Origin: Nitrospirae bacterium GWF2_44_13
GTDB lineage: Bacteria; Nitrospirota; Thermodesulfovibrionia; Thermodesulfovibrionales; UBA1546
Assembly (NCBI GenBank): GCA_001805105.1
Contig: MHEE01000004.1
Span: forward strand, 1 to 64,000
DNA length: 64,000 bases
Direction of reading: 5' to 3'
Part shown: positions 1 through 64,000 of the stretch, in pieces
How the letters are laid out: the number at the start of each line of letters is the position of its first letter
Position numbering within the stretch: position 1 is the first letter of the stretch
Translations under genes and position numbers: made by a program
Notes under the pieces: model-generated
What the model was told of the DNA's origin: nothing
The model's database searches: none
The model's input: only the letters and a program-made list of their open reading frames with translations

Positions 1-237
1 TGTCTCTTCTCCCTTTTTACCTTCAAAATATTTTCCTTTTTTCCCGTACGGCTCCCATTTCCCGGCTTCAATTATATTATCCGCATCAGGCATCATCTTT
101 TTCCTTGCCGCTGTTTCTTCCTGCTCTTTCTTAATCTTCACAATAGGCGCTGTCTTGGCAAAGACAAATGCCATCACAAGCCCGGCAGCTACAAAGATAA
201 GCACCAGACTGGCCGTTATCTTAAGCATCTCCTTCAT
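1..237 (-). CDS. rnfG: RnfG, electron transport complex subunit G (N-terminal part)
   Basis: The reading frame starts at 237 with an ATG that overlaps the rnfD stop as ATGA and runs off the left edge after 79 codons. The visible part has a single membrane segment (about residues 8-28) followed by a charged stretch, as in RnfG, a membrane-anchored subunit carrying covalent FMN. The FMN-binding Thr motif lies outside the window. Order C-D-G and tight coupling support the call; RnfE, RnfA and RnfB would be expected further left. Confidence 0.85.
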   Translation of the reverse strand, partial: MKEMLKITASLVLIFVAAGLVMAFVFAKTAPIVKIKKEQEETAARKKMMPDADNIIEAGKWEPYGKKGKYFEGKKGEET

Positions 238-1280
238 TTCTTTTTCTCCTTCACCGCTCCGAAGACATCAGACTTCATTGCCCTGTCAATCAAAGGAGCA
301 AAGCAGTTCATAAGGAGGATTGCAAACATGACGCCTTCAGGGTAACCGCCCTTTATCCTTATGAGCATTGTGAGCGCGCCGCAGCCTATACCGAATACTA
401 TCTGTCCCTTTCTTACAGTAGGGCATGTCACATAGTCGGTTGCCATAAAGAACGCGCCGAGCATAAGGCCGCCGCTCAAAAGGTGTATCAAGGGGTCGCC
501 CGCAAAAAGAAGCATCTTCCCTGTTTCAGGGTTTTTACCCCCGAATATCCATGCAAGCATGGCAACCGTACCTAAGAATGAAAAAGGTATGTGCCATGTG
601 ATGTATCTTTTGTAAAGCAGGAATCCCGCGCCGATTAATAAGGCCAGCACTGAGGTCTCGCCGATGGAGCCTGCCCTGTGTCCGTTAAAAAGTTCCGCAT
701 AAAGGTTGAGCTTATCGCCGAATACCTCAATTAATTTGGCAAGCCCGTCTTCCTTTAATATTCCAAGCGGCGTTGCGGTTGTCTTTGCGTCAAGAGCAAA
801 AAAAGCTGCCGAGGGTTCTGTCCAGATAGTCATTGCCTTGGGAAATGAGATTAAAAGAAAAGCCCTTCCTATGAGCGCGGGGTTAAAGATATTGTATCCA
901 AGCCCTCCGAAAAACTGTTTTGTTATGACCACTGCAATTACTGAACCGATTATCGGGACATGGATTGTGAACGGATTAAACGACCAGAGAGAAGAAGGAA
1001 GGTTCATGCCGAGCAGTAAACCTGTGAGAAATGCGCTTCCGTCATTGATAGTCAGTTTCTTTTTGACGGCTTTCTGAAAGAAATACTCTGAAAGGACTGA
1101 TGATATTATGCATAAGGCAGTAATAAAGAGCGCCTTTAAGCCGAAGAAATAAAATCCCATGAATAATGCCGGAAGCAGAGACAGGTTCACGGTCCACATG
1201 ATGCGGCTTGTTGTCTCTTCATCCCTGACATGAGGGCTTACCGTAACTATTAGTTCATGTTCTTTTTTTACATCAGCCAT
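234..1280 (-). CDS. rnfD: RnfD, membrane subunit of the Rnf ferredoxin:NAD+ oxidoreductase
   Basis: A 348-residue polytopic membrane protein of the NqrB/RnfD family. It is part of the ion-pumping Rnf complex that couples ferredoxin oxidation to NAD+ reduction. The covalent-FMN motif reads TTATPLG (residues 167-173), with Thr170 the likely attachment site by analogy to the S/T-x-A-T motif. The conserved stretch DGSAFLTGLLLGMNLP (80-95) is also present. Start ATG at 1280 has a good GGAGG site just upstream, 12 bases after rnfC. It overlaps rnfG by 4 bases. Confidence 0.95.
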   Translation of the reverse strand: MADVKKEHELIVTVSPHVRDEETTSRIMWTVNLSLLPALFMGFYFFGLKALFITALCIISSVLSEYFFQKAVKKKLTINDGSAFLTGLLLGMNLPSSLWSFNPFTIHVPIIGSVIAVVITKQFFGGLGYNIFNPALIGRAFLLISFPKAMTIWTEPSAAFFALDAKTTATPLGILKEDGLAKLIEVFGDKLNLYAELFNGHRAGSIGETSVLALLIGAGFLLYKRYITWHIPFSFLGTVAMLAWIFGGKNPETGKMLLFAGDPLIHLLSGGLMLGAFFMATDYVTCPTVRKGQIVFGIGCGALTMLIRIKGGYPEGVMFAILLMNCFAPLIDRAMKSDVFGAVKEKKK

Positions 1281-1292
1281 CTAACCTCCGCT

Positions 1293-2603
1293 TCATGGTT
1301 TAACTAAAGACTTTGCCAGTCTTACAAGCTGAACTATCGGCCTTTTTGAAGGGCATACAAACGCGCATGAGCCGCATTCAAAACAGTCAAAAAGGTTGTA
1401 TTCCTTTGCGTCCTCGTAATGCCCTTTCTCGGAAAGTATGCTGAGCATTGACGGCATAAGCCCCATCGGGCATATATCAATGCATCTTCCGCATCTTATG
1501 CAGGGGCCGTACTCTTCAGCGTGCACAACGCCTTTCTCAGGGATAACAAGTATTCCGGAAGTGCCTTTTGTAACAGGCACATCAAGCGTTGAAAGGGCAA
1601 AGCCCATCATCGGGCCGCCTGACACAACCTTGCCTGCGCTGTCTTTAAAGCCGCCGCACTCCTCAACAATATCAGAGATAAGCGTGCCAATCTTTACCAT
1701 TAAATTTGCCGGATTCTTTATTCCTTCACCTGTTACTGTTACGACCCTTTCTATCAATGGCTTGCCGTATCTTGCTGCCTCATAAACGGCAAGAGCAGTC
1801 CCTACGTTCTGCACCACAACCCTGACATCCATAGGCAACGCCCTCGGAGGAACTTCTCTTCCCGTGAGAGCGCTTATAAGCATCTTTTCAGCGCCCTGCG
1901 GATACTTAACTTCAAGCCCGCAGACTTCAATATCCGGCTCATTCTTTGCCGCGTCTTTCATCTTCTCTATGGCATCCGGCTTGTTGTTCTCGATGCCTAT
2001 AAACCCTTTATTAACTCCGAGAATGCGCATGAGTATTTTCAGGCCCTCAACTATCTCAGCGGGCCTTTCCATCATCAGCCTGTAATCTGCCGTAAGATAC
2101 GGCTCGCACTCAGCTCCGTTAATGATTACAGTGTCAATAGGTTTTTCTTTCGGAGGCGAGAGTTTCACAAGCGTCGGGAAAGCAGCGCCGCCCATGCCGA
2201 CAATTCCGGCAGCCTTTACCTTTTCTTTCAGTTCATCGGCAGACAGCTTGATGTAATCAGGGTTGTCTTTAAGGGAAGTCCATTCTTCTTTCCAGTCATT
2301 TTCTATAACTATGGAATTTACCATTCTGCCCATCGCATTAGGAAATTCCGCTATTGCAATCACCTTGCCTGAAACGGATGAATGGACAGGCGCTGATACA
2401 AAACCTCCGGGCTCTCCGATGACCGCGCCCTTTTTGATTTCCTGCCCGATGCTTACTATCGGCTTACACGGCGCTCCGAGGTGCTGGCTTAAAGGAATGA
2501 CGACTCTCTGCGGGGATTTTGCTTCTTTGATTGCCCTGTTTTTTGCAATGTCTTTTTTGTCGGGCGGATGTATGCCGCCTTTAAATGTTGCAAGAGCCAT
2601 CAT
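1293..2603 (-). CDS. rnfC: RnfC, NADH-binding iron-sulfur subunit of Rnf
   Basis: RnfC binds NADH/FMN and [4Fe-4S] clusters and is the peripheral subunit exchanging electrons with NAD. The N-terminus has the family signature FKGGIHPPDKK, a GMGGAAFPT motif resembling the NuoF nucleotide site, and two C-terminal cluster motifs, CIRCGRCIDICP and CFECGSCAFVCP. The start is placed at 2603 (MMALATF) because a GGAGG site lies 6-7 bases upstream; an ATG at 2618 in the same frame would overlap that site. First gene of a minus-strand rnfCDG run, divergent from trpD. Confidence 0.95.
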   Translation of the reverse strand: MMALATFKGGIHPPDKKDIAKNRAIKEAKSPQRVVIPLSQHLGAPCKPIVSIGQEIKKGAVIGEPGGFVSAPVHSSVSGKVIAIAEFPNAMGRMVNSIVIENDWKEEWTSLKDNPDYIKLSADELKEKVKAAGIVGMGGAAFPTLVKLSPPKEKPIDTVIINGAECEPYLTADYRLMMERPAEIVEGLKILMRILGVNKGFIGIENNKPDAIEKMKDAAKNEPDIEVCGLEVKYPQGAEKMLISALTGREVPPRALPMDVRVVVQNVGTALAVYEAARYGKPLIERVVTVTGEGIKNPANLMVKIGTLISDIVEECGGFKDSAGKVVSGGPMMGFALSTLDVPVTKGTSGILVIPEKGVVHAEEYGPCIRCGRCIDICPMGLMPSMLSILSEKGHYEDAKEYNLFDCFECGSCAFVCPSKRPIVQLVRLAKSLVKP

Positions 2604-2620
2604 AAAATTCCTCCACATTT

Positions 2621-2677
2621 AGTAGTTAGTGTCAGTATAGCGTGTCGGTTTTAAAAATTACTGACACTGGCACTACT
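2621..2677. repeat. Inverted short-word element between rnfC and trpD
   Basis: AGTAGT (2621-2626) and AGTGTCAGTA (2628-2637) are mirrored as TACTGACACT (2659-2668) and ACTACT (2672-2677), so the segment can fold into a long interrupted hairpin. The same AGTGTCAGT/ACACTGA words recur at 17728-17770, 21391-21432 and 47090-47161. It lies in the divergent promoter region of rnfC and trpD. Confidence 0.75.
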
Positions 2678-2749
2678 GCGGGGCAAAAAGCCTATAATTA
2701 ATAACATTAAAAATAGAATTATGTCAAGAGTTGTGATAAAATTAGCGGC

Positions 2750-3760
2750 ATGATAAAAGAGGCTATTAATATTGTTGTAAGCAACATAAACCTCTCCGAG
2801 GCTGAGATGGCGGAGTGCATGAGAGAAATCATGGAGGGGAAGGCAACAGACGCCCAGATAGGCGCATTCCTTACTGCCCTGCGCATAAAGGGCGAGACAG
2901 TTGATGAGATAACAGGCGCAGCGCGGATTATGCGCGAAAAGGCAGCGGCCATTAAAGCGCCTGAAGGCGTGCTTGACACCTGCGGCACAGGCGGCGATAT
3001 GGCGCATACATTTAATATCTCAACAACAACTGCAATAGTTGTCTCATCATGCGGAGTGCCTGTTGCAAAGCACGGGAACCGCTCTGTCTCAAGCCAGTCC
3101 GGAAGCGCAGATGTGCTCGAGGCGCTCGGTGTTAAGATAGACCTTCCGCCGGAAAATGTTGAAAAATGCCTCTTTGAAACAGGCTTCGGTTTTCTGTTTG
3201 CGCCGCTGTTTCATCCTGCAATGAAATATGCGATAGGCCCGAGAAGAGAGCTGGGGCTAAGGACAATATTTAATATACTCGGCCCGCTGACAAATCCTGC
3301 CGGTGCAAAGAGGCAGGTGCTTGGCGTGTTTGCGGGCAAACTTACGGAGCCGCTTGCCAAAGTTCTCGGCAATCTCGGCGCTCACGATGCAATGGTTGTG
3401 CATGGAGAAGACGGGCTTGATGAAATAACCATTACTGACGGGACGCGGGTTTCAAGATACGCAAATAATTCGGTTGAAAACTTCTTTGTTTCACCTGAGG
3501 ATTTTGGCATCAAAAGGGGTAAACTCGCAGACCTTGTCGGAGCTGACAAGGATGCCAATGCCCGCATAACAATTTCCATCCTCAACGGAGAAAAGGGCCC
3601 CAAACGCGATGTGGTTCTCATGAACTCCTCTGCCGCGCTTGTTGTTGCAGGGAAGGCAAAAGATTTCAGAAGCGGAGCGGAAATAGCAGCAGAGGCGATT
3701 GATTCAGGAAAGGCGATGAAGAAACTGGAAGAGATTAAAAAGGTTACGAATTCCTTGTAA
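2750..3760 (+). CDS. trpD: TrpD, anthranilate phosphoribosyltransferase
   Basis: Catalyses transfer of phosphoribosyl from PRPP to anthranilate, the second committed step of tryptophan synthesis. The 336-residue length is normal. Diagnostic motifs are DTCGTGGD (PRPP/Mg site), [20 protein letters not shown] and the [22 protein letters not shown] region. It stands alone here, divergent from rnfC and about 57 kb from trpE-trpG (59981-62157), so the trp genes are split. A GATAAAAT box only about 10 bases before the ATG hints at a very short or absent leader. Confidence 0.96.
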
Positions 3761-3841
3761 GTGATGAATGTTTTTTAAATATCTCATAAAATCACCGCCT
3801 TTCAAATAGACAAAAAATGTGTTTGATGCCTTATTTATTTT

Positions 3842-4234
3842 TTATGAGTAACTCAGCGTTATAAATTCGCTGATTTCGCTCAGCACCTCATCCAATGCCG
3901 GTCTTTCGGCAGGAATCAATCCGTCAGGTGTATGCTTATGTCCTGGATAAGTGGAGACTTCTCTGGCTTTTGGGTCTGAAGCATTATCATACCTGAATAT
4001 CAGCCTGTCATCTTCAGATAAGTAGTTATATCAATACATCAAAATATTTACAGCGTTTGATTTAAAGACAAGAAATTCCTTGATATGCAATCTTGTACCG
4101 TTGATAAAAGTAATGATTCCCGTGATATATGCGGTATCAGGCGGGCGTTCTTCAAAAGAAATGTTTTGTGATTCTACATAAGGATTTGCCGCAACCTTAC
4201 TGAGGAATTCATTGAGATAATCCTTTATCTGCAT
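3842..4234 (-). pseudogene. TumE/DUF6516-type toxin gene interrupted by an in-frame TGA
   Basis: The frame starts at 4234 (MQIKDYLNEF), hits TGA at 4033-4031 after ...NILMY, and then continues in exactly the same frame to TAA at 3842. The downstream part reads LIFRYDNAS...STYPGHKHTPDG...LDEVLSEISEF, which matches what I know of DUF6516/TumE toxins (RYDN and HKH motifs). The break falls inside the conserved KxxxYxYN region. A CGA-to-TGA change would explain it. The truncated 67-residue product lacks the RYDN/HKH half. The gene overlaps the upstream antitoxin by 10 bases. Confidence 0.75.
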
Positions 4235-4515
4235 ATCTCAAGGGATTCAATTTCCTTAAGTTCATCCTCAAGATGCCTTAGAATTTTCAGTTCTCCTTCA
4301 AGCTCTACAAGTTTCATATCGTTTGCTTCGGTATGTTCCACCTCACCTGCCGCAAGCTTATCAATATCAACAGAAAGGGACTTTGCCAATGAATCTATTT
4401 TTTCACTTGTCTTTTTCAGGCTACCCGCGATGATGCGTTTTTCTCTGTCCAAAGCGTTGGTCAGCAAAGGTATAATTTTCTCCGAAGAATTGCTCTTAAT
4501 GGATATTGTCTGCAT
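4225..4515 (-). CDS. Probable antitoxin partner of the DUF6516-like toxin
   Basis: A 96-residue, highly charged protein predicted to be mostly helical or coiled-coil, with no recognisable DNA-binding domain. It overlaps the downstream toxin-like gene by 10 bases, the usual antitoxin-first arrangement of a type II module. A strong GGAGGTG site precedes the ATG at 4515. The antitoxin role is inferred only from position and size; the toxin gene is broken by a stop codon, so this may be a decaying module in which the antitoxin is still intact. Confidence 0.6.
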   Translation of the reverse strand: MQTISIKSNSSEKIIPLLTNALDREKRIIAGSLKKTSEKIDSLAKSLSVDIDKLAAGEVEHTEANDMKLVELEGELKILRHLEDELKEIESLEICR

Positions 4516-4625
4516 GGGACACCTCCCTGCTTGGATTATGACATAAATAACGAAGCGTTAAGGCTTTCCGGCTTCCCGCAGCAGATGAAAATGTGCATGG
4601 CGGATTTATTCGGTATATGTACCAT

Positions 4626-5099
4626 TTACAAGTTTAGCGCTATCAAGGTCGCAACAAGGCCAGCAAAGGTTAGAAGAAATGATGTGATGGCGATAATAAA
4701 ATTGACTCTATTACTATAAAAGTCTTGCAGATTATTATAATTCGTTCCGATTAAGACCATATAATTATCAAGCTTATTTCTAATATCCATAAGCAATGAT
4801 GTGTAATGAATAAACCCAAGTTCGCCTTCGTTCTCAGTAAAAATAAAGTGTGGTTTATCTAAAAAACTACCAGCTTTAGCATTCCAACTAAGAAAATCTT
4901 TTTGCAGAATGATAAGCTCCCGCCCAAGATCCTGCAACCTTTTTTTATAGCCAAGAAGAAAGAGTTTGGGCTGCTTCATTTTAGATATTTGCAGATTAAT
5001 GCGATTCCACTCACCCATCAATGCATTATGCGTCTCACGAATATCACAATATTCAATATTTGCTTCTTTCTTGAGATTTAGTTTGTGCAGATTAGTCAT
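4626..5099 (-). CDS. Small protein with C-terminal membrane anchor, paired with a cyclase-like gene
   Basis: 157 residues. The first ~130 residues are polar and helical; the last ~25 (from VNFIIAITSFLL) form one strong hydrophobic segment, so it is probably tail-anchored. An AGGAT site precedes the ATG at 5099, and the gene starts 2 bases after the cyclase-like gene, so the two are very likely co-translated. I recognise no family. The pairing of a cyclase-like enzyme with a membrane effector resembles the Pycsar defence layout, but the known PycTM effectors are built differently, so this is only an analogy. Confidence 0.6.
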   Translation of the reverse strand: MTNLHKLNLKKEANIEYCDIRETHNALMGEWNRINLQISKMKQPKLFLLGYKKRLQDLGRELIILQKDFLSWNAKAGSFLDKPHFIFTENEGELGFIHYTSLLMDIRNKLDNYMVLIGTNYNNLQDFYSNRVNFIIAITSFLLTFAGLVATLIALNL

Positions 5100-5101
5100 C
5101 G

Positions 5102-5869
5102 TTATATCCTTGATGTCTCATATGTGGATAGTCTCCGCTGTAACGGTTTAATTGATTGAGTTTCAATGGTTCTCTCAATCCACTTTTTTGACAGCATATC
5201 TTTATTTGCTTCAATGTACGATGCAAGCATGGTTTCAGCGTCCATTGCTGTTATGTTTTCTAATCCAGATTTCTCACATATTTCCTCGATGCCTGCGACT
5301 GTTGAGTGAACCCAATCTACAATGGCGGTTGTTTCATGCCGGAAAATCACTCCCTCCGGAATTTTTGAAAATGCTAAAGAATCTAATAGCAGCAATGCGC
5401 CGCTGTCTGTATCTGCAAGCTTATGTGCTGAGATTAGAGCCATTCCCATAACAGGGATAATCGTCATCAATCCCTCTCCTATTTTTATATGCCGTCCATC
5501 GTCAGAAGCATTCATTACTTCCTTTGGATAGCAACCGCTAATATCAGCAAAGTCGCCTGCTGATATTGCCGCTTTTGTTACTACACCTTTTTTAAGAAGA
5601 TGACGCATAATGGCAATGCAAATTGTTAGCGGTCTTGTAGGCACATCTTCGTGAAAATCAGACATTACAGCAAAGCCATCACCAAATTGATGAATAAAAA
5701 GCCTCTCAGATTCCCGATTGAACACAAGACTCCCTACTTTGTACAAAGCCTCCATCAAAAAACCGAGGTTCAACTTAGCCTGCTTTGAATTTGTTGTGTA
5801 TAGCGTCGAAAAACCTTCGACATCTATCCAAATTGACCAGCGATTATCCAAAATGTCTTTATTCGTCAT
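5102..5869 (-). CDS. Class III nucleotidyl-cyclase-like protein
   Basis: A 255-residue soluble protein with the layout of a class III cyclase catalytic fold. A first metal-site motif IDVEGFS is followed by an HQFGDGFAV hairpin carrying the second Asp, then KAAISAGDF, then GMALISAHKLADTDSGALLL where guanylate cyclases have G..VN.AaRL. Both metal Asp positions are retained, but the usual Asn/Arg transition-state helix is not obvious, so activity and product are unknown. The start at 5869 (MTNKDILDN) is chosen for its GGAG site; an in-frame ATG at 5896 lacks one. It lies between the TPR gene and a membrane-anchored small protein. Confidence 0.6.
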   Translation of the reverse strand: MTNKDILDNRWSIWIDVEGFSTLYTTNSKQAKLNLGFLMEALYKVGSLVFNRESERLFIHQFGDGFAVMSDFHEDVPTRPLTICIAIMRHLLKKGVVTKAAISAGDFADISGCYPKEVMNASDDGRHIKIGEGLMTIIPVMGMALISAHKLADTDSGALLLLDSLAFSKIPEGVIFRHETTAIVDWVHSTVAGIEEICEKSGLENITAMDAETMLASYIEANKDMLSKKWIERTIETQSIKPLQRRLSTYETSRI

Positions 5870-5889
5870 TGACACTCCTCTATCGCCCC

Positions 5890-7383
5890 CTACCACGTCT
5901 CTCCCATTTTAAGCAGCCCGTCTTGTGCAAGCTTATCCCCCAGTCGTGCTGCTGTTTTAATATCCTTAATAGCCTGTTGATGGTTGCCAAGTTCGGCATA
6001 AACACTTCCGCGCATGGCATACGCCTGCGCATAGTCGGGTTTGAGTTCAATGGCTTTATTGAAATCCTTAATCGCCAGCTGATAATTACCGAGAAAGAAA
6101 TAAGCATGTCCCCGACTATAATATGCCTCAGCCATATCCGGCTTGAGTTCTATTGCCTTGGCACTGTCTTTAATCGCCAGCTGATAATTGCCTAAGAAGG
6201 AATAAGTAAGTCCACGTCCACCATACGCCATTGCCAATTCCGGCTTGAGTTCAATCGCCTTGGTATAATCTTTAATCGCCTGCTGATAATTACCGAGGAA
6301 GAAATAAGCAAGTCCACGTCCACCATACGCCATTGCCAATTCCGAGTTTAGTTCAATCGCCTTGGTATAATCCTTAATCGCCAGCTGATAATTACCGAGG
6401 AAGAAATAAGCAAGTCCACGAGCAGCATACGCCTCTGCATCGTCGGGTTTGAGTTCAATGGCTTTATTGAAATCCTTGATTGCCTGCTGATTGTTGCCTA
6501 ATTTATCATAAGCAAGTCCCCGATTATAATATGCCTCTGAATTATCCGGTTTCAACTCTATGGCATAGGTGAATTCCTTGATTGCCTGCTGATAGTTGCC
6601 GAGTTTGCCATAAGCATTTCCCCTATTATTATACGCATATGAAAAGTTCGGGTTAAGTTCAATCGCAGTAGTGAAGTCCTTAATTGCCTGCTGATAGTTG
6701 CCGAGTTCGCCATAAGTAATTCCCCGATTGTAATACGCATCTGCATCGCCAGGCCTTAGTTCAATGGCTTTGGTGAATGCGTCAATTGCTTCTTCATGCC
6801 TACCTGCAATGCCTGCTTTATATCCTATTCCATGCCACTCAACCGCAGTTAAACCCTTTATCGCAGTTTTGTATTCCTGCTGAATTTTCTTGCTCGGCTG
6901 TTTATTATTTGCTTTAGCAAGCTCTTTATTTAACCTCTCCACTTCTTTTGTAAGTTCTTCAGCCTTTTTCCTTGTTTCCTCAAGTTCTTTTCCTTTAAAC
7001 TTGTCATCCATTATTTTCTTTAATGATTTGGCAACTTCCTTTGGATCTGCCGAGACTCTTGCCTTGAGCCAGAATATCTTTCCGTCCCATTTATCCTCTA
7101 TAATCTCAGCGCCTACGATTCCCGCGCTATAGGTTTTTACCTGTTCTTTTGTCAGCTTAAAATCCTTAACCTCTGTCTCGCTTATCAGATATGTGCCAAG
7201 CTCTTCAAGCAGAAGTCTCTTTACCATCTCAAGGGAAATTGTCCTGCATGACGCCTTGCTGTCCAACTCGCTTGCCTGATAGGTGTATTCTTTTACAAAA
7301 GTAACTTTTTCAGCGTGGGATAATCCGGCAAACAGGAATATGCTGAAAATAACTGCGAGAATAATTTTCATGAAATATCGCAT
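5890..7383 (-). CDS. Exported TPR protein with nine near-identical repeats
   Basis: About 497 residues. An N-terminal signal peptide (KIILAVIFSIFLFAGLSHA) is followed by a ~110-residue domain I cannot name, a charged coiled-coil (KGKELEETRKKAEELTKE), and nine tandem 34-residue TPRs of the type AYxxRGxAYxxLGNYQxAIKDxxKAIELKP. The protein is therefore probably periplasmic and a protein-interaction scaffold. The start at 7383 follows an AGGGGTG site; an in-frame ATG at 7434 is possible but would hide the signal peptide. The repeats are also conserved at DNA level (102-base units). First gene of a run with the cyclase-like and membrane genes. Confidence 0.8.
   Translation of the reverse strand: MRYFMKIILAVIFSIFLFAGLSHAEKVTFVKEYTYQASELDSKASCRTISLEMVKRLLLEELGTYLISETEVKDFKLTKEQVKTYSAGIVGAEIIEDKWDGKIFWLKARVSADPKEVAKSLKKIMDDKFKGKELEETRKKAEELTKEVERLNKELAKANNKQPSKKIQQEYKTAIKGLTAVEWHGIGYKAGIAGRHEEAIDAFTKAIELRPGDADAYYNRGITYGELGNYQQAIKDFTTAIELNPNFSYAYNNRGNAYGKLGNYQQAIKEFTYAIELKPDNSEAYYNRGLAYDKLGNNQQAIKDFNKAIELKPDDAEAYAARGLAYFFLGNYQLAIKDYTKAIELNSELAMAYGGRGLAYFFLGNYQQAIKDYTKAIELKPELAMAYGGRGLTYSFLGNYQLAIKDSAKAIELKPDMAEAYYSRGHAYFFLGNYQLAIKDFNKAIELKPDYAQAYAMRGSVYAELGNHQQAIKDIKTAARLGDKLAQDGLLKMGETW
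5930..6830. repeat. Tandem 102-base repeats encoding TPR units
   Basis: Nine tandem units, each 34 codons, with blocks such as GCCTGCTGATAATTACCGAG and AAGTCCACGTCCACCATACG repeated almost unchanged between adjacent units. The low divergence at silent sites suggests recent duplication or ongoing homogenisation, so copy number may vary between strains. Confidence 0.85.
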
Positions 7384-7574
7384 TTCACCCCTCAAATATT
7401 TAATGTAGTCTTTCATGAAATATAATCCCCTCACGAATAAAAATCAAGGTAAAATTCACATTCCCGAAGCTTTCAAATCCTCTCCGCCCTTGCCCTAAAA
7501 TCTCTGTTTAGTGCAAAATATCAGACAAACTTATTTCCGGTAAAAATGTTTGATTCCGAAAGAGGGAGATTTTT

Positions 7575-8498
7575 GTGTCAGTTAAGGTAGGCGTAATAGG
7601 GACAGGCTATCTGGGACAGCACCATGCAAGGATATATTCAGAGATAGAAGATGCAGAACTTATAGCTCTCGTTGATATTGATGAAGAAAAGGCAAAAGCC
7701 CTTGCGGCTAAATATAACTGCAAGGCATATTCCGACTACAAAGCTATTATTAATGAGCTTGATGCTGTGAGCATTGTCACTCCCACAATTCTGCATCACA
7801 AAATAGCGCTGGACTGCATAAAGGCAGGGAAAGACCTCCTGATAGAAAAGCCGATAACAGTGAGCGTGGCTGAAGCGGATGAACTCATAAATGAAGCTGA
7901 AAAAAAGAACTGCATACTTCAGGTCGGGCATGTTGAGAGATATAACCCTGCTGTGGTCGCTGTATCAGGATTGATAAAAAATCCCCGGTTCCTTGAGTCC
8001 GAGAGGGTGTCGCCTTTTACAGGCAGGAGCACTGATATAGATATAACGCTGGACCTCATGATACACGACATAGATATTATGCTCGGCTTTGCGGCTTCTC
8101 CTGTGAAGGAGATACGGGCGCGAGGCGCAAGCGTGCTGACGGACAAGATAGACGTTGCAAAAGTGTGGCTTGAATTTGAGAACGGGTGCGCAGCCATTGC
8201 AACGGCAAGCCGCCTGTCGCCTGAAAAACAGAGGAGGCTCAAGATTTTTCAGGAAGACTCATTCATTCATATCGATTATCAGAACCATGAGGTGATGGTT
8301 TACTCTAAAAAAGGAGACAGTCTATCTTCTGATATAATACGGCCTGAGAAAAAAGAGCCGCTGAAAGAAGAGCTTATTGATTTTATCAGATGCGTGAAAG
8401 AGAGGAGAAAACCAATGGTCTCAGGCATAGAGGGCAGGAATGCGCTGAAGGTAGCGCTTGATATAACAGAAAAGATAAGAAAGGATTTGGGGAAATAA
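7575..8498 (+). CDS. gnnA: GnnA-like UDP-GlcNAc 3-dehydrogenase (Gfo/Idh/MocA family)
   Basis: A 307-residue NAD-dependent sugar oxidoreductase: Rossmann motif GVIGTGYLGQHHARIY at the N-terminus, EKPITV catalytic-lysine motif near residue 96, and the HVERYNP and MIHDIDIM segments of the C-terminal domain. In bacteria that make lipid A with 2,3-diamino-glucose, GnnA oxidises C3 of UDP-GlcNAc and GnnB transaminates it; the pair sits between lpx genes. Here it is 2 bases from an aminotransferase and leads into lpxB, which strongly suggests that role. GTG start with an AGGGAG site. Confidence 0.75.
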   Translation: MSVKVGVIGTGYLGQHHARIYSEIEDAELIALVDIDEEKAKALAAKYNCKAYSDYKAIINELDAVSIVTPTILHHKIALDCIKAGKDLLIEKPITVSVAEADELINEAEKKNCILQVGHVERYNPAVVAVSGLIKNPRFLESERVSPFTGRSTDIDITLDLMIHDIDIMLGFAASPVKEIRARGASVLTDKIDVAKVWLEFENGCAAIATASRLSPEKQRRLKIFQEDSFIHIDYQNHEVMVYSKKGDSLSSDIIRPEKKEPLKEELIDFIRCVKERRKPMVSGIEGRNALKVALDITEKIRKDLGK

Positions 8499-8500
8499 GA

Positions 8501-9592
8501 ATGGTTCCAATGATAGATTTGAAAAAGGAATTTGCAGAGATTAAGGGAGAGATCCTTGACATGCTCACAGAGGTACTGGAGAGTTCGCAGTATATCCTCG
8601 GCCCTAAGGTTGCTGAACTTGAAAAGAAGATTGCGGATTACCACAATGTCTCTTCTGCGATAGGCGTTGCTTCAGGCACGGACGCGCTTCACCTGAGCCT
8701 TGACGCGCTCGGCATAGGAGAAGGGGACGAGGTCATTACAACACCGTTCACCTTTTTTGCCACTGCCGAGGCCATCCTCTACACTGGAGCGATTCCCGTA
8801 TTCGTTGATATAGAGCCTGAGACATTGAATATAGATGTGAACCTGATAGAAAAAAAGATTACTTCAAGGACAAAGGCTATTATCCCTGTGCATATATTCG
8901 GGCATCCTGCTGATATGGATGCGATTCAGAAAATAGCAAAGAAGCATAACCTTAAGATAATTGAGGACTGCGCACAGGCCTTCGGCAGTACTATCAGGGA
9001 TAAGAAAGCCGGAAGTTTCGGGGATGCGGGCTGTTTCAGTTTTTACCCGAGCAAAAATCTTGGAGCTTATGGTGACGGAGGCATAATAACGATTAACGAC
9101 CTTGCTGTTGCCGGCAATATCAGGAAACTCAGGAATCACGGCTCTAAGGGAGCATACAAACACGAGACAATCGGATTCAACAGCAGGCTGGATGAAATAC
9201 AGGCAGGGATATTGCTCGTGAAGTTTAAGCGGATTGATGAATACAACAAAAAAAGAAGGCAGAAGGCCGCGCTTTATACGAAACTTCTGTCAGGCGCTGT
9301 AAAATGCCCGGTGGAAAAGGACGGCTTCTATCATGTGTATCATCAATATACGATTATGACTCCAAAGAGGGATGTTATTCAGGAAAAATTAAAAGCATCT
9401 GGCGTCTCATCGGTTGTTTATTATCCTATTCCGCTTCATCTGCAAGAGGCTCTGGGATTTCTTGGTTATAAAGAAGGCGATTTTCCTGTTACTGAAAAGG
9501 CGGCCAGAGAAGTCCTTTCCCTGCCTATGTATCCCGGGCTTGAGGAAGAGGCGATAAAGAGAATAGCAGAGACGATAAAGGGCGTTGTTTAA
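8501..9592 (+). CDS. gnnB: GnnB-like PLP-dependent sugar aminotransferase
   Basis: A 363-residue DegT/DnrJ/EryC1 aminotransferase. The PLP-binding lysine is in SFYPSKNLGAYGDGG; SGTDALHLSLDALGIG and EDCAQAFGS are family motifs. With the adjacent Gfo/Idh/MocA gene it should convert UDP-3-keto-GlcNAc to UDP-GlcNAc3N, giving amide-linked acyl chains at position 3 of lipid A. The specific substrate is inferred from position upstream of lpxB, since the family covers many nucleotide sugars. A short-word repeat array begins at the base after its stop codon. Confidence 0.75.
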   Translation: MVPMIDLKKEFAEIKGEILDMLTEVLESSQYILGPKVAELEKKIADYHNVSSAIGVASGTDALHLSLDALGIGEGDEVITTPFTFFATAEAILYTGAIPVFVDIEPETLNIDVNLIEKKITSRTKAIIPVHIFGHPADMDAIQKIAKKHNLKIIEDCAQAFGSTIRDKKAGSFGDAGCFSFYPSKNLGAYGDGGIITINDLAVAGNIRKLRNHGSKGAYKHETIGFNSRLDEIQAGILLVKFKRIDEYNKKRRQKAALYTKLLSGAVKCPVEKDGFYHVYHQYTIMTPKRDVIQEKLKASGVSSVVYYPIPLHLQEALGFLGYKEGDFPVTEKAAREVLSLPMYPGLEEEAIKRIAETIKGVV

Positions 9593-9666
9593 GATGCAAG
9601 ATTCAAGATACAAGATTCAGGATAAAAAATCATGCATCGTGCATCATGAATCATGAATCCTGTATC
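9593..9666. repeat. Two-arm heptamer array between gnnB and lpxB
   Basis: Consecutive 7-base words GATGCAA GATTCAA GATACAA GATTCAG, then a short AT spacer, then CATG/AATC words whose reverse complement is again GATTCAT/GATGCAT. The two arms can pair into an imperfect hairpin of about 30 bases. The same word set recurs in lpxK (14065-14148) and between nuoC and nuoD (16446-16529). Confidence 0.85.
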
Positions 9667-9677
9667 GGAGACAAGCT

Positions 9678-10814
9678 ATGAACACTGTCATGATAGTTAC
9701 AGGCGAGAGTTCGGGTGAGTTATACGGTTCGCTTCTTGCAAAGGCATTAAAAACAAAATGCCCTGATACGCGCATAATAGGCATTGGCGGAGAGAGGATG
9801 AAAGCTGCCGGCGTGGAAATGGTGGCAGGCATAGCGAGTTCATTCGGCATCTCAGAGGCAATTTCTGCTTACAAGGCTGTCAAAATGACGTTCAAAAAAG
9901 CCGTGGACGCCATAGATAGATTTTCTCCGCGCGTAGTTGTTCTAATAGATTATCCTGATTTTAATATCAGGCTGGCGAAGGCCGCAAAGAAAAAAGGGAT
10001 AAAGGTTCTATATTATGTAAGCCCGCAGGTCTGGGCCTGGCGCAAAGGCAGGGTAAAGACAATAGCGGAAGTGTCGGATAGAATTGCAGTGATACTGCCT
10101 TTTGAAGAAAATATTTACAAGGACACAGGCGTTCAGTGCGAATTTGTCGGGCATCCTGTGCTTGAGGAGATAGAATCCTTAAGAAAAGATAAGTCTGTGT
10201 TAAGGCTATCTCTGGGTTTGGATCCTGAAAGGCCTGTTCTTGCGCTTCTTCCGGGAAGCAGGCCGCATGAGCTTAAAAATCTTCTTCCCGTGATGCTAAA
10301 TGTCGTAAAAAAGTTTAAGGCGGAATTCCCTGCTTATAACTATCAATTCGTAATGCCGGTTGCTCCTAATGTTGATATTGAAAAATACCGGGACTATATC
10401 GGCAGGCTTGAAGACGAAGACGTAAAGGTAAAAAAGGAAAATGCTGTTAATGTGCTTTCAGTTTCCGATCTTGGAGTAATCGCTTCCGGCACGGCAACAT
10501 TGCAATCCGCATTCCTTGAAACTCCGATGGTCGTCATATACAAAGTTTCGCCCTTTTCGTATTCCATCGGAAAATTAATAATTAATGTAAAATATATATC
10601 GCTTATAAATGTAATTTTAGGAGCGGAGGTTGTGAAAGAACTTCTTCAGTCAGAGGCGGACACAAAAAACATAATGCGCGAGCTAAAGAAGATAATGCTG
10701 GATAAAGGTTACAGGGAACGAATGATAAACCAATTCAGGATAGCCAGAGATATGTTTGCAGGCAAACAGCCTTCAATGAGAGTGGCTGAAATGATATGTG
10801 AGATGACGGCATGA
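9678..10814 (+). CDS. lpxB: LpxB, lipid-A-disaccharide synthase
   Basis: A GT19 glycosyltransferase that joins UDP-2,3-diacyl-glucosamine with lipid X at the inner membrane. 378 residues, normal length. Motifs include GIGGERMKAAGVEMV, LIDYPDFNIRLAK, YYVSPQVWAWRKGRVK and LLPGSRPHELKNLLP. The N-terminal loop reads GESSGELYG where homologues usually have GExSGD, so the Asp is Glu here. The stop overlaps the msbA start as ATGA. Confidence 0.95.
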   Translation: MNTVMIVTGESSGELYGSLLAKALKTKCPDTRIIGIGGERMKAAGVEMVAGIASSFGISEAISAYKAVKMTFKKAVDAIDRFSPRVVVLIDYPDFNIRLAKAAKKKGIKVLYYVSPQVWAWRKGRVKTIAEVSDRIAVILPFEENIYKDTGVQCEFVGHPVLEEIESLRKDKSVLRLSLGLDPERPVLALLPGSRPHELKNLLPVMLNVVKKFKAEFPAYNYQFVMPVAPNVDIEKYRDYIGRLEDEDVKVKKENAVNVLSVSDLGVIASGTATLQSAFLETPMVVIYKVSPFSYSIGKLIINVKYISLINVILGAEVVKELLQSEADTKNIMRELKKIMLDKGYRERMINQFRIARDMFAGKQPSMRVAEMICEMTA

Positions 10815-12541
10815 AAGACATTAAGAAAATTTTAAACCTCGCAAGGCCGTACTGGGGGAGAATAGCGCTTGCAGGCATGGGCAGTCTTGTAGTCTCAGGG
10901 ATGAACGGGTTTCTTGCCTGGCTTGCAAAACCTGCTGTTGACAAGTTATTCGTAGAGAAGAAAGCAGAATACCTTCCATTCATTGCTCTGGGGGTGCTCG
11001 CTGCGTATTCAATCAGAGGAATCTTTTCTTTCTTCCAGTCTTATCTCATGCGGTCTGCAGGCTCAAAGATTGTCAGAGACATAAGGGACAATCTCTACCG
11101 GCATACTACATCTCTTCCGATGAGTTTCTTCGGCAAGGACTCTACCGGAGCGATGATATCAAGGATAATAAATGATGCAGGCTCGATTCAGGGACTGCTT
11201 GCTTTCACAGTTAAAGACCTGTTTGTTGAGACCTGCACGATTATTGTGCTTGTCAGTGTCGCGATGTACATGCGGTGGGACCTGACATTGATAGCGGTCG
11301 TTGTCCTGCCCTTGGCGCTCTATGGCGTCTCAAGGCTTGGCAAGAGGCTTAAAAAAGTCAGCATGAGGGTTCAGGAAAAGATATCAAGAATAACAGAGAT
11401 ACTGTCGGAGACTTTTTCGGGGATTAAGATAATAAAGGCATTCAACAGGGAAGAGGAAGAGATATCACGTTTTAAAAGGAACAATCATGATTATTACAGG
11501 GAGCTCATGAGGTCTACAAGGATAATTGAGGCGACGTCTCTTATGATGGATATAGTCGCCGGGCTCGGAATTGCATTTGTCATATGGTACGGCGGAAGGC
11601 TCGTTGTGGATAAAATTATAACTCCCGGGGCCTTTTTCTCGTTCCTGACCGCGATATTTATGATATACACGCCTGCAAGAAGGCTCGTCGGCGTGCACAA
11701 CTCTTTACAGCAGGTAAAGGCGCCGCTTGAAAGGATTGACAGGATTTTTGAGGAATCAAGGGAGAAGGAAGGGGGAAAGGAGCTTAAAGGAATAAGCAAG
11801 GAAATAGTATTCAACAATGTGTCATTCCGGTATGAGAACACCAAAGATGACGCGCTCGAGAACATAAATCTGAAGGTGGAAAAGGGAGAGATTATAGCTC
11901 TGGTCGGCAGAAGCGGGGCAGGCAAGACAACATTTGTTGACCTCCTGTCAAGATTTTATAATCCGGCAAATGGCACTATCAGCATAGACGGAATAAATAT
12001 TTCTGATGTAACGCTGAAGTCGTTAAGGCAGTTAATCGGGATCGTAAGTCAGGACATAATACTCTTTAATGATACAGTCCGCGCAAATATAGCATACGGC
12101 AGAAAAGGGGCGACGGAACAGGAGATGGTTGATGCGGCAAAGGCAGCATTCGCACATGATTTTATACTTGAACTATCTCAGGGCTATGCCACAGTCATAG
12201 GAGAAAGGGGGATAAGGCTCTCAGGAGGGCAGAAACAGAGGCTCTCAATAGCCAGGGCGATACTTAAAAATCCTCCGATACTCGTTCTTGATGAAGCTAC
12301 CTCGTCTCTTGATACAGCGTCGGAGATGATGGTTCAGAAAGCGCTTGAAACACTCATGGAAGGCAGAACTACATTTGTCATTGCGCACAGGCTGTCGACT
12401 GTCAGAAAAGCAGACAGAATAATAGTATTTGACAAGGGACGGATTGTTGAATCAGGGACGCACGATGAACTTTTAACTGCAAACGGTCTTTATAAAAAAC
12501 TCTATGACCTTCAGTTTGATGATTCTAAGGCTGATTTATAG
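10811..12541 (+). CDS. msbA: MsbA-type lipid A ABC exporter
   Basis: A 576-residue half-transporter with an N-terminal six-helix membrane domain and a C-terminal ATPase: Walker A GRSGAGKTT, Q-loop IVSQDIILFND, signature LSGGQKQR, Walker B ILVLDEATSSLD, H-loop VIAHRLST. Lipid A/core flipping is inferred from its place between lpxB and kdtA. Overlaps lpxB by 4 bases and kdtA by about 23. Confidence 0.92.
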   Translation: MKDIKKILNLARPYWGRIALAGMGSLVVSGMNGFLAWLAKPAVDKLFVEKKAEYLPFIALGVLAAYSIRGIFSFFQSYLMRSAGSKIVRDIRDNLYRHTTSLPMSFFGKDSTGAMISRIINDAGSIQGLLAFTVKDLFVETCTIIVLVSVAMYMRWDLTLIAVVVLPLALYGVSRLGKRLKKVSMRVQEKISRITEILSETFSGIKIIKAFNREEEEISRFKRNNHDYYRELMRSTRIIEATSLMMDIVAGLGIAFVIWYGGRLVVDKIITPGAFFSFLTAIFMIYTPARRLVGVHNSLQQVKAPLERIDRIFEESREKEGGKELKGISKEIVFNNVSFRYENTKDDALENINLKVEKGEIIALVGRSGAGKTTFVDLLSRFYNPANGTISIDGINISDVTLKSLRQLIGIVSQDIILFNDTVRANIAYGRKGATEQEMVDAAKAAFAHDFILELSQGYATVIGERGIRLSGGQKQRLSIARAILKNPPILVLDEATSSLDTASEMMVQKALETLMEGRTTFVIAHRLSTVRKADRIIVFDKGRIVESGTHDELLTANGLYKKLYDLQFDDSKADL

Positions 12542-13826
12542 CTTTTTATATTCTATTGCATTATTCTTCATCCTGCCGTTTCAGTATAAGAAACGGCCAA
12601 AAGACTTAAGGCAAAGATGGCTCAGAGAAAAGTTTGGAACTTTTAACTTTTCACTTTTTAGCCTCAGCGAACCCGCTGCGGCGGGCAACTCTTCGCTTAT
12701 CTGGATACATGCAGTCTCAGTGGGTGAGGTCATAGCGTCACTCCCTTTATTGCAAAGGCTCAAGGACAGATACCCTTCCGCAATTTTAGTCCTTTCAACC
12801 ATCACTGACACCGGGCAGAAAATAGCAATGGGGAAAGCCCCTGAAGGGACAAAAGTGATATATCTCCCCTTTGACCTCAAATTTATACTTAAAAGAACCT
12901 TGAAAAATATACAGCCCAATCTTTTCATTACGCTTGAAACAGAACTCTGGCCAAACCTGCTGGCGACACTGAAGCAGCACAAAATTCCTGCTGTTGTAAT
13001 GAACGGAAGGATATCAGATGACTCATTTAAGGGCTATAAGAGGATAAAATTTTTCATGCGCGGCATTATTGGAAATGTTGACCTCTTTTGCATGCAGGAT
13101 GCCGTATATGCAGAAAGGATTAAAGAACTCGGGGCTCCGGAGGACAGGATAAGAGTTCTCGGCAGTTTCAAGTTTGATACCCTGCCTTCTTTGCATATTC
13201 CTGAGTGGACTAAACTGCTTTCCCATCCGGTTATTATTGCAGGCAGCACTCACAGGGGTGAAGAGGAATTAATCCTTGCTTCTTTTACTAAACTAAAAAA
13301 AGATTTCCCTGATTTAACCCTTATTATTGCACCGAGACATCCGGAAAGGTTTGGAGAAGTTGAGGGATTGGTCAAGGCTAAGGGGCTCCCATACGTGAAA
13401 AGGTCGCAATTATCAGCTGATTCACCGATTCACCTGCCGACCGATTCACCGTTTCCCTGTATCGCAATTCTTGATGCAGTGGGAGAACTCGCATCAGCTT
13501 ACGGTGTTTCGGATGTCGCTGTGATAGGCGGAAGTTTCATAGAGCACGGAGGGCAAAACCTTCTTGAGCCTGCCTTCTGGGGAAAGCCGATAATATGCGG
13601 GCCGCACATGGAGAATTTCCCTTTTGCGAAAGAGTTCTATGAAAAGGGCGCTGCAATAGAAACCGACAGTTCATCTCTTTGCGAAAAACTAAAAGAACTG
13701 CTTCAATCTCCCGAGAAAATGAAATCTATGGGCAACAAGGCAAAAGATTTGCACAATGAAAAGGCAGGCGCAGTTGAAAGGGCGATGAAAGAGATAGAAA
13801 GGTTTTTAAAGGAGAAAAAGGGATAA
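12519..13826 (+). CDS. kdtA: KdtA/WaaA, Kdo transferase, carrying two short-word insertions
   Basis: Transfers Kdo from CMP-Kdo to lipid IVA. Motifs: IWIHAVSVGEVIASLPLL, TLETELWPN, MNGRISDDSFKGY, IAGSTHRGEEE, GGSFIEHGGQNLLEPA. The start at 12519 (MILRLIYSFLY) keeps the usual membrane anchor; an in-frame ATG lies at 12504. Two regions are unusual. One lies after REKFG, where an AACTT heptamer array encodes TFNFSLFSLSEP. The other lies before AILDAVGEL, where an octamer array encodes SPIHLPTDSPF. Both fall between conserved blocks and keep frame. Confidence 0.93.
   Translation: MILRLIYSFLYSIALFFILPFQYKKRPKDLRQRWLREKFGTFNFSLFSLSEPAAAGNSSLIWIHAVSVGEVIASLPLLQRLKDRYPSAILVLSTITDTGQKIAMGKAPEGTKVIYLPFDLKFILKRTLKNIQPNLFITLETELWPNLLATLKQHKIPAVVMNGRISDDSFKGYKRIKFFMRGIIGNVDLFCMQDAVYAERIKELGAPEDRIRVLGSFKFDTLPSLHIPEWTKLLSHPVIIAGSTHRGEEELILASFTKLKKDFPDLTLIIAPRHPERFGEVEGLVKAKGLPYVKRSQLSADSPIHLPTDSPFPCIAILDAVGELASAYGVSDVAVIGGSFIEHGGQNLLEPAFWGKPIICGPHMENFPFAKEFYEKGAAIETDSSSLCEKLKELLQSPEKMKSMGNKAKDLHNEKAGAVERAMKEIERFLKEKKG
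12636..12698. repeat. Heptamer array plus nested hairpin inside kdtA
   Basis: GGAACTT TTAACTT TTCACTT TTTAGCC in register, followed by a nested fold in which AGCGAA and CCCGC on one side pair with GCGGG and TTCGCT on the other. Related AACTT/AAGTT words occur at 30871-30898, 56033-56074 and 59851-59934. Confidence 0.75.
13418..13457. repeat. Octamer array inside kdtA
   Basis: TGATTCAC CGATTCAC CTGCCGAC CGATTCAC CGTTTCCC in an 8-base register. The same word (as GGTGAATC) forms the array between nuoI and nuoJ. The element is flanked by TCGCAATT at 13404-13411 and again at 13462-13469. Confidence 0.75.
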
Positions 13827-13830
13827 ATGT

Positions 13831-14898
13831 ATGGGGATATTTGAATTCATATACCATCTCGGCTATTCAGCCAAAAAACATTATTCCCTCAAACATCAAA
13901 AACGTCTTCCGCATAAAGTAATCAGCATTGGGAATATCACTGCCGGAGGAACGGGGAAGACGCCTGCTGTAATTGCAATTGCAGAAGAGGCGAAGAAAAG
14001 AGGTTTCTGTCCTGTCATTCTTACAAGAGGATACAAAGGGAAAGCGAAGGGGCCGTGTTTTGTGAAGGATGCAGGATACAAGATGTATGATACAGGATTA
14101 AAAACTGGGAGATCGGGCATCGTGCATCGTGAATCATGCATCTTGTATGGTGATGAGCCTGTATTAATGTCCGAGATATTAAAAGACGTTCCTATTGTAA
14201 AATGTGCTGACAGATATGCAGGCGGAATGTTTGCCATTAATCAGCTATCAGCTATCAGCTATCAGCCCTCAGCAAAGATTGTTTTCATCCTTGACGACGG
14301 ATTTCAGCACTGGAAACTTTTCAGGGATAAGAATATTTTGTTAGTAGATGCCGAGAATCCTTTTGACAACAAACGGCTTCTGCCTGTCGGGTTGCTCAGA
14401 GAGCCTCTTAAGGAAATAGAAAGGGCTGATATTATAGTCCTGACAAAAACAGAGGGTATCCGTCAGGCAGTAATTGAGGACATAGCTGGAGAAATAAAGA
14501 GCTATAACTCAAAGGCTCCGGTATTCCTTTCCATGCATAAACCGGCAGGGTTTGTTAGATTGTCAGGGGAAACAATGCCGCTTGAGTGGGCAAAGGAGGG
14601 TCTTTTTTCCTTTTTTGCGTTCTGTGGCATAGGCAGCCCCGAGTCGTTCAAAAAGACTGTCTTATCAGCAGGATGCAGCCTCAAGGGCCTTAAAAAATAC
14701 AGCGACCATTATTCCTATAAAGAAGAGGACATAGAAGACATCATTAAAGAAGCAAAAACAAACAATGCTGATTGGATTGTGACAACAGAAAAAGACATGG
14801 TCAGGCTAAGAGGCATGCGTTTGCCGGAAAATCTTGTTGCCCTTGCAATCAGGTTTGCAATTGACGAGAAGTTTTATGCCGAAGTATTTAGATGCTGA
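13831..14898 (+). CDS. lpxK: LpxK, tetraacyldisaccharide 4'-kinase, with two in-frame repeat insertions
   Basis: Phosphorylates lipid A disaccharide at 4'. P-loop AGGTGKTP (residues 38-45), LTRGYKGK, GDEPVLMSE and the catalytic-region motif ILDDGFQHW are all present. Between RGYKGKAKGP and GDEP is a 28-codon segment (residues 79-106, KDAGYKMYDTGL...) encoded by exactly twelve 7-base words. A second stretch (NQLSAISYQPSA) just before IVFILDDGFQH is encoded by ATCAGCT repeats. Neither belongs to the conserved family core, yet the frame is intact. Starts 4 bases after kdtA. Confidence 0.93.
   Translation: MGIFEFIYHLGYSAKKHYSLKHQKRLPHKVISIGNITAGGTGKTPAVIAIAEEAKKRGFCPVILTRGYKGKAKGPCFVKDAGYKMYDTGLKTGRSGIVHRESCILYGDEPVLMSEILKDVPIVKCADRYAGGMFAINQLSAISYQPSAKIVFILDDGFQHWKLFRDKNILLVDAENPFDNKRLLPVGLLREPLKEIERADIIVLTKTEGIRQAVIEDIAGEIKSYNSKAPVFLSMHKPAGFVRLSGETMPLEWAKEGLFSFFAFCGIGSPESFKKTVLSAGCSLKGLKKYSDHYSYKEEDIEDIIKEAKTNNADWIVTTEKDMVRLRGMRLPENLVALAIRFAIDEKFYAEVFRC
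14065..14148. repeat. 84-base two-arm heptamer array inside lpxK
   Basis: Twelve consecutive heptamers: AAGGATG CAGGATA ... then CGTGCAT CGTGAAT CATGCAT CTTGTAT. The second half is a degenerate reverse complement of the first. 84 bases equals 28 codons, so the gene stays open. It ends right before the codons for the conserved GDEP motif. Confidence 0.85.
14240..14274. repeat. ATCAGCT tandem heptamer array inside lpxK
   Basis: Five heptamers in perfect register: ATCAGCT three times, then ATCAGCC and CTCAGCA. One arm only. It encodes part of NQLSAISYQPSAK just upstream of the conserved LDDGFQH motif. Confidence 0.85.
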
Positions 14899-15022
14899 GG
14901 GTGTGAATACTTTTTCACTTGATAAAGATTAAGAACTTAAATTACTTCATTAAGATTTAAAATCTGCATAGATTAGGATTTAAATTGATTTATTGGAATT
15001 TTAAAGTTATGATTAAATTCTT

Positions 15023-15394
15023 ATGCCGGGAACTTATTTACCTTCGGATTATTTGCCTGTTCTTATATTTTTGATGGCCGCAACGGCCTTCGGAATGGGC
15101 GCCTTATTAATAGGTGAACTCCTCAGACTGAAAAGACCATACCCTGAAAAACTTATGCCTTATGAATCAGGCAACCTGCCTGTCGGAGAGCCGCGATACA
15201 GGTTCTCTGTTAAGTTCTATATTATTGCTATGCTCTTTGTCATCTTTGACGTCGAGGCTATTTTCCTTTATCCCTGGGCTGTTGTCTTTGACAGGATTGG
15301 ACTATATGCATTTATAGAGATGCTTATTTTTATAGTGATACTGTTTGTCGGCTATGCCTATGCATGGGGAAAGGAGGCATTTAAATGGGACTGA
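15023..15394 (+). CDS. nuoA: NuoA, complex I membrane subunit
   Basis: 123 residues, three membrane segments, with the conserved [21 protein letters not shown] loop region and the [11 protein letters not shown] motif. First gene of the complex I operon; the stop region overlaps nuoB by 10 bases. The 124-base AT-rich stretch upstream (14899-15022) is the only plausible promoter space after lpxK, but I see no clear consensus box there. Confidence 0.96.
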
Positions 15395-15912
15395 TTGAAA
15401 ACACAATTTCTCCATCGCTTGTTGAGGTTGAAAAAGGCACAAAAATATTGTCGCCTAATATCGTTATCACCTCAATGGACAAGCTCATCAACTGGGGAAG
15501 AAGCTCGTCCTTATGGCCCGTGACCTTTGGGCTTGCATGCTGCGGCATTGAAATGATGACGACGGGATCGTCACACTATGACCTGGACAGGATGGGGGTC
15601 ATCTTCAGAGGCTCTCCAAGGCAGGCCGACCTCATGATTGTAGCAGGCACTGTTACGAAAAAGATGGCCGAGATTGTAAGAAGGATATATGACCAGATGC
15701 CGGAACCGAGATATGTTGTGTCACTGGGGAGCTGTGCCTGTTCAGGAGGCATATTCAATACATACAGCACAGTGCAGGGATGCGACAGTTTCCTGCCTGT
15801 GGATGTTTATATCCCGGGCTGTCCTCCAAGGCCGGAGGCATTGCTTGAAGGGATAATAAAGCTTCAGGAAAAGATAAAAGGCGAGCATTTCAGGTGGAGC
15901 AGGTGGAGATGA
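15385..15912 (+). CDS. nuoB: NuoB, complex I subunit carrying cluster N2
   Basis: 175 residues. Cys ligands of the terminal [4Fe-4S] cluster N2 are visible: LACCGIEMM (vicinal pair), LGSCACSGG and [10 protein letters not shown]2 hands electrons to quinone at the NuoB/NuoD interface. Its stop overlaps the nuoC start as ATGA. Confidence 0.97.
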
Positions 15913-16442
15913 AGCCATTAGAGATTGCAGATAAGATAAAGGAAAAATTCCAGGATGAAGTCCTTGACGTAAAGGAATTCAGGGAACAGGTTGCTGTCAC
16001 ATTAAAGAAAGACAGAATCCTTGAAATATGCAGGTATCTCCATGACGATGCAGCCCTTTGTTTTGACTATCTTATTGATGTGTGCGGCGTGGACTATGCA
16101 GGAAAGAAAGAAAAGAGGTTTGAGGTTGTCTATCATCTTTATTCGATAAAGCGATGCCATGCAATAAGGTTGAAAGCAGAAGTGCCTGAAACTAATTCTG
16201 AGATTGATTCTGTTACAGTTTTATGGGCTGGCGCAAACTGGCATGAAAGAGAATGCTATGACATGTTCGGGATTATTTTTAAAGGTAATCAGGATCTCAG
16301 GAGAGTCCTTATGCCTGAGGACTGGGAAGGGCATCCCCTGAGAAAAGATTATCCGGTGAAGGGGCCGGAGAAGGAATGGCCGGGGTTTCAGGCAGTTCTT
16401 GACAGGGCAAAGAGATTTAAGGAATTTGAGTGGCATGGATAG
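15909..16442 (+). CDS. nuoC: NuoC, complex I 30 kDa subunit
   Basis: 177 residues from the ATG at 15909, which overlaps the nuoB stop and follows an AGGTGGAG site; an in-frame GTG at 15894 is less likely. The family signature [16 protein letters not shown]...[20 protein letters not shown] (two segments) is intact. NuoC is separate from NuoD here, not fused. A heptamer array begins a few bases after its stop. Confidence 0.95.
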
Positions 16443-16445
16443 AAA

Positions 16446-16529
16446 AGGATACAGGATGCAAGATACACGATTCAGGATAAAAATGCGATTAAATATCCTG
16501 TATCATGCATCTTGTATCATGAATCATGT
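16446..16529. repeat. 84-base two-arm heptamer array between nuoC and nuoD
   Basis: Twelve words in strict 7-base register: AGGATAC AGGATGC AAGATAC ACGATTC AGGATAA, a loop of two, then ATCCTGT ATCATGC ATCTTGT ATCATGA ATCATGT. The 3' words are reverse complements of the 5' words, so an mRNA hairpin between nuoC and nuoD is expected. Same word family and same length as the copy in lpxK. Confidence 0.88.
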
Positions 16530-16535
16530 GAAACT

Positions 16536-17726
16536 ATGGAACAGATAGAAAAGACATTTGAGACAAGAGAATTAACAATCAGCATGGGGCCTCAGCATCC
16601 GGCAACACATGGGGTTCTTAGACTTGTGCTTACCCTTGACGGCGAGACTGTCATTAAGTGCACTCCTCATGTTGGTTATCTCCACAGGGGGGTAGAAAAA
16701 CTCGGAGAAAACAGGACATATTTTTCTGCGCTTCCCCTAACCGACAGGCTCGATTACATATCATCCATGAACAACAATGTCGGCTATGTAAATGCTGTTG
16801 AAAAACTTTTTGGCATTGAAGCCCCTGAAAGGGCAAAGTTTATCAGAACAATGGTAGCTGAGATGGGAAGGATTTCAAGCCACATTATATGGCTTGGAAC
16901 ACATGTCCTTGATATAGGCGCAACAACACCATTTTTGTATGCATTTAGGGAAAGAGAACGCATTCTTGACCTTTTTGAAGCATTGTGCGGGGCAAGGCTC
17001 ACAGTAAGCTACCCGAGGATTGGCGGCGTGCGGAACGACGTTTCACAGGAATTTCTTGATGAGCTCTATAAGTTTGTTCTTGAATTCCCCAGCAGAATGG
17101 ATGATTATGAAACACTTGTCACAGAAAACCGGGTCTGGAGGAAGAGGACGGTCGGTATAGGCGTTATCTCTGCTGAGGAGGCTGTCAACTGGGGGCTCAC
17201 AGGCGGCATGTTGAGAGGCTCCGGCGTGTGCTATGACGTAAGAAAACATGCCCCTTATGATGCTTATGATAAGGTTGAGTTTGATGTCCCATTGGGGAAA
17301 AACGGAGATTGCTATGACAGGTATATCGTCAGGATGGGTGAGATGAGACAGGCAAACAGGATAATTAAACAGTGCATTGAAAAACTGCCAACAGGGCCTG
17401 TGATGGCTGATGCTCCCAAATTTACACTTCCCCCGAAAGATAAGATATTAAAGGATATGGAACATCTCATACATCAGTTTGTCCTCATAACAAAAGGTCC
17501 GATTGTTCCTGAAGGAGAGATATATTCTGCTACAGAGGTTCCTAAAGGGGAACTCGGATTTTATTTTGTAAGCGACGGCACCGGCAAGCCATACCGGATG
17601 AGAGTGCGAGCGCCCTCTTTTGTTCATGTATCAATTCTGCCGAAATTATGTGAGGGCGGCTTTGTTGCAGACGTTATTGCAAACATAGGGAGTATTGATA
17701 TAGTCTTAGGAGAATGCGACAGATGA
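16536..17726 (+). CDS. nuoD: NuoD, complex I 49 kDa quinone-site subunit
   Basis: 396 residues from ATG 16536. The quinone-site loop [17 protein letters not shown] and the [12 protein letters not shown] block are intact, as is the C-terminal [12 protein letters not shown]. An in-frame ATG at 16512 exists but lies inside the heptamer array, so the later start is preferred; its ribosome-binding site is weak (GTGA). Confidence 0.95.
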
Positions 17727-17727
17727 A

Positions 17728-17770
17728 TCAGTGTTTAGTCTAACAACTAAACACTGATAACTAACAACTT
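17728..17770. repeat. Perfect 12-bp hairpin after nuoD
   Basis: TCAGTGTTTAGT (17728-17739), a 6-base loop, and ACTAAACACTGA (17746-17757), followed by more AACTAAC words. It begins two bases after the nuoD stop and belongs to the CACTGA/AGTGT word group also seen near rnfC, upstream of nuoF and after acdB. Confidence 0.85.
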
Positions 17771-17778
17771 TGGAGAAT

Positions 17779-17835
17779 ATGTTTAGCGAAGCAGCGAAAA
17801 AAGAACTGAGTGAGATACGGGACGGCTATAAATAA
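17779..17835 (+). pseudogene. Remnant of the nuoE N-terminus (18 codons)
   Basis: GGAG and ATG at 17779 open an 18-residue frame, MFSEAAKKELSEIRDGYK, which ends in TAA. This closely resembles the first residues of stand-alone NuoE proteins (FSExxxxEIxxIxxxYP), and it sits exactly where nuoE belongs in a nuoABCDEFG operon. The rest of NuoE is found 2.2 kb downstream fused to a receiver domain (20063-20983). I read it as a stump left when the signalling genes entered the operon; a chance short ORF cannot be excluded. Confidence 0.5.
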
Positions 17836-17860
17836 AATGCGGAATTCAGGCATTTTATTT
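17830..17860. repeat. Perfect AT-rich inverted repeat at the nuoE remnant
   Basis: AAATAAAATGC (17830-17840) and GCATTTTATTT (17850-17860) form an 11-bp stem with a 9-base loop (GGAATTCAG). It overlaps the stop of the 18-codon frame and lies just before the kinase gene. It may act as a processing or attenuation hairpin, or mark the left junction of the inserted cassette. Confidence 0.7.
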
Positions 17861-17874
17861 AGAAGGGTTTTAAA

Positions 17875-19461
17875 GTGAAGATGAAAGTAAAGAAAACCTT
17901 TCATTCCCTGACAGGTAAGTTTATCTTATCCATAGGCGCACTTATGATTGTAGGCAGCGCTGTATTTTGGTATTTTCTGATTTATTATGAGGAGCGGGGA
18001 TTTATCAGGAATGCAGAAAAATACGGTTACTCTTTTGCGGATGTCATCAGAAAAAGCATCCGTTATGGAATGCTCACCTTTCAGCCTCATCTGGTTCAAC
18101 AGACTGTTGAGGCCATTGGATCTGCCGAGGATGTTATGCGGGTGAGGGTATTTGATTGCAATAGCAGGGTTGCCTATTCTTCAAAGAAGGATGAAAAAGG
18201 CATTGTGCTTGACACGGCTAAATCCTTCTGCATGGATCAGTATCCAAAGCATACTGAGATTAGAGAGGCATTAAGCTATTCCGACAAGAAAGACAGAAAT
18301 GGCTTCAAAGTTCTGAACATGCTTACCCCAATATATAACGAGCCTGCATGTTATACATCCTCATGCCATGTCCACCGCAGAGGAGACAGCATACTGGGCG
18401 TCATAGAATCTGATATTTCTTTGTCGGTTATGGACAAGACAACAAAGGAACATAAAATTGCAATGATTCTTTTTGTTTTCGGGTTTATCATTGCGATATC
18501 CGTAGTCCTCTGCAAAATCCTCTGGAATACGGTTTCTGTGCCCATAAGTATTCTTACAAAAGGCATGGCAGAGATTGCAGCAGGGAACCTTAATTATACT
18601 GTTAAGATAGATACAAAGGATGAGATAGGAGAGCTTGCAAAGTCCTTTAATGCGATGACAGTAGACCTCTCAAAGGCAAAGGAAAAAATTATTGAATGGG
18701 CGAGCACCCTTGAAAAAAAGGTTAATGAAAAGACGGAAGAGATCCGGGAAGCACAGGCACAGCTTGTGCATTCAGAGAAACTGGCTTCTCTCGGAAGGAT
18801 GGCAGCCGGAGTTGCCCATGAAATAAACAGCCCCCTGACTGGGATTGTAACATTTGCTCATTTACTTCAGAAAAAGTTTGACGCCGGGACGCAGGAAAGG
18901 GAGGACATAGACGTTATAATAGATCAGGCGAACAGATGTTCCAATATCATAAAGGGACTTCTCGAATTTGCCAGGGCCTCCACAGCTGATAAAACCGCGG
19001 TAAACATTAACGATATTCTGAACAGCTCGCTGAACATAGTCCGCAATAAGGCCGATTTCTTCAATGTGAAGATTGTGACAAATTATGAGGAGCAGCTGTA
19101 TTGTGTAAAGGCGGACACTTCCCAGCTTCAGCAGGTCTTTCTTAATATGATTGTGAATGCTGGGGACGCAATGGACGGAAAAGGTACGATTACAGTTAGC
19201 ACTAAAAACATAACCGAGAACGGAGGGGATTTTATAGAAATTGAATTCAGGGATACGGGTTCCGGCATCACAGATAAAAATCTGGTGAAGATATTTGAGC
19301 CTTTCTTTACTACTAAACCCGTGGGCAAGGGCACAGGTCTTGGGCTTGCTGTCAGCTACGGTATAATTCAGGAGCACGGCGGAAATATTTTTGTGAAGAC
19401 AAAACTCGGTAAAGGCACAAGCTTTTTTATCAAGCTGCCTGCTAATAAGGAAGTTTTATGA
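17875..19461 (+). CDS. Membrane sensor histidine kinase with a periplasmic C-x4-CHxH motif
   Basis: 528 residues. One membrane helix (about 14-36), a ~155-residue periplasmic domain, a second helix (about 195-217), HAMP, a coiled-coil, HisKA with VAHEINSPL (His315), and an ATPase domain with NMIVNAGDAM, DTGSGI and GKGTGLGLAV. The periplasmic domain ends with ACYTSSCHVHRRGDSILGV, a C-x4-C-H-x-H motif that could hold a c-type heme or a metal; this is inference. It sits inside the complex I operon and its stop overlaps the next receiver gene as ATGA, so the two are a coupled pair. GTG start after AGAAGGG. Confidence 0.9.
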   Translation: MKMKVKKTFHSLTGKFILSIGALMIVGSAVFWYFLIYYEERGFIRNAEKYGYSFADVIRKSIRYGMLTFQPHLVQQTVEAIGSAEDVMRVRVFDCNSRVAYSSKKDEKGIVLDTAKSFCMDQYPKHTEIREALSYSDKKDRNGFKVLNMLTPIYNEPACYTSSCHVHRRGDSILGVIESDISLSVMDKTTKEHKIAMILFVFGFIIAISVVLCKILWNTVSVPISILTKGMAEIAAGNLNYTVKIDTKDEIGELAKSFNAMTVDLSKAKEKIIEWASTLEKKVNEKTEEIREAQAQLVHSEKLASLGRMAAGVAHEINSPLTGIVTFAHLLQKKFDAGTQEREDIDVIIDQANRCSNIIKGLLEFARASTADKTAVNINDILNSSLNIVRNKADFFNVKIVTNYEEQLYCVKADTSQLQQVFLNMIVNAGDAMDGKGTITVSTKNITENGGDFIEIEFRDTGSGITDKNLVKIFEPFFTTKPVGKGTGLGLAVSYGIIQEHGGNIFVKTKLGKGTSFFIKLPANKEVL

Positions 19462-19832
19462 GTAAAGGCAATATTCTCGTTATAGACGACGAAGATATTA
19501 TAAGAATAAGCTGCAAACGCGCGCTTATGCCGGAGGGTTTTGAAGTAAAAACAGCCCAAAACGGCATTGAAGGGCTAAAGATGATAGGGGAAGAGAAGTT
19601 TGATGTTGTCCTTACTGACCTCAAGATGCCGGAGATAGACGGGATAGAGGTCTTGAGGCTGATCAAACAAAGATGGGCTGAGATAGTGGTTATAATTATT
19701 ATAGGCTATCAGACTGTTGACAACGCGGTTAAGGCTATAAAGCTCGGCGCATATGATTATATTGAAAAGCCTTTTACGCCCGAAGGTATAGTCAGCGTTG
19801 TGTGCAGAGCGCTGGAAGACAGAAAAAAGTAA
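19458..19832 (+). CDS. Single-domain response regulator lacking the switch Thr
   Basis: 124 residues, receiver domain only, no output domain. The phospho-acceptor is Asp54 (VLTDLKMPEIDG), the acidic pocket IDDED and Lys104 (EKPF) are present. The conserved Thr/Ser before the Gly-Tyr is Ile82 here (VVIIIIGYQT), which should weaken the usual signal switch. It is translationally coupled to the kinase at 17875 and close to a second receiver domain at 20063, suggesting a phosphorelay or sink role. Confidence 0.9.
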   Translation: MSKGNILVIDDEDIIRISCKRALMPEGFEVKTAQNGIEGLKMIGEEKFDVVLTDLKMPEIDGIEVLRLIKQRWAEIVVIIIIGYQTVDNAVKAIKLGAYDYIEKPFTPEGIVSVVCRALEDRKK

Positions 19833-19844
19833 AAGGGGGCTGCC

Positions 19845-19997
19845 ATGGAAAAGAAAGACAAGATATTCACCGGAAGCGGTTACGCAGAGGGACTGATTTC
19901 GCCCATGACCGGCAAGGGTATAGAGCTTAATCTCAATGCGAATGCGGCAATGGGCGCTCTTTTTGGGGATAATCTAAGCGAAGGATGGCTGTTGTGA
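19845..19997 (+). CDS. 50-residue protein between the two receiver genes
   Basis: ATG at 19845 follows AAGGGGGCTGCC. The frame encodes MEKKDKIFTGSGYAEGLISP and continues through a glycine/alanine-rich stretch with an NLNANAAMGALFGDN segment to TGA at 19997. No membrane segment or cysteine. I do not recognise the family. Position in the kinase-receiver cassette and a reasonable ribosome-binding site argue that it is real. Confidence 0.5.
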   Translation: MEKKDKIFTGSGYAEGLISPMTGKGIELNLNANAAMGALFGDNLSEGWLL

Positions 19998-20062
19998 CTG
20001 GAGAGGATTCATTGTTTTTGCAATTTTGATTTTAAAATTCGGTTTTTTTATTGAGGAGTGTT

Positions 20063-20983
20063 ATGGCGGCAAAAATCCTTGTTGTAGACGATGAGATTAT
20101 AGCTATAAGAAGCGCTGAAAGAGTCCTGCGCTCAGAAGGCTATGACGTGGAAGGTGTTTTAAGCGGCAGGGAGGCGATGCTCAAGCTTGAACAGAACAAT
20201 TATGATCTTGTTCTTACAGACCTCAAAATGCCGGAAGTTGACGGAATAACTTTAATCAGATGGCTGAGAAATGTAAAGCCGTCAATCAGGATTGTGGTGA
20301 TCACCGGCTATCCTTCGCAGGAAACGATAAAAGAAGCGCTTGAGCTTGGCATTATTGATTATGTTCCCAAACCATTTACGCCTGCGGTTTTATCGGATGT
20401 GACGCAAAGGGCATTGGAATGGAGAAAATGCGGGTGCGAAGCTGAAAAATCTAAAGAAGAAATTCCGCCTGCAATGCTCAGTGAATTAGACAGGGTTGTC
20501 AAAGAATATAAAAACAAACCTGGAAGCCTTATTCCGGTGCTACAGCGCGCTCAGGAGATTGTAGGCTATCTGCCGCCTTTTATACAGAAGCGGATTGGCA
20601 AAGGGCTTAATATATCTCCCGCAGAGGTTCACAGCGTTGTATCTTTCTATTCATTTTTCACAATGAAGCCGAGAGGCGACCATAATATCAGGGTTTGCCT
20701 CGGGACAGCATGTTATGTCAGAGGTATTGAAGGCGTTCTCGAAAAGATAAAGGATTCGCTGAAGATTAATATCGGAGATACAACTGAAAACAAGAAGTTT
20801 TCCCTTGAGGCGGTGCGCTGCCTCGGTGCTTGCGGGCTTGCGCCTGTTATGGTTGTTGATCAGGATACATATGGCGCAATGACGCCCAAAAAGGCCATGG
20901 AAGTCATCGGCCAGTATGACCCGTCTTTTACAGGCGCAACAGCAAAAGAAGAAGCAGAAAGACAGCTGAATAAGGAGGTTTAA
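20063..20983 (+). CDS. nuoE: Receiver domain fused to NuoE [2Fe-2S] subunit
   Basis: 306 residues. Residues 1-120 are a complete response-regulator receiver (VVDDE, Asp53 in VLTDLKMPEVDG, Thr81, Lys103). Residues ~134-285 are a NuoE/HndA thioredoxin-like domain, with four cluster ligands in CLGTAC (Cys212, Cys217) and CLGAC (Cys253, Cys257), plus the helical SLIPVLQRAQEIVGYLP part. A CGC pair lies in the linker (Cys123, Cys125). The start at 20063 follows GAGGAG; the in-frame ATG at 20051 does not. This appears to be the only complete NuoE of the operon, so complex I assembly would carry a phosphorylatable domain. Confidence 0.92.
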   Translation: MAAKILVVDDEIIAIRSAERVLRSEGYDVEGVLSGREAMLKLEQNNYDLVLTDLKMPEVDGITLIRWLRNVKPSIRIVVITGYPSQETIKEALELGIIDYVPKPFTPAVLSDVTQRALEWRKCGCEAEKSKEEIPPAMLSELDRVVKEYKNKPGSLIPVLQRAQEIVGYLPPFIQKRIGKGLNISPAEVHSVVSFYSFFTMKPRGDHNIRVCLGTACYVRGIEGVLEKIKDSLKINIGDTTENKKFSLEAVRCLGACGLAPVMVVDQDTYGAMTPKKAMEVIGQYDPSFTGATAKEEAERQLNKEV

Positions 20984-20984
20984 G

Positions 20985-21368
20985 ATGCCGAGATTGACAG
21001 TAGGGGATTTGCAAAAGATAAAGGAAAAGCATAAAGCAGAATTTACATTAAGAGAAGGCGGATACAGGGCAAAGGTTACAGTCCACATGGGCACATGCGG
21101 GATTGCAGCAGGCGCAAGAGAGGTAATGACAGCGCTTCTTGATGAAATTGCAAACGCCGGCATAGATGATGTCATTGTCACAACCTCCGGCTGCGCGGGA
21201 CTGTGCGCGCGTGAGCCTCTGGCTACAGTAGAAATAATCAACGCTCCGCCTGTCAAATACTGTGATTTGAATGCTGAAAAGATAAAGGAAATATTCAGGG
21301 AGCATATAATGGCAGGGAATCCTGTAGAAAAATATGCCCTTGTTGTTGGATGCGAGACAATGTACTAA
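20985..21368 (+). CDS. HndB-like thioredoxin-fold [2Fe-2S] protein
   Basis: 127 residues. Similar to HndB of NADP-reducing hydrogenases: HMGTCGIAAGAREVM near the N-terminus and TSGCAGLCAREPLATV further on, giving three obvious Cys ligands plus a fourth in KYCDL. Such small ferredoxin-like subunits usually accompany HydABC/HndABCD rather than standard complex I. Starts one base after the NuoE fusion stop, with GGAGGT upstream. Confidence 0.85.
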   Translation: MPRLTVGDLQKIKEKHKAEFTLREGGYRAKVTVHMGTCGIAAGAREVMTALLDEIANAGIDDVIVTTSGCAGLCAREPLATVEIINAPPVKYCDLNAEKIKEIFREHIMAGNPVEKYALVVGCETMY

Positions 21369-21390
21369 TAAACGTGACAGTGAAGAAGTA

Positions 21391-21432
21391 CTGACACTGA
21401 AAACCGACACAGACACTGAACACTGATTAAAC
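21391..21432. repeat. CACTGA-type heptamer array upstream of nuoF
   Basis: CTGACAC TGAAAAC CGACACA GACACTG AACACTG ATTAAAC in 7-base register, preceded by a looser GTGACAGTGAAGAAG stretch. It ends at the ribosome-binding site of nuoF. Confidence 0.75.
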
Positions 21433-21439
21433 AGGAGGA

Positions 21440-23305
21440 ATGTTGGAAAAAGTTCGTACAAATTTAATGCTGTGCGCAGGAACAGGTTGTGTAGCAAGCG
21501 GCACAGCGAAAGTTAAAGATGCCCTGCAGAAAGAACTTGAAAAGAGGGGGCTTGAGAAAGAAATAAAGATTGTCCTCACAGGCTGCAACGGCTACTGCGC
21601 AGAAGGCCCTGTTATGGCGGTTTATCCAGATGAGATCTTTTATCAGAAGCTGACGGTTGAGGATGTGCCTAAATTGGTCGAAGAGCATTTTCTTAAGGGC
21701 AGGCCTTATCAGAAGCTGATGTTTAAAGAGCCGGAGAAGAAGACCGCAATACCAATGATGAAGGAAATTCCGTTCTTCAAACATCAGGTACTCAGGGTTT
21801 TGAGAAATAAGGGGCTTATAGACCCTGAAAAGATAGAGGAATATATTTCAAGAGACGGTTATCAGGCTGCTGCAAAGGCGCTTACACAGATGACTCAGGA
21901 AGATATAATCAAGGTAATAAAAGATTCAGGATTAAGAGGGAGAGGTGGCGCAGGCTTTCCTACAGGGCTGAAATGGGACTTTGCGTCCAAGGTTAAATCC
22001 GATATCAAATACATGCTCTGTAACGGTGACGAAGGAGACCCCGGCGCATTCATGGACCGGTCTGTTATGGAGTCTGACCCGCATTCAGTTATCGAAGGAA
22101 TGATCATAGGGGCAAAGGCGATAGAAGCGCATAGCGGCTATATCTATGTCAGGGCTGAATACCCATTGGCTGTGAAGCGTCTTCATCTGGCAATAGATCA
22201 GGCTACAGAGGCAGGGCTTTTAGGAAAGAATATTCTTGATACAGGATTTGATTTTGAACTTGAGATATATCTTGGCGCAGGCGCTTTTGTATGCGGTGAA
22301 GAGACTGCGCTTATGCGTTCAATAGAAGGCAAAAGGGGTATGCCGAGACCGAGGCCGCCTTTCCCTGCGCATAAAGGGTTATGGGATAAGCCGTCAGTTC
22401 TTAACAATGTAGAAACCCTTGCTCAGATTGCTCCAATAATACTGAACGGCTCTGAGTGGTACAGGAGCCTCGGCACAGAAAAGAGCACAGGCACAAAGGT
22501 CTTTGCATTGACAGGAGCTGTAAATAATGTCGGACTTGTTGAGGTGCCTATGGGCATTCCTCTGAGGACGATAATATACGATATAGGTGGCGGCATAAGG
22601 AAAGGAAGAAAGTTCAAGGCAGTCCAGCTTGGCGGCCCGTCAGGCGGATGCATCCCTGAACACCTCCTGCATACCCCTGTTACATATGAAGACATTGTTG
22701 CAACCGGTGCAATCGTAGGCTCCGGCGGTATGGTTGTTATGGATGAAAATACATGCATGGTGGGAACTGCAAAATTTTTCCTTGAGTTTACAACAGATGA
22801 ATCATGCGGCAAGTGCCCTCCTTGCAGGGTCGGTACAAAGATACTTATGGATATGCTGACCGACATCACTGAAGGAAGGGGCAAAGAAAGCGACATAGAG
22901 ACACTTGAAGACCTTGGCAGAGATATAATCGCGACCTCGCTCTGCGGGCTTGGTCAGACAGCCCCCAATCCCATACTTACGACGATAAAGTATTTCAGGG
23001 ACGAATACGAATCACATATAAAGCACAAATGGTGCAAGGCCGGCGTCTGCCGTGAGCTCACAACATTCCTTATTGATGAAAAACTTTGCAAAGGGTGCGG
23101 GGCCTGCCTGAGAGCATGCCCTTCAAAGGCAATAACTGGAGAAAAGAAGATGCCGCACAAGATTATACAGGACCTTTGCGTGCATTGCAGGACATGCTAT
23201 GATGCGTGCAAATTCAAGTCAATAAAAATCCTGCCCGCAAAATTTCAAGGTGATCCGGCAGAGCTTGAAGCCGTATTAGAAAAATCAAAGAGGGAAGCGG
23301 AATGA
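21440..23305 (+). CDS. nuoF: NuoF/HydB-type NADH-binding flavoprotein subunit
   Basis: 621 residues, much longer than a ~430-residue classical NuoF. Order: N-terminal thioredoxin-like [2Fe-2S] domain (Cys12, 17, 49, 53), FMN/NADH domain (GRGGAGFPTGLKW, LGAGAFVCGEETALMRS), N3 cluster motif SCGKCPPCRVG, and a C-terminal pair of [4Fe-4S] motifs (CKGCGACLRACPS and CVHCRTCYDAC). This is the HydB/HndC layout of bifurcating hydrogenases. The AGGAGG site is almost touching the ATG at 21440; the TTG at 21443 is an alternative start. Overlaps nuoG as ATGA. Confidence 0.93.
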   Translation: MLEKVRTNLMLCAGTGCVASGTAKVKDALQKELEKRGLEKEIKIVLTGCNGYCAEGPVMAVYPDEIFYQKLTVEDVPKLVEEHFLKGRPYQKLMFKEPEKKTAIPMMKEIPFFKHQVLRVLRNKGLIDPEKIEEYISRDGYQAAAKALTQMTQEDIIKVIKDSGLRGRGGAGFPTGLKWDFASKVKSDIKYMLCNGDEGDPGAFMDRSVMESDPHSVIEGMIIGAKAIEAHSGYIYVRAEYPLAVKRLHLAIDQATEAGLLGKNILDTGFDFELEIYLGAGAFVCGEETALMRSIEGKRGMPRPRPPFPAHKGLWDKPSVLNNVETLAQIAPIILNGSEWYRSLGTEKSTGTKVFALTGAVNNVGLVEVPMGIPLRTIIYDIGGGIRKGRKFKAVQLGGPSGGCIPEHLLHTPVTYEDIVATGAIVGSGGMVVMDENTCMVGTAKFFLEFTTDESCGKCPPCRVGTKILMDMLTDITEGRGKESDIETLEDLGRDIIATSLCGLGQTAPNPILTTIKYFRDEYESHIKHKWCKAGVCRELTTFLIDEKLCKGCGACLRACPSKAITGEKKMPHKIIQDLCVHCRTCYDACKFKSIKILPAKFQGDPAELEAVLEKSKREAE

Positions 23306-25761
23306 TAGAACTGACAATTAACGATAAGAAAATTTCCGTGGAAGAAGGCACAACAATACTTAAGGCAGCGCAGAAGAACGGCATTAAGATACCGAATCTC
23401 TGTTTTGACAAAAGGCTGAGGCCGTACGGCGGGTGCAGGCTCTGCATTGTTGAGGTGGAAGGGCAGCCGAGGCTCTTTGCCTCGTGTTCAACTCCGGCTG
23501 CGCCGGGCATGATTGTTAAGACCGATACGCCTAAGCTGAGAAAAGCCCGGCAGACAGTGCTGGAACTTCTTCTTATCCACCATCCGCTTGACTGCCCAAT
23601 ATGCGACAAGGCCGGTGAATGCGATCTTCAGGATCTTGCATACGAATGCGGCAAACCTGAAGGCCGGTTTATAAGACACAGAAAGGCATCTCCTGCTGAT
23701 GTCAGGGGCCCGCTTATTGAATTGACTGCAAACAGGTGCATCCTCTGCGGCAAGTGCGTGAGAATCTGCGCAGAGCATCAGGGACGCGGGGCTCTCGGGC
23801 TGATAGGCAGAGGATTTCCGACGGTTGTCCAGCCTGCATTCGGCGAAATACTTGAATGCGATTACTGCGGTCAGTGTATTGACGCCTGTCCGACAGGAGC
23901 GCTTTTGAGCAAGCCCTCAAAGTTTCAGGCGCGTGCATGGTTCCTTGAAGAGAGAGACACCATCTGTCCTTTCTGCGGCTGCGGCTGCACGCTTACGCTT
24001 GGAATCAGAGAAGGAAAGATACTGAGGTCGCGGGGCAAGGAAGACAATGGAAGGAGCGAAGGAAATCTATGCGGCAGGGGCAGGTTTGGATTTGATTACA
24101 TATACAGCGAAAACCGTTTGAAGACGCCTATGATAAAAAAAGACGGCGAGTTTGCATCTGTTTCATGGGATGAAGCGCTCACGCATATAAGCAATAACCT
24201 GAAAGCTATAATGACATCTCACGGGCCATCCTCTGTCGGAGCCATAGGGTCCCATAGATGTACAAATGAAGATAACTTTATGCTGCAAAAATTTATGAGG
24301 GAAGTTGTCGGTTCCGATAACATAGATTCCTCTGCTGCTTTTGGTTATGCCAAAGTGGAAAAGGCATGGGAGATGGCGTTCGGGCAGAAGGGACATAGCA
24401 TAGACCTCAAATCTCCTCTGAATAAAGAAGTGATATTTATCCTTGAATCGGATTTGAGCATAACCCACCCTATATTCGGGCTTAATATCTTACAGGCGAA
24501 GAGAGAAGGCGCAAGGCTTATTGTTGCTGACAGCAGGGAGACAAAACTTACAAAACACAGTTCACAGGTTCTAAGGATAAAAGCAGGAACAGGGATAGCT
24601 CTTCTGAACGGGATTATGAAGGTTATTATGGATAAAGGCCTTTTTGACAGAGGGAAAGCCTCAGCGTATCAGAGGTTCTCATCCCTTGAATCATCATTAA
24701 AAGATTACACGCTTGAGAGAGTGTCGGGCATTACAGGAATTCCCGAACAAGATATTTCATCTGTTGCAGAGATATTTGCAAAGGCAGAAAACAGGCTGTT
24801 ATCCCTTTCTATAGGTGTTTCTGAAAATAATAAGGGAATGGATACTGTTCTTGCTGCAGCAAATCTTATCAATTTGTTGGGTGATAGCCCGGCTTCGCTT
24901 CAGATACCGGCTGAATACGCAAATACTTTCGGGCTTTATCAGGCGGGAATAAAGCAGGATTCAGGCAAAAGCGTTTTAGAGATGCTATATGGAGACAGCC
25001 CTCTAAAGGCACTGTATATTATGGGGGAAGACCCGGTTGTGACATTCCCTGATAGTTCTGAGATTATCAGGAGACTAAAATCACTTGATTTTTTAATTGT
25101 GCAGGACATAGCGCTCACAGAGACAGCAAAATTAGCGCATGTTATACTGCCTGCTTCAAGCTGGGCGGAAAAAGAAGGGACCTTTACAAATGCAGAAGGC
25201 GTTGCCCAGAGGCTTCGCAAGGTAGCGGAAACAACAGTTCAATCGCTTTCGGACTGGCAGATCATCAGAAATCTTTCATTGGCAATGGGGAAAGATATCG
25301 GCATAAGGGATATTGAAAGGGATATGAAAGATATGAGCGCATTACATGCGTCGCCCCAGACTCGGGCTGCTCAGGGTTATGCATTCAATCCCGCCAGCTA
25401 TGCGCCCTCTGAAGAGCCTGACGCAGAGTATCCTCTGACTATGGTTGTCAGGGATGTACTGCAGCACTCAGGGAGCATGTCAACAAGGTCTAAGGCTCTG
25501 GACCTTGTGGTCTCCGGGGCTCTAATAGAGATAAACGAGAAAGATGCAAAAGAATATGGCATCTCAGATAACAGCCACGTTAAGGTAATGTCAAGGCGCG
25601 GAGACATATATCTTAAATCCAAGGTTTCTGACGAGGTTCCACATGGAACGGTTTATGTGCCGGCACATTTTCCGCACAACCGCATTAATGCTCTTACGCA
25701 CCCCTCATTTAATGGGGGAATGGCCATTGATACAGTTAACATTGAACCGGTAAAGGGGTAA
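23302..25761 (+). CDS. nuoG: NuoG, complex I large iron-sulfur subunit with molybdopterin-type fold
   Basis: 819 residues. [2Fe-2S] domain (Cys34, 45, 48, 62), His/Cys cluster site HHPLDCPICDKAGECDL, two [4Fe-4S] motifs (CILCGKCVRIC, CDYCGQCIDACP), a further CPFCGCGC cluster, then a bis-MGD-type fold. Where formate dehydrogenases have the catalytic Cys or selenocysteine after the NID motif, this protein has NIDSSAAFGYAK, so formate oxidation is not supported and a NuoG role fits. A C-terminal aspartate-decarboxylase-like domain (SRRGDIYLKSKV) is present. Confidence 0.9.
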   Translation: MIELTINDKKISVEEGTTILKAAQKNGIKIPNLCFDKRLRPYGGCRLCIVEVEGQPRLFASCSTPAAPGMIVKTDTPKLRKARQTVLELLLIHHPLDCPICDKAGECDLQDLAYECGKPEGRFIRHRKASPADVRGPLIELTANRCILCGKCVRICAEHQGRGALGLIGRGFPTVVQPAFGEILECDYCGQCIDACPTGALLSKPSKFQARAWFLEERDTICPFCGCGCTLTLGIREGKILRSRGKEDNGRSEGNLCGRGRFGFDYIYSENRLKTPMIKKDGEFASVSWDEALTHISNNLKAIMTSHGPSSVGAIGSHRCTNEDNFMLQKFMREVVGSDNIDSSAAFGYAKVEKAWEMAFGQKGHSIDLKSPLNKEVIFILESDLSITHPIFGLNILQAKREGARLIVADSRETKLTKHSSQVLRIKAGTGIALLNGIMKVIMDKGLFDRGKASAYQRFSSLESSLKDYTLERVSGITGIPEQDISSVAEIFAKAENRLLSLSIGVSENNKGMDTVLAAANLINLLGDSPASLQIPAEYANTFGLYQAGIKQDSGKSVLEMLYGDSPLKALYIMGEDPVVTFPDSSEIIRRLKSLDFLIVQDIALTETAKLAHVILPASSWAEKEGTFTNAEGVAQRLRKVAETTVQSLSDWQIIRNLSLAMGKDIGIRDIERDMKDMSALHASPQTRAAQGYAFNPASYAPSEEPDAEYPLTMVVRDVLQHSGSMSTRSKALDLVVSGALIEINEKDAKEYGISDNSHVKVMSRRGDIYLKSKVSDEVPHGTVYVPAHFPHNRINALTHPSFNGGMAIDTVNIEPVKG

Positions 25762-25762
25762 T

Positions 25763-26122
25763 ATGTCACTAACATTAGCTGAGATAAAGGTGATACTTAA
25801 TGCAAATGTCCTAACGTCTAAATTTGATGCAAATACTGTAATTGGAATGGCGTATAGCGCAGATCTGATGAGTGATGTGCTTTCATTTTCACAGACGGAT
25901 TCTCTTCTTATAACAGGTCTTGTTGACAAGACCGTTGTACGCACTGCCCATGTTGCAAATATTAAGGCAATTGTCTTTGCGAGAGGAAAGGTACCCAATA
26001 AAGATACCGTTGCCCTCGCAGATGAAAAGAATATCCCCTTGATGATTACAAATTTTTCCAAGTATGAGTCTTGCGGCAGGTTATATGAAAAAGGGCTTAG
26101 GAATTCATATGATGCAAAATAA
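25763..26122 (+). CDS. DRTGG-domain protein, first copy
   Basis: 119 residues resembling the DRTGG domain found in HPr-kinase-like and Pta-associated proteins: GMAYSADLMSDVLSF, LLITGLVDKTVVRTAHVANI, IVFARGKVPNKD. DRTGG proteins commonly accompany Hyd/Hnd hydrogenase operons; the function is not known. It starts 1 base after nuoG. A second, related copy follows at 26557. Confidence 0.8.
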   Translation: MSLTLAEIKVILNANVLTSKFDANTVIGMAYSADLMSDVLSFSQTDSLLITGLVDKTVVRTAHVANIKAIVFARGKVPNKDTVALADEKNIPLMITNFSKYESCGRLYEKGLRNSYDAK

Positions 26123-26579
26123 AGAAACGACTATGAAAGGAGTTTTTTTTTTAACAGGCAAGGACTTTGCCAATGCAGGCGCTGCCTCCTGTGAACTTAA
26201 GACCATACTTGAAAAGATGCAAATTGAACAAAGCGCCATAAGGAGAGCGGCGATAGCTGCTTTTGAGGCAGAAATGAACATAATAATATATACGCCCGCA
26301 GGCATGATGAAATATTCAATTACGCCGGATTATGTCAAGGTTGTATTCCAAGACATGGGCCACGGCATTGAGGATATTGAACTTGCCATGACTGAGGGCT
26401 ACTCAACAGCGCCTGATTATATCAGGGAAATGGGGTTTGGTTCAGGCATGGGTTTGCCGAATATTAAAAAGAATACAGATGAGATGAAAATTTCATCGGC
26501 GCCGGGTGCCGGCACAACACTTGAATTCATTATAAAGTTCAAGCAGGAAAGGGACAATGAAAATATCCGAGATTGTTGA
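26109..26579 (+). CDS. Anti-sigma-factor-like HATPase protein
   Basis: About 156 residues. A single GHKL ATPase domain as in RsbW/SpoIIAB-like kinases: FEAEMNIIIYT (N-box), VVFQDMGHGIEDIELA (G1) and GFGSGMGLPNIKKN (G2). No phospho-acceptor domain. The start at 26109 follows TTAGGA and overlaps the DRTGG gene by 14 bases; ATG 26133 is an alternative. It belongs to the hydrogenase-style accessory set; here a role in sensing nucleotide or redox state near NuoEFG is inferred. Confidence 0.8.
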   Translation: MMQNKETTMKGVFFLTGKDFANAGAASCELKTILEKMQIEQSAIRRAAIAAFEAEMNIIIYTPAGMMKYSITPDYVKVVFQDMGHGIEDIELAMTEGYSTAPDYIREMGFGSGMGLPNIKKNTDEMKISSAPGAGTTLEFIIKFKQERDNENIRDC

Positions 26580-26898
26580 AGGGCTTTCTTTAGAAGTTAA
26601 ATCTGCCAATGTAAATCTTGAGAAAGAAGTCACCGGCGGATATGTAAGCGACCTTCTCTCAGATGTTATAGCAAACTGCAAAGAGGGCAATATATGGATA
26701 ACACTTCAGACTCATCAGAATATTATAGCGGTTGCCACTCTCAGGGAATTGTCAGGCATTATCCTTGTTAACGGCAAAGCCCCTGATGCAGATACTATTA
26801 AAAAGGCAAATGAGGAAAGCATACCGTTAATGGCAAGCTCTTTGCCGGCATTTGAGATTGTCGGAAGGCTTTATAACCTTGGTATTAGATGCCGGTAG
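26557..26898 (+). CDS. DRTGG-domain protein, second copy
   Basis: 113 residues, same fold as the 25763 gene: GGYVSDLLSDVIANCKEGN, TLQTHQNIIAVATLRELSGI, ILVNGKAPDAD. Overlaps the upstream HATPase and the downstream PHP gene by about 10-23 bases, so translation is coupled throughout. Confidence 0.8.
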   Translation: MKISEIVEGLSLEVKSANVNLEKEVTGGYVSDLLSDVIANCKEGNIWITLQTHQNIIAVATLRELSGIILVNGKAPDADTIKKANEESIPLMASSLPAFEIVGRLYNLGIRCR

Positions 26899-27629
26899 AG
26901 TTCAGGGCAGATCTACATATACATACGTGCCTTTCGCCGTGTGCGGACATAGGGATGACGCCTTTGCGCATTATAGAAAAAGCAGCATCCTTAGGGTTGA
27001 ATATAATCGCTATCTCTGACCATAATTCTGCGGAGAATGCAGAGGTTGCAAGGAAACTGGGAATGGAAAAAGGCATTAATGCCATACCGGGAATGGAGGT
27101 AACCTCTTCCGAAGAGGTTCATGTCCTCGGTCTTTTCAGGCATATTGAAGATGCATTGAAAATGCAGAATATTGTTTATGAAAATCTTCAGCCCGGCGAG
27201 AACGATGAAAACGTGTTCGGTATGCAGGTTGTTGTAAATGAGGAAGAAGAGGTTCTTGGTTTCAATAGGCGCCTTTTAATAGGCGCAACAAGGCTCTCTG
27301 TTAATAACCTTGTGGAAGCGATACATTCTTTTAATGGCATTGCAATCGCAGCCCATATTGACAGGGAGGGTTTTGGAATTATAAGTCAGCTCGGCTTTAT
27401 TCCTTCTGATTTAAAACTGGACGCCCTTGAGATCTCTTCCCGTGTGCCGATAGAGGAGGCAGAAAGCAGATTTAAAGAATACAGCCATATTCCTTGGATT
27501 GTATCCTCTGATGCGCATAGCCTTAATGATATTGGAAAGGCCTACACTGGCTTTTTTATGGAAGATTCCACATTTGAAGAATTAAGGCTTGCATTTAAAG
27601 GAACGGGCGGAAGAAAAATTAGCTGTTGA
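26889..27629 (+). CDS. PHP-domain phosphoesterase
   Basis: 246 residues with a complete polymerase-and-histidinol-phosphatase metal site: DLHIHTCLSPC, ISDHNS, IPGMEVTSSEEVHVLG, AAHIDREGF, SSDAHS. Probably a Zn/Fe-dependent phosphoesterase. Homologues of this protein lie with DRTGG and HATPase genes in hydrogenase operons; the substrate is unknown. Confidence 0.85.
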   Translation: MPVEFRADLHIHTCLSPCADIGMTPLRIIEKAASLGLNIIAISDHNSAENAEVARKLGMEKGINAIPGMEVTSSEEVHVLGLFRHIEDALKMQNIVYENLQPGENDENVFGMQVVVNEEEEVLGFNRRLLIGATRLSVNNLVEAIHSFNGIAIAAHIDREGFGIISQLGFIPSDLKLDALEISSRVPIEEAESRFKEYSHIPWIVSSDAHSLNDIGKAYTGFFMEDSTFEELRLAFKGTGGRKISC

Positions 27630-27631
27630 AG

Positions 27632-28174
27632 ATGCAGGACCTTTCTCTTCATATGCTGGATATTATTGAAAACTCTATTAAGGCAGGAGCAAGGAGGGTT
27701 GAAATAATGATAAATGAGGATTTAGAAAAAGATATCCTTTCTATTGAGATAAAAGACAATGGCGAGGGAATAGACAGGGAAACGCTTGAAAAAGTCCTTG
27801 ATCCATTTTATACAACACGGACAACTCGCAGGGTGGGGCTTGGGCTGTCATTGCTTTCCCAGTCAGCTAAAGAAGCAGAAGGGGACATATTAATTAAATC
27901 CGAAAAAGGCATTGGAACAGCAGTCCATGCATATTTTAAACACAGCCATATTGACAGGAGGCCTTTGGGGAATATTGCAGATACAATATTTGTTTTGATA
28001 GCCGGCAATCCCGATATTGATTTTTACTATAAACATAAAAAGAATGATAAAGAGTATTCCATTGATACAAAAGAGATCAGGGCTGAACTCGGAGATGTTC
28101 CGTTGAATTCTGCCGAGGTTATAAAAATTATAAGGAAAGATATAGAAGAGGGGCTAAGGGAGATAAGGGGATAA
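27632..28174 (+). CDS. Stand-alone HATPase_c protein
   Basis: About 180 residues starting MQDLSLHMLDIIENSIKAG. A GHKL ATPase domain with ENSIKAGA (N-box), IKDNGEGIDRETL (G1), TRRVGLGLSLL (G2) and no His-containing domain; the last ~60 residues form an uncharacterised tail (GNPDIDFYYKHKKND). A TTG at 27626 overlapping the PHP stop could also start it. This is the last gene of the accessory cassette before nuoH. Confidence 0.8.
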   Translation: MQDLSLHMLDIIENSIKAGARRVEIMINEDLEKDILSIEIKDNGEGIDRETLEKVLDPFYTTRTTRRVGLGLSLLSQSAKEAEGDILIKSEKGIGTAVHAYFKHSHIDRRPLGNIADTIFVLIAGNPDIDFYYKHKKNDKEYSIDTKEIRAELGDVPLNSAEVIKIIRKDIEEGLREIRG

Positions 28175-28181
28175 TATTGTT

Positions 28182-28337
28182 ATGGATGGGCGCAGAGGAC
28201 AGGAAATATTTTTTTATTCACAGTACAATTTTGAAAAATTTTACAAAAAAGCGTGTTTAAAGACTGAAAATATAATATATAATACCGAGGTTGTTATAGA
28301 AAAGTCGGCGCGATTTGATTCCGAGGTGAGGGCATGA
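28182..28337 (+). CDS. 51-residue ORF translationally coupled to nuoH
   Basis: ATG at 28182 opens MDGRRGQEIFFYSQYNFEKF and the frame runs to a TGA that overlaps the nuoH start as ATGA. It fills the only sizeable gap (28175-28333) in this part of the operon. No recognised family, one Cys. There is no strong ribosome-binding site, so it could also be an untranslated spacer; coupling to nuoH is the main reason to list it. Confidence 0.35.
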   Translation: MDGRRGQEIFFYSQYNFEKFYKKACLKTENIIYNTEVVIEKSARFDSEVRA

Positions 28338-29380
28338 GCGATATTTTAAATATTTTAATCACAGAAGAGACCCTTAATATGCTGATGAAGATAGGAATAA
28401 TATTTTTGAAGATTGCCGTTGTCCTTGGTATAACACTTCTTCATGTGGCTTACGCAACTTACTGGGAGCGCAAAGTAATAGGCCACATGCAGGTAAGGCT
28501 TGGGCCGATTGAGGTAGGCTGGCATGGGTTTTTACAGCCGATTGCTGACGGAGTAAAACTTTTTTTCAAGGAAGACATTATACCTGCGAATGCAGACAAG
28601 CCGTTGTTCTATCTCGCGCCTGTCATATTCATGGTTTCAGCTCTCACGTCATTATCTGTGCTTCCGTTTTTCGATGGTTTTGTGATAGCTGATATAAATA
28701 TAGGATTGCTTTTTCTTTTTGCAATGTCTTCTCTCGGAGCCTATGGAATTATATTATCGGGGTGGGCGTCAAACTCCAAGTATTCATTCCTCGGCGGGCT
28801 GAGGTCAGCATCACAGGTAATCAGTTATGAGATTGCAATGGGCCTCAGCCTTGTGGGTGTTATGATGATGGCAGGTTCCCTTAACCTCTCTGATATTGTC
28901 AGGGCACAGCATCAATATCCCACAGGCATGTTTGCCATTCCTCAGTTCTTGGGTTTCTTTGTATTTATTGTGGCTGCATTTGCCGAGACAAACAGGCTTC
29001 CCTTTGACCTGCCGGAGGCTGAAAGCGAGCTTGTTGCGGGATATTTTACGGAATACAGCGGATTCAGGTTCGCGCTATTTTTCCTCGGCGAGTACACAGC
29101 GATGCTGATAATGTCTTCTATAGCGGCATTGTGCTTTTTAGGAGGATGGACAATCCCAAAGTTTATTACGGATGCAATGCCTCTTTTGATGAATGTGCCG
29201 GGCATTGTGTGGTTCCTGATAAAGGTTTATGCCTTTATGTTTTTTTATTACTGGGTCAGGGCAACTTTGCCGAGATACAGGTATGACCAGCTTATGGCGA
29301 TAGGATGGAAAATATTAATACCCTTAGCCCTGTTCAATATAGTGTTAACAGGAACGTTGAGGACTATGGGAGTTCTATGA
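28334..29380 (+). CDS. nuoH: NuoH, complex I membrane subunit
   Basis: 348 residues, about eight membrane helices. Conserved ERKVIGHMQVRLGP and LQPIADGVKLFFKE loops and the ETNRLPFDLPEAESELVAGY loop that lines the quinone chamber are present. GGTGAGG precedes the ATG. The stop overlaps nuoI as ATGA. Confidence 0.97.
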   Translation: MSDILNILITEETLNMLMKIGIIFLKIAVVLGITLLHVAYATYWERKVIGHMQVRLGPIEVGWHGFLQPIADGVKLFFKEDIIPANADKPLFYLAPVIFMVSALTSLSVLPFFDGFVIADINIGLLFLFAMSSLGAYGIILSGWASNSKYSFLGGLRSASQVISYEIAMGLSLVGVMMMAGSLNLSDIVRAQHQYPTGMFAIPQFLGFFVFIVAAFAETNRLPFDLPEAESELVAGYFTEYSGFRFALFFLGEYTAMLIMSSIAALCFLGGWTIPKFITDAMPLLMNVPGIVWFLIKVYAFMFFYYWVRATLPRYRYDQLMAIGWKILIPLALFNIVLTGTLRTMGVL

Positions 29381-29928
29381 CCGTAAGAGAATTTATAAAG
29401 ACGATATTTTTTGTGGAGATTCTGAAAGGCCTTGCATTGACCCTCAGAAGCATGTTCACGCCTGCTGTAACGCGGCGCTATCCAAAGGTTAAAAGGCCTG
29501 TGAAGCCCGGTTTCAGGGGGCTTCATGCCCTTGCCAAAGACAAAAATGGCAGGATGAAGTGTGTTGGCTGCGGCCTCTGCGGAGCTTACTGCCCGTCAAA
29601 GTGCATATATATCTACACATCAGATGGCGAAGACCATACAAAGGTTGTGGACAGGTATGAGATAGAAGTGCTCAGATGCATTTACTGCGGGTTTTGCGTT
29701 GAGGCATGTCCTTTCGGCGCAATCACATTGAGCGAGCATTACGAGTATTCGGATTATTCAAGAGAGCCTTTTTATATGACGAAAGAAAAACTTCTTTCAA
29801 ACTGGGACAAATATTTTGCGGGAGAAAAAGGGAAAAACTATTTCAAAAAATTCTGGCGGCCGCTTAGTGAGGATTTCAGGACACCAGAGGGGCAAGCAGT
29901 ATTCAATAAAATTAAAAATGCAAAATGA
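29377..29928 (+). CDS. nuoI: NuoI, complex I ferredoxin-like subunit
   Basis: 183 residues from the ATG at 29377 that overlaps the nuoH stop. Two [4Fe-4S] motifs for clusters N6a/N6b: CVGCGLCGAYCPSKC and CIYCGFCVEACPFGA. The last codons (KIKNAK) merge into an ATGCAAA heptamer array, so the C-terminal end may itself be repeat-derived. Confidence 0.95.
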   Translation: MTVREFIKTIFFVEILKGLALTLRSMFTPAVTRRYPKVKRPVKPGFRGLHALAKDKNGRMKCVGCGLCGAYCPSKCIYIYTSDGEDHTKVVDRYEIEVLRCIYCGFCVEACPFGAITLSEHYEYSDYSREPFYMTKEKLLSNWDKYFAGEKGKNYFKKFWRPLSEDFRTPEGQAVFNKIKNAK

Positions 29929-29938
29929 AAAATGCATA
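29911..29938. repeat. ATGCAAA heptamer array across the nuoI stop
   Basis: ATTAAAA ATGCAAA ATGAAAA ATGCATA in 7-base register. It covers the last five codons of nuoI and its stop codon, and stands 10 bases before a longer octamer array. Confidence 0.7.
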
Positions 29939-29947
29939 AACTTTTAC

Positions 29948-30035
29948 GGTGAATCGTTATCAGGTGAATCGGTGAATCGAGAAAATTTATTCACTAATTC
30001 TCTTATTTGCCTATTCACCTATTCACCCATTCACC
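29948..30035. repeat. Two-arm octamer array between nuoI and nuoJ
   Basis: GGTGAATC, GTTATCA, GGTGAATC, GGTGAATC, then a short loop, then TTATTCAC TAATTCTC TTATTTGC CTATTCAC CTATTCAC CCATTCAC. The second arm is the reverse complement of the first, in 8-base steps. It fills nearly all of the nuoI-nuoJ spacer and ends 15 bases before the nuoJ start. Confidence 0.88.
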
Positions 30036-30050
30036 TTTATTGGAGTTGCC

Positions 30051-30566
30051 ATGTTGCCTGAATTGTTTTTCGGATATTTTGCGGCTGTTATAATTCTTCT
30101 TTCTGTGATTGTAATAACCAGAAGGAACCCCGTGCACAGTGTTATGTGGATGCTTTTGCTTTTCTTCCATATTGCAGGGCTTTATCTCTTCCTGAACGCG
30201 GAGTTTATCGCGGCAATACAGGTAATAGTCTATGCAGGAGCGATACTTGTGCTGTTCCTTTTTGTTTTGCTTCTTCTGAATCTTAGGGAAGAACTTAAAG
30301 TAAAAAGATTTGTCGGCGCATGGCCCGCCGGACTTTTTATAACTACTGCTATTCTTGTGATTGTCTTGGGTGCAGTAAAGTCTTTTGTGCCGGGGCCTGC
30401 CGGAAAATATTCCATTGAATTTATAAAGCAGGAGACTCATACAAAGGCGCTTGGGAAACTCTTATATACCGATTACCTTTTTCCTTTTGAAATAGCTTCC
30501 CTTGTGCTGCTTGTTGCGATTATAGGCGCAATAGTACTCGCAAAGAGAAAGACGAGGAGTAAATAA
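30051..30566 (+). CDS. nuoJ: NuoJ, complex I membrane subunit
   Basis: 171 residues, five membrane helices. The family segment [20 protein letters not shown] (the pi-bulge helix region) is present as [21 protein letters not shown] precedes the ATG. Its stop shares a base with the nuoK start. Confidence 0.95.
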
Positions 30567-30868
30567 TGGTTCCTTTGAACTGGTATCTGATGCTGAGCGC
30601 AGTGGTTTTTATGATAGGAGTTTTCGGGTTCCTTACAAGGAGGAATATCATAATAATGTTCATGTCAATAGAGCTTATGCTGAATGCAGTAAATATCAGC
30701 CTTGTGGCATTCAGCCATTACCTGCAGGACATGAGAGGGCAGATTCTTGTTATCTTTATAATCACTGTCGCAGCGGCAGAGGCCGCGATAGGGCTTGCGA
30801 TAATTATTGCGCTGTTCAGGAACAAGGACACAGTCCATGTTGATGAGATGAATGAGATGAAGGGATGA
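30566..30868 (+). CDS. nuoK: NuoK, complex I membrane subunit
   Basis: 100 residues, three membrane helices, with the conserved acidic residues of the proton path in [14 protein letters not shown] and [13 protein letters not shown]. Ends just before a short heptamer array. Confidence 0.96.
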
Positions 30869-30870
30869 AA

Positions 30871-30898
30871 GAGTTGAAAGTTAAAAGTGAGAAGCCAG
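30871..30898. repeat. AAGTTAA heptamer array between nuoK and nuoL
   Basis: GAGTTGA AAGTTAA AAGTGAG AAGCCAG in 7-base register, single arm, filling most of the 43-base nuoK-nuoL spacer. Confidence 0.65.
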
Positions 30899-30911
30899 AG
30901 AGGAAGAAGAT

Positions 30912-32831
30912 ATGAGTAATTATCTTTTAATCCCATTTCTGCCGCTTGCCGCTTTTTTGATAAATATCCTGTTCGGCAGGAAGTATCTGAAGGAAAATAG
31001 CCACTGGGTGTCAATACTTGCAGTTGCAGGTTCATGGATCGTGACCGTGGCAACACTCTTTGATGTTCTTGCGGGCAGGGTTATAAACGAAGACCTCTAC
31101 TCATGGATTGTTTCAGGCGAATTCAAGGTCTCAGTGGGTTTCCTTATTGACCAGCTTACAGCAGTGATGCTGATTGTTGTGACAACGTGCAGTACGCTTA
31201 TTCATATCTATTCTGTCGGCTATATGCACGGAGACAAAGGCTACTACCGCTTTTTTGCGTATCTGAGCCTTTTTACTTTCTGCATGCTCATGCTTGTAAT
31301 GGCTAATAACTTCCTCCAGTTGTATTTCGGTTGGGAGGGTGTCGGCTTGTGTTCATACTTTCTCATTGGATATTACTTTGACAAGAAGTCGGCCTCTGAC
31401 GCGGGCAAAAAGGCTTTTATTGTGAACAGGTTCGGCGACTTTGGCTTCGGTCTCGGAATAATAATGATATTCCTCACATTTGGAACCATTTATTACGAGC
31501 CTGTCTTTTCACAGGCAAAGGGCTTTGCGTCCCAGACAATTAATTTCCTTGGATATGATGTGCATCTTATGACATTGATCGCGCTTCTTCTTTTCTGCGG
31601 CTCAATCGGGAAGTCAGCACAGATGCCGCTCCATGTATGGCTTCCTGACGCAATGGAGGGGCCCACGCCTGTAAGCGCGCTTATACACGCGGCAACAATG
31701 GTCACGGCAGGCGTCTTTCTCGTTGCAAGGTGCAGTCCGATATTCAGCCTTTCTGAAACAGCGCTGATGATTGTCGCGTTAACAGGGGCCATAACTTCAC
31801 TCTTTGCAGCTACCATTGGACTTGTTCAGAATGACATAAAGAGGATTATTGCGTATTCAACCATCAGCCAGCTTGGATATATGTTCCTTGCGGCAGGAGT
31901 AGGAGCTTACACCGCAGGAATGTTCCATCTTTATACGCATGCCTTTTTTAAAGCGCTTCTTTTCCTCTGCGCAGGGAGCGTAATGCATGCAATGTCAGGA
32001 GAGCTTGACCTTCAGAAGATGGGCGGCCTCAAGAAATACATGCCTGTTACATACTGGACTATGCTCTTCGCGTCATTGAGCATTGCAGGCGTGCCGGGCT
32101 TTGCAGGATTCTTCAGCAAGGATGAAATACTCTGGCTTGCGTATTCAGGCTCAAGCCCTGTCGGCAAATTTGTGTGGGTTATCGGGACTGTGGTCGCATT
32201 TCTTACAGCCTTCTACTCATTCAGGCTTATATTCCTCACGTTCCACGGAAAATTCCGGGGCACGCACGAACAGGAACATCATCTTCATGAATCTCCAAAG
32301 GCTATGACAATACCATTGGTGATTCTCTGCATTGGAGCTGTTGCATCAGGGTGGGTTGGGATTCCTCATCTGCTTGGAGGAGGCGCGCATTTCACGGAAT
32401 TTTTAAAACCTGTGCTCGGGCATCCTGAAGCGCACGGCACACATGCAGAGGAATGGATGGTAATGGCGATATCAATAATCGCGGGGTTCTCAGGAATAGG
32501 GCTGGCCGCATTATTTTATCTTGTAAAGACTGATATCCCTGTTATGCTCACGCAGAAATTCAATGCTGCATATAAAATACTCTGGAATAAATACTATGTG
32601 GATGAACTTTACAGTTTTATAATCGTGAGGCCGGCAATCTGGACAGCTAAGAATATACTCATTGGTATTACGGATGCAAGGATTATTGAGGCTGTTGTTA
32701 ATGGTGTTCCAAAAGGGATAGGAGAGTTCAGCCGGATTCTGAGGAAAGTCCAGACAGGTTTGTTACAGCACTATGCAGCGATAATGGCGCTTGGCGTATT
32801 AATAATAGTTGCCATGATGCTTCTGAGGTAA
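30912..32831 (+). CDS. nuoL: NuoL, antiporter-like proton-pumping subunit
   Basis: 639 residues, typical length. Conserved WEGVGLCSYFLIGYYF, LPDAMEGPTPVSALIHAATMVTAG and KRIIAYSTISQLGYM blocks are present. A long C-terminal lateral helix follows. Distal proton channel of complex I. Confidence 0.97.
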   Translation: MSNYLLIPFLPLAAFLINILFGRKYLKENSHWVSILAVAGSWIVTVATLFDVLAGRVINEDLYSWIVSGEFKVSVGFLIDQLTAVMLIVVTTCSTLIHIYSVGYMHGDKGYYRFFAYLSLFTFCMLMLVMANNFLQLYFGWEGVGLCSYFLIGYYFDKKSASDAGKKAFIVNRFGDFGFGLGIIMIFLTFGTIYYEPVFSQAKGFASQTINFLGYDVHLMTLIALLLFCGSIGKSAQMPLHVWLPDAMEGPTPVSALIHAATMVTAGVFLVARCSPIFSLSETALMIVALTGAITSLFAATIGLVQNDIKRIIAYSTISQLGYMFLAAGVGAYTAGMFHLYTHAFFKALLFLCAGSVMHAMSGELDLQKMGGLKKYMPVTYWTMLFASLSIAGVPGFAGFFSKDEILWLAYSGSSPVGKFVWVIGTVVAFLTAFYSFRLIFLTFHGKFRGTHEQEHHLHESPKAMTIPLVILCIGAVASGWVGIPHLLGGGAHFTEFLKPVLGHPEAHGTHAEEWMVMAISIIAGFSGIGLAALFYLVKTDIPVMLTQKFNAAYKILWNKYYVDELYSFIIVRPAIWTAKNILIGITDARIIEAVVNGVPKGIGEFSRILRKVQTGLLQHYAAIMALGVLIIVAMMLLR

Positions 32832-32834
32832 TAT

Positions 32835-34373
32835 ATGGAACAGACAATAATGAATAACTTAGGTTTTCCGATATTGAGCACACTGATATTCCTGCCGGTT
32901 GCAGGCGCGGCGCTTTTGCTCCTGATAAGCAGGTCTAATGAAAATCTCATAAAATGGTTTAGCCTTATTGTGAGCATAGCGGCGTTTATTATTTCAATTC
33001 CTTTGTTTGCGGAGTTCAATAAGTCCACGCACCTCATGCAGTTTACAGAAAAACATGCATGGATTCCTTCGTTGAATATTAATTATCATCTCGGCATTGA
33101 CGGTATAAGCGTCCTGTTTGTCCTTCTTTCAACCCTTATTACAATACTCTGCGTTCTTATCTCATGGAATTCTATCAAGGCAAAGACAAAAGAATTTTAT
33201 ATCTCCATCCTGATAATGGAAGGCGCAATGATAGGCGTTTTCTGTTCGCTGGATTTCATGCTCTTCTATCTTTTCTGGGAGGCAATGCTGATACCTATGT
33301 ATCTCTTGATAGGCGTATGGGGCGGGACTAACAGGATTTATGCTGCGGTGAAATTCTTCCTCTTCACGCTTGTTGGAAGCGTGCTCATGCTTGTTGGAAT
33401 AATCGTTCTTTATTATCAGGCGGGCGGGACCTTTGACATACTTGAACTCACGACAAAAACATATCCGTATAAATTACAGCTATGGCTCTTCTGGGCGTTC
33501 TTTGCGGCATTTGCCGTGAAGGTTCCGATGTTCCCTGTGCACACATGGCTTCCTGACGCACACACAGAGGCTCCGACAGCAGGAAGCGTTATCCTTGCCG
33601 CCGTGCTTATCAAGATGGGCGCTTACGGTTTTATCAGGTTCTCATTGCCGTTATTTCCTGATGCGTCAAAGGCAATGACGCCTGCGATGCTTACGCTCTC
33701 TGTTATAGCGATAATTTACGGCGCCGTGATATGCCTTGCACAAACGGATTTAAAGAGATTGATCGCATACAGCTCTGTCAGCCACATGGGCTTTGTGACT
33801 CTCGGAATCTTTGCCCTGAATTTGCAGGGCATGGAAGGCGGCATACTTCAGATGATAAATCACGGCGTAGTTACAGGCGCATTATTTTTAAGTGTCGGAA
33901 TGATTTATGACAGGACTCATACAAGGCAGATTGCTGATTACGGAGGAGTCGCTTCTGTAATGCCAGTGTATGCATCCATATTTATGGTGTTTACGCTTGC
34001 CTCAATAGGCCTTCCTGCGACAAATGGGTTTATCGGGGAGTTTCTGATTATCCTCGGAGGGTTCAAGGCAAATCAGTGGGCAGGCGTGCTTGCGGCAACA
34101 GGGATAATCATAGGCGCAGGTTATATGCTCTGGCTTTATCAGCGGGTATTTTTTATGGAGACAAACCAAAAGGTTGCAGGGCTTGCGGATATTAATTTAA
34201 GGGAAATAATAACCCTTCTGCCGATGATTATACTGGTATTCTGGATTGGAGTTTATCCGAATGCGTTCCTCGGCTTTATGCATGAGTCTGTAAAACATCT
34301 CCTTGAGAGGGTAAATTCAGGAGGCATGCATGAGGCGGGCATTGCAAAAAATATTCTGGAGATTATCAAATGA
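32835..34373 (+). CDS. nuoM: NuoM, antiporter-like proton-pumping subunit
   Basis: 512 residues. FWEAMLIPMYLLIGVWGG, LPDAHTEAPTAGSVILAAV and KRLIAYSSVSHMGFV are the family blocks. Starts 3 bases after nuoL and overlaps nuoN by 4 bases. Confidence 0.97.
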   Translation: MEQTIMNNLGFPILSTLIFLPVAGAALLLLISRSNENLIKWFSLIVSIAAFIISIPLFAEFNKSTHLMQFTEKHAWIPSLNINYHLGIDGISVLFVLLSTLITILCVLISWNSIKAKTKEFYISILIMEGAMIGVFCSLDFMLFYLFWEAMLIPMYLLIGVWGGTNRIYAAVKFFLFTLVGSVLMLVGIIVLYYQAGGTFDILELTTKTYPYKLQLWLFWAFFAAFAVKVPMFPVHTWLPDAHTEAPTAGSVILAAVLIKMGAYGFIRFSLPLFPDASKAMTPAMLTLSVIAIIYGAVICLAQTDLKRLIAYSSVSHMGFVTLGIFALNLQGMEGGILQMINHGVVTGALFLSVGMIYDRTHTRQIADYGGVASVMPVYASIFMVFTLASIGLPATNGFIGEFLIILGGFKANQWAGVLAATGIIIGAGYMLWLYQRVFFMETNQKVAGLADINLREIITLLPMIILVFWIGVYPNAFLGFMHESVKHLLERVNSGGMHEAGIAKNILEIIK

Positions 34374-35806
34374 CAAATCTTACCGGATTCATAATGCCTG
34401 ACCTTGGGCCTGTTATGCCTGAAATCGTAATGACATGCCTTGCTCTTCTCATCCTGCTTTCAGAGCTTGTGATTAAAAGAAAAGAGACAATTGCATTTTT
34501 TAGCATAGTGAGTGTTGCAATAGTTACGTATCTGCTTGCCGGTTCCACAGGAACCACATTTAACGGGATGTTTATAGCTGACGGCTACAGCCTGTTCTTC
34601 AAGCTTATCTTTATGCTGAATGTGATTCTCACTGTCCTTATATCAGTGAAATACATTGTAATTGAAAAAGTGAATTTCGGGGAATATTACAGCCTTATAC
34701 TCTTTTCCACTCTCGGCATGATGCTTATGGCTTCAGCAGGAGACCTGATAACCCTTTATCTCGGACTTGAACTTATGGCGTTAAGCACTTATGTGCTTGC
34801 AGGGTTCCTGAGGCATGACATAAAGTCTAATGAAGCTGCAATGAAGTATTTCCTCCTCGGTTCGTTCGCCTCCGCATTTTTGCTCTACGGCATATCAATG
34901 ATATACGGGCTTACAGGCACAACAGACCTTCATGCAATATCTTCCTATATATCACAGAAGGGACTTTCAGGCAATCCTGTTTTAACGCTGTCCATGATCA
35001 TGTTTGCAGTTGCCTTCTCATTCAAGATAGCTGCTGTTCCTTTCCACATGTGGGCGCCTGATGTTTATGAAGGCGCGCCTACTTCCGTTACTGCATTTAT
35101 GTCGGTAGGGCCCAAGGCGGCAGGGTTTGCAGTGCTTGGAAGGGTTTTCCTGACAGCGTTCGGAGCGGCAAGAATTGAATGGACAGGCATTCTTATTCCG
35201 ATAGCGATACTCACAATGGCTGTCGGGAATATAGCCGCAATTTCACAGACAAACATAAAAAGGATGCTTGCGTATTCTTCAATAGCGCATGCAGGTTATA
35301 TACTGCTCGGAATAATTGCAGGGACGTCTGAGGGCATGGCAAGCGTTCTGAATTATCTGTTTATTTATGCATTCATGAACATTGGCGCATTTGCAGTTGT
35401 GATTATGCTCAGGTCAGAGGGATTCAAGGGAGATAACATCTCTGATTATGAGGGGCTTGCAAAGACACATCCGTTGGCTGCCGCTCTGATGCTTGTATTC
35501 ATGTTTTCGCTCACTGGGATTCCGCCCACGGCAGGGTTTATGGGCAAGTTTTATCTTTTTATGAGCGCAGTAAGCGCAGGCTATACATGGCTTGCCGTGA
35601 CTGCTGTTATATTCAGCGCGATATCAGCGTATTTTTATCTGAGGATTGTAATGTATATGTATATGAAAGAACCTAAAACCGCAGTTCAGCTTTCTGCCTC
35701 TCCTGGGATAGCCCTCGCGCTTGCAATAACAGTAATCGCAGTTCTGCTTATTGGGGTGTTTCCTTCAAAGGTCATTAGTGTTGCCCGCATAGCAGCAGGA
35801 TTTTAA
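34370..35806 (+). CDS. nuoN: NuoN, antiporter-like proton-pumping subunit; last gene of the operon
   Basis: 478 residues. LGLELMALSTYVLAGF, APDVYEGAPTSVTAFMSVGPK and KRMLAYSSIAHAGYILLG are diagnostic. The convergent TraB/GumN gene ends 30 bases downstream; I see no strong terminator in between. Confidence 0.97.
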   Translation: MTNLTGFIMPDLGPVMPEIVMTCLALLILLSELVIKRKETIAFFSIVSVAIVTYLLAGSTGTTFNGMFIADGYSLFFKLIFMLNVILTVLISVKYIVIEKVNFGEYYSLILFSTLGMMLMASAGDLITLYLGLELMALSTYVLAGFLRHDIKSNEAAMKYFLLGSFASAFLLYGISMIYGLTGTTDLHAISSYISQKGLSGNPVLTLSMIMFAVAFSFKIAAVPFHMWAPDVYEGAPTSVTAFMSVGPKAAGFAVLGRVFLTAFGAARIEWTGILIPIAILTMAVGNIAAISQTNIKRMLAYSSIAHAGYILLGIIAGTSEGMASVLNYLFIYAFMNIGAFAVVIMLRSEGFKGDNISDYEGLAKTHPLAAALMLVFMFSLTGIPPTAGFMGKFYLFMSAVSAGYTWLAVTAVIFSAISAYFYLRIVMYMYMKEPKTAVQLSASPGIALALAITVIAVLLIGVFPSKVISVARIAAGF

Positions 35807-35835
35807 GGATAATTGCAGAGGCATTGAAGTATTAA

Positions 35836-36732
35836 TCATATCTGCTCTACAATATAACCCTTCCTTTTCAGCAGCTCTATAATTCCTTTATTCCCGACAA
35901 GGTGCCCAGCGCCGACAACAACAAAATAGCTCTCTTTCGTCTTTAAGAATTCTTCAATTTTTAATGTCATAGCTGAGTTTCTTTCATAATAGAGCTTTTC
36001 ATATATCCGGGCGAGCCGCCTGTCCCCGTTTACTCTTGATGCTATTGCTTCTATGCCTTTTGCATCTCCTGTCAGCCAAGCCTGAAGAAGCTTGTCTGTT
36101 TCCTGTTTAAGTATTTTTAAATCTTTCAGCGTATGGAGTAAAAACAGTTCCTGCTCTTCATCGGAAAATCCCGAAAGGAGATTAACCTGATAATCAAGGC
36201 TTTCAAGTTCCATTATCTTTTTCTTTCCCGCAGTTTTTTTAAGAAAGTAATTGTCTATCCCGTATTGGGGATTAAACCCCAGTTTCATGAGTTCTATGGA
36301 TTCCAATGTCATTGCTAAAAACCATGGTTTTTGTTTGCTTATCAGTTCAGCGGGTATGCCAAGCGGCGCTGCCTCTTTTTTAAGGAGTTCGTATGTTTCC
36401 TTTGAAACGTGTTTTTCCAGTGTTTCATTCCCCTGATAAAAGGCGCCTGCCAGTAATTTCTGCAAGTCCAGCTTGGCCGCATCATTGATATTTGCCTCTA
36501 CCGCGAGAATATTTGATTTTTCAAAAGCATCTTCGATTTTATTATTTAAAGGATAAACCTCTTTTTTCATGAAGTGCACAGAGCCGAGCACATAAACCGT
36601 TGATGTATTTGACTGAACTTTCCACATGAACGTCTTCTGCCCTTGCGCAATAGCATCGCCGGCATAAAAAGATAAGACAATAAGAGATACTGCTAAGAAA
36701 AAAGATAAAAACTTCGCGGCAGATTTCCTCAT
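35836..36732 (-). CDS. TraB/GumN family exported protein
   Basis: 298 residues with an N-terminal signal peptide (FLSFFLAVSLIVLSFYAGDAIA). The family motifs are VYVLGSVHFMKK near the N-terminus (GSxH), an acidic AVEANI segment, and a C-terminal VVVGAGHLVGNKGIIELL. These belong to the Tiki-like metalloprotease superfamily. Probable periplasmic location; substrate unknown. Convergent with nuoN. Confidence 0.88.
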   Translation of the reverse strand: MRKSAAKFLSFFLAVSLIVLSFYAGDAIAQGQKTFMWKVQSNTSTVYVLGSVHFMKKEVYPLNNKIEDAFEKSNILAVEANINDAAKLDLQKLLAGAFYQGNETLEKHVSKETYELLKKEAAPLGIPAELISKQKPWFLAMTLESIELMKLGFNPQYGIDNYFLKKTAGKKKIMELESLDYQVNLLSGFSDEEQELFLLHTLKDLKILKQETDKLLQAWLTGDAKGIEAIASRVNGDRRLARIYEKLYYERNSAMTLKIEEFLKTKESYFVVVGAGHLVGNKGIIELLKRKGYIVEQI

Positions 36733-36851
36733 TCGGGTACTCCTTTAGACATTTTTTATAATTATAGCACGGCATCCGGATAAAGATTGACGGCGGGCAT
36801 TCTGCATGATATTCTTTATATCAAGCAACGATGGAAAGAGAGGAGACTGCT

Positions 36852-38078
36852 ATGCCTTATGATTTTGTTTTGCCTGATTTGGGCGAAGGTATCACAGAGG
36901 GCGAGATACGGAGATGGCTTGTCAAGGAAGGCGATGCCGTTGAAGAGCATCAGACAGTTCTTGAGATAGAGACAGACAAGGCAGTGGTGGAAGTCCCTTC
37001 TCCTAAAAAAGGAAGAGTAATCAAAATACACAAAGAGATTGCCGATATAGCCAAGGTGGGAGAGGCATTAATGACTATTGCGGAAGCAGGCGAGACAGTT
37101 GAAGAAAAGCCAGTTTCTGTTGTTGGAGCATTGCCGAAAGAAGAGACAGTTGAAGAAAAGCCAAAAGAAAAAGAGAGGCCCAAATCCGTTTCTGTTGTCG
37201 GTGTATTGCCTGAAGAAGAGGAAGAAATACTTGCAACGCCTGCTGTAAGGGCATTGGCAAAAGAGCTTGGCGTAAAGCTCGAATCAATAAGAGGCTCCGG
37301 TCCCGGAGGAAGCATTACGAAAGATGATGTTACAGAGACATCTGAAAAAGGCAAGAAGGCTGAAGCTGAGTTAGGAGATATAGAAAGAATTCCGATAAAA
37401 GGACTCCGCCGCACAATAGCAAAGAACCTTACCTTGGCCCAAAAGACCACTGCGTTTGTCACCGGCATGGATGAGGCTGATATTACCGAATTATGGAATC
37501 TGCGTGAGAAGGAGAAAAAAACCATACAAGGAAAGGGCATTCATCTTACTTTTCTGCCGTTTTTCATTAAAGCTATCCAGCATGCGCTTACAGAGCATCC
37601 CTTGCTCAATGCCTCTGTGGATGAGGCAAGGGAAGAGATAATTATTAAAAAATACTACAACTTCGGCGTTGCCGTTGACACGCCCGACGGACTTATGGTT
37701 CCCGTGATAAAAAATGCAGATAAAAAGACCATTCTTGAACTCGCGACAGAGATTCAGGAATTAAGCGTAAAGGCGAGGGAGCGGAAGATAAAGCTTGAAG
37801 AGATGAAAGGAAGCACATTTACTATCACAAACTACGGACATTTCGGGGGGACATTCGCAACGCCGATAATTAATTATCCTGATGTTGCGATACTCGGCAC
37901 AGGAAAGATTTCTGACAAGCCGTGGGTCAAGGACGGGAAGATTGTTATCAGAAAAATCCTGCCGTTATCGCTTACCTTTGACCACAGGGTGACGGACGGT
38001 GTTGATTCAGCAAAGTTCCTGTCTAAAGTGATTCAATACCTTGAAGACCCGGCGCTGTTGTTTATTGAGAGTGCATGA
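36852..38078 (+). CDS. Dihydrolipoamide acyltransferase (E2) without adjacent E1/E3
   Basis: 408 residues. Lipoyl domain (1-80) with lysine in ETDKAVVEVPSP, an acidic/proline linker containing two near-identical SVVGxLPxEE segments, a peripheral-subunit-binding domain (TPAVRALAKELGV...GPGGSITKDDV) and a catalytic acyltransferase domain ending in FDHRVTDGVDSAKF (His and Asp of HxxxDG). The start at 36852 (MPYDFVLPDLGEG) follows GAGGAGA. Pyruvate versus branched-chain specificity cannot be told, and no E1 or E3 gene is within this window. Confidence 0.88.
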   Translation: MPYDFVLPDLGEGITEGEIRRWLVKEGDAVEEHQTVLEIETDKAVVEVPSPKKGRVIKIHKEIADIAKVGEALMTIAEAGETVEEKPVSVVGALPKEETVEEKPKEKERPKSVSVVGVLPEEEEEILATPAVRALAKELGVKLESIRGSGPGGSITKDDVTETSEKGKKAEAELGDIERIPIKGLRRTIAKNLTLAQKTTAFVTGMDEADITELWNLREKEKKTIQGKGIHLTFLPFFIKAIQHALTEHPLLNASVDEAREEIIIKKYYNFGVAVDTPDGLMVPVIKNADKKTILELATEIQELSVKARERKIKLEEMKGSTFTITNYGHFGGTFATPIINYPDVAILGTGKISDKPWVKDGKIVIRKILPLSLTFDHRVTDGVDSAKFLSKVIQYLEDPALLFIESA

Positions 38079-38240
38079 GATAACAAATATTGTTTAATGG
38101 CTTTGTGCCGCGCCGCATGTTGAAGGTGGTAAATAGAATCAGCACATTTGTTTCTTCTTTTAATTTTCAAAATATGGGGAGCCTTCCTCTCCCTCGTCTA
38201 ACCTCTCAAAAGATTCACAATCTCCTGCTTTGCATTTGAA

Positions 38241-38906
38241 TTACGAGAAATAATAGTCTTTAAAGTACTTTGAGGATCGCGATAGTTGAAAAAAAGGTTT
38301 GGAGTTCTCAAATAACAACTTATAGCAATGATAAGTGATTCTAAAGAAAAAATCATCACCAAACGTTTCTGTGAGTGTTGGATAGCCTGGTGGAGGCGGA
38401 AAAAGAAATTCAAAAGGATGATTTAATAACTCCACAGGATCGAAATCTAAAACCTCTCTCTGTCTGTATGCAATAACTCGTTGGAGCTTTGAACAAGCGT
38501 CAATAATTACCTTGTCATCTATGTTTTGAAAATGCAGTATTGTGTAAGGACTGCTTAATGAGGAATTACTACCATATACCATTGGAACATCTGGAGATGT
38601 CGGGGAAAGATACTTTAATGTAATGCTGAGATCCACAGGTGTAATGCCATCAATGGCGCACCAAGCATGATCGCTGTCGTCGCTAATAGACGAGATCGGA
38701 GCAACTTCGGCAGTTCTAATTATAAAATCACCGAGACATATGGATGAAGCAAGTTTTGCCAATCGAGCTAACGCGAAAAGGTGGATTGCATGCTCTCTGC
38801 AAAACCACCCGACATCATTACCTCCATGAACATAACGGGGCTTCTCTGTGTATATGTGGTTCAGCTCTGGTTTTACTTTTACTTTCAAAAGTTCCGAGAA
38901 ACTCAT
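38241..38906 (-). CDS. Uncharacterised protein with Cys/His/Asp motifs
   Basis: 221 residues. No signal peptide or membrane segment. GGNDVGWFCREHAIHLF near residue 30 and DSDHAWCAIDGITPVDLS near 77-95 supply conserved-looking Cys, His and Asp, in the order expected of a papain- or transglutaminase-like fold; this is speculation. A well-formed promoter lies upstream. It sits in a small accessory island with a toxin-antitoxin cluster. Confidence 0.6.
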   Translation of the reverse strand: MSFSELLKVKVKPELNHIYTEKPRYVHGGNDVGWFCREHAIHLFALARLAKLASSICLGDFIIRTAEVAPISSISDDSDHAWCAIDGITPVDLSITLKYLSPTSPDVPMVYGSNSSLSSPYTILHFQNIDDKVIIDACSKLQRVIAYRQREVLDFDPVELLNHPFEFLFPPPPGYPTLTETFGDDFFFRITYHCYKLLFENSKPFFQLSRSSKYFKDYYFS

Positions 38907-39018
38907 ATCAAATTAATTTCTCTCACGCCGTATGACAGATAACCCGTTCATATCCGAACCTATTTCGTATATCCCGATTCTGGCATAAAAGCCAGTCCCC
39001 TCCCGATTTCGTGACTTG

Positions 39019-39048
39019 ACTATATCCAATGCCTCCCCCTGCTGTCAA
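39019..39048 (-). promoter_or_regulatory. Predicted sigma-70 promoter for the 38906 gene
   Basis: On the minus strand, TTGACA (39048-39043), an 18-base spacer, and TATAGT (39024-39019). It points towards the 221-residue protein about 110 bases downstream. The small palindrome CTGGC/GCCAG lies in the leader. Confidence 0.55.
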
Positions 39049-39071
39049 GAAAGACACACGGCTGCCCTGTT

Positions 39072-39353
39072 TTACTCCCTGAAAATATTGTAATCGTAAA
39101 TTTGATTGTGATGGCCAATGAAGCGGAATTCTACTGTATTTTTCCCTGTGAATTTGAATACAATTCTATAATGAACGTCAACCCTGAAGCTCCAGACATC
39201 GTACCCTCTTGGATGAAGCTTTTCCGTTCTAAGAATTGGATTAAAGGGATTTTCTTTGAATAGTTTTGTCTTTTCTTCTGCCTTAGTCTGAATTTTCTTT
39301 GGGAGTTCAAGAAATAGTTCATCAAAAGTGGCAGTGGTGTAGATTTCTGTCAT
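39072..39353 (-). CDS. RelE/ParE-family toxin
   Basis: 93 residues. ParE/RelE superfamily mRNA-interferase-like fold: FLELPKKIQTKAEEK helix pair, LHPRGYDVWSFRVDVHYRIVFKF strand block with the Arg and Tyr typical of the family, then FIGHHNQIYD. Its start overlaps the upstream gene by 4 bases. Confidence 0.8.
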   Translation of the reverse strand: MTEIYTTATFDELFLELPKKIQTKAEEKTKLFKENPFNPILRTEKLHPRGYDVWSFRVDVHYRIVFKFTGKNTVEFRFIGHHNQIYDYNIFRE

Positions 39354-39559
39354 GCCTTTTTTATGATTTCAAGAAGGGACTTCCTCTTTGTTATACGGCC
39401 GACTTTGTGGTCTGCTTCAGATTTCTTCAGGGTCTCGATAAAATCTTTCTTGTAGAGGCCAACTGCATTGCAGAATGCCTCATAGTTTTCTTTTGTTATT
39501 TCAAATCTGACCCTGTCTTTTGTTACTTTTTTAAGCTCGGCAGATAATGTTTTTTGCAT
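39350..39559 (-). CDS. Probable antitoxin of the RelE-like toxin
   Basis: 69 residues, basic and helical, with a short strand (RVRFEITKENYEAFC). Overlaps the toxin by 4 bases, upstream of it, as antitoxins usually are. No clear DNA-binding motif, which the AbrB-like gene upstream might supply. Confidence 0.65.
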   Translation of the reverse strand: MQKTLSAELKKVTKDRVRFEITKENYEAFCNAVGLYKKDFIETLKKSEADHKVGRITKRKSLLEIIKKA

Positions 39560-39574
39560 TTATTATCCTCGTGT

Positions 39575-39820
39575 TCACTTTGCAAGCGCCTTCAGAGCTG
39601 GGCGGTATTTTTCAATGAATTCATTCACCTGTGAGACGAATTCCCTGTCTATCCCCTTGGGATATTTTTTCTTTTTCACAGGTTCAAGAACAATCCTTTG
39701 GCCGGATTTATCCATCGTGATGTCCAACTCAGCGCCCGCAGAGAGCTTCAGTTTTTCAATCATCTCACGCGGGATTGATACTCCCTGACTATTTCCTATA
39801 GAGCATAATTTTCTGTGCAT
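39575..39820 (-). CDS. AbrB/MazE-type DNA-binding antitoxin-like protein
   Basis: 81 residues. N-terminal swapped-hairpin AbrB/SpoVT domain (LCSIGNSQGVSIPREMIEKLKL...ELDITMD) and a C-terminal tail (IDREFVSQVNEFIEKYRPAL) of the sort seen in antitoxins paired with Doc-like toxins. Here the partner is a RelE-like pair 15 bases downstream. Likely autoregulates through the palindrome at 39835-39855. Confidence 0.75.
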   Translation of the reverse strand: MHRKLCSIGNSQGVSIPREMIEKLKLSAGAELDITMDKSGQRIVLEPVKKKKYPKGIDREFVSQVNEFIEKYRPALKALAK

Positions 39821-39834
39821 ATTATCTCCTCTAA

Positions 39835-39855
39835 TGTTATAACATGATTATAACA
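39835..39855. promoter_or_regulatory. Palindromic operator overlapping a -10 box
   Basis: TGTTATAA, 5-base spacer CATGA, TTATAACA: perfect 8-bp arms. On the minus strand it contains TATAAT (39852-39847), about 27 bases before the AbrB-like start, so a bound repressor would block transcription of the toxin-antitoxin cluster. Confidence 0.7.
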
Positions 39856-39928
39856 GAAAAGAAGCCGGTTTGTTTATCAGTTTATATGAGTTCGGGTTTT
39901 GTATGTTCGGTGTAGTATAATGAAACTT

Positions 39929-41299
39929 ATGGATAACAATATGAGCCTTGATTCTCTTTTTAAGCCGAAATCAATTGCCTTAATCGGTGCGGCGCATACA
40001 GAAGAGAAGCTCGGCGGCGTGATCCTTAAGAATCTCCTCAAATTCAAAGGCAGTGTTTATCCTGTTAACCCGAATTACAGCGAGCTTATGGGTTTAAAAG
40101 CGTATCCCTCTGCCCGTGATATTCCGGAACCTGTTGACCTGACAATAATCATGAGGCCTGCTGCTGAAGTCCCGCAAATACTCAGAGAGCTTGCAGGCAA
40201 GGCAAAAAGCGTGATAATTGCGAGTTCCGGATTTGCGGAGATAGGTGAGAATGAAATTCAGAATGAAGTTATAAAGGCAGGAAAAGAAATTGACGCGAGA
40301 ATCCTGGGCCCAAACTGCATGGGCATATACAATCCGTCTCACAGGCTGGATACATTTTTCCTTCCTGATGAGAGGTTGAAAAGGCCTAAGAAAGGAAATG
40401 TGGCTGTTGTATCGCAGAGCGGCGCTATTTTGAGCTGTCTGCTCGGTGCGCTTGAAACGTCAAACACAGGCGTATCAAAGGCAATAGGATACGGCAATGC
40501 AATAGATATCAATGAGGCAGATATATACGAATACCTTGCTAATGATAAAAGTACCGGTGTCGTGATTTCATACATTGAATCACTGGGCGATGGAAGGAAG
40601 TTCATTGAAAAGGCAAAAGTTTTATCGGAGAAAAAACCTCTGCTCATTCTAAAGGCAGGCAAGGGCGTCAGCGGACAGGCAGCGGCATTCTCGCATACGG
40701 GAAGGCTTGCAGGGAAATACGAGGTCTTCCATTCAATACTCAGGCAGTTCGGAGTAAGGGAAGTGGAGGACTTTGATGTGCTCATTGATGCGACAAAGGC
40801 GCTCGCTTATTACCCCTCTGTATCCCCCCTTGCCAAGGGTGGAATTAAGGGGGGTGGCGACAGGGTTCTTATCATTACAAATGGCGGAGGCTCCGGAGTT
40901 TTGGCTGCTGATGAATGCATGAGGCAGGGGCTTGAGGTGGCAAAACTGCCGGATGATAAAGCAGATAAACTAAGAAAAATATTTCCGCACTTTTACGGAA
41001 TCAATAACCCGATTGACCTCACTGCACAGGTGATGGATAAAGATTATGTTACGGCATTGAATGAATTAAAAGACGACTACGATGGATTTTTGGTTATTGC
41101 CCTGTCAAATGTCCTTGGGATTACAGAGAGGCTTCCTGAAATGATAAAAGCCTGCAGGGCGAATATGAATAAACCTATAGTTTTCCATATCGCCCAGAGC
41201 GGCATATCCAAGAAACTGACCGCTCTTCTTGAAAAGGCAAAAATCCCTGCCTATTCCTCGCCTGAAAAGGCAGCAAGGGCGTTAAAGGCACTTCTTTAA
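39929..41299 (+). CDS. acdA: ADP-forming acyl-CoA synthetase, alpha subunit
   Basis: About 457 residues. CoA-binding Rossmann domain (LFKPKSIALIGAAH), two succinyl-CoA-ligase-like domains (ILGPNCMGIYNP, VVSQSGAILS) and the phospho-histidine region AAFSHTGRLAG. It conserves energy as ATP while releasing acetate or other acids from CoA thioesters. The beta subunit gene is at 46407, 5 kb away. TATAAT at 39916-39921 lies so close to ATG 39929 that the mRNA may be leaderless; ATG 39941 is also possible. A C-rich palindrome encodes SPLAKGGIKGGG near residue 300. Confidence 0.88.
   Translation: MDNNMSLDSLFKPKSIALIGAAHTEEKLGGVILKNLLKFKGSVYPVNPNYSELMGLKAYPSARDIPEPVDLTIIMRPAAEVPQILRELAGKAKSVIIASSGFAEIGENEIQNEVIKAGKEIDARILGPNCMGIYNPSHRLDTFFLPDERLKRPKKGNVAVVSQSGAILSCLLGALETSNTGVSKAIGYGNAIDINEADIYEYLANDKSTGVVISYIESLGDGRKFIEKAKVLSEKKPLLILKAGKGVSGQAAAFSHTGRLAGKYEVFHSILRQFGVREVEDFDVLIDATKALAYYPSVSPLAKGGIKGGGDRVLIITNGGGSGVLAADECMRQGLEVAKLPDDKADKLRKIFPHFYGINNPIDLTAQVMDKDYVTALNELKDDYDGFLVIALSNVLGITERLPEMIKACRANMNKPIVFHIAQSGISKKLTALLEKAKIPAYSSPEKAARALKALL
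40815..40858. repeat. CCCCCCTT/AAGGGGGG palindrome inside acdA
   Basis: CCCCCCTT (40824-40831) and AAGGGGGG (40847-40854) enclose a 15-base loop, with a competing inner CCCTT/AAGGG pair. It encodes SPLAKGGIKGGG, a peptide I know to recur in unrelated proteins of several bacterial groups, so it is a mobile or slippage-derived element in frame. Confidence 0.8.
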
Positions 41300-41383
41300 T
41301 ACTCAATTCAGAAAGGTCTTTGTCCGTTCTACTGATGGATTTGTAAATATCTTCTCAGGTGGGTCTGTTTCAACAACAAAAAA

Positions 41384-42763
41384 TCAGAATTTCTTGGTGA
41401 ACTTGACCACTATACGGTCGTTCTCTTTCCAGCGGCCGAAATGTGTTTTTTCACCGCCGTTGAACCACTCATAGAATGTTTCTATGGATTTCCCCTCTTT
41501 AAATTTACGCTCGTAAGTCATGCGGTGAGTGTTGTCCTTTTTGGAGATGTTATATACAGCGCCGTAAGACATCTTATTCTTGTCGTTAATATCAACTTTC
41601 TGAAGTATGTATATGGCATTGCGTCCAAGGCGCGAAGACCGCTGGTTTGCAGGATAGTCAGGGTGATTCTGGTCTTCAAGCACCCATTCATTTGAATATT
41701 CAACAATGAGCTTGGCAGAATCTATGGCATCAATCTTCATGAATGTATTTAAGTCGTATTCGCTTCCAAACACATAGTTAATATAGGCGTCCTCTTTCCT
41801 GTTCTCAGGAATCTGGCATACGCCTTCGCCGTGCCACTCCCATTTGCCCTGCACCGTGGAAAATCCTGCTGCGAGAATGCCGCCCTTGATATACTGTTTT
41901 TCATAGTGGTTGGCGCTTACGCGCTTAAGCACGGGATTGGGCAGATAGCCTTCATAAGCGCTTACAAAAAAATCAACGCCTTCAACAGTCATCTTCTGCT
42001 TGGCCATAAAACCTGAATCAGTCAGATGGTGCCGTATTTTCTTTTCTGTAATCTGATAGTCTGTGTCAAGCTGACCTGTCAGATCCGAATCAACAATGTC
42101 ATAGTCGCCTTTGCCTGCGCTCCACCGCGCAGGTTCCGGAGGATACCTTGATTTCTGAAAATAAGGCATCAGCCTAACCTCTGTGCTGTTATTGCCGGTG
42201 TAGTAATATGTCCATGACGCCTGCCAGACTCCCAGTTTGTCGGGGTCTGTGGGATGGTCAGCATCATACTTTGCGATGCGCTTTGCAGGAGAGTAAAGAG
42301 TGCTTATTCCGTCTTCTATATATTTATATCCGAAAATCAGGTCTGAGGTTTCAAATTTTTTCTTTACATATAACTGCGAGAAATATGCTATCCGGCTTGG
42401 GCCGTACTGATCCTTTTCAGAGCCGTACTGAAGAAGTAGGTCAACTTTGATTTCATATTTCATCACCTCTATCCACGTATCCATTAATAACTGTGTGTAG
42501 AACTGCCTGAATTTTGTATCGTCTCCCCTGCCCTGGTCCTGCTGTTCATTGTGCTTTGTGAAATTATATCCTATTGCGTTCCAGGTCCATTTCGCCTGCT
42601 TGAAGGCATTATAGAGAGGGTTTTTTTCTTCCTGTTTTACAGGCTTGTCCGACGACAGTAACGCATCAAGGTCGTCAACCTTCGGGGTTTTGTCCTGCGC
42701 AAAAACAACTGTTGAAGACAGGACAAATATGATGGCTGTTAAGCAGAATTTTATAAACGGCAT
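41384..42763 (-). CDS. Predicted outer-membrane beta-barrel protein of an RND export operon
   Basis: 459 residues with a signal peptide ending TVVFAQ and long runs of alternating polar and aromatic residues typical of beta-barrels (KYEIKVDLLLQYGS, SAKLIVEYSNEWVL), and a C-terminal IVVKFTKKF with terminal Phe as in barrels. Family uncertain (DUF1302-like in character). Overlaps the RND gene by 13 bases, so the two are coupled. Confidence 0.7.
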   Translation of the reverse strand: MPFIKFCLTAIIFVLSSTVVFAQDKTPKVDDLDALLSSDKPVKQEEKNPLYNAFKQAKWTWNAIGYNFTKHNEQQDQGRGDDTKFRQFYTQLLMDTWIEVMKYEIKVDLLLQYGSEKDQYGPSRIAYFSQLYVKKKFETSDLIFGYKYIEDGISTLYSPAKRIAKYDADHPTDPDKLGVWQASWTYYYTGNNSTEVRLMPYFQKSRYPPEPARWSAGKGDYDIVDSDLTGQLDTDYQITEKKIRHHLTDSGFMAKQKMTVEGVDFFVSAYEGYLPNPVLKRVSANHYEKQYIKGGILAAGFSTVQGKWEWHGEGVCQIPENRKEDAYINYVFGSEYDLNTFMKIDAIDSAKLIVEYSNEWVLEDQNHPDYPANQRSSRLGRNAIYILQKVDINDKNKMSYGAVYNISKKDNTHRMTYERKFKEGKSIETFYEWFNGGEKTHFGRWKENDRIVVKFTKKF

Positions 42764-45486
42764 ACCATTTTATCCGTAGTTTCTATAAGACGGTTTCCTA
42801 AAATCTTTGAGATATTGAGGAAGAGTTTTGAAGTGATGAACGGGCTCAGGCGGCGCAGCCTCTCAAGTGTTTTCCAGTCAAGCGATAAGAGCTTTGCATC
42901 TGTAACGGCAAAGACATCAGCTGTTCTCGGCTGACTGCTCACAAGCGCAATCTCGCCAAAAACGTCTCCGGACTCTAATTTGGCGATAGCCTTGCGCTCA
43001 CCATTAACAGCCTTCGATACAGACATTTCACCGTCTACAACAAGATACATTTTGTCTCCTGCATCACCTTCACGTATTATCTGCTCTCCTGCCTTAGCGT
43101 CCCGCATGTGGGACATTAGAATCAGACGCCTTATCTGGAACTTGCTCAGCCCCTGAAGCAGTAATGACTGTTTGATGAGCCGGTCTCTCAGCGCAAGTCC
43201 TATAGCATCCCACAGGGTGATAAGGCGCACAGATGAGAGTGTTAGAGGCGTTATGAACAGTTCTGTGCCGAAAGCAACAATCATGACAAAGGCGCTAAGG
43301 GCGCCAAACTGGGCTATCGGAACAAAGTTTGAGAAAACCAGAGTGCCGAAACCTACGGCTAAAGATACGCTCGATATAAATATGGGCCTGATTTCCGCAA
43401 GAAGGGTATCTTCAAGCGCGCGTTTTTCATCGCCGTATTTTTTCAGGTTCTGGTTGTAGAGAACCATAAATACAGTGGTGTCATCAACAGCAATGCCGAT
43501 GGTAACTGCGGCAACCATAACTGTGCCTGCATTCAGAGGGATGCCGGCTATTCCCATCAGGCCGAAGAATATAGTAACCGGAAGAAGATTAGGGATTAAG
43601 ACAATAAGCCCTGCCTTCCATGACATAAAAAGGAACGCCATTATTGCGGCTATCATTACGGCTGTTGAAATAAGAGATGTGAGCTGTCCTGATATGAAAT
43701 TCTCAGCGGCATCTGCAATTAAAACTCCTTCACCTGTAACAAGGATGTTGGTGTATTTGCCATAGCGGCCGCTGTTTAAGTCCTTTTTGATTTTTCCGAT
43801 AATGTTATTTAATTCGGTAGAGGAATTAATATTATGACGAACCATGATATTGACTTTAGAGTAATCTCCGGAGACGAACCGCTCTATGTCATTCCGCTGG
43901 AAAAACAGCAGGTATTGTGATATCAAATTATCAGAGTCGGGAACCTTATGAAATGCAGGGTCTCCGTTCTGCATCCCTTTGTTGACAAGCGCTATGTAGT
44001 CGGGGAGGCTCAGCACTGTATCGAATACCTTGAGGTTTCTCAGATATGCTTCAGCCTCCTCTATCTTTTTAAGGCTGGCTGCATTTTTAAAATCACCTGT
44101 ATCTTTTTCAAAGACAATATAAAAGATATTCTGTCCTGACAGATTTTCATGCATCTTGTCGGCAGCCTTTACAATGGGAGAACTCTTTCTGAAATATGAT
44201 ATGACATCATTATTGACATAAATGAAGGCTGTAGCAGCCAATGAAATCAACAGGACAGAGGAGCTTGAGATTATGATTCTTTTCCTGTAATGAATGCCCC
44301 AGTAAACTACCTTATGCACAATCGCAGTCAGGAGTTTATTGCCTTTGGTATCTTTATGGAACCCTCTTGCCATGATGGATTTACCAAAGAACCTCAGATA
44401 AACAGGAGTCATGGTTATTGTCACGAAGAAGTTCAGGAGAAAACCTATGCCTGAAGCTATGCCGAAATCCTGAAGGATAACTACATCAGTGAAGGCAATA
44501 GACCCGAAACCGATAACCGTAGTAAGCGCGGTTAAAAAGAATGCTATGCCGAGCTTTTTGCCTATGCCGACAAGGACAGCCTCCCTTGGAGACTCGCCCT
44601 TTGAAGTGGCCTCAAGGAACTCGGCAACCATGTGGGTGTCTTCAGTTGCTCCGATGACTATCATGATTGCAGGGACAATGGCAGTAAGAGGATTTATAGG
44701 CACGCCAAAAAGCTTCATGAATCCAAGTGTCCAGCAAATGCTTATTGCCGCATTGATAAGAGGGACTGTTGCCCCGTGATAGTTGCCAAGCGTCAGCATT
44801 ATGGTTAGAAGCAATGCTAAAACTCCGATTGGCACGAGTACAAGCTGGTCATCAACTATGTACTCTGACATTGAAGTATTTACATACGGAGCGCCTGTCT
44901 GGAATATCTCCTGAAAGTCGCCTTTATATTCGCTTGTAACCTTTTCTATGTCTTTTTTTATCTTGCTGTCAAATTTGTCGTCTTTTTTATCCCTGCTGAG
45001 ATACAGGGAGATAACAGTGGATTTGCCGTCAGGAGAAATGAAATTTTTGTGAATTACCGGATTTTCAATGGCGTCTTTCTGTTTTGTGAGAAGTTCCTGT
45101 GGATCGCCGGGTATTATGTCAAGGAGCGGAGCCGTATCAATCATGCCCTGCTGTCCCTTGATGTTATTGATTGTAAACAGGCTTTCAGCTTTTTCTACGC
45201 CTTTGAGGTTAGCCAATTGGTCAAACATCAGGCGGAGGCGGGTGAGCTTATTTTCAGTAAAAAGATTGGAATCTCTTACATAAACAAAAGAAAGGACATC
45301 AGAGCCGAAGATCTTTTTAGTCTCTTCATATCGCTTCTTTTCCGGCGTGTCCCTTGCCATGAACCTGTCGCTTGAGACATCTATCTTCAACTGAAGCGCT
45401 GGTATGGCAAGGGCAATAGTCAGTAAAGCGGTAATAAGGATTATAATCCACGGTTTGTCATATGAAAATCTGACAAGTTTTTCCAT
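42751..45486 (-). CDS. MMPL/RND-family exporter fused to a cyclic-nucleotide-binding domain
   Basis: 911 residues. Two RND halves, each with a periplasmic loop and SSD-like helices (VPIGVLALLLTIMLTLGNYHG; TVMVAAVTIGIAVDDTTVF), of the HAE3/hopanoid-exporter kind without the full tripartite loops. The last ~120 residues form a CNB/Crp-like domain: AGEQIIREGDAGDKMYLVVD, LESGDVFGEIALVSSQPRTADV. The phosphate-binding GEIALVSSQPRTA cassette is well kept, so ligand binding (cAMP or similar) is plausible and would sit on the cytoplasmic side. Confidence 0.88.
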   Translation of the reverse strand: MEKLVRFSYDKPWIIILITALLTIALAIPALQLKIDVSSDRFMARDTPEKKRYEETKKIFGSDVLSFVYVRDSNLFTENKLTRLRLMFDQLANLKGVEKAESLFTINNIKGQQGMIDTAPLLDIIPGDPQELLTKQKDAIENPVIHKNFISPDGKSTVISLYLSRDKKDDKFDSKIKKDIEKVTSEYKGDFQEIFQTGAPYVNTSMSEYIVDDQLVLVPIGVLALLLTIMLTLGNYHGATVPLINAAISICWTLGFMKLFGVPINPLTAIVPAIMIVIGATEDTHMVAEFLEATSKGESPREAVLVGIGKKLGIAFFLTALTTVIGFGSIAFTDVVILQDFGIASGIGFLLNFFVTITMTPVYLRFFGKSIMARGFHKDTKGNKLLTAIVHKVVYWGIHYRKRIIISSSSVLLISLAATAFIYVNNDVISYFRKSSPIVKAADKMHENLSGQNIFYIVFEKDTGDFKNAASLKKIEEAEAYLRNLKVFDTVLSLPDYIALVNKGMQNGDPAFHKVPDSDNLISQYLLFFQRNDIERFVSGDYSKVNIMVRHNINSSTELNNIIGKIKKDLNSGRYGKYTNILVTGEGVLIADAAENFISGQLTSLISTAVMIAAIMAFLFMSWKAGLIVLIPNLLPVTIFFGLMGIAGIPLNAGTVMVAAVTIGIAVDDTTVFMVLYNQNLKKYGDEKRALEDTLLAEIRPIFISSVSLAVGFGTLVFSNFVPIAQFGALSAFVMIVAFGTELFITPLTLSSVRLITLWDAIGLALRDRLIKQSLLLQGLSKFQIRRLILMSHMRDAKAGEQIIREGDAGDKMYLVVDGEMSVSKAVNGERKAIAKLESGDVFGEIALVSSQPRTADVFAVTDAKLLSLDWKTLERLRRLSPFITSKLFLNISKILGNRLIETTDKMVCRL

Positions 45487-45507
45487 GTTTTCCTTATAGC
45501 CCCCTTT

Positions 45508-46296
45508 TTATTTGAAGCTTGTTACTGCGCGTTCCGTGAATATTGAATCCTCTATATTGCCGTCTATTTTTCGGTCTACCAATCCCATCAGTGTCTGATG
45601 TTTGTTCTGATGGTGTTTCATTAATACCTTGTCTGCGCGCATCAGCTTTCCTTTTATTGGTTTTACATTATGCGCAGTCTGTGTCTTGAGAAGTTTCATG
45701 CTGTGGTCATAGAAATCCACCTTCAGGGTAACAAAGGTGTCTGTTGTAATCCATAAAATCCGTTTTGCATACCCGGTAGTCTTCTTCTCGTCTTCTGTTG
45801 ACGGCAGGGATTCAATAACATAGCAGTCCTGATTGTCGCATTTTTCTTTCTTTAAGACAGTGTATGTATGCGTCTCAAGTTTTTCAGGCCTGAGGTCTTC
45901 ATAGGAAAAATCAGTGCCCATGAAATATCCTTTTTTATTGCCGCCTGCGATTCGTTTGAGTTTCTGGCCGTATGCCGGTATGTAGAGCCACTGGTCGTCT
46001 TCCCTGTCTTTTTGTTCCCATGTAAGCAGAGCTGTTCCTCTTATATCGGCAGGCCCCTCAAAGCGGGCAAGATATTTAAAAAGCCCTGCATTGTCTTTCT
46101 TGGCATAGCGCTTTAATTCGCGGGTTTCCTTATTGTTTGAACTGTCAATCAGCACCATCTTTATATTCTCATATTCCTGAGCTGCTTCGTGCCTTTTCTT
46201 CTGTTCTTTCATGATATCAAGTCCTGAAAGCTCCCCTGAAAAGACAGGCGCGGCGATACACAGAATGTACGAAATCAAGATCATTAAAATTTTCAT
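45508..46296 (-). CDS. Outer-membrane lipoprotein-sorting (LolA-like) family protein
   Basis: About 262 residues from ATG 46296 (MKILMILISYILC), which follows GGAGGGG; an ATG at 46308 overlaps that site. Signal peptide, then a LolA-like open barrel (GTALLTWEQKDREDDQWLYIP, GYFMGTDFSYEDLRPE). Proteins of this type are regularly found with MMPL exporters and may ferry the exported lipid across the periplasm. Confidence 0.8.
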   Translation of the reverse strand: MKILMILISYILCIAAPVFSGELSGLDIMKEQKKRHEAAQEYENIKMVLIDSSNNKETRELKRYAKKDNAGLFKYLARFEGPADIRGTALLTWEQKDREDDQWLYIPAYGQKLKRIAGGNKKGYFMGTDFSYEDLRPEKLETHTYTVLKKEKCDNQDCYVIESLPSTEDEKKTTGYAKRILWITTDTFVTLKVDFYDHSMKLLKTQTAHNVKPIKGKLMRADKVLMKHHQNKHQTLMGLVDRKIDGNIEDSIFTERAVTSFK

Positions 46297-46406
46297 ATTC
46301 CCCTCCATTTTAGAGTTTTATAGAGAATCTTTAACCCGGTAAAATTCTACCATAACATTTCACTAAAAGCGAACTCATTTTTTATCGGTTGTGGTAAACT
46401 TTACCC

Positions 46407-47093
46407 ATGACATTAACCGATGATTCTATCCTAAAAAATACAGCCTTTTTTTTGGAAAAGAACAAAGGAAAGAAGGTGTTTGTTGAGCACGAAGTAAAAA
46501 GGTTTTTAAGGAGTATAGGACTTTCTGTGCCTAACGGGATATTTGTAGGCAAGGACGGCTATATCCCTTCTTCAAGCCTTGCTTATCCGCTTGCTGCGAA
46601 GGTGTCATCCGCAAAAATAACATCAAAGAGTGACGTGGGCGGCATCAGGTTAGGGTTGAAGAATGATGCTGAGCTAAAGAAGGCTGTCTCAGAACTGCTG
46701 AGAATTGAATATGCAGAAGGCGTGTTTGTAGAGGAGATGGCCCCGGAGGGAATTGAGGTCATTATCGGAGGTGTGACTGATAAACAGTTCGGGCCTGTTG
46801 TGATGTTCGGTCTCGGAGGAGTGTTTGTTGAACTTTTCAAGGATATTGCCTTTGCAATTGCGCCTTTAAGAGAGGAAGACGCGTTCTGGCTTATTAAGCA
46901 GGTGAAGGGATATAAACTCCTTGAAGGCTTTCGCGGGAAAGCTGCTGTTGATAAAGATGCGCTTATAAAAACAATCCTCACGGTATCTGAGATAATGGCA
47001 TCAGGAGATGTTGAAGAGATTGATTTGAACCCTGTGGCGCTTTATCCAAAGGGCGCAATGATTCTTGATGCGAAGATGGCAATTAGAACTTAG
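46407..47093 (+). CDS. acdB: ADP-forming acyl-CoA synthetase, beta (ATP-grasp) subunit
   Basis: 228 residues, an ATP-grasp_5 domain: VEHEVKRFLRSIGLSVP, AAKVSSAKITSKSDVGGIRL (with the nucleotide-loop KSDVGG), VFVEEMAPEGIEVIIGG, and DLNPVALYP near the end. Matches the acdA product at 39929; the two genes are split by the RND operon. A GGTAAA-C-TTTACC palindrome lies at 46393-46405, touching the start codon. Confidence 0.88.
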   Translation: MTLTDDSILKNTAFFLEKNKGKKVFVEHEVKRFLRSIGLSVPNGIFVGKDGYIPSSSLAYPLAAKVSSAKITSKSDVGGIRLGLKNDAELKKAVSELLRIEYAEGVFVEEMAPEGIEVIIGGVTDKQFGPVVMFGLGGVFVELFKDIAFAIAPLREEDAFWLIKQVKGYKLLEGFRGKAAVDKDALIKTILTVSEIMASGDVEEIDLNPVALYPKGAMILDAKMAIRT

Positions 47094-47161
47094 TGTTAGA
47101 GATTAGTGCCAGTGTGAGTAATTCCCTCAAAGAACTTACACTCTCCACTGTTACTTACACT
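47090..47161. repeat. Two-arm heptamer array between convergent acdB and prxU
   Basis: TTAGTGT TAGAGAT TAGTGCC AGTGTGA GTAATTC, then after a short loop ACTTACA CTCTCCA CTGTTAC TTACACT. AGTGTGAGT pairs with ACTTACACT. It lies exactly between two converging genes, so it could serve as a bidirectional terminator-like hairpin, though it has no U-tract. Confidence 0.75.
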
Positions 47162-47769
47162 TATTTCAGCGCTTCGTAAACCTTTCCCACCATTTTTTCA
47201 GACGGTTTCAGCGTCTTTTCGCCAGGCTTCCATGAGGCGGGGCAGGCCTCATCTGTATGGGCTGCAAGATGCGCGTTGGCCTGTATTTTCCTTAATATTT
47301 CCTCTGCATTTCTTCCGACATTGTAAAAATTCACCTCCGATGCAAGCAGTTTTCCTTCAGGGCTTATGATAAAGGTCCCTCTCAGCGCATGTCCTGTTTC
47401 CTCGTCATAAACACCGAACATCTTTGAGAGTTTTGCCGTGCGGTCTGCGCCCATCGGGAATTTCACTTTTTCAAGCATTTTCTCTTCCCTCTGCCATGCA
47501 AGATGAACGAATTTAGTGTCGGTGCTGACCGTGATAACCTCTGCATTTTCTTTTTTAAGATTCTCATACTGATCTGCCAGATCAGCAAACTCGGTTGCTC
47601 AGACGAATGTGAAATCAGCGGGATAGAAAAAAAGTATGGTCCATTTTCCCTCTTTTTTAAATATCTCAAGACTTCTTTCTCCAAAGAAATTCTCAGTCGG
47701 CTCAAATGTATCAATCTTAAAATCAGGCACAGTCTGTCCGACTCTTAATCCGCAGCATGTTTCACTCAT
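47161..47769 (-). CDS. prxU: Peroxiredoxin with selenocysteine at the peroxidatic position
   Basis: 202 residues if TGA at 47601-47599 is read as selenocysteine (residue 57). The frame is open on both sides of it: [18 protein letters not shown]. In AhpC/2-Cys peroxiredoxins that exact position is the peroxidatic Cys of FVCPTE. The resolving Cys is present near the C-terminus ([11 protein letters not shown]). Start ATG 47769 follows a perfect GGAGGTG site. A stable hairpin stands 13 bases after the TGA, as needed for bacterial Sec insertion. The enzyme would reduce H2O2 or organic peroxides. Standard gene callers would split it into two pieces. Confidence 0.87.
47569..47585 (-). promoter_or_regulatory. 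Candidate bacterial SECIS hairpin in prxU
   Basis: On the coding strand CTGATCT-GGC-AGATCAG: a perfect 7-bp stem, extendable by G-U and U-A pairs, with a 3-base loop starting GG. The loop begins 20 bases after the UGA. A G in the first loop positions and this distance fit the general rules known for bacterial SECIS elements. Confidence 0.75.
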
Positions 47770-47826
47770 ATCACACCTCCTATAGAAAATTGTAAGCTGG
47801 GAATCTTTAAATGGCAAGAGAGGTAA

Positions 47827-47912
47827 TGGTGCCGAAGGCGGGATTTGAACCCGCATGGGTTGCCCCACACGCCCCTCAAACGTGCGTGTCTACCAGGTTC
47901 CACCACTTCGGC
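47827..47912 (-). tRNA. tRNA-Leu (anticodon GAG)
   Basis: Acceptor GCCGAAG pairs with CTTCGGC; D-arm GTGG...CAC, anticodon stem CACGT/GCGTG with loop TTGAGGG, long variable arm (GGGGCAACCC region) as in class II tRNAs, T-arm GCGGGTTCAAATCCCGC. The CCA end is encoded. Confidence 0.95.
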
Positions 47913-47955
47913 ATTCTGATATACTATTATAAAAACAGCGATGTTTTCAACTCCT

Positions 47956-48303
47956 CTATACCTCAAATGCATCCTTGATATGCTCTATCTCGTTTTTTGT
48001 CCCGTTTAAATTGATGCTTATGACATCGAATCTTACAGCGCAGTTTTTCTTCTGATTCTTCAGGTATAACAGGGCAAGATTCTTCAGCTTATGTTTTTTC
48101 CGTGAGCCTACGGCCTCAAACGGATAACCGTATGCATTGCTTGAACGGGTTTTAACCTCAATAAACACAAGTATCTCTCCGTCCTTTGCAATGATATCCA
48201 GTTCGCCGATTGGAGTCTTGTAATTTCTTGCGATTATCCTGTACCCATTGTCTTTAAGGAATTCAGCGGCGAGGTCTTCACCCTTACTGCCAACCTGTTT
48301 CAT
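47956..48303 (-). CDS. yraN: YraN/UPF0102 endonuclease-like protein
   Basis: 115 residues. Restriction-endonuclease-like fold with [38 protein letters not shown] (D...E.K catalytic pattern) and [10 protein letters not shown]. Function unknown, thought to act on DNA. Overlaps the TOPRIM gene by 20 bases. Confidence 0.93.
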
Positions 48304-48712
48304 TAGCTTCGAGTCTCCTGATGAGTTTTGGGATTCCCTCTATATCTTGGATTTCTTTCTGGCATAGCATTTTCAGCAGTTCCCTGAATGCTGAGAATTC
48401 TTCCCACTGCCCGTTCAGGTGCCTGCATAGAGCTTTATTGAGGCTTTCTCCTTTTTCATCCCAGTCAAGGAGTATTATCACACGGTGAAACTTATCCGAG
48501 ACCGCTTCGCAAAAGTCGTATATGCTCTGACCGCTGTGAAGCGTGAGTATCTCTCCCTGAAGCCCGAGTTCCCTGAGCGCAAGCGCATCTCTTTTCCCTT
48601 CAACTATTACGGGGATGTCTTTGTTGCGTTCGCAGAGGGTTTCAAATATCTCGCGCAGCCTTGACGCCCTTTCCATGTTGTCTGTTAACTGGCCGTTTCT
48701 CTGGATATTCAT
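48284..48712 (-). CDS. Small TOPRIM-domain protein
   Basis: 142 residues. IPVIVEGKRDALALRELGLQGEI supplies the conserved Glu and VIILLDWDEKGESLNKAL the DxD-type metal site of TOPRIM nucleases and primases. The size resembles RNase M5 or archaeal stand-alone TOPRIM proteins. Coupled to yraN. Start could be ATG 48712 or the in-frame ATG twelve codons later. Confidence 0.8.
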   Translation of the reverse strand: MNIQRNGQLTDNMERASRLREIFETLCERNKDIPVIVEGKRDALALRELGLQGEILTLHSGQSIYDFCEAVSDKFHRVIILLDWDEKGESLNKALCRHLNGQWEEFSAFRELLKMLCQKEIQDIEGIPKLIRRLEANETGWQ

Positions 48713-48754
48713 GATTCCGTACGCCCTTTATTCATATTTTACCCTAAAAATCAA

Positions 48755-48784
48755 TTGACAGGTAAAGCATAATTAAATTACTCT
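48755..48784 (+). promoter_or_regulatory. Predicted promoter for gmhA-ruvC
   Basis: TTGACA at 48755-48760, an 18-base spacer and TACTCT at 48779-48784, 12 bases before the gmhA ATG. The -10 is a weak match. Confidence 0.4.
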
Positions 48785-48796
48785 ATCAATACACTT

Positions 48797-49381
48797 ATGA
48801 AAGAAAAAATCTTAAAGGCCTTTGAAGAAAGCATAAAGGTCAAGGAACAGTTCATAAAAGAGAATATTGACGCTGTAATTGAAGTGTCAAAAGCAATAGC
48901 CGACACATTTAACGACGGCAGAAAACTTATTCTCTTTGGCAACGGCGGCAGTTCAACAGACGCTTCCCATATAGCTGCTGAATTTGTTAACAGGTTTAAA
49001 AAAGAAAGGCCGAGCCTTCCTGCACTTGCGCTTAACACTGATATGGCAGTCATTACTTCTATTGCAAATGATTATGATTATTCTGATGTGTTTGCAAAGC
49101 AGCTTAAGGCGCTCGGAGAAGAAGGCGATATTGTTATTGCCATAAGCACGAGCGGAGGCGCTGCCAATGTACTTAAGGCAATGGACGTGGCAAAGAAGAA
49201 AAAATTAAAATCCGTAGCATTCACCGGAGCCAAGGGAGAAAAATTCGCGGCAAAGGCCACATATGCATTTATTGTCCCCTCTGATAACACCCCGAGAATT
49301 CAGGAAACCCACATAACGCTTGGCCATGTCCTCTGCCAGATGGTGGAGGAGATACTTTTTGAGGCGCCAAGAAAAAAATAA
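48797..49381 (+). CDS. gmhA: GmhA-like sedoheptulose-7-phosphate isomerase (SIS domain)
   Basis: 194 residues. LILFGNGGSSTDASHIAAEFVNRF and ISTSGGAANVLKAMDVAK form the phosphosugar site; QETHITLGHVLCQMVE carries the catalytic His/Glu region. Makes D-glycero-D-manno-heptose 7-phosphate for LPS core, fitting the lipid A genes elsewhere. Overlaps ruvC by 23 bases. Confidence 0.92.
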   Translation: MKEKILKAFEESIKVKEQFIKENIDAVIEVSKAIADTFNDGRKLILFGNGGSSTDASHIAAEFVNRFKKERPSLPALALNTDMAVITSIANDYDYSDVFAKQLKALGEEGDIVIAISTSGGAANVLKAMDVAKKKKLKSVAFTGAKGEKFAAKATYAFIVPSDNTPRIQETHITLGHVLCQMVEEILFEAPRKK

Positions 49382-49904
49382 GCCAAGGATTATATTCGGT
49401 ATTGATCCGGGCAGTATTGTCTGCGGCTATGGGATAATAAAGACAGTCCAGAGTCCAGGGTCCATCCCGAGACACATCGGGATAAACTCAAACACCGACA
49501 CTGTCTATGTTGCATCTGGAAGAATAATGCTGCCTTCTAAACAGCCGCTGAATGTAAGGCTGAAAGAACTTTACTCCAATCTTACAGACATCATAAGAGA
49601 ATATTCCCCCCATGAGGTCGCCATCGAAAAAGTTTTTTTTGCAAAGAGCATAAAAGCTGCCCTTGTCCTCGGACAGGCAAGAGGCGCGGCGCTGGTTGCT
49701 GCAGCTTCATCAGGCCTTCCTGTTTACGAGTACAGCGCGCTTGAGGTTAAGAAGGCAGTTGTGGGCTACGGCAGGGCAGAAAAACATCAGGTTCAGAGTA
49801 TGATTTCAAAAATACTGAATCTGAAAACCAAACTGTCTGCGGACAGCGCAGATGCGCTTGCGCTTGCATTGTGCCATCTAAATACAATGAGAATCTTAAA
49901 GTAA
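49359..49904 (+). CDS. ruvC: RuvC, Holliday junction resolvase, with a 22-codon insertion
   Basis: 181 residues from a TTG at 49359, chosen because GGAGGAG (49345-49351) lies 7 bases upstream and it gives the expected short lead into RIIFGIDPG. Catalytic acids: Asp of FGIDPG, Glu of VAIEKVFF, Asp of SADSADALALALCH. Between CGYGII and VYVASGRI, where RuvC proteins normally have a short loop, there is an additional palindromic element encoding KTVQSPGSIPRHIG and a few more residues. The insertion is in frame. Confidence 0.92.
   Translation: MRRQEKNKPRIIFGIDPGSIVCGYGIIKTVQSPGSIPRHIGINSNTDTVYVASGRIMLPSKQPLNVRLKELYSNLTDIIREYSPHEVAIEKVFFAKSIKAALVLGQARGAALVAAASSGLPVYEYSALEVKKAVVGYGRAEKHQVQSMISKILNLKTKLSADSADALALALCHLNTMRILK
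49441..49506. repeat. 66-base closed palindromic element inside ruvC
   Basis: AGACAGT (49441-49447) and ACTGTCT (49500-49506) close the element. Inside are CAGTCCA GAGTCCA GGGTCCA in 7-base register, then ATCCCGA-6-TCGGGAT. 66 bases equals 22 codons, so RuvC stays in frame. Confidence 0.82.
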
Positions 49905-49905
49905 G

Positions 49906-51282
49906 ATGCAAAATAACAGCAATTCAGAAAGCGGGATTATAGATGTTCTTCCTGACATAAAGATATCTGCAGAACCGGAAGATCTAATCTGTTACGGCTT
50001 TGATGCATCCGGAATTGAAAGCCGTCCCTCGGCAGTTGCCTGGCCAAAAAACACAGAAGAAGTTGTCAGAGTGATGCGGTATGCCTTTGATAATGAGATT
50101 TCTGTCACGCCGAGAGGCGCAGGCACAGGCATGACAGGAGGCTCCATTCCATTGAACGGCGCCATTGTATTAAGCCTTGAGAAGATGAACAAACTGGTAG
50201 AGCTTGATACGAATAATCTCAATGTTGTTGTTGAGCCCGGAATTATAAACGGAAGGCTGCAGCGTGATATTGAGCATCTCGGCTTTTTCTATCCGCCTGA
50301 TCCCGCGAGTATGAATTTCTGCACAATAGGCGGAAACGCGGCAAATAATGCCGGAGGCCCGAGGGCATTGAAATACGGCGTCACAAGGGATTATGTGATG
50401 GAGATAGAAGCGGTGCTGCCTGACGGCAATGTGATAACAACAGGGGTGAGGACAACAAAAGGGGTCGTGGGCTATGACCTTACGAGATTGCTCACAGGCT
50501 CGGAAGGCACGCTTGCAGTGATAACAAAGCTGCGCCTCAGGATTCTTCCTTTGCCGGAAGATGTTATCACTCTGCTTGCTATGTTTGACAGCCTTGAGGC
50601 ATCAGGTTCAGCAGTCGCAAAAATAACGGCATCCAAAATAATACCGAGGACTCTTGAGTTTATGGACGCAGGGACAATCGCTGCGGTAGAAAATTTCAAG
50701 CCTGTGGGAATTCCGAGAAATGTTGAGGCGCTTCTTCTCATTGAACTGGACGGGCATCCGTCAGCAATAACAAAGCAGGCGGAAAAGATAGTAGAGATAT
50801 GCGAAGCGCTCAATGCGGATGTAAAGATGGCAGAGGACGAAGCTGCACGGAATAAGCTCTGGGAGGCAAGACGGTCAATATCGCCGGCTCTTTATCACTT
50901 GAATCCGACAAAGATAAATGAAGATATTGTTGTGCCGAGAGATAAGATTCCTGACATATTAAAAAAGCTGAGAGGGCTTTCAGAAGAAAGCGGCATACAG
51001 ATAGTGAATTTCGGACATGCAGGAGACGGCAATATCCATGTGAATATCATGGCCGATAAAAATGACGCTGAAAAATACCAAAAGGCCCAGTCTCTTGTAA
51101 GAGAAATTTTTGATATGACTCTAAGCCTTGGAGGCACTATCTCAGGGGAGCACGGCATAGGAATCACAAAGGCTCCATATCTTGGCATGGAGATAAAGAA
51201 ACATGAGCTTGAGCTTATGAAGGGAATAAAAAACCTTTTTGACCCTAAGAATATCCTTAATCCCGGAAAGATTTTTATATGA
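49906..51282 (+). CDS. glcD: GlcD-like FAD-linked 2-hydroxyacid dehydrogenase
   Basis: 458 residues. PCMH-type FAD domain: VTPRGAGTGMTGGSIP, IGGNAANNAGGPRALKYG, LTGSEGTLAVITKLRL; C-terminal GHAGDGNIHVNIM and SGEHGIGITKAPYL. Oxidises D-lactate or glycolate; no partner GlcE/GlcF gene is visible, so the electron acceptor is unknown. Starts one base after ruvC. Confidence 0.9.
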   Translation: MQNNSNSESGIIDVLPDIKISAEPEDLICYGFDASGIESRPSAVAWPKNTEEVVRVMRYAFDNEISVTPRGAGTGMTGGSIPLNGAIVLSLEKMNKLVELDTNNLNVVVEPGIINGRLQRDIEHLGFFYPPDPASMNFCTIGGNAANNAGGPRALKYGVTRDYVMEIEAVLPDGNVITTGVRTTKGVVGYDLTRLLTGSEGTLAVITKLRLRILPLPEDVITLLAMFDSLEASGSAVAKITASKIIPRTLEFMDAGTIAAVENFKPVGIPRNVEALLLIELDGHPSAITKQAEKIVEICEALNADVKMAEDEAARNKLWEARRSISPALYHLNPTKINEDIVVPRDKIPDILKKLRGLSEESGIQIVNFGHAGDGNIHVNIMADKNDAEKYQKAQSLVREIFDMTLSLGGTISGEHGIGITKAPYLGMEIKKHELELMKGIKNLFDPKNILNPGKIFI

Positions 51283-51305
51283 GCATTAAAACTTCTGCAA
51301 CCGTG

Positions 51306-53627
51306 TTAATCGAAATCCGGATTAGAAATGCTTTTTCGCTCCACTCCGGCAGGAGAAGGCGAAACAGTAGAGAATTGTGTCGGCTGTGTGCCGTCCTTAA
51401 AATACTCCTTTAAAGAGGTTGTGGTTTCTTCTTTTGACAGAAGGCCTGTTGACGGGTCAATCGGATACACTACAATGCCTTCCGGCACAGAGAAATCAGA
51501 AGATTCTGCGGTGTTTGATGCATACTTCATGAAGTTCAGCCATATCGGTGATGCCGCCCTTGCCCCTGTTTCCTGAGAGCCCAGAGGCCTCACATCGTCG
51601 AACCCCACCCATACAGACGCAGTGATGCCTGTTGTATATCCAACAAACCATGCATCCCTGTAATCATTTGTTGTGCCTGTTTTCCCTGCGGCAGGTTTGC
51701 CTAAAGCCTTTATTCTCCACCCTGTCCCATAATTTACAACATCCTGCATCATTGATGTTATGAGAAACGCTGTCTGATTGCTTATCGCCTGCATCCCTTC
51801 GGGCTCGTTGCTCTCAAGTATCTTACCTTTTGAATCAGTGATGTATTTTACTGCCGTGGGTTTCATTCTTAGTCCATTGTTGGCAAATACACTGTAGCCT
51901 GCGCAGAGTTCAAGCGGAGTTACGCTCAGACTGCCAAGAGCAATGCTTAAGTTATGCGGTATATCGCCTTCAAGCCCGAGGTTGCGTGTGAATTTTATAA
52001 CTTTATCAACCCCCACTGCGTCCACAAGCTTCACTGTTACCACATTTCTTGAATATGTAAGCGCCTCACGAAGCCTTGTAGGCCCGTAATGCTTGCGGTC
52101 ATAGTTCTCAGGCGTCCAGTCACCCTTTGGCCCGCCTTTATATGTGACAGGCTCGTCATTTATCATGGACGCGGGCGTAAACCCATTATCCATTGCAGCA
52201 GCGTATATTATCGGCTTGAACGCAGAGCCGGGCTGGCGTTTTGCATAGATTGCGCGGTTAAATTCGCTCTTGGTGTAATCATAGCCTCCGATAATTGTTC
52301 TTATAAACCCTGTTCTCTGTTCAATTGCCACAACTGCGCCTTCCACTTCAGGTTCCTGCTCAAGGGCAAGGCTGACCTCTTTCCCTTTTGCGCCCTTAAT
52401 CTTCACCTTAACAATATCCCCCGGTTTGAGTATCTTTGTCAGATTAAATCCTTTTATCGCTGTAGTTTTCTTTGTTTTTGAATCCAGAAGAGCGCTTGCC
52501 CACTGGGCATCTGCTATTGACAGCTTGCCGATAATCCCCCTTGTCTTAATAACAGCCTCAGTTTTGCTCACTTTAAGGACAAGCCCTGATGTTATGTCAT
52601 CGCCTCCTCCGATTGTGGTGCTGTGCATATCTTTGCTCTCCATCTCTTTTTTAACGTCTATATCCTTCTTATGCTCTACAGGGCCGCGCCATCCTCTTCT
52701 TTTATCAAGTTCCCTTAGTCCTTCCTGAAGCGCTTTTTGAGCGGCAGCCTGCATTGCCCTGTCAAGCGTAGTATAAACCTTCAATCCTCCCTTGTAGACT
52801 GTCTCTTCTCCATACTTTTCCTCCAGATATTTCCTGATATATTCAATGAAATAATTATTTGACTCTATACCCCTTCTCAGGGTTGAGAGATAAAGGGGCT
52901 GCTTTGCCGCCTTCTCCCTTTCAGATTTTTTGATGTATCCTTCTTCTTCCATCCTAAAAAGCACTGTCTCCTGTCTTTCTTTTGATTTAGTCAGGTTGTT
53001 ATAAGGAGAATATGTGGAGGGCGCCTTTATAAGCGCAGCTATCATTGCCGCCTCCGGCAGAGTCAGTTCTCCCACGGATTTCCCGAAATATACGCGCGAT
53101 GCCATCTCAACACCATATGCGCCATGGCCAAAATATATCTTGTTCAGATAAAGCTCCAGTATCTCCTTTTTATCAAGGTTCTTTTCCATCTTTATTGCAA
53201 GGGACACCTCCCTGACCTTTCTTTTAAATGTTTTCTCAGGGGTGAGGAATACAATCTTTGCGAGCTGCTGGGTTATTGTGCTGCCGCCTTCTTTAAGTCC
53301 GGCATGAAGAATGTCTTTTAAAACAGCCCTGCCGATTGCAATGTAATCTATGCCTTTATGATTCCAGAACCGTGAATCTTCAACGGCTATAACCGCGTCT
53401 ATAAGGTGTTTTGGCATTCTGTTCAGAGGGACAAAAATGCCTTTTTCAACCTTGAGTTCTCCGATAAGCGTGTCATCATCAGCGTATATCTTTGTGCCTG
53501 ACGTAGGCTTGTACTGTGTGAGTTCTGCAATGGAAGGAATTCCTTTTGCAAACGCAAAATACCCGCCGGCGGATACGCCGGTTATTACTGAAATGATTAA
53601 CAGAAAAACAACAGCCCGTGCTTTCAT
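51306..53627 (-). CDS. mrcA: Class A penicillin-binding protein 1A
   Basis: 773 residues, one N-terminal membrane helix. Glycosyltransferase-51 domain with EDSRFWNHKGIDY and GGSTITQQLAK; transpeptidase with Ser in RQPGSAFKPIIY, SRN and GKTGTTNDY. An OB-like insertion (KPGDIVKVKIKGAKG) lies between domains, as in other PBP1A. Makes and cross-links peptidoglycan in the periplasm. Confidence 0.95.
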   Translation of the reverse strand: MKARAVVFLLIISVITGVSAGGYFAFAKGIPSIAELTQYKPTSGTKIYADDDTLIGELKVEKGIFVPLNRMPKHLIDAVIAVEDSRFWNHKGIDYIAIGRAVLKDILHAGLKEGGSTITQQLAKIVFLTPEKTFKRKVREVSLAIKMEKNLDKKEILELYLNKIYFGHGAYGVEMASRVYFGKSVGELTLPEAAMIAALIKAPSTYSPYNNLTKSKERQETVLFRMEEEGYIKKSEREKAAKQPLYLSTLRRGIESNNYFIEYIRKYLEEKYGEETVYKGGLKVYTTLDRAMQAAAQKALQEGLRELDKRRGWRGPVEHKKDIDVKKEMESKDMHSTTIGGGDDITSGLVLKVSKTEAVIKTRGIIGKLSIADAQWASALLDSKTKKTTAIKGFNLTKILKPGDIVKVKIKGAKGKEVSLALEQEPEVEGAVVAIEQRTGFIRTIIGGYDYTKSEFNRAIYAKRQPGSAFKPIIYAAAMDNGFTPASMINDEPVTYKGGPKGDWTPENYDRKHYGPTRLREALTYSRNVVTVKLVDAVGVDKVIKFTRNLGLEGDIPHNLSIALGSLSVTPLELCAGYSVFANNGLRMKPTAVKYITDSKGKILESNEPEGMQAISNQTAFLITSMMQDVVNYGTGWRIKALGKPAAGKTGTTNDYRDAWFVGYTTGITASVWVGFDDVRPLGSQETGARAASPIWLNFMKYASNTAESSDFSVPEGIVVYPIDPSTGLLSKEETTTSLKEYFKDGTQPTQFSTVSPSPAGVERKSISNPDFD

Positions 53628-53663
53628 ATTTAAATTGATTATACCTCTGACGTAAAAGCGCTG

Positions 53664-54392
53664 TCAAAAATCAGGGGACTGAACAATCTTTATAGCTTCT
53701 TTCAAGTCAACTGCTCCAGAATAAATAGCCTTGCCTGTTATCACACCCCAGAGATGCTGAATCTCTTTTAAAGCTATTAGGTCTTTGATGGAAGACACGC
53801 CGCCGGATGCAATTACAGGTATGCTGACGGTTTCAACCATTTCTTTCATGGCAGGAATATTCGGGCCTGAAAGCATGCCGTCCCTTGATATGTCGGTGTA
53901 AATTATGCCTGCTGCTCCGACCTTTTTCATTTCCCGCGCAAGGTCTTTTGCATCAGTGCCTGTAATCTCAACCCAGCCTTTTACTGCGGTCTTGCCGTCT
54001 TTGGCGTCAATGCCTGCAAGGATTCGGCCCGGATATTTATTGCAGGCGTCTTTCATAAGGGAAGGTTTTTCTATCACCGCTGTTCCGAGGATTATTCTGT
54101 TAATGCCGAGGGTGACAAGTTCGTCTATTTTTTTTATATCCCGTATGCCTCCTCCGACTTCTATGTCAATTGATACGGATTTCCGTATTTTTATTATTGC
54201 ATCAAGATTTTTCTGGCTACCTGTGAATGCGCCGTCGAGGTCCACAACATGAAGGAGTTTTGCCCCGCATTCCTCCCATCTCCTTGCTGTTGATGCAGGG
54301 TCATTGGAATATATTGTTACCGCATCTTCCTTTCCCTGAAGGAGCCTGACGCATTGCCCGTTCTTTAAATCTATTGCAGGAATAACAAACAT
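53664..54392 (-). CDS. hisA: HisA, ProFAR isomerase
   Basis: 242 residues, beta/alpha barrel. FVIPAIDLKNGQCVRLLQG (catalytic Asp8 region), EVGGGIRD, and TDISRDGMLSGPN (second catalytic Asp). Fourth step of histidine synthesis. No other his gene is adjacent. Only 16 bases separate its start from the ATG of the divergent gene at 54409, and no ribosome-binding site is visible. Confidence 0.94.
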   Translation of the reverse strand: MFVIPAIDLKNGQCVRLLQGKEDAVTIYSNDPASTARRWEECGAKLLHVVDLDGAFTGSQKNLDAIIKIRKSVSIDIEVGGGIRDIKKIDELVTLGINRIILGTAVIEKPSLMKDACNKYPGRILAGIDAKDGKTAVKGWVEITGTDAKDLAREMKKVGAAGIIYTDISRDGMLSGPNIPAMKEMVETVSIPVIASGGVSSIKDLIALKEIQHLWGVITGKAIYSGAVDLKEAIKIVQSPDF

Positions 54393-54408
54393 AGATTAAT
54401 ATAACATA

Positions 54409-55260
54409 ATGTTCAGCGGTCAATGGGTCAATGGGTCTCTCCTCGGCGAGTCGCCCGAGGCGACAATGGGTCAATGGGCTAAAGGGTTAAAAGAGAGGTT
54501 CCCTCTGATATTTGAACTCTTGAACCCCATATTGCTTTCGTTTGTTGTATCATTATCTTTCTTCGTATTTGTCATGCTCCCTCAGGATGCTTCCTCTTTC
54601 AACATCCCCGAAAAATTTGAATATGACCTCACATGGACAGGCGTTAAGGCAGGCACAGCCACGCTTGAGATAACAAGAACAGGCAATGACATAAAGATTG
54701 TCTCTACGGCACAGTCAGCCAAATGGGTTTCTGTTTTTTATACTGTTGACGACAGGGTAGAAACCTTCCTCACAAAGAAATCCTCATTGATGTTTGTCGG
54801 AGAGCCTGTCAATTACAGGCTCAGGATAAGAGAAGGCAGGCACAGAAGAGACAAAGAAGTAATTTTTAACTCCGGCAATAAAGTTACATACATAGACCAT
54901 ATCAATAATGAGAAACAGAATTTTGATGTGCCTTCCCTTATATTTGACCCTCTGTCAAGCTTTTATTATCTCAGGACGCTGAAGCTTGTTGTCGGAGAGC
55001 CTGTTTATGTAACCATGTTTGACAGCAAAAAAGTCTGGAACGTTGAAGTGCAGGTGCTCAGAAAGGAGAAGGTAACGCTTCCCACAGGAACGGTAGATAC
55101 AATCCTGATTAAGCCGTTAATGAAATCAGAAGGAATATTTTATAAGAAAGGCGACATCTATATCTGGCTGACAGATGATGAGAAGCGGATACCTGTAAAA
55201 CTCCAGACAAAGGTCGCCATAGGCTCCATCAATGCCCTGTTGACAGGAGGAAGATATTGA
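54409..55260 (+). CDS. DUF3108-family envelope protein
   Basis: Up to 283 residues. After an unusual N-terminus there is one hydrophobic segment (LLSFVVSLSFFVFVMLP) and then the DUF3108 region: FEYDLTWTGVKAGTATLEI, FDPLSSFYYLRTL, GDIYIWLTDDEKRIPVKLQ. Probable periplasmic beta-rich protein. The first ~28 codons are encoded by an octamer array, so the true start may be a later one (for example ATG 54466). Overlaps the glycosyltransferase start by 4 bases. Confidence 0.75.
   Translation: MFSGQWVNGSLLGESPEATMGQWAKGLKERFPLIFELLNPILLSFVVSLSFFVFVMLPQDASSFNIPEKFEYDLTWTGVKAGTATLEITRTGNDIKIVSTAQSAKWVSVFYTVDDRVETFLTKKSSLMFVGEPVNYRLRIREGRHRRDKEVIFNSGNKVTYIDHINNEKQNFDVPSLIFDPLSSFYYLRTLKLVVGEPVYVTMFDSKKVWNVEVQVLRKEKVTLPTGTVDTILIKPLMKSEGIFYKKGDIYIWLTDDEKRIPVKLQTKVAIGSINALLTGGRY
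54418..54495. repeat. Octamer array with nested GC hairpin at the start of the DUF3108 gene
   Basis: GGTCAATG GGTCAATG GGTCTCTC, then CCTCGG-8-CCGAGG, then CAATGGGT CAATGGGC TAAAGGGT TAAAAGAG. The layout, short words around an inner GC-rich hairpin, is the same as in the kdtA element at 12636. Confidence 0.8.
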
Positions 55261-55994
55261 TACCTGTCTCAATTGTAATCGTAACAAAAAATGAAGAGGC
55301 AAATATTGAAGCCGCGCTTGACAGCGTAAAGGATGCCGCTGAAATTGTTGTCATTGATTCGTTCAGTTCGGACAGGACTGTTGAAATCTGCAGGAAATAC
55401 ACGGATAAAGTATTCCGGAAAGAGTGGGAAGGATATGCAAGGCAAAAGCAGGCGGCGGTTGACCTTGCCGCAGATCCGTGGGTTTTTATACTTGACGCCG
55501 ACGAAAGATTTACGCCTGAATTGAAGGCAGAGATTATAAATGCAATAGAAGAAAATAGGCATGACGGTTTTTATGTGCCGAGGAAAAATTTTTTTATGGG
55601 CAGATGGATCAGGCATGGAGGATGGAGTCCTGATTATACATTAAGGCTGTTCAGGAAAAATGCAGGCCGTGTTGAGGACAGGGAAGTGCACGAGAAGGTA
55701 GTTGTCAATGGGAGCGTATCGTACCTTAAAAATCCACTTGTCCATTATACGTATAATTCTGTTTCTGATTATTTAAAGCGGTTGGATAGCTATTCCACGC
55801 TTGCGGCAAAGGAACTTAAAAAAACCGGAGTCACGCCTAATGCGCTGGACTTTCTTATTCGTCCGCCGTTTACATTCATAAAGATGTTTTTTTTCAGGTT
55901 AGGGTTTCTGGACGGCAGATACGGTTTGGTGCTTGCAGTGCTTTACAGCTATTACACTTTTCTGAAATATGCAAAGACATGGGAGTTGAAGTAG
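55257..55994 (+). CDS. Family 2 glycosyltransferase, WaaE/KdtX-like
   Basis: 245 residues, TTG start after GGAGGAAG. GT-A fold: VSIVIVTKNEEANIEAAL, VIDSFSSDRT, ILDADERF (DxD), and VEDREVHEKVVV. Similar in style to WaaE core-glucose transferases of LPS synthesis. A hydrophobic C-terminal part (FIKMFFFRLGFLDG) suggests membrane association. Confidence 0.82.
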   Translation: MIPVSIVIVTKNEEANIEAALDSVKDAAEIVVIDSFSSDRTVEICRKYTDKVFRKEWEGYARQKQAAVDLAADPWVFILDADERFTPELKAEIINAIEENRHDGFYVPRKNFFMGRWIRHGGWSPDYTLRLFRKNAGRVEDREVHEKVVVNGSVSYLKNPLVHYTYNSVSDYLKRLDSYSTLAAKELKKTGVTPNALDFLIRPPFTFIKMFFFRLGFLDGRYGLVLAVLYSYYTFLKYAKTWELK

Positions 55995-56032
55995 AAGAGA
56001 TGAATATATTGGGAGTTAAAAATCAGAGGTTT

Positions 56033-56074
56033 TCAATTTTCCACTTTTAATTTTAAACTTCTAACTTTTTGTTA
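56033..56074. repeat. CTAACTT-type heptamer array between convergent genes
   Basis: TTCAATT TTCCACT TTTAATT TTAAACT TCTAACT TTTTGTT in 7-base register. It ends at the stop codon of speH and sits between the convergent glycosyltransferase and speH. Confidence 0.7.
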
Positions 56075-56494
56075 CGCAGTCCTGCAGCCTGCGACAAGAG
56101 TCAGTTCGGGAGAATTCACCTTATACGGCAGCTTTTCTCCCGAGTGAGAGAGAATCCCGCGCTTCATCTCAACAACAGACGGATTTTTGCATCCGAACTT
56201 TTCAATCAGAAACTGAGCGGCAACTTCGGGTTTAATAATATCGCCGCAGGTAAAAATATCCACAGCCGCATACCCGTATTCCGGCCATGTGTGGATGGAG
56301 AGATGAGATTCAGCTATAACTACCATGCCGCTTATTCCAAATGGACTGAATTCGTGGAAGGATACATCAATGATGGTTGCCTTGGCCTTTTTTGCCGCTG
56401 AGACCATTGCATTCCTTACCTTGTCGAGGCTTTTGAGAATTTCAGGATTACAATCCTTAAGCTCCACTAATAAATGTTTACCTAAAGCATGCAA
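56072..56494 (-). CDS. speH: SpeH, S-adenosylmethionine decarboxylase proenzyme
   Basis: 140 residues. The self-cleavage and pyruvoyl site lies in ESHLSIHTWPEYGYAAVDIF, with FTCGD following. Gives decarboxylated AdoMet for spermidine synthesis; no speE is adjacent. A promoter and a small hairpin lie upstream on the minus strand. Confidence 0.95.
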   Translation of the reverse strand: MHALGKHLLVELKDCNPEILKSLDKVRNAMVSAAKKAKATIIDVSFHEFSPFGISGMVVIAESHLSIHTWPEYGYAAVDIFTCGDIIKPEVAAQFLIEKFGCKNPSVVEMKRGILSHSGEKLPYKVNSPELTLVAGCRTA

Positions 56495-56553
56495 CCCTCT
56501 ACCTCCATGTCAGATTTTAATCTAAAGAGCTTCATTGCTCTCTTAAGCTAAAT

Positions 56554-56582
56554 AAATTACAGCAACATGAAATTTTTGTCAA
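56554..56582 (-). promoter_or_regulatory. Predicted promoter of speH
   Basis: Minus strand TTGACA (56582-56577), 17-base spacer, TAATTT (56559-56554), about 60 bases before the speH ATG. The leader contains an AGAGC-6-GCTCT hairpin. Confidence 0.55.
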
Positions 56583-56593
56583 GATTTTTTTAG

Positions 56594-58027
<1,434 letters not shown>

Positions 58028-58037
58028 GGCTTAAAAG

Positions 58038-58607
58038 TTAGTCTGCGCCTGTTAGTTCTAACCAATTCCCTCTATAGTAATAATGAACAGAAGATCCTTT
58101 TTCTATAAAGGCATCGTCTATGCCCTCATGATCGATTGGTGGCGGTTTAAGACCCCCGTATACTTTATAATGATCCATAATGAATTTTTTTCCAACAACA
58201 GTGATTGCACGAGAATAACCGATTTTCCCACCACCAATCCCTTGCAAAAACGTCTTGTCAGGCATTTCTGCAATTTCAGATACATTTTTTTCAGCGCCAC
58301 CCCAAAATATTAGAATGACTGATACCATATTCTTGGAACACAATATGGCCCAATCGGACCGCCCCTTTTTGGCAAATTCTCCATGAATGACATTATGCGG
58401 CTTAGGATTATCATACGTTTGTGGGATTGTACATCCGCGCATTTGAAGTTCACGTATTATATTTTTAGGAAGTTCAGAAAGTGCTGTAGGTGCAAGGCGT
58501 TTAGTTTGCAAATCTGCAATATCCCATTCATCTTTTGGTTTTTCCCCATAAACTGTGGACAACAAGCCGAACGTCAGTAATGCAATTAAGAAAATACTTT
58601 TGCCCAT
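58038..58607 (-). CDS. Exported protein of unknown function
   Basis: 189 residues with a signal peptide (SIFLIALLTFGLLSTVYG). LSELPKNIIRELQMRGCTIPQ and DWAILCSKNMVSVILIFWGG form a recurring hypothetical-protein pattern I have seen without any function attached. Two Cys (GCTIPQ, LCSK) may pair. Monocistronic by position. Confidence 0.75.
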   Translation of the reverse strand: MGKSIFLIALLTFGLLSTVYGEKPKDEWDIADLQTKRLAPTALSELPKNIIRELQMRGCTIPQTYDNPKPHNVIHGEFAKKGRSDWAILCSKNMVSVILIFWGGAEKNVSEIAEMPDKTFLQGIGGGKIGYSRAITVVGKKFIMDHYKVYGGLKPPPIDHEGIDDAFIEKGSSVHYYYRGNWLELTGAD

Positions 58608-58692
58608 TTATTCCCCTGTAAAAACTTAACTATAAATCCTGTAAGAAATTTGGAAGTAGCAATCGAATTTAGACCAATTTCAAAACATAAAT

Positions 58693-58938
58693 TTAAGCAA
58701 CCGCTAATTCTTGCTGGTTCTGGATAATGATTTTCGGATTCGGATTTTTGGGAGGGACAGGCAGTCCTTTTTCTTTTAATAGATTAATGTGTTCTCCCAT
58801 TCCCCATTTTGCTTTATAAAGGCAGTCTTCAATAGAATGCCCTATGCCCGTGAAACCCTCTAAATCCGGAGAATAAAATCCAAAATAGTCAGGCTCATCT
58901 GTAGCCTCAATCACCAATGAATACTCTAATTCAATCAT
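58693..58938 (-). CDS. hicB: HicB-family antitoxin
   Basis: 81 residues. RNase-H-like HicB fold: YFGFYSPDLEGFTGIGHSIEDC. No added DNA-binding domain is clear in the short C-terminus. Lies downstream of hicA by 18 bases, in hicA-hicB order. Confidence 0.85.
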   Translation of the reverse strand: MIELEYSLVIEATDEPDYFGFYSPDLEGFTGIGHSIEDCLYKAKWGMGEHINLLKEKGLPVPPKNPNPKIIIQNQQELAVA

Positions 58939-58956
58939 TTTACACCCCCGATGCTT

Positions 58957-59145
58957 CTACTTCTTTATGCCTGCTGCTTTTAGTATAGCATAGCAAGTTC
59001 CTGTAGGAACCTCTTTTGAGCCGTGAAAATCCACCCTAACCAACTTGTCCCATCCGGATTTCCCATAATATCTTATTGACCCTTTTTCTTTAACAATTCG
59101 AAAGCCATTTGATTCTAACAACCGCACAAGTTCGCCGAATCTCAC
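58957..59145 (-). CDS. hicA: HicA-family toxin lacking the usual catalytic His
   Basis: 62 residues. dsRBD-like HicA: ELVRLLESNGFRIVKEKGS...LVRVDFHGSKEVPTGTC...ILKAAGIKK. Many HicA toxins have GSHH at the catalytic strand; this one has GSIRYY, so either it uses another residue or it is a different subclass. ATG overlaps the stop of the lipoprotein gene upstream. Confidence 0.82.
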   Translation of the reverse strand: MRFGELVRLLESNGFRIVKEKGSIRYYGKSGWDKLVRVDFHGSKEVPTGTCYAILKAAGIKK

Positions 59146-59543
59146 TTTCTTCCTTCCAGTATCATTTCAATCTGCTCTATTATCTCTGTCGCTGTTGCAC
59201 TGTCTTTCAAAACAACATTTTTCTTCGCATTAACGCTTATCTTTGTTGTCTTGCCCGTAATTCTTTCAAGCTCTATATAAATCTTCAATCTAGCGGTTGT
59301 TGCTGAAATCTCCACGCCGTTTTCTATTTTTTTCTTTCCTGCCTCTTTTATCCCCATCCTTTTCAAAGCTGCATGTACTGCGCCTTCTACCTGTTCAAAT
59401 GAGAAAGTCACAGTCTTATATGCGACATTTGTAACCGTATATGCAACACCGCCGCTTGCGCCTGTTAACAAGACGCTCGCACAGCCTGATGATAGAAGCA
59501 CAATGCACAGAAGCAGACAAAATGGAGTTGCCTTGGCCCGCAT
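59142..59543 (-). CDS. DUF3568-like lipoprotein
   Basis: 133 residues. Lipoprotein signal with lipobox LLSSGC, then a GGVAYTVTNVAYKTVTFSFEQ segment and an alpha/beta domain (ARLKIYIELERITGKTTKISV). Matches the general pattern of DUF3568 proteins. Function unknown. Coupled to hicA by a 4-base overlap, which is odd for a toxin-antitoxin module. Confidence 0.75.
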   Translation of the reverse strand: MRAKATPFCLLLCIVLLSSGCASVLLTGASGGVAYTVTNVAYKTVTFSFEQVEGAVHAALKRMGIKEAGKKKIENGVEISATTARLKIYIELERITGKTTKISVNAKKNVVLKDSATATEIIEQIEMILEGRK

Positions 59544-59617
59544 GGTATTTATTATCTCATATCAACCGAGAATTTCAAGTGATAAATTTAAATGAGAGCG
59601 AAGAATGCAGAAAATTT

Positions 59618-59693
59618 TGGAGGCGGCGAGCGGATTTGAACCGCTGCATAAAGGTTTTGCAGACCTCCCCCTTAGCCACTTGGGTACGCCGCC
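59618..59693 (-). tRNA. tRNA-Cys (anticodon GCA)
   Basis: Acceptor GGCGGCG/CGCCGCC, anticodon loop CTGCAAA (GCA), T-arm CGGTTCAAATCCG, U discriminator and encoded CCA. Confidence 0.95.
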
Positions 59694-59698
59694 ATCTT

Positions 59699-59768
59699 GA
59701 AGTTCGGAGTTCAGAGTTAAGAGTTGCGAGTAAAGCTCCTGACTGCGAACTAAATACTCCTGACTAAT
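59699..59768. repeat. Two-arm heptamer array between tRNA-Cys and tRNA-Gly
   Basis: Ten words in register: GAAGTTC GGAGTTC AGAGTTA AGAGTTG CGAGTAA, then AGCTCCT GACTGCG AACTAAA TACTCCT GACTAAT. It fills the spacer completely, ending two bases from tRNA-Gly. On the transcribed strand it would be a foldable linker in the tRNA precursor. Confidence 0.85.
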
Positions 59769-59769
59769 A

Positions 59770-59844
<75 letters not shown>

Positions 59845-59850
59845 ATAAAA

Positions 59851-59934
59851 AGAGTTAAGAGTTACATCTGAAACTTTCAACGTTTAACTCTTAACTTTGA
59901 ACTTTGAAGCTGCTCTTAACTTCTAACTGATTCC
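59851..59934. repeat. 84-base two-arm heptamer array upstream of trpE
   Basis: AGAGTTA AGAGTTA CATCTGA AACTTTC AACGTTT AACTCTT AACTTTG AACTTTG AAGCTGC TCTTAAC TTCTAAC TGATTCC. It lies between divergent tRNA-Gly and trpE, and supplies the region where the trpE -35 would be (TATACT follows at 59940-59945). Confidence 0.8.
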
Positions 59935-59980
59935 TGATGTATACTATCAAGAATAATGAAAAAAGGGCTTGTTTGTCAAT

Positions 59981-61462
59981 ATGCTGTATCCTGACCTTAA
60001 AGAGTTTAAGTCTCTATACGGAAAGGGAAATCTCATCCCTGTCTATAGGGAAATCCTTGCTGATTTTGATACCCCTGTCTCTGCATTTTTGAAGATTGGC
60101 AAAAGCCCTTCCTTCCTTCTTGAGAGTGTTGTCGGAGGAGAAAAATGGGCAAGATATTCCTTCCTCGGAACAAATCCGTCAAAGGTTATAAAGGGCCGGG
60201 GAAAGAAGATAGAGATACGAGAAAGAGGCAGAAAGCCGGTTGTATTTGAGGCAGATGACCCTGTGGATGTGCTTAAAAAAGAGATAGCTCTTTACAAGCC
60301 TGTTGATGTCCCGGGGCTTCCGAGATTTTCAGGCGGCTTGGTCGGATATATGGGCTATGACATGGTAAGATTTTTTGAGCGGGTTCCTGACAGCAAAAAA
60401 CCCGGCATTGATCTGCCTGATATGTTCTTTATGCTTGCTGACACAATGCTCATATTTGACAGTCTTAAGCAGAAGATAAAGATTGTCTCTAATGCGTATA
60501 TAGACGGAAAAAGCCCTGCAAAGGCGTATAAAGAAGCAGTGGAGAAGATAGATGCAATAACAGATAAGTTGAAGAGTTCAAGGGTTCGAGGGGTCAAGGG
60601 TTCAAGGGGCAAAAATATAAAACAGAAATTCACGTCAAGTTTTAAGACGAAAGAGGCTTTTGAGGAGGCTGTGCTTAAGTCAAAAGAATATATTGCGGCA
60701 GGCGATATATTTCAGGTTGTGCTCTCGCAGAGGTTTGAGAGAAAATCTGATGTTGAGCCTTTTGATGTTTACAGGGCGCTGCGTGTGGTAAATCCGTCTC
60801 CTTACATGTATTACATTGACACAGGAGACACGGAGATTGTCGGCTCATCTCCTGAGATACTTGTCAGGGTTGAGGATAAGAAAATTGTCCTGAGGCCTAT
60901 TGCAGGCACAAGGAGAAGGGGCGAAACAGAGGCAGACGATAAGGCTCTCGAAGAAGAACTTAAAAAAGACCCAAAGGAAATGGCAGAGCATATAATGCTT
61001 GTTGACCTCGGAAGGAATGATGTCGGCAGGGTTGCAGAGAAAGGTTCTGTTAATGTGACAGAGTTGATGGCTGTTGAAAGATACAGCCATGTGATGCATA
61101 TGGTGTCTAATGTTGAAGGAGACCTTGAGAAAGGACTTGATGCGTTTGATGTGCTCCGGGCATGTTTTCCGGCTGGCACTGTTACAGGCGCTCCGAAGGT
61201 TCGGGCTATGGAGATTATAGATGAACTTGAACCGATTAAAAGAGGGCCTTATGCCGGCTCTGTGGGATATTTCAGTTATTCAGGGAATATGGATACATGC
61301 ATTACGATAAGAACGCTTATAATAAAAGACGGGAAGGTTTATGTTCAGGCAGGCGCAGGGATTGTTGCTGATTCAGTGCCTGAGAGGGAATACACTGAGA
61401 CAGTGAACAAGGCAATGGGGATGATGAAGGCAGTGGATATGGCGGAGAGAGGGCTGGGTTAA
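59981..61462 (+). CDS. trpE: TrpE, anthranilate synthase component I
   Basis: 493 residues from ATG 59981. N-terminal domain with the Trp feedback motif LLES (SFLLESVVGG) and a C-terminal chorismate domain: GDIFQVVLSQRF, PSPYMYYIDTGD, PIAGTRRRG, VMHMVSNVEGDL, FPAGTVTGAPKVRAMEII. The interdomain linker (SSRVRGVKGSRGK) is encoded by an octamer array. A TTG at 59969 is a less likely start. Confidence 0.95.
   Translation: MLYPDLKEFKSLYGKGNLIPVYREILADFDTPVSAFLKIGKSPSFLLESVVGGEKWARYSFLGTNPSKVIKGRGKKIEIRERGRKPVVFEADDPVDVLKKEIALYKPVDVPGLPRFSGGLVGYMGYDMVRFFERVPDSKKPGIDLPDMFFMLADTMLIFDSLKQKIKIVSNAYIDGKSPAKAYKEAVEKIDAITDKLKSSRVRGVKGSRGKNIKQKFTSSFKTKEAFEEAVLKSKEYIAAGDIFQVVLSQRFERKSDVEPFDVYRALRVVNPSPYMYYIDTGDTEIVGSSPEILVRVEDKKIVLRPIAGTRRRGETEADDKALEEELKKDPKEMAEHIMLVDLGRNDVGRVAEKGSVNVTELMAVERYSHVMHMVSNVEGDLEKGLDAFDVLRACFPAGTVTGAPKVRAMEIIDELEPIKRGPYAGSVGYFSYSGNMDTCITIRTLIIKDGKVYVQAGAGIVADSVPEREYTETVNKAMGMMKAVDMAERGLG
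60568..60615. repeat. Octamer array inside trpE
   Basis: GTTGAAGA GTTCAAGG GTTCGAGG GGTCAAGG GTTCAAGG GGCAAAAA in 8-base register. It encodes the linker between the two domains of TrpE. Confidence 0.8.
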
Positions 61463-61474
61463 GGTATGCATATT

Positions 61475-61571
61475 AAAGCCGGGTATAATATCTTCGCTCA
61501 TTCTCGGTCTATCGCCCTTCCCGATTATTATCGGGACAAAATAAAACCGCTCAAATATCATATCCGGCTTT
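61475..61571. repeat. Long imperfect hairpin between trpE and trpG
   Basis: 61475-61493 (AAAGCCGGGTATAATATCT) pairs with 61553-61571 (AAATATCATATCCGGCTTT) with three non-Watson-Crick positions, and an inner CCCGAT-TATT-ATCGGG hairpin lies at 61520-61535. It occupies most of the 125-base trpE-trpG gap. No U-tract follows, so it is not a normal terminator. Confidence 0.75.
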
Positions 61572-61587
61572 CACCAAGAGGAAGTTT

Positions 61588-62157
61588 ATGCTATTAATGA
61601 TTGATAATTATGATTCCTTTACCTATAACCTCGTCCAGCATCTCGGGGAAATTGGAGAGGATATAAAGGTTTTCAGGAATGACAGGGTTACGATAAAAGA
61701 TATTGAAGAATTAAAACCTGAAAAGATTGTTATTTCTCCGGGGCCGTGCACTCCTAAAGAGGCGGGAGTTTCTGTTGATGTCATAAAATACTTTGCAGGC
61801 AAGATTCCTATTCTCGGCGTGTGTCTTGGGCATCAGGCAATCGGCGCTGCATTCGGCGGAGACATAATAAGGGCGCCGAGGCTCATGCATGGAAAAACGT
61901 CCATGATACATCATGACGGGAAAACAATTTTCAAAGGTATTCCAAGCCCATTTGAGGCAACGCGGTATCATTCGCTGATAATTAAAAAAGAGACACTGCC
62001 TGATTGCCTTGAGATTACCGCATGGACTGATCAGGATGAGATAATGGGAGTGAGGCATAAGGAATTTATAGTGGAAGGCGTGCAGTTTCATCCTGAATCG
62101 ATACTTACAAAAGTCGGGAAAGACCTTCTCAGAAATTTTCTGAAATTGCATTATTAG
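61588..62157 (+). CDS. trpG: TrpG, anthranilate synthase glutaminase
   Basis: 189 residues. Class I glutamine amidotransferase: [13 protein letters not shown], nucleophile in [10 protein letters not shown], and His/Glu in VQFHPESI. Supplies ammonia to TrpE; may also serve PabB. Confidence 0.95.
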
Positions 62158-62171
62158 ATTGCGGGGGAAAG

Positions 62172-63428
62172 ATGGATATTAAGGCTTATGTTCTAAAAAA
62201 GGCTACGGCGGCCAAAGAAGGCGCGAGGCATCTTGCAAAGGCGTCCTCTAAAGAAAAGAACAATGCGCTTTTAAAGATGGCCGCTGCCCTTAAAAAACGC
62301 AAAGCAGAACTAATAAAAGAAAACAAAAAAGATATTGCCTTTGCGGAAAAGAAAGGGCTTTCAAAGGCAATGATAGACAGGCTTGCCCTGAATGACAAGC
62401 GCATAAATGAGATGGCTCAGGGATTGATTGAGGTTGCAGCGCTTCCGGACCCTGTAGGAGAAGTGATAAAGATGTGGCAGAGGCCCAACGGGATGGTTGT
62501 CGGGAAGATGCGCGTTCCTATCGGAGTGATAGGGATCATCTATGAATCAAGGCCCAACGTTACTGCAGATGCAACGAGCCTTTGCCTAAAGGCAGGGAAT
62601 GCGGTAATTCTGCGCGGAGGCTCTGAGGCAATAAACTCCAATAAGGCGATTGTGAAGATACTGAGGGATGCGGCAAAGAGCAAAGGGCTTAATGAAAACG
62701 CAATAACATTTATTGATATACCTGAAAGAGAAGCAGTTATGGAGATGCTTAAGCTTGAGGGGCTTATTGACCTCATAATCCCGCGCGGGGGCGAAGGGCT
62801 GATAAGAACAGTCACGGCAAATTCAAGAATCCCGGTGCTTAAACATTATAAGGGCGTATGCCATGTGTTTGTTGACAGGGACGCTGACCTTAAAATGGCT
62901 GAGGATATATGCTTTAATGCAAAAGTCCAGAGGCCCGGCACTTGCAATGCGATGGAGACAATGCTCATTGACAAAAAGATCGCAAAGGCATTCCTCCCTT
63001 CAATGATTAAGAGGTTTAAAGATGCAAGGGTTGCTCTTAAGGGATGTCCTGAGACAAGGAAGACAGATAAGTCCATCGCTGCCGTGAAAGAAGATGATTT
63101 TTATATGGAGTATCTGGACCTCATCCTGAATGTGAAGGTTGTCAGGGATATGGATGAGGCAATAGAGCACATCGCAAAATACGGCTCTGCGCATTCCGAC
63201 GCTATTGTTACGGAGAATTATGAGAAGGCGATGCGCTTCCTGCGTGAGGTTGATTCATCCGCTGTTTTCGTTAATGCATCCACGAGATTGAATGACGGGT
63301 ATCAGTTCGGCCTCGGCGCTGAGATAGGGATATCAACTGACAAGATTCATGCAAGGGGGCCGATGGGGCTTGAAGAACTCACATGCACGAAGTTTATAGT
63401 GCTTGGGGATGGACAGATTAGAGAGTAG
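62172..63428 (+). CDS. proA: ProA, gamma-glutamyl phosphate reductase
   Basis: 418 residues, aldehyde-dehydrogenase fold. VPIGVIGIIYESRPNVTADA, ILRGGSEAINSN, catalytic Cys in RPGTCNAMET, and LGAEIGISTDKIHARGPMGLEELT. NADPH-dependent step of proline synthesis; proB is not in view. Confidence 0.95.
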   Translation: MDIKAYVLKKATAAKEGARHLAKASSKEKNNALLKMAAALKKRKAELIKENKKDIAFAEKKGLSKAMIDRLALNDKRINEMAQGLIEVAALPDPVGEVIKMWQRPNGMVVGKMRVPIGVIGIIYESRPNVTADATSLCLKAGNAVILRGGSEAINSNKAIVKILRDAAKSKGLNENAITFIDIPEREAVMEMLKLEGLIDLIIPRGGEGLIRTVTANSRIPVLKHYKGVCHVFVDRDADLKMAEDICFNAKVQRPGTCNAMETMLIDKKIAKAFLPSMIKRFKDARVALKGCPETRKTDKSIAAVKEDDFYMEYLDLILNVKVVRDMDEAIEHIAKYGSAHSDAIVTENYEKAMRFLREVDSSAVFVNASTRLNDGYQFGLGAEIGISTDKIHARGPMGLEELTCTKFIVLGDGQIRE

Positions 63429-63950
63429 GTGAAACTTCTAAAAATAGATTTCAATGAAATTCAGAAGGCAATGGAGGATGTCTCAAGGGATGCATTTGAC
63501 TACTTTCTTGACCTTGAGACAGGAGAGATTAAGACAATCTCCGTTGATGCGCTTGAAGGAGCAAATAGCAGTCTTTATAGAGGCGATGAACTGATTGATG
63601 AATCCTCGCTTGAAGCGTATGACATGCCTGAGTGGATTGAGGATGAAGTGGAGTTTGCAATAAGAATATTCTCTGAAAAGCAAAGATATGTCAGAATCCC
63701 GGAGCGCGAGTCTAAGGAAGTATATGCTCTCATGAAAAAATTCACGGAGGGGATTGATGAACTCAGCCCGCACGATGCACTTTCAGCCGCTCTCAACAGC
63801 CCGGATTCATTCAGCAGGTTCAAAAAGGCTCTTTCCGCTTTTCCTAAACACAAAAAGAAATGGTTTGCACTGAATGCAGGCGCAATGAAAAAGACAATAA
63901 CAGAATGGCTTGAATCAATCGGCATAAAACCAGAGCAGAGTTACCACTAA
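63429..63950 (+). CDS. UPF0158-family protein
   Basis: 173 residues, GTG start immediately after the proA stop. DYFLDLETGEI, YVRIPERESKEVYALMKKF, RFKKALSAFPKHKKKWF and EWLESIGIKP fit the UPF0158 family. Function unknown. Confidence 0.8.
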   Translation: MKLLKIDFNEIQKAMEDVSRDAFDYFLDLETGEIKTISVDALEGANSSLYRGDELIDESSLEAYDMPEWIEDEVEFAIRIFSEKQRYVRIPERESKEVYALMKKFTEGIDELSPHDALSAALNSPDSFSRFKKALSAFPKHKKKWFALNAGAMKKTITEWLESIGIKPEQSYH

Positions 63951-63959
63951 CCAACTGCC

Positions 63960-63988
63960 TTGACAATACACTCCTTTGCATAATAATG
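63960..63988 (+). promoter_or_regulatory. Possible promoter at the right edge
   Basis: TTGACA at 63960-63965 followed after 16-17 bases by AATAAT/ATAATG. The gene it would serve lies beyond the window. Confidence 0.35.
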
Positions 63989-64000
63989 TAACTGCAAATC

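Follow-up and report, generated by a model that had tools for sequence, protein, structure and literature searches.

Two-component systems act mostly on transcription, and in receivers of the kind described here phosphorylation of a central Asp alters the alpha4-beta5-alpha5 face. To our knowledge, the control of bifurcating NADH enzymes is largely open. The Bfu family comprises HydABC, NiFe-HydABCSL, Nfn-Bfu and Nuo-Bfu; movement of a domain of BfuC has been proposed as the gate of bifurcation, and Nuo-Bfu is found in Nitrospirae (Schut et al. 2022, PMC9304861). A text search of PMC9304861 found neither 'response regulator' nor 'histidine kinase'. The window, the 64,000-nucleotide stretch of Nitrospirota DNA analysed here, holds a cassette that resembles this family in its BfuB-type NuoF with the B2 His/Cys residues, its HydC-type NuoE and its NuoG/BfuA, and its layout is that of Nuo-Bfu. 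It differs from the enzymes described in PMC9304861 by a receiver within BfuC, and by a kinase and further receivers in the cassette.

Four other kinds of system come close to this receiver-NuoE fusion (RR-NuoE). The orphan response regulator Rv3143 (MSMEG_2064) binds NuoD and modulates mycobacterial complex I (PMC9274095); like it, RR-NuoE has its gene near a nuo operon and is proposed to influence an NADH dehydrogenase through contact between proteins, but Rv3143 is a separate protein whereas the receiver of RR-NuoE is covalently fused to NuoE. Receivers joined to metabolic enzymes in a lineage-restricted manner are also known, those named in section vii of PMC5847659 being a KaiC-like NTPase, a glycosyltransferase, a thioredoxin reductase and a pyruvate phosphate dikinase; the partner in RR-NuoE is instead a respiratory Fe-S subunit. 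Canonical complex I NuoE, NuoF and NuoG share homologous core folds and cluster ligands with the cassette proteins, but they have no receiver, their NuoF is short and without the extra clusters, and they form a separate set in most relatives. A receiver protein that binds Fe-S, which we take to be FixT, likewise combines a receiver with Fe-S chemistry in one protein. The cluster of that protein (PMC7078487) lies in the receiver itself, and the protein feeds back on a two-component system and does not belong to an NADH enzyme. A search of the open-licence literature found no account of a receiver on NuoE.

Domain structure of RR-NuoE

The fusion and its parts are as follows.

20063-20983, + strand: receiver-NuoE (BfuC-type) fusion, RR-NuoE, identified by Pfam, 86/86 conservation, AlphaFold/Foldseek and dN/dS
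about 20072-20422, + strand: receiver part of RR-NuoE, residues 4-120
about 20486-20920, + strand: NuoE [2Fe-2S] domain of RR-NuoE, residues 142-286, preceded by a near-constant linker

RR-NuoE is a single open frame of 306 amino acids, with GAGGAG just 5' of its ATG at 20063 and a stop codon at 20981-20983. Pfam places Response_reg (PF00072) on residues 5-112 (E = 3.5e-28) and 2Fe-2S_thioredx (PF01257) on residues 143-285 (E = 1.4e-48). The receiver has its acidic pair (D9, D10), phosphoacceptor Asp (D53), Thr/Ser (T81) and Lys (K103), and all four ligands of the [2Fe-2S] cluster, Cys212, 217, 253 and 257, are present in the NuoE domain. Pfam and residues thus agree with an earlier note on this DNA, which had described an intact receiver (Asp53, Thr81, Lys103) ahead of an intact NuoE with four Cys, and the receiver looks phosphorylatable.

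The AlphaFold model, built from a 62-sequence alignment, has a mean pLDDT of 82.5 and two confidently folded domains, with a poorly ordered, low-confidence linker at residues 125-132. At a pTM of 0.47 the relative orientation of the domains is not predicted, and the model contains no fixed receiver-NuoE interface. Foldseek matched RR-NuoE with CheY-like receivers (target-normalised TM 0.93) and with HydC/NuoE chains. Comparison with the 92%-identical sister RR-NuoE gave a dN/dS of 0.076 in the receiver and 0.077 in the NuoE domain; the receiver is, as judged by substitutions, under strong purifying selection.

Conservation, origin and losses of the fusion

Alignment gave 87 distinct rows, one of which, an NtrC-type protein, was left out, leaving 86 distinct full-length RR-NuoE homologues in Nitrospirota assemblies. 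D9, D10, D53, T81, K103 and the four Cys are invariant in all 86, and in 78 of them Ala117 and Gly154 stand 37-39 residues apart. No extra conserved cysteines occur in the receiver among the aligned homologues. The earlier note had raised an assembly error as an alternative and had suggested looking for the domain pair in other genomes, where these homologues were indeed found across Nitrospirota. That two genes were joined by misassembly or accidental read-through, for which no supporting point was found, is ruled out for practical purposes by the recurrence of the fusion in dozens of assemblies, in some of them on contigs >2 Mb. By this distribution, the pairing is a conserved feature of an entire Nitrospirota class, the Thermodesulfovibrionia.

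Another 18, mostly more distant, RR-NuoE copies were read singly, and the receiver site is intact in 15. In the remaining three it is damaged, the five residues being DNYSA in G142, DDNVK in G172 and DDDAK in G160, while the NuoE cysteines are intact in all three (loci L178, L179 and L181). Since these lineages lost receiver residues and kept the NuoE ligands, they appear to be natural losses of the switch, which would be dispensable there. The same three lineages, by keeping the fusion despite non-functional receiver sites, speak for a receiver that serves as a docking or assembly domain only, with phosphorylation chemistry irrelevant, and so does the absence of a fixed interface from the AlphaFold model. 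Invariance of five active-site residues in 86 sequences is, however, unexpected for a pure docking domain, and we regard this explanation as very improbable.

In a tree of receivers those of RR-NuoE form one clade with a support of 100/99, apart from the neighbouring stand-alone and GcvH-linked receivers, and the simplest reading is therefore that the receiver joined NuoE once. In the tree of NuoE domains, canonical NuoE lies far from RR-NuoE and a receiver-less family (f23) lies nearer; its deep branching order is not resolved and RR-NuoE is not one clade in it. A diverged RR-NuoE family, f6 (loci L176, L177, L184 and L185), was also seen, with two copies in some genomes (G132, G148 and G236).

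Most of the genomes compared are metagenome-assembled, and the distribution figures refer to Nitrospirota. A contig scan for the fusion listed 80 matches, all from Nitrospirota/Thermodesulfovibrio-type or unclassified bins. The search of viral contigs gave one match, to the receiver only. No fusion was found on plasmids, where the two matches with >80% query coverage had 24-27% identity and fell on genes annotated as response regulators and on neighbouring genes.

Type of the NADH module

Three genes follow RR-NuoE directly.

20985-21368, + strand: small protein that weakly matches a [2Fe-2S] ferredoxin model, directly 3' of RR-NuoE in 52/66 loci
21440-23305, + strand: NuoF of BfuB/HydB type, with N-terminal [2Fe-2S] domain, FMN/NADH domain and C-terminal 2x[4Fe-4S] (His526, Cys532, Cys537)
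23302-25761, + strand: NuoG/BfuA, with a molybdopterin-fold domain without the formate dehydrogenase Cys/Sec-His motif

With the TIGR01958 model of NuoE, RR-NuoE scored 118.9 bits against a curated cut-off of 142.4, below the level of canonical NuoE, and the solved chains closest to its NuoE domain are HydC/BfuC. The cassette NuoF scored 823 bits to the bifurcating HydB 7t2r_B and at most 397 to complex I NuoF. It has 621 amino acids and both extra domains, against about 420 amino acids in the canonical short form, and it is under strong purifying selection. His526, Cys532 and Cys537 of its B2 cluster are present in 71 of 71 sequences, as in BfuB, a count that does not include the other two B2 ligands. 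NuoG is narrowly above the NuoG cut-off (471.8 versus 470.05), and its Fdh-alpha score of 471.8 is below the cut-off of 666. At the Mo/W-site position it has Phe-Gly in 51 of 56 sequences, and in the remaining five the Gly comes after a different residue that is again not Cys; a role as formate dehydrogenase is ruled out by the lack of Cys/Sec (then His) at this site. The small protein between RR-NuoE and NuoF had no match in Pfam.

By these scores and residues, RR-NuoE is a HydC/BfuC-type subunit of an electron-bifurcating-type NADH module and not the classical NuoE of complex I. The description of RR-NuoE as a core electron-entry subunit in the earlier note does not hold in the sense of classical NuoE, given the score below cut-off and the canonical set kept by relatives; it is likely to apply only where canonical nuoE, nuoF and nuoG have been deleted, as here.

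Loss of canonical nuoEFG from the nuo operon

The cassette is flanked by the genes of complex I.

15023-17726, + strand: nuoA, nuoB, nuoC, nuoD
17779-17835, + strand: canonical nuoE remnant of 18 codons, MFSEAAKKELSEIR followed by DGYK and a stop, with an internal deletion, as aligned to the sister contig (L149/L009)
28334-35806, + strand: nuoH, nuoI, nuoJ, nuoK, nuoL, nuoM, nuoN

The window lacks canonical nuoF and nuoG, a segment of about 4 kb that the sister carries ahead of nuoH; the junction lies at 28165-28388. The cassette sits between nuoD and nuoH, and the nuo operon has no other NADH module left. It is inside the nuo operon of the sister genome (G298, L009) too, between nuoE and nuoF. 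A search of the present genome by query found no canonical NuoF. Three NuoE-family genes occur in it, and the other two adjoin a selenocysteine-type formate dehydrogenase and a CODH-like gene. The former belongs to a second bifurcating-type module (L152:3256-8247; G000 C15 328-333 kb), whose formate dehydrogenase frame is broken by a TGA, likely a selenocysteine codon, directly before a His codon; the latter, adjoining the carbon monoxide dehydrogenase-like gene, belongs to a third (L153:757-7904; G000 C15 213-220 kb).

The Nuo-Bfu (Type 3) layout, with BfuABC in mid-nuo replacing NuoEFG, is thus found in the window, whereas in most relatives the cassette is separate. Many of them encode a separate nuoE without receiver for complex I, along with nuoF and nuoG, at another place or divergent. 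Canonical NuoF is also present in 48 of the 60 order-level RR-NuoE genomes; of the other 12, six are without it (G000, G114, G120, G162, G192 and G196) and six (G142, G158, G170, G228, G246 and G290) are unlisted in the canonical-NuoF survey and were perhaps not sampled. That the cassette was the NADH module of complex I from the start is ruled out by the separate canonical set kept in most relatives. A further arrangement occurs at L214 (G053 C40), where canonical nuoE and nuoF, a receiver-less Bfu set and one NuoG share a single nuo operon.

The figure of 48 genomes indicates that the cassette evolved as a separate enzyme, and the same phosphorylation switch could accordingly still act here on a separate soluble bifurcating enzyme, next to an 11-subunit, ferredoxin-fed complex I without NADH module. 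In a genome of the same genus (G299; L174, C187) nuoABCD is followed directly by nuoHIJKL with no NuoEFG between, so that complex I here could run without the module. On the other side, the cassette fills precisely the space from nuoD to nuoH, none of canonical E, F and G is left, and nuoD, nuoH and nuoI, the nuo genes tested, are still under purifying selection. Family f23 has the same Nuo-Bfu layout without receiver, nuoABCD-[accessory genes-NuoE-trx-BfuB]-NuoG-nuoHIJKL. We consider the separate enzyme rather unlikely, and from the cassette position, the deletions and the f23 layout the receiver-bearing module likely now serves complex I in this genome.

Probable signalling partners in the cassette

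The remaining cassette genes lie on either side of those listed above.

17875-19461, + strand: membrane histidine kinase with Pfam HAMP, HisKA (His315) and HATPase and, by hydropathy, two hydrophobic segments; conserved in 40 homologues
19458-19832, + strand: stand-alone CheY-like receiver, conserved Thr changed to Ile
19845-19997, + strand: 50-amino-acid remnant of a receiver-GcvH-like gene whose product has 255 amino acids in relatives; about 585 nt are deleted internally
25763-28174, + strand: accessory genes DRTGG, HATPase, DRTGG, PHP and HATPase, kept with the cassette in relatives

In relatives the cassette consists of histidine kinase, stand-alone receiver, sometimes an NtrC-type regulator (455-490 amino acids), receiver-GcvH-like protein, RR-NuoE, ferredoxin-like protein, BfuB, NuoG and DRTGG/HATPase/DRTGG/PHP/HATPase. 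Downstream of RR-NuoE, NuoF is present in 62/66 loci and NuoG in 54/55; receiver-GcvH is directly upstream in 59/76. Where 6 kb of upstream sequence was available, a histidine kinase was found upstream of RR-NuoE in 38 of 55 loci and none was detected in the other 17. The receiver-GcvH-like relatives (L009:6289-7056) carry a receiver and a glycine-cleavage-H-like domain (PF01597, E = 5.8e-7); in 76 sequences their receiver residues are invariant or nearly so, and no invariant lysine occurs at the expected lipoyl position.

The gene at 17875, which the earlier note had taken for the kinase, does encode a histidine kinase in the same gene cluster as RR-NuoE. Its presumed extracytoplasmic domain, between the hydrophobic segments, has a conserved C-x4-C-H-x-H (C159, C164, H165, H167), which may bind heme or a metal. 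It is likely the phosphodonor of RR-NuoE, falling short of proof because other receivers share the operon. The three operon receivers have 4-6 of 13 alpha-1 residues identical, against a mean of 2 and a maximum of 4 for the 24 other receivers of the genome, which points modestly to one kinase for all three.

Two sister response regulators are damaged in this genome, and the kinase and RR-NuoE are undamaged. The Ile of the stand-alone receiver occurs in this genome only, all other homologues read having Thr or Ser, and the amino acid changes of this receiver number 9 on the branch to the window and 1 on that to the sister. With the Thr lost here and receiver-GcvH truncated, the signalling pathway may be decaying in this genome, which counts against our preferred explanation. 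Information could also flow in reverse: phosphate uptake or retention by the receiver would then depend on the redox state of the NuoE cluster or on the binding of NADH, and the enzyme would serve the kinase and the other regulators as a redox sensor or a phosphate sink. The several receivers of the cassette, and in some loci the NtrC-type regulator, would suit such a role, and feedback on a two-component system is known for the Fe-S-binding receiver of PMC7078487. Yet in this genome RR-NuoE is conserved while the sister regulators, which would be the beneficiaries, are damaged, and the receiver has no extra conserved cysteines; we hold reverse flow to be improbable.

Proposed mechanism

Our preferred explanation, which we place just on the probable side, is that a kinase-controlled NuoE/BfuC subunit gates NADH/ferredoxin electron entry, in this genome most likely feeding the remainder of complex I. 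The receiver would have been gained once by the NuoE/BfuC of a bifurcating-type module (RR-NuoE, BfuB-type NuoF and NuoG) in the ancestor of a large part of Nitrospirota (Thermodesulfovibrionia). We infer that the membrane kinase senses an extracytoplasmic, probably redox-related signal, autophosphorylates at His315 and then phosphorylates Asp53 of RR-NuoE and the sister receivers. Once phosphorylated, the receiver, whose spacing to the NuoE domain is nearly constant, would alter the position or partner contacts of BfuC, whose Fe-S domain is the proposed moving gate between the NADH/FMN and ferredoxin branches, and this shift would raise or lower NADH/ferredoxin electron entry. Here the module would stand in for the deleted NuoEFG and most likely feed NuoABCDHIJKLMN, as proposed for Nuo-Bfu. 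The full combination, a proton-pumping complex I whose NADH module is replaced by a bifurcating one and switched by a kinase through the receiver in NuoE, would amount to phosphorylation-gated respiratory electron entry, a tentative proposal that we do not rate as the probable outcome.

Fusions of receivers with metabolic enzymes are already known, and the receiver on a NuoE/BfuC subunit is new as far as literature was found. Sitting on the proposed moving gate of bifurcation and intact in dozens of genera, it offers a direct way into both two-component and bifurcation control, and the genome of the window presents a natural swap of the NADH module of complex I with gene remnants still in place. 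As read from these genes, the finding suggests that Nitrospirota energy metabolism would be switched directly by signalling, beyond gene expression alone.
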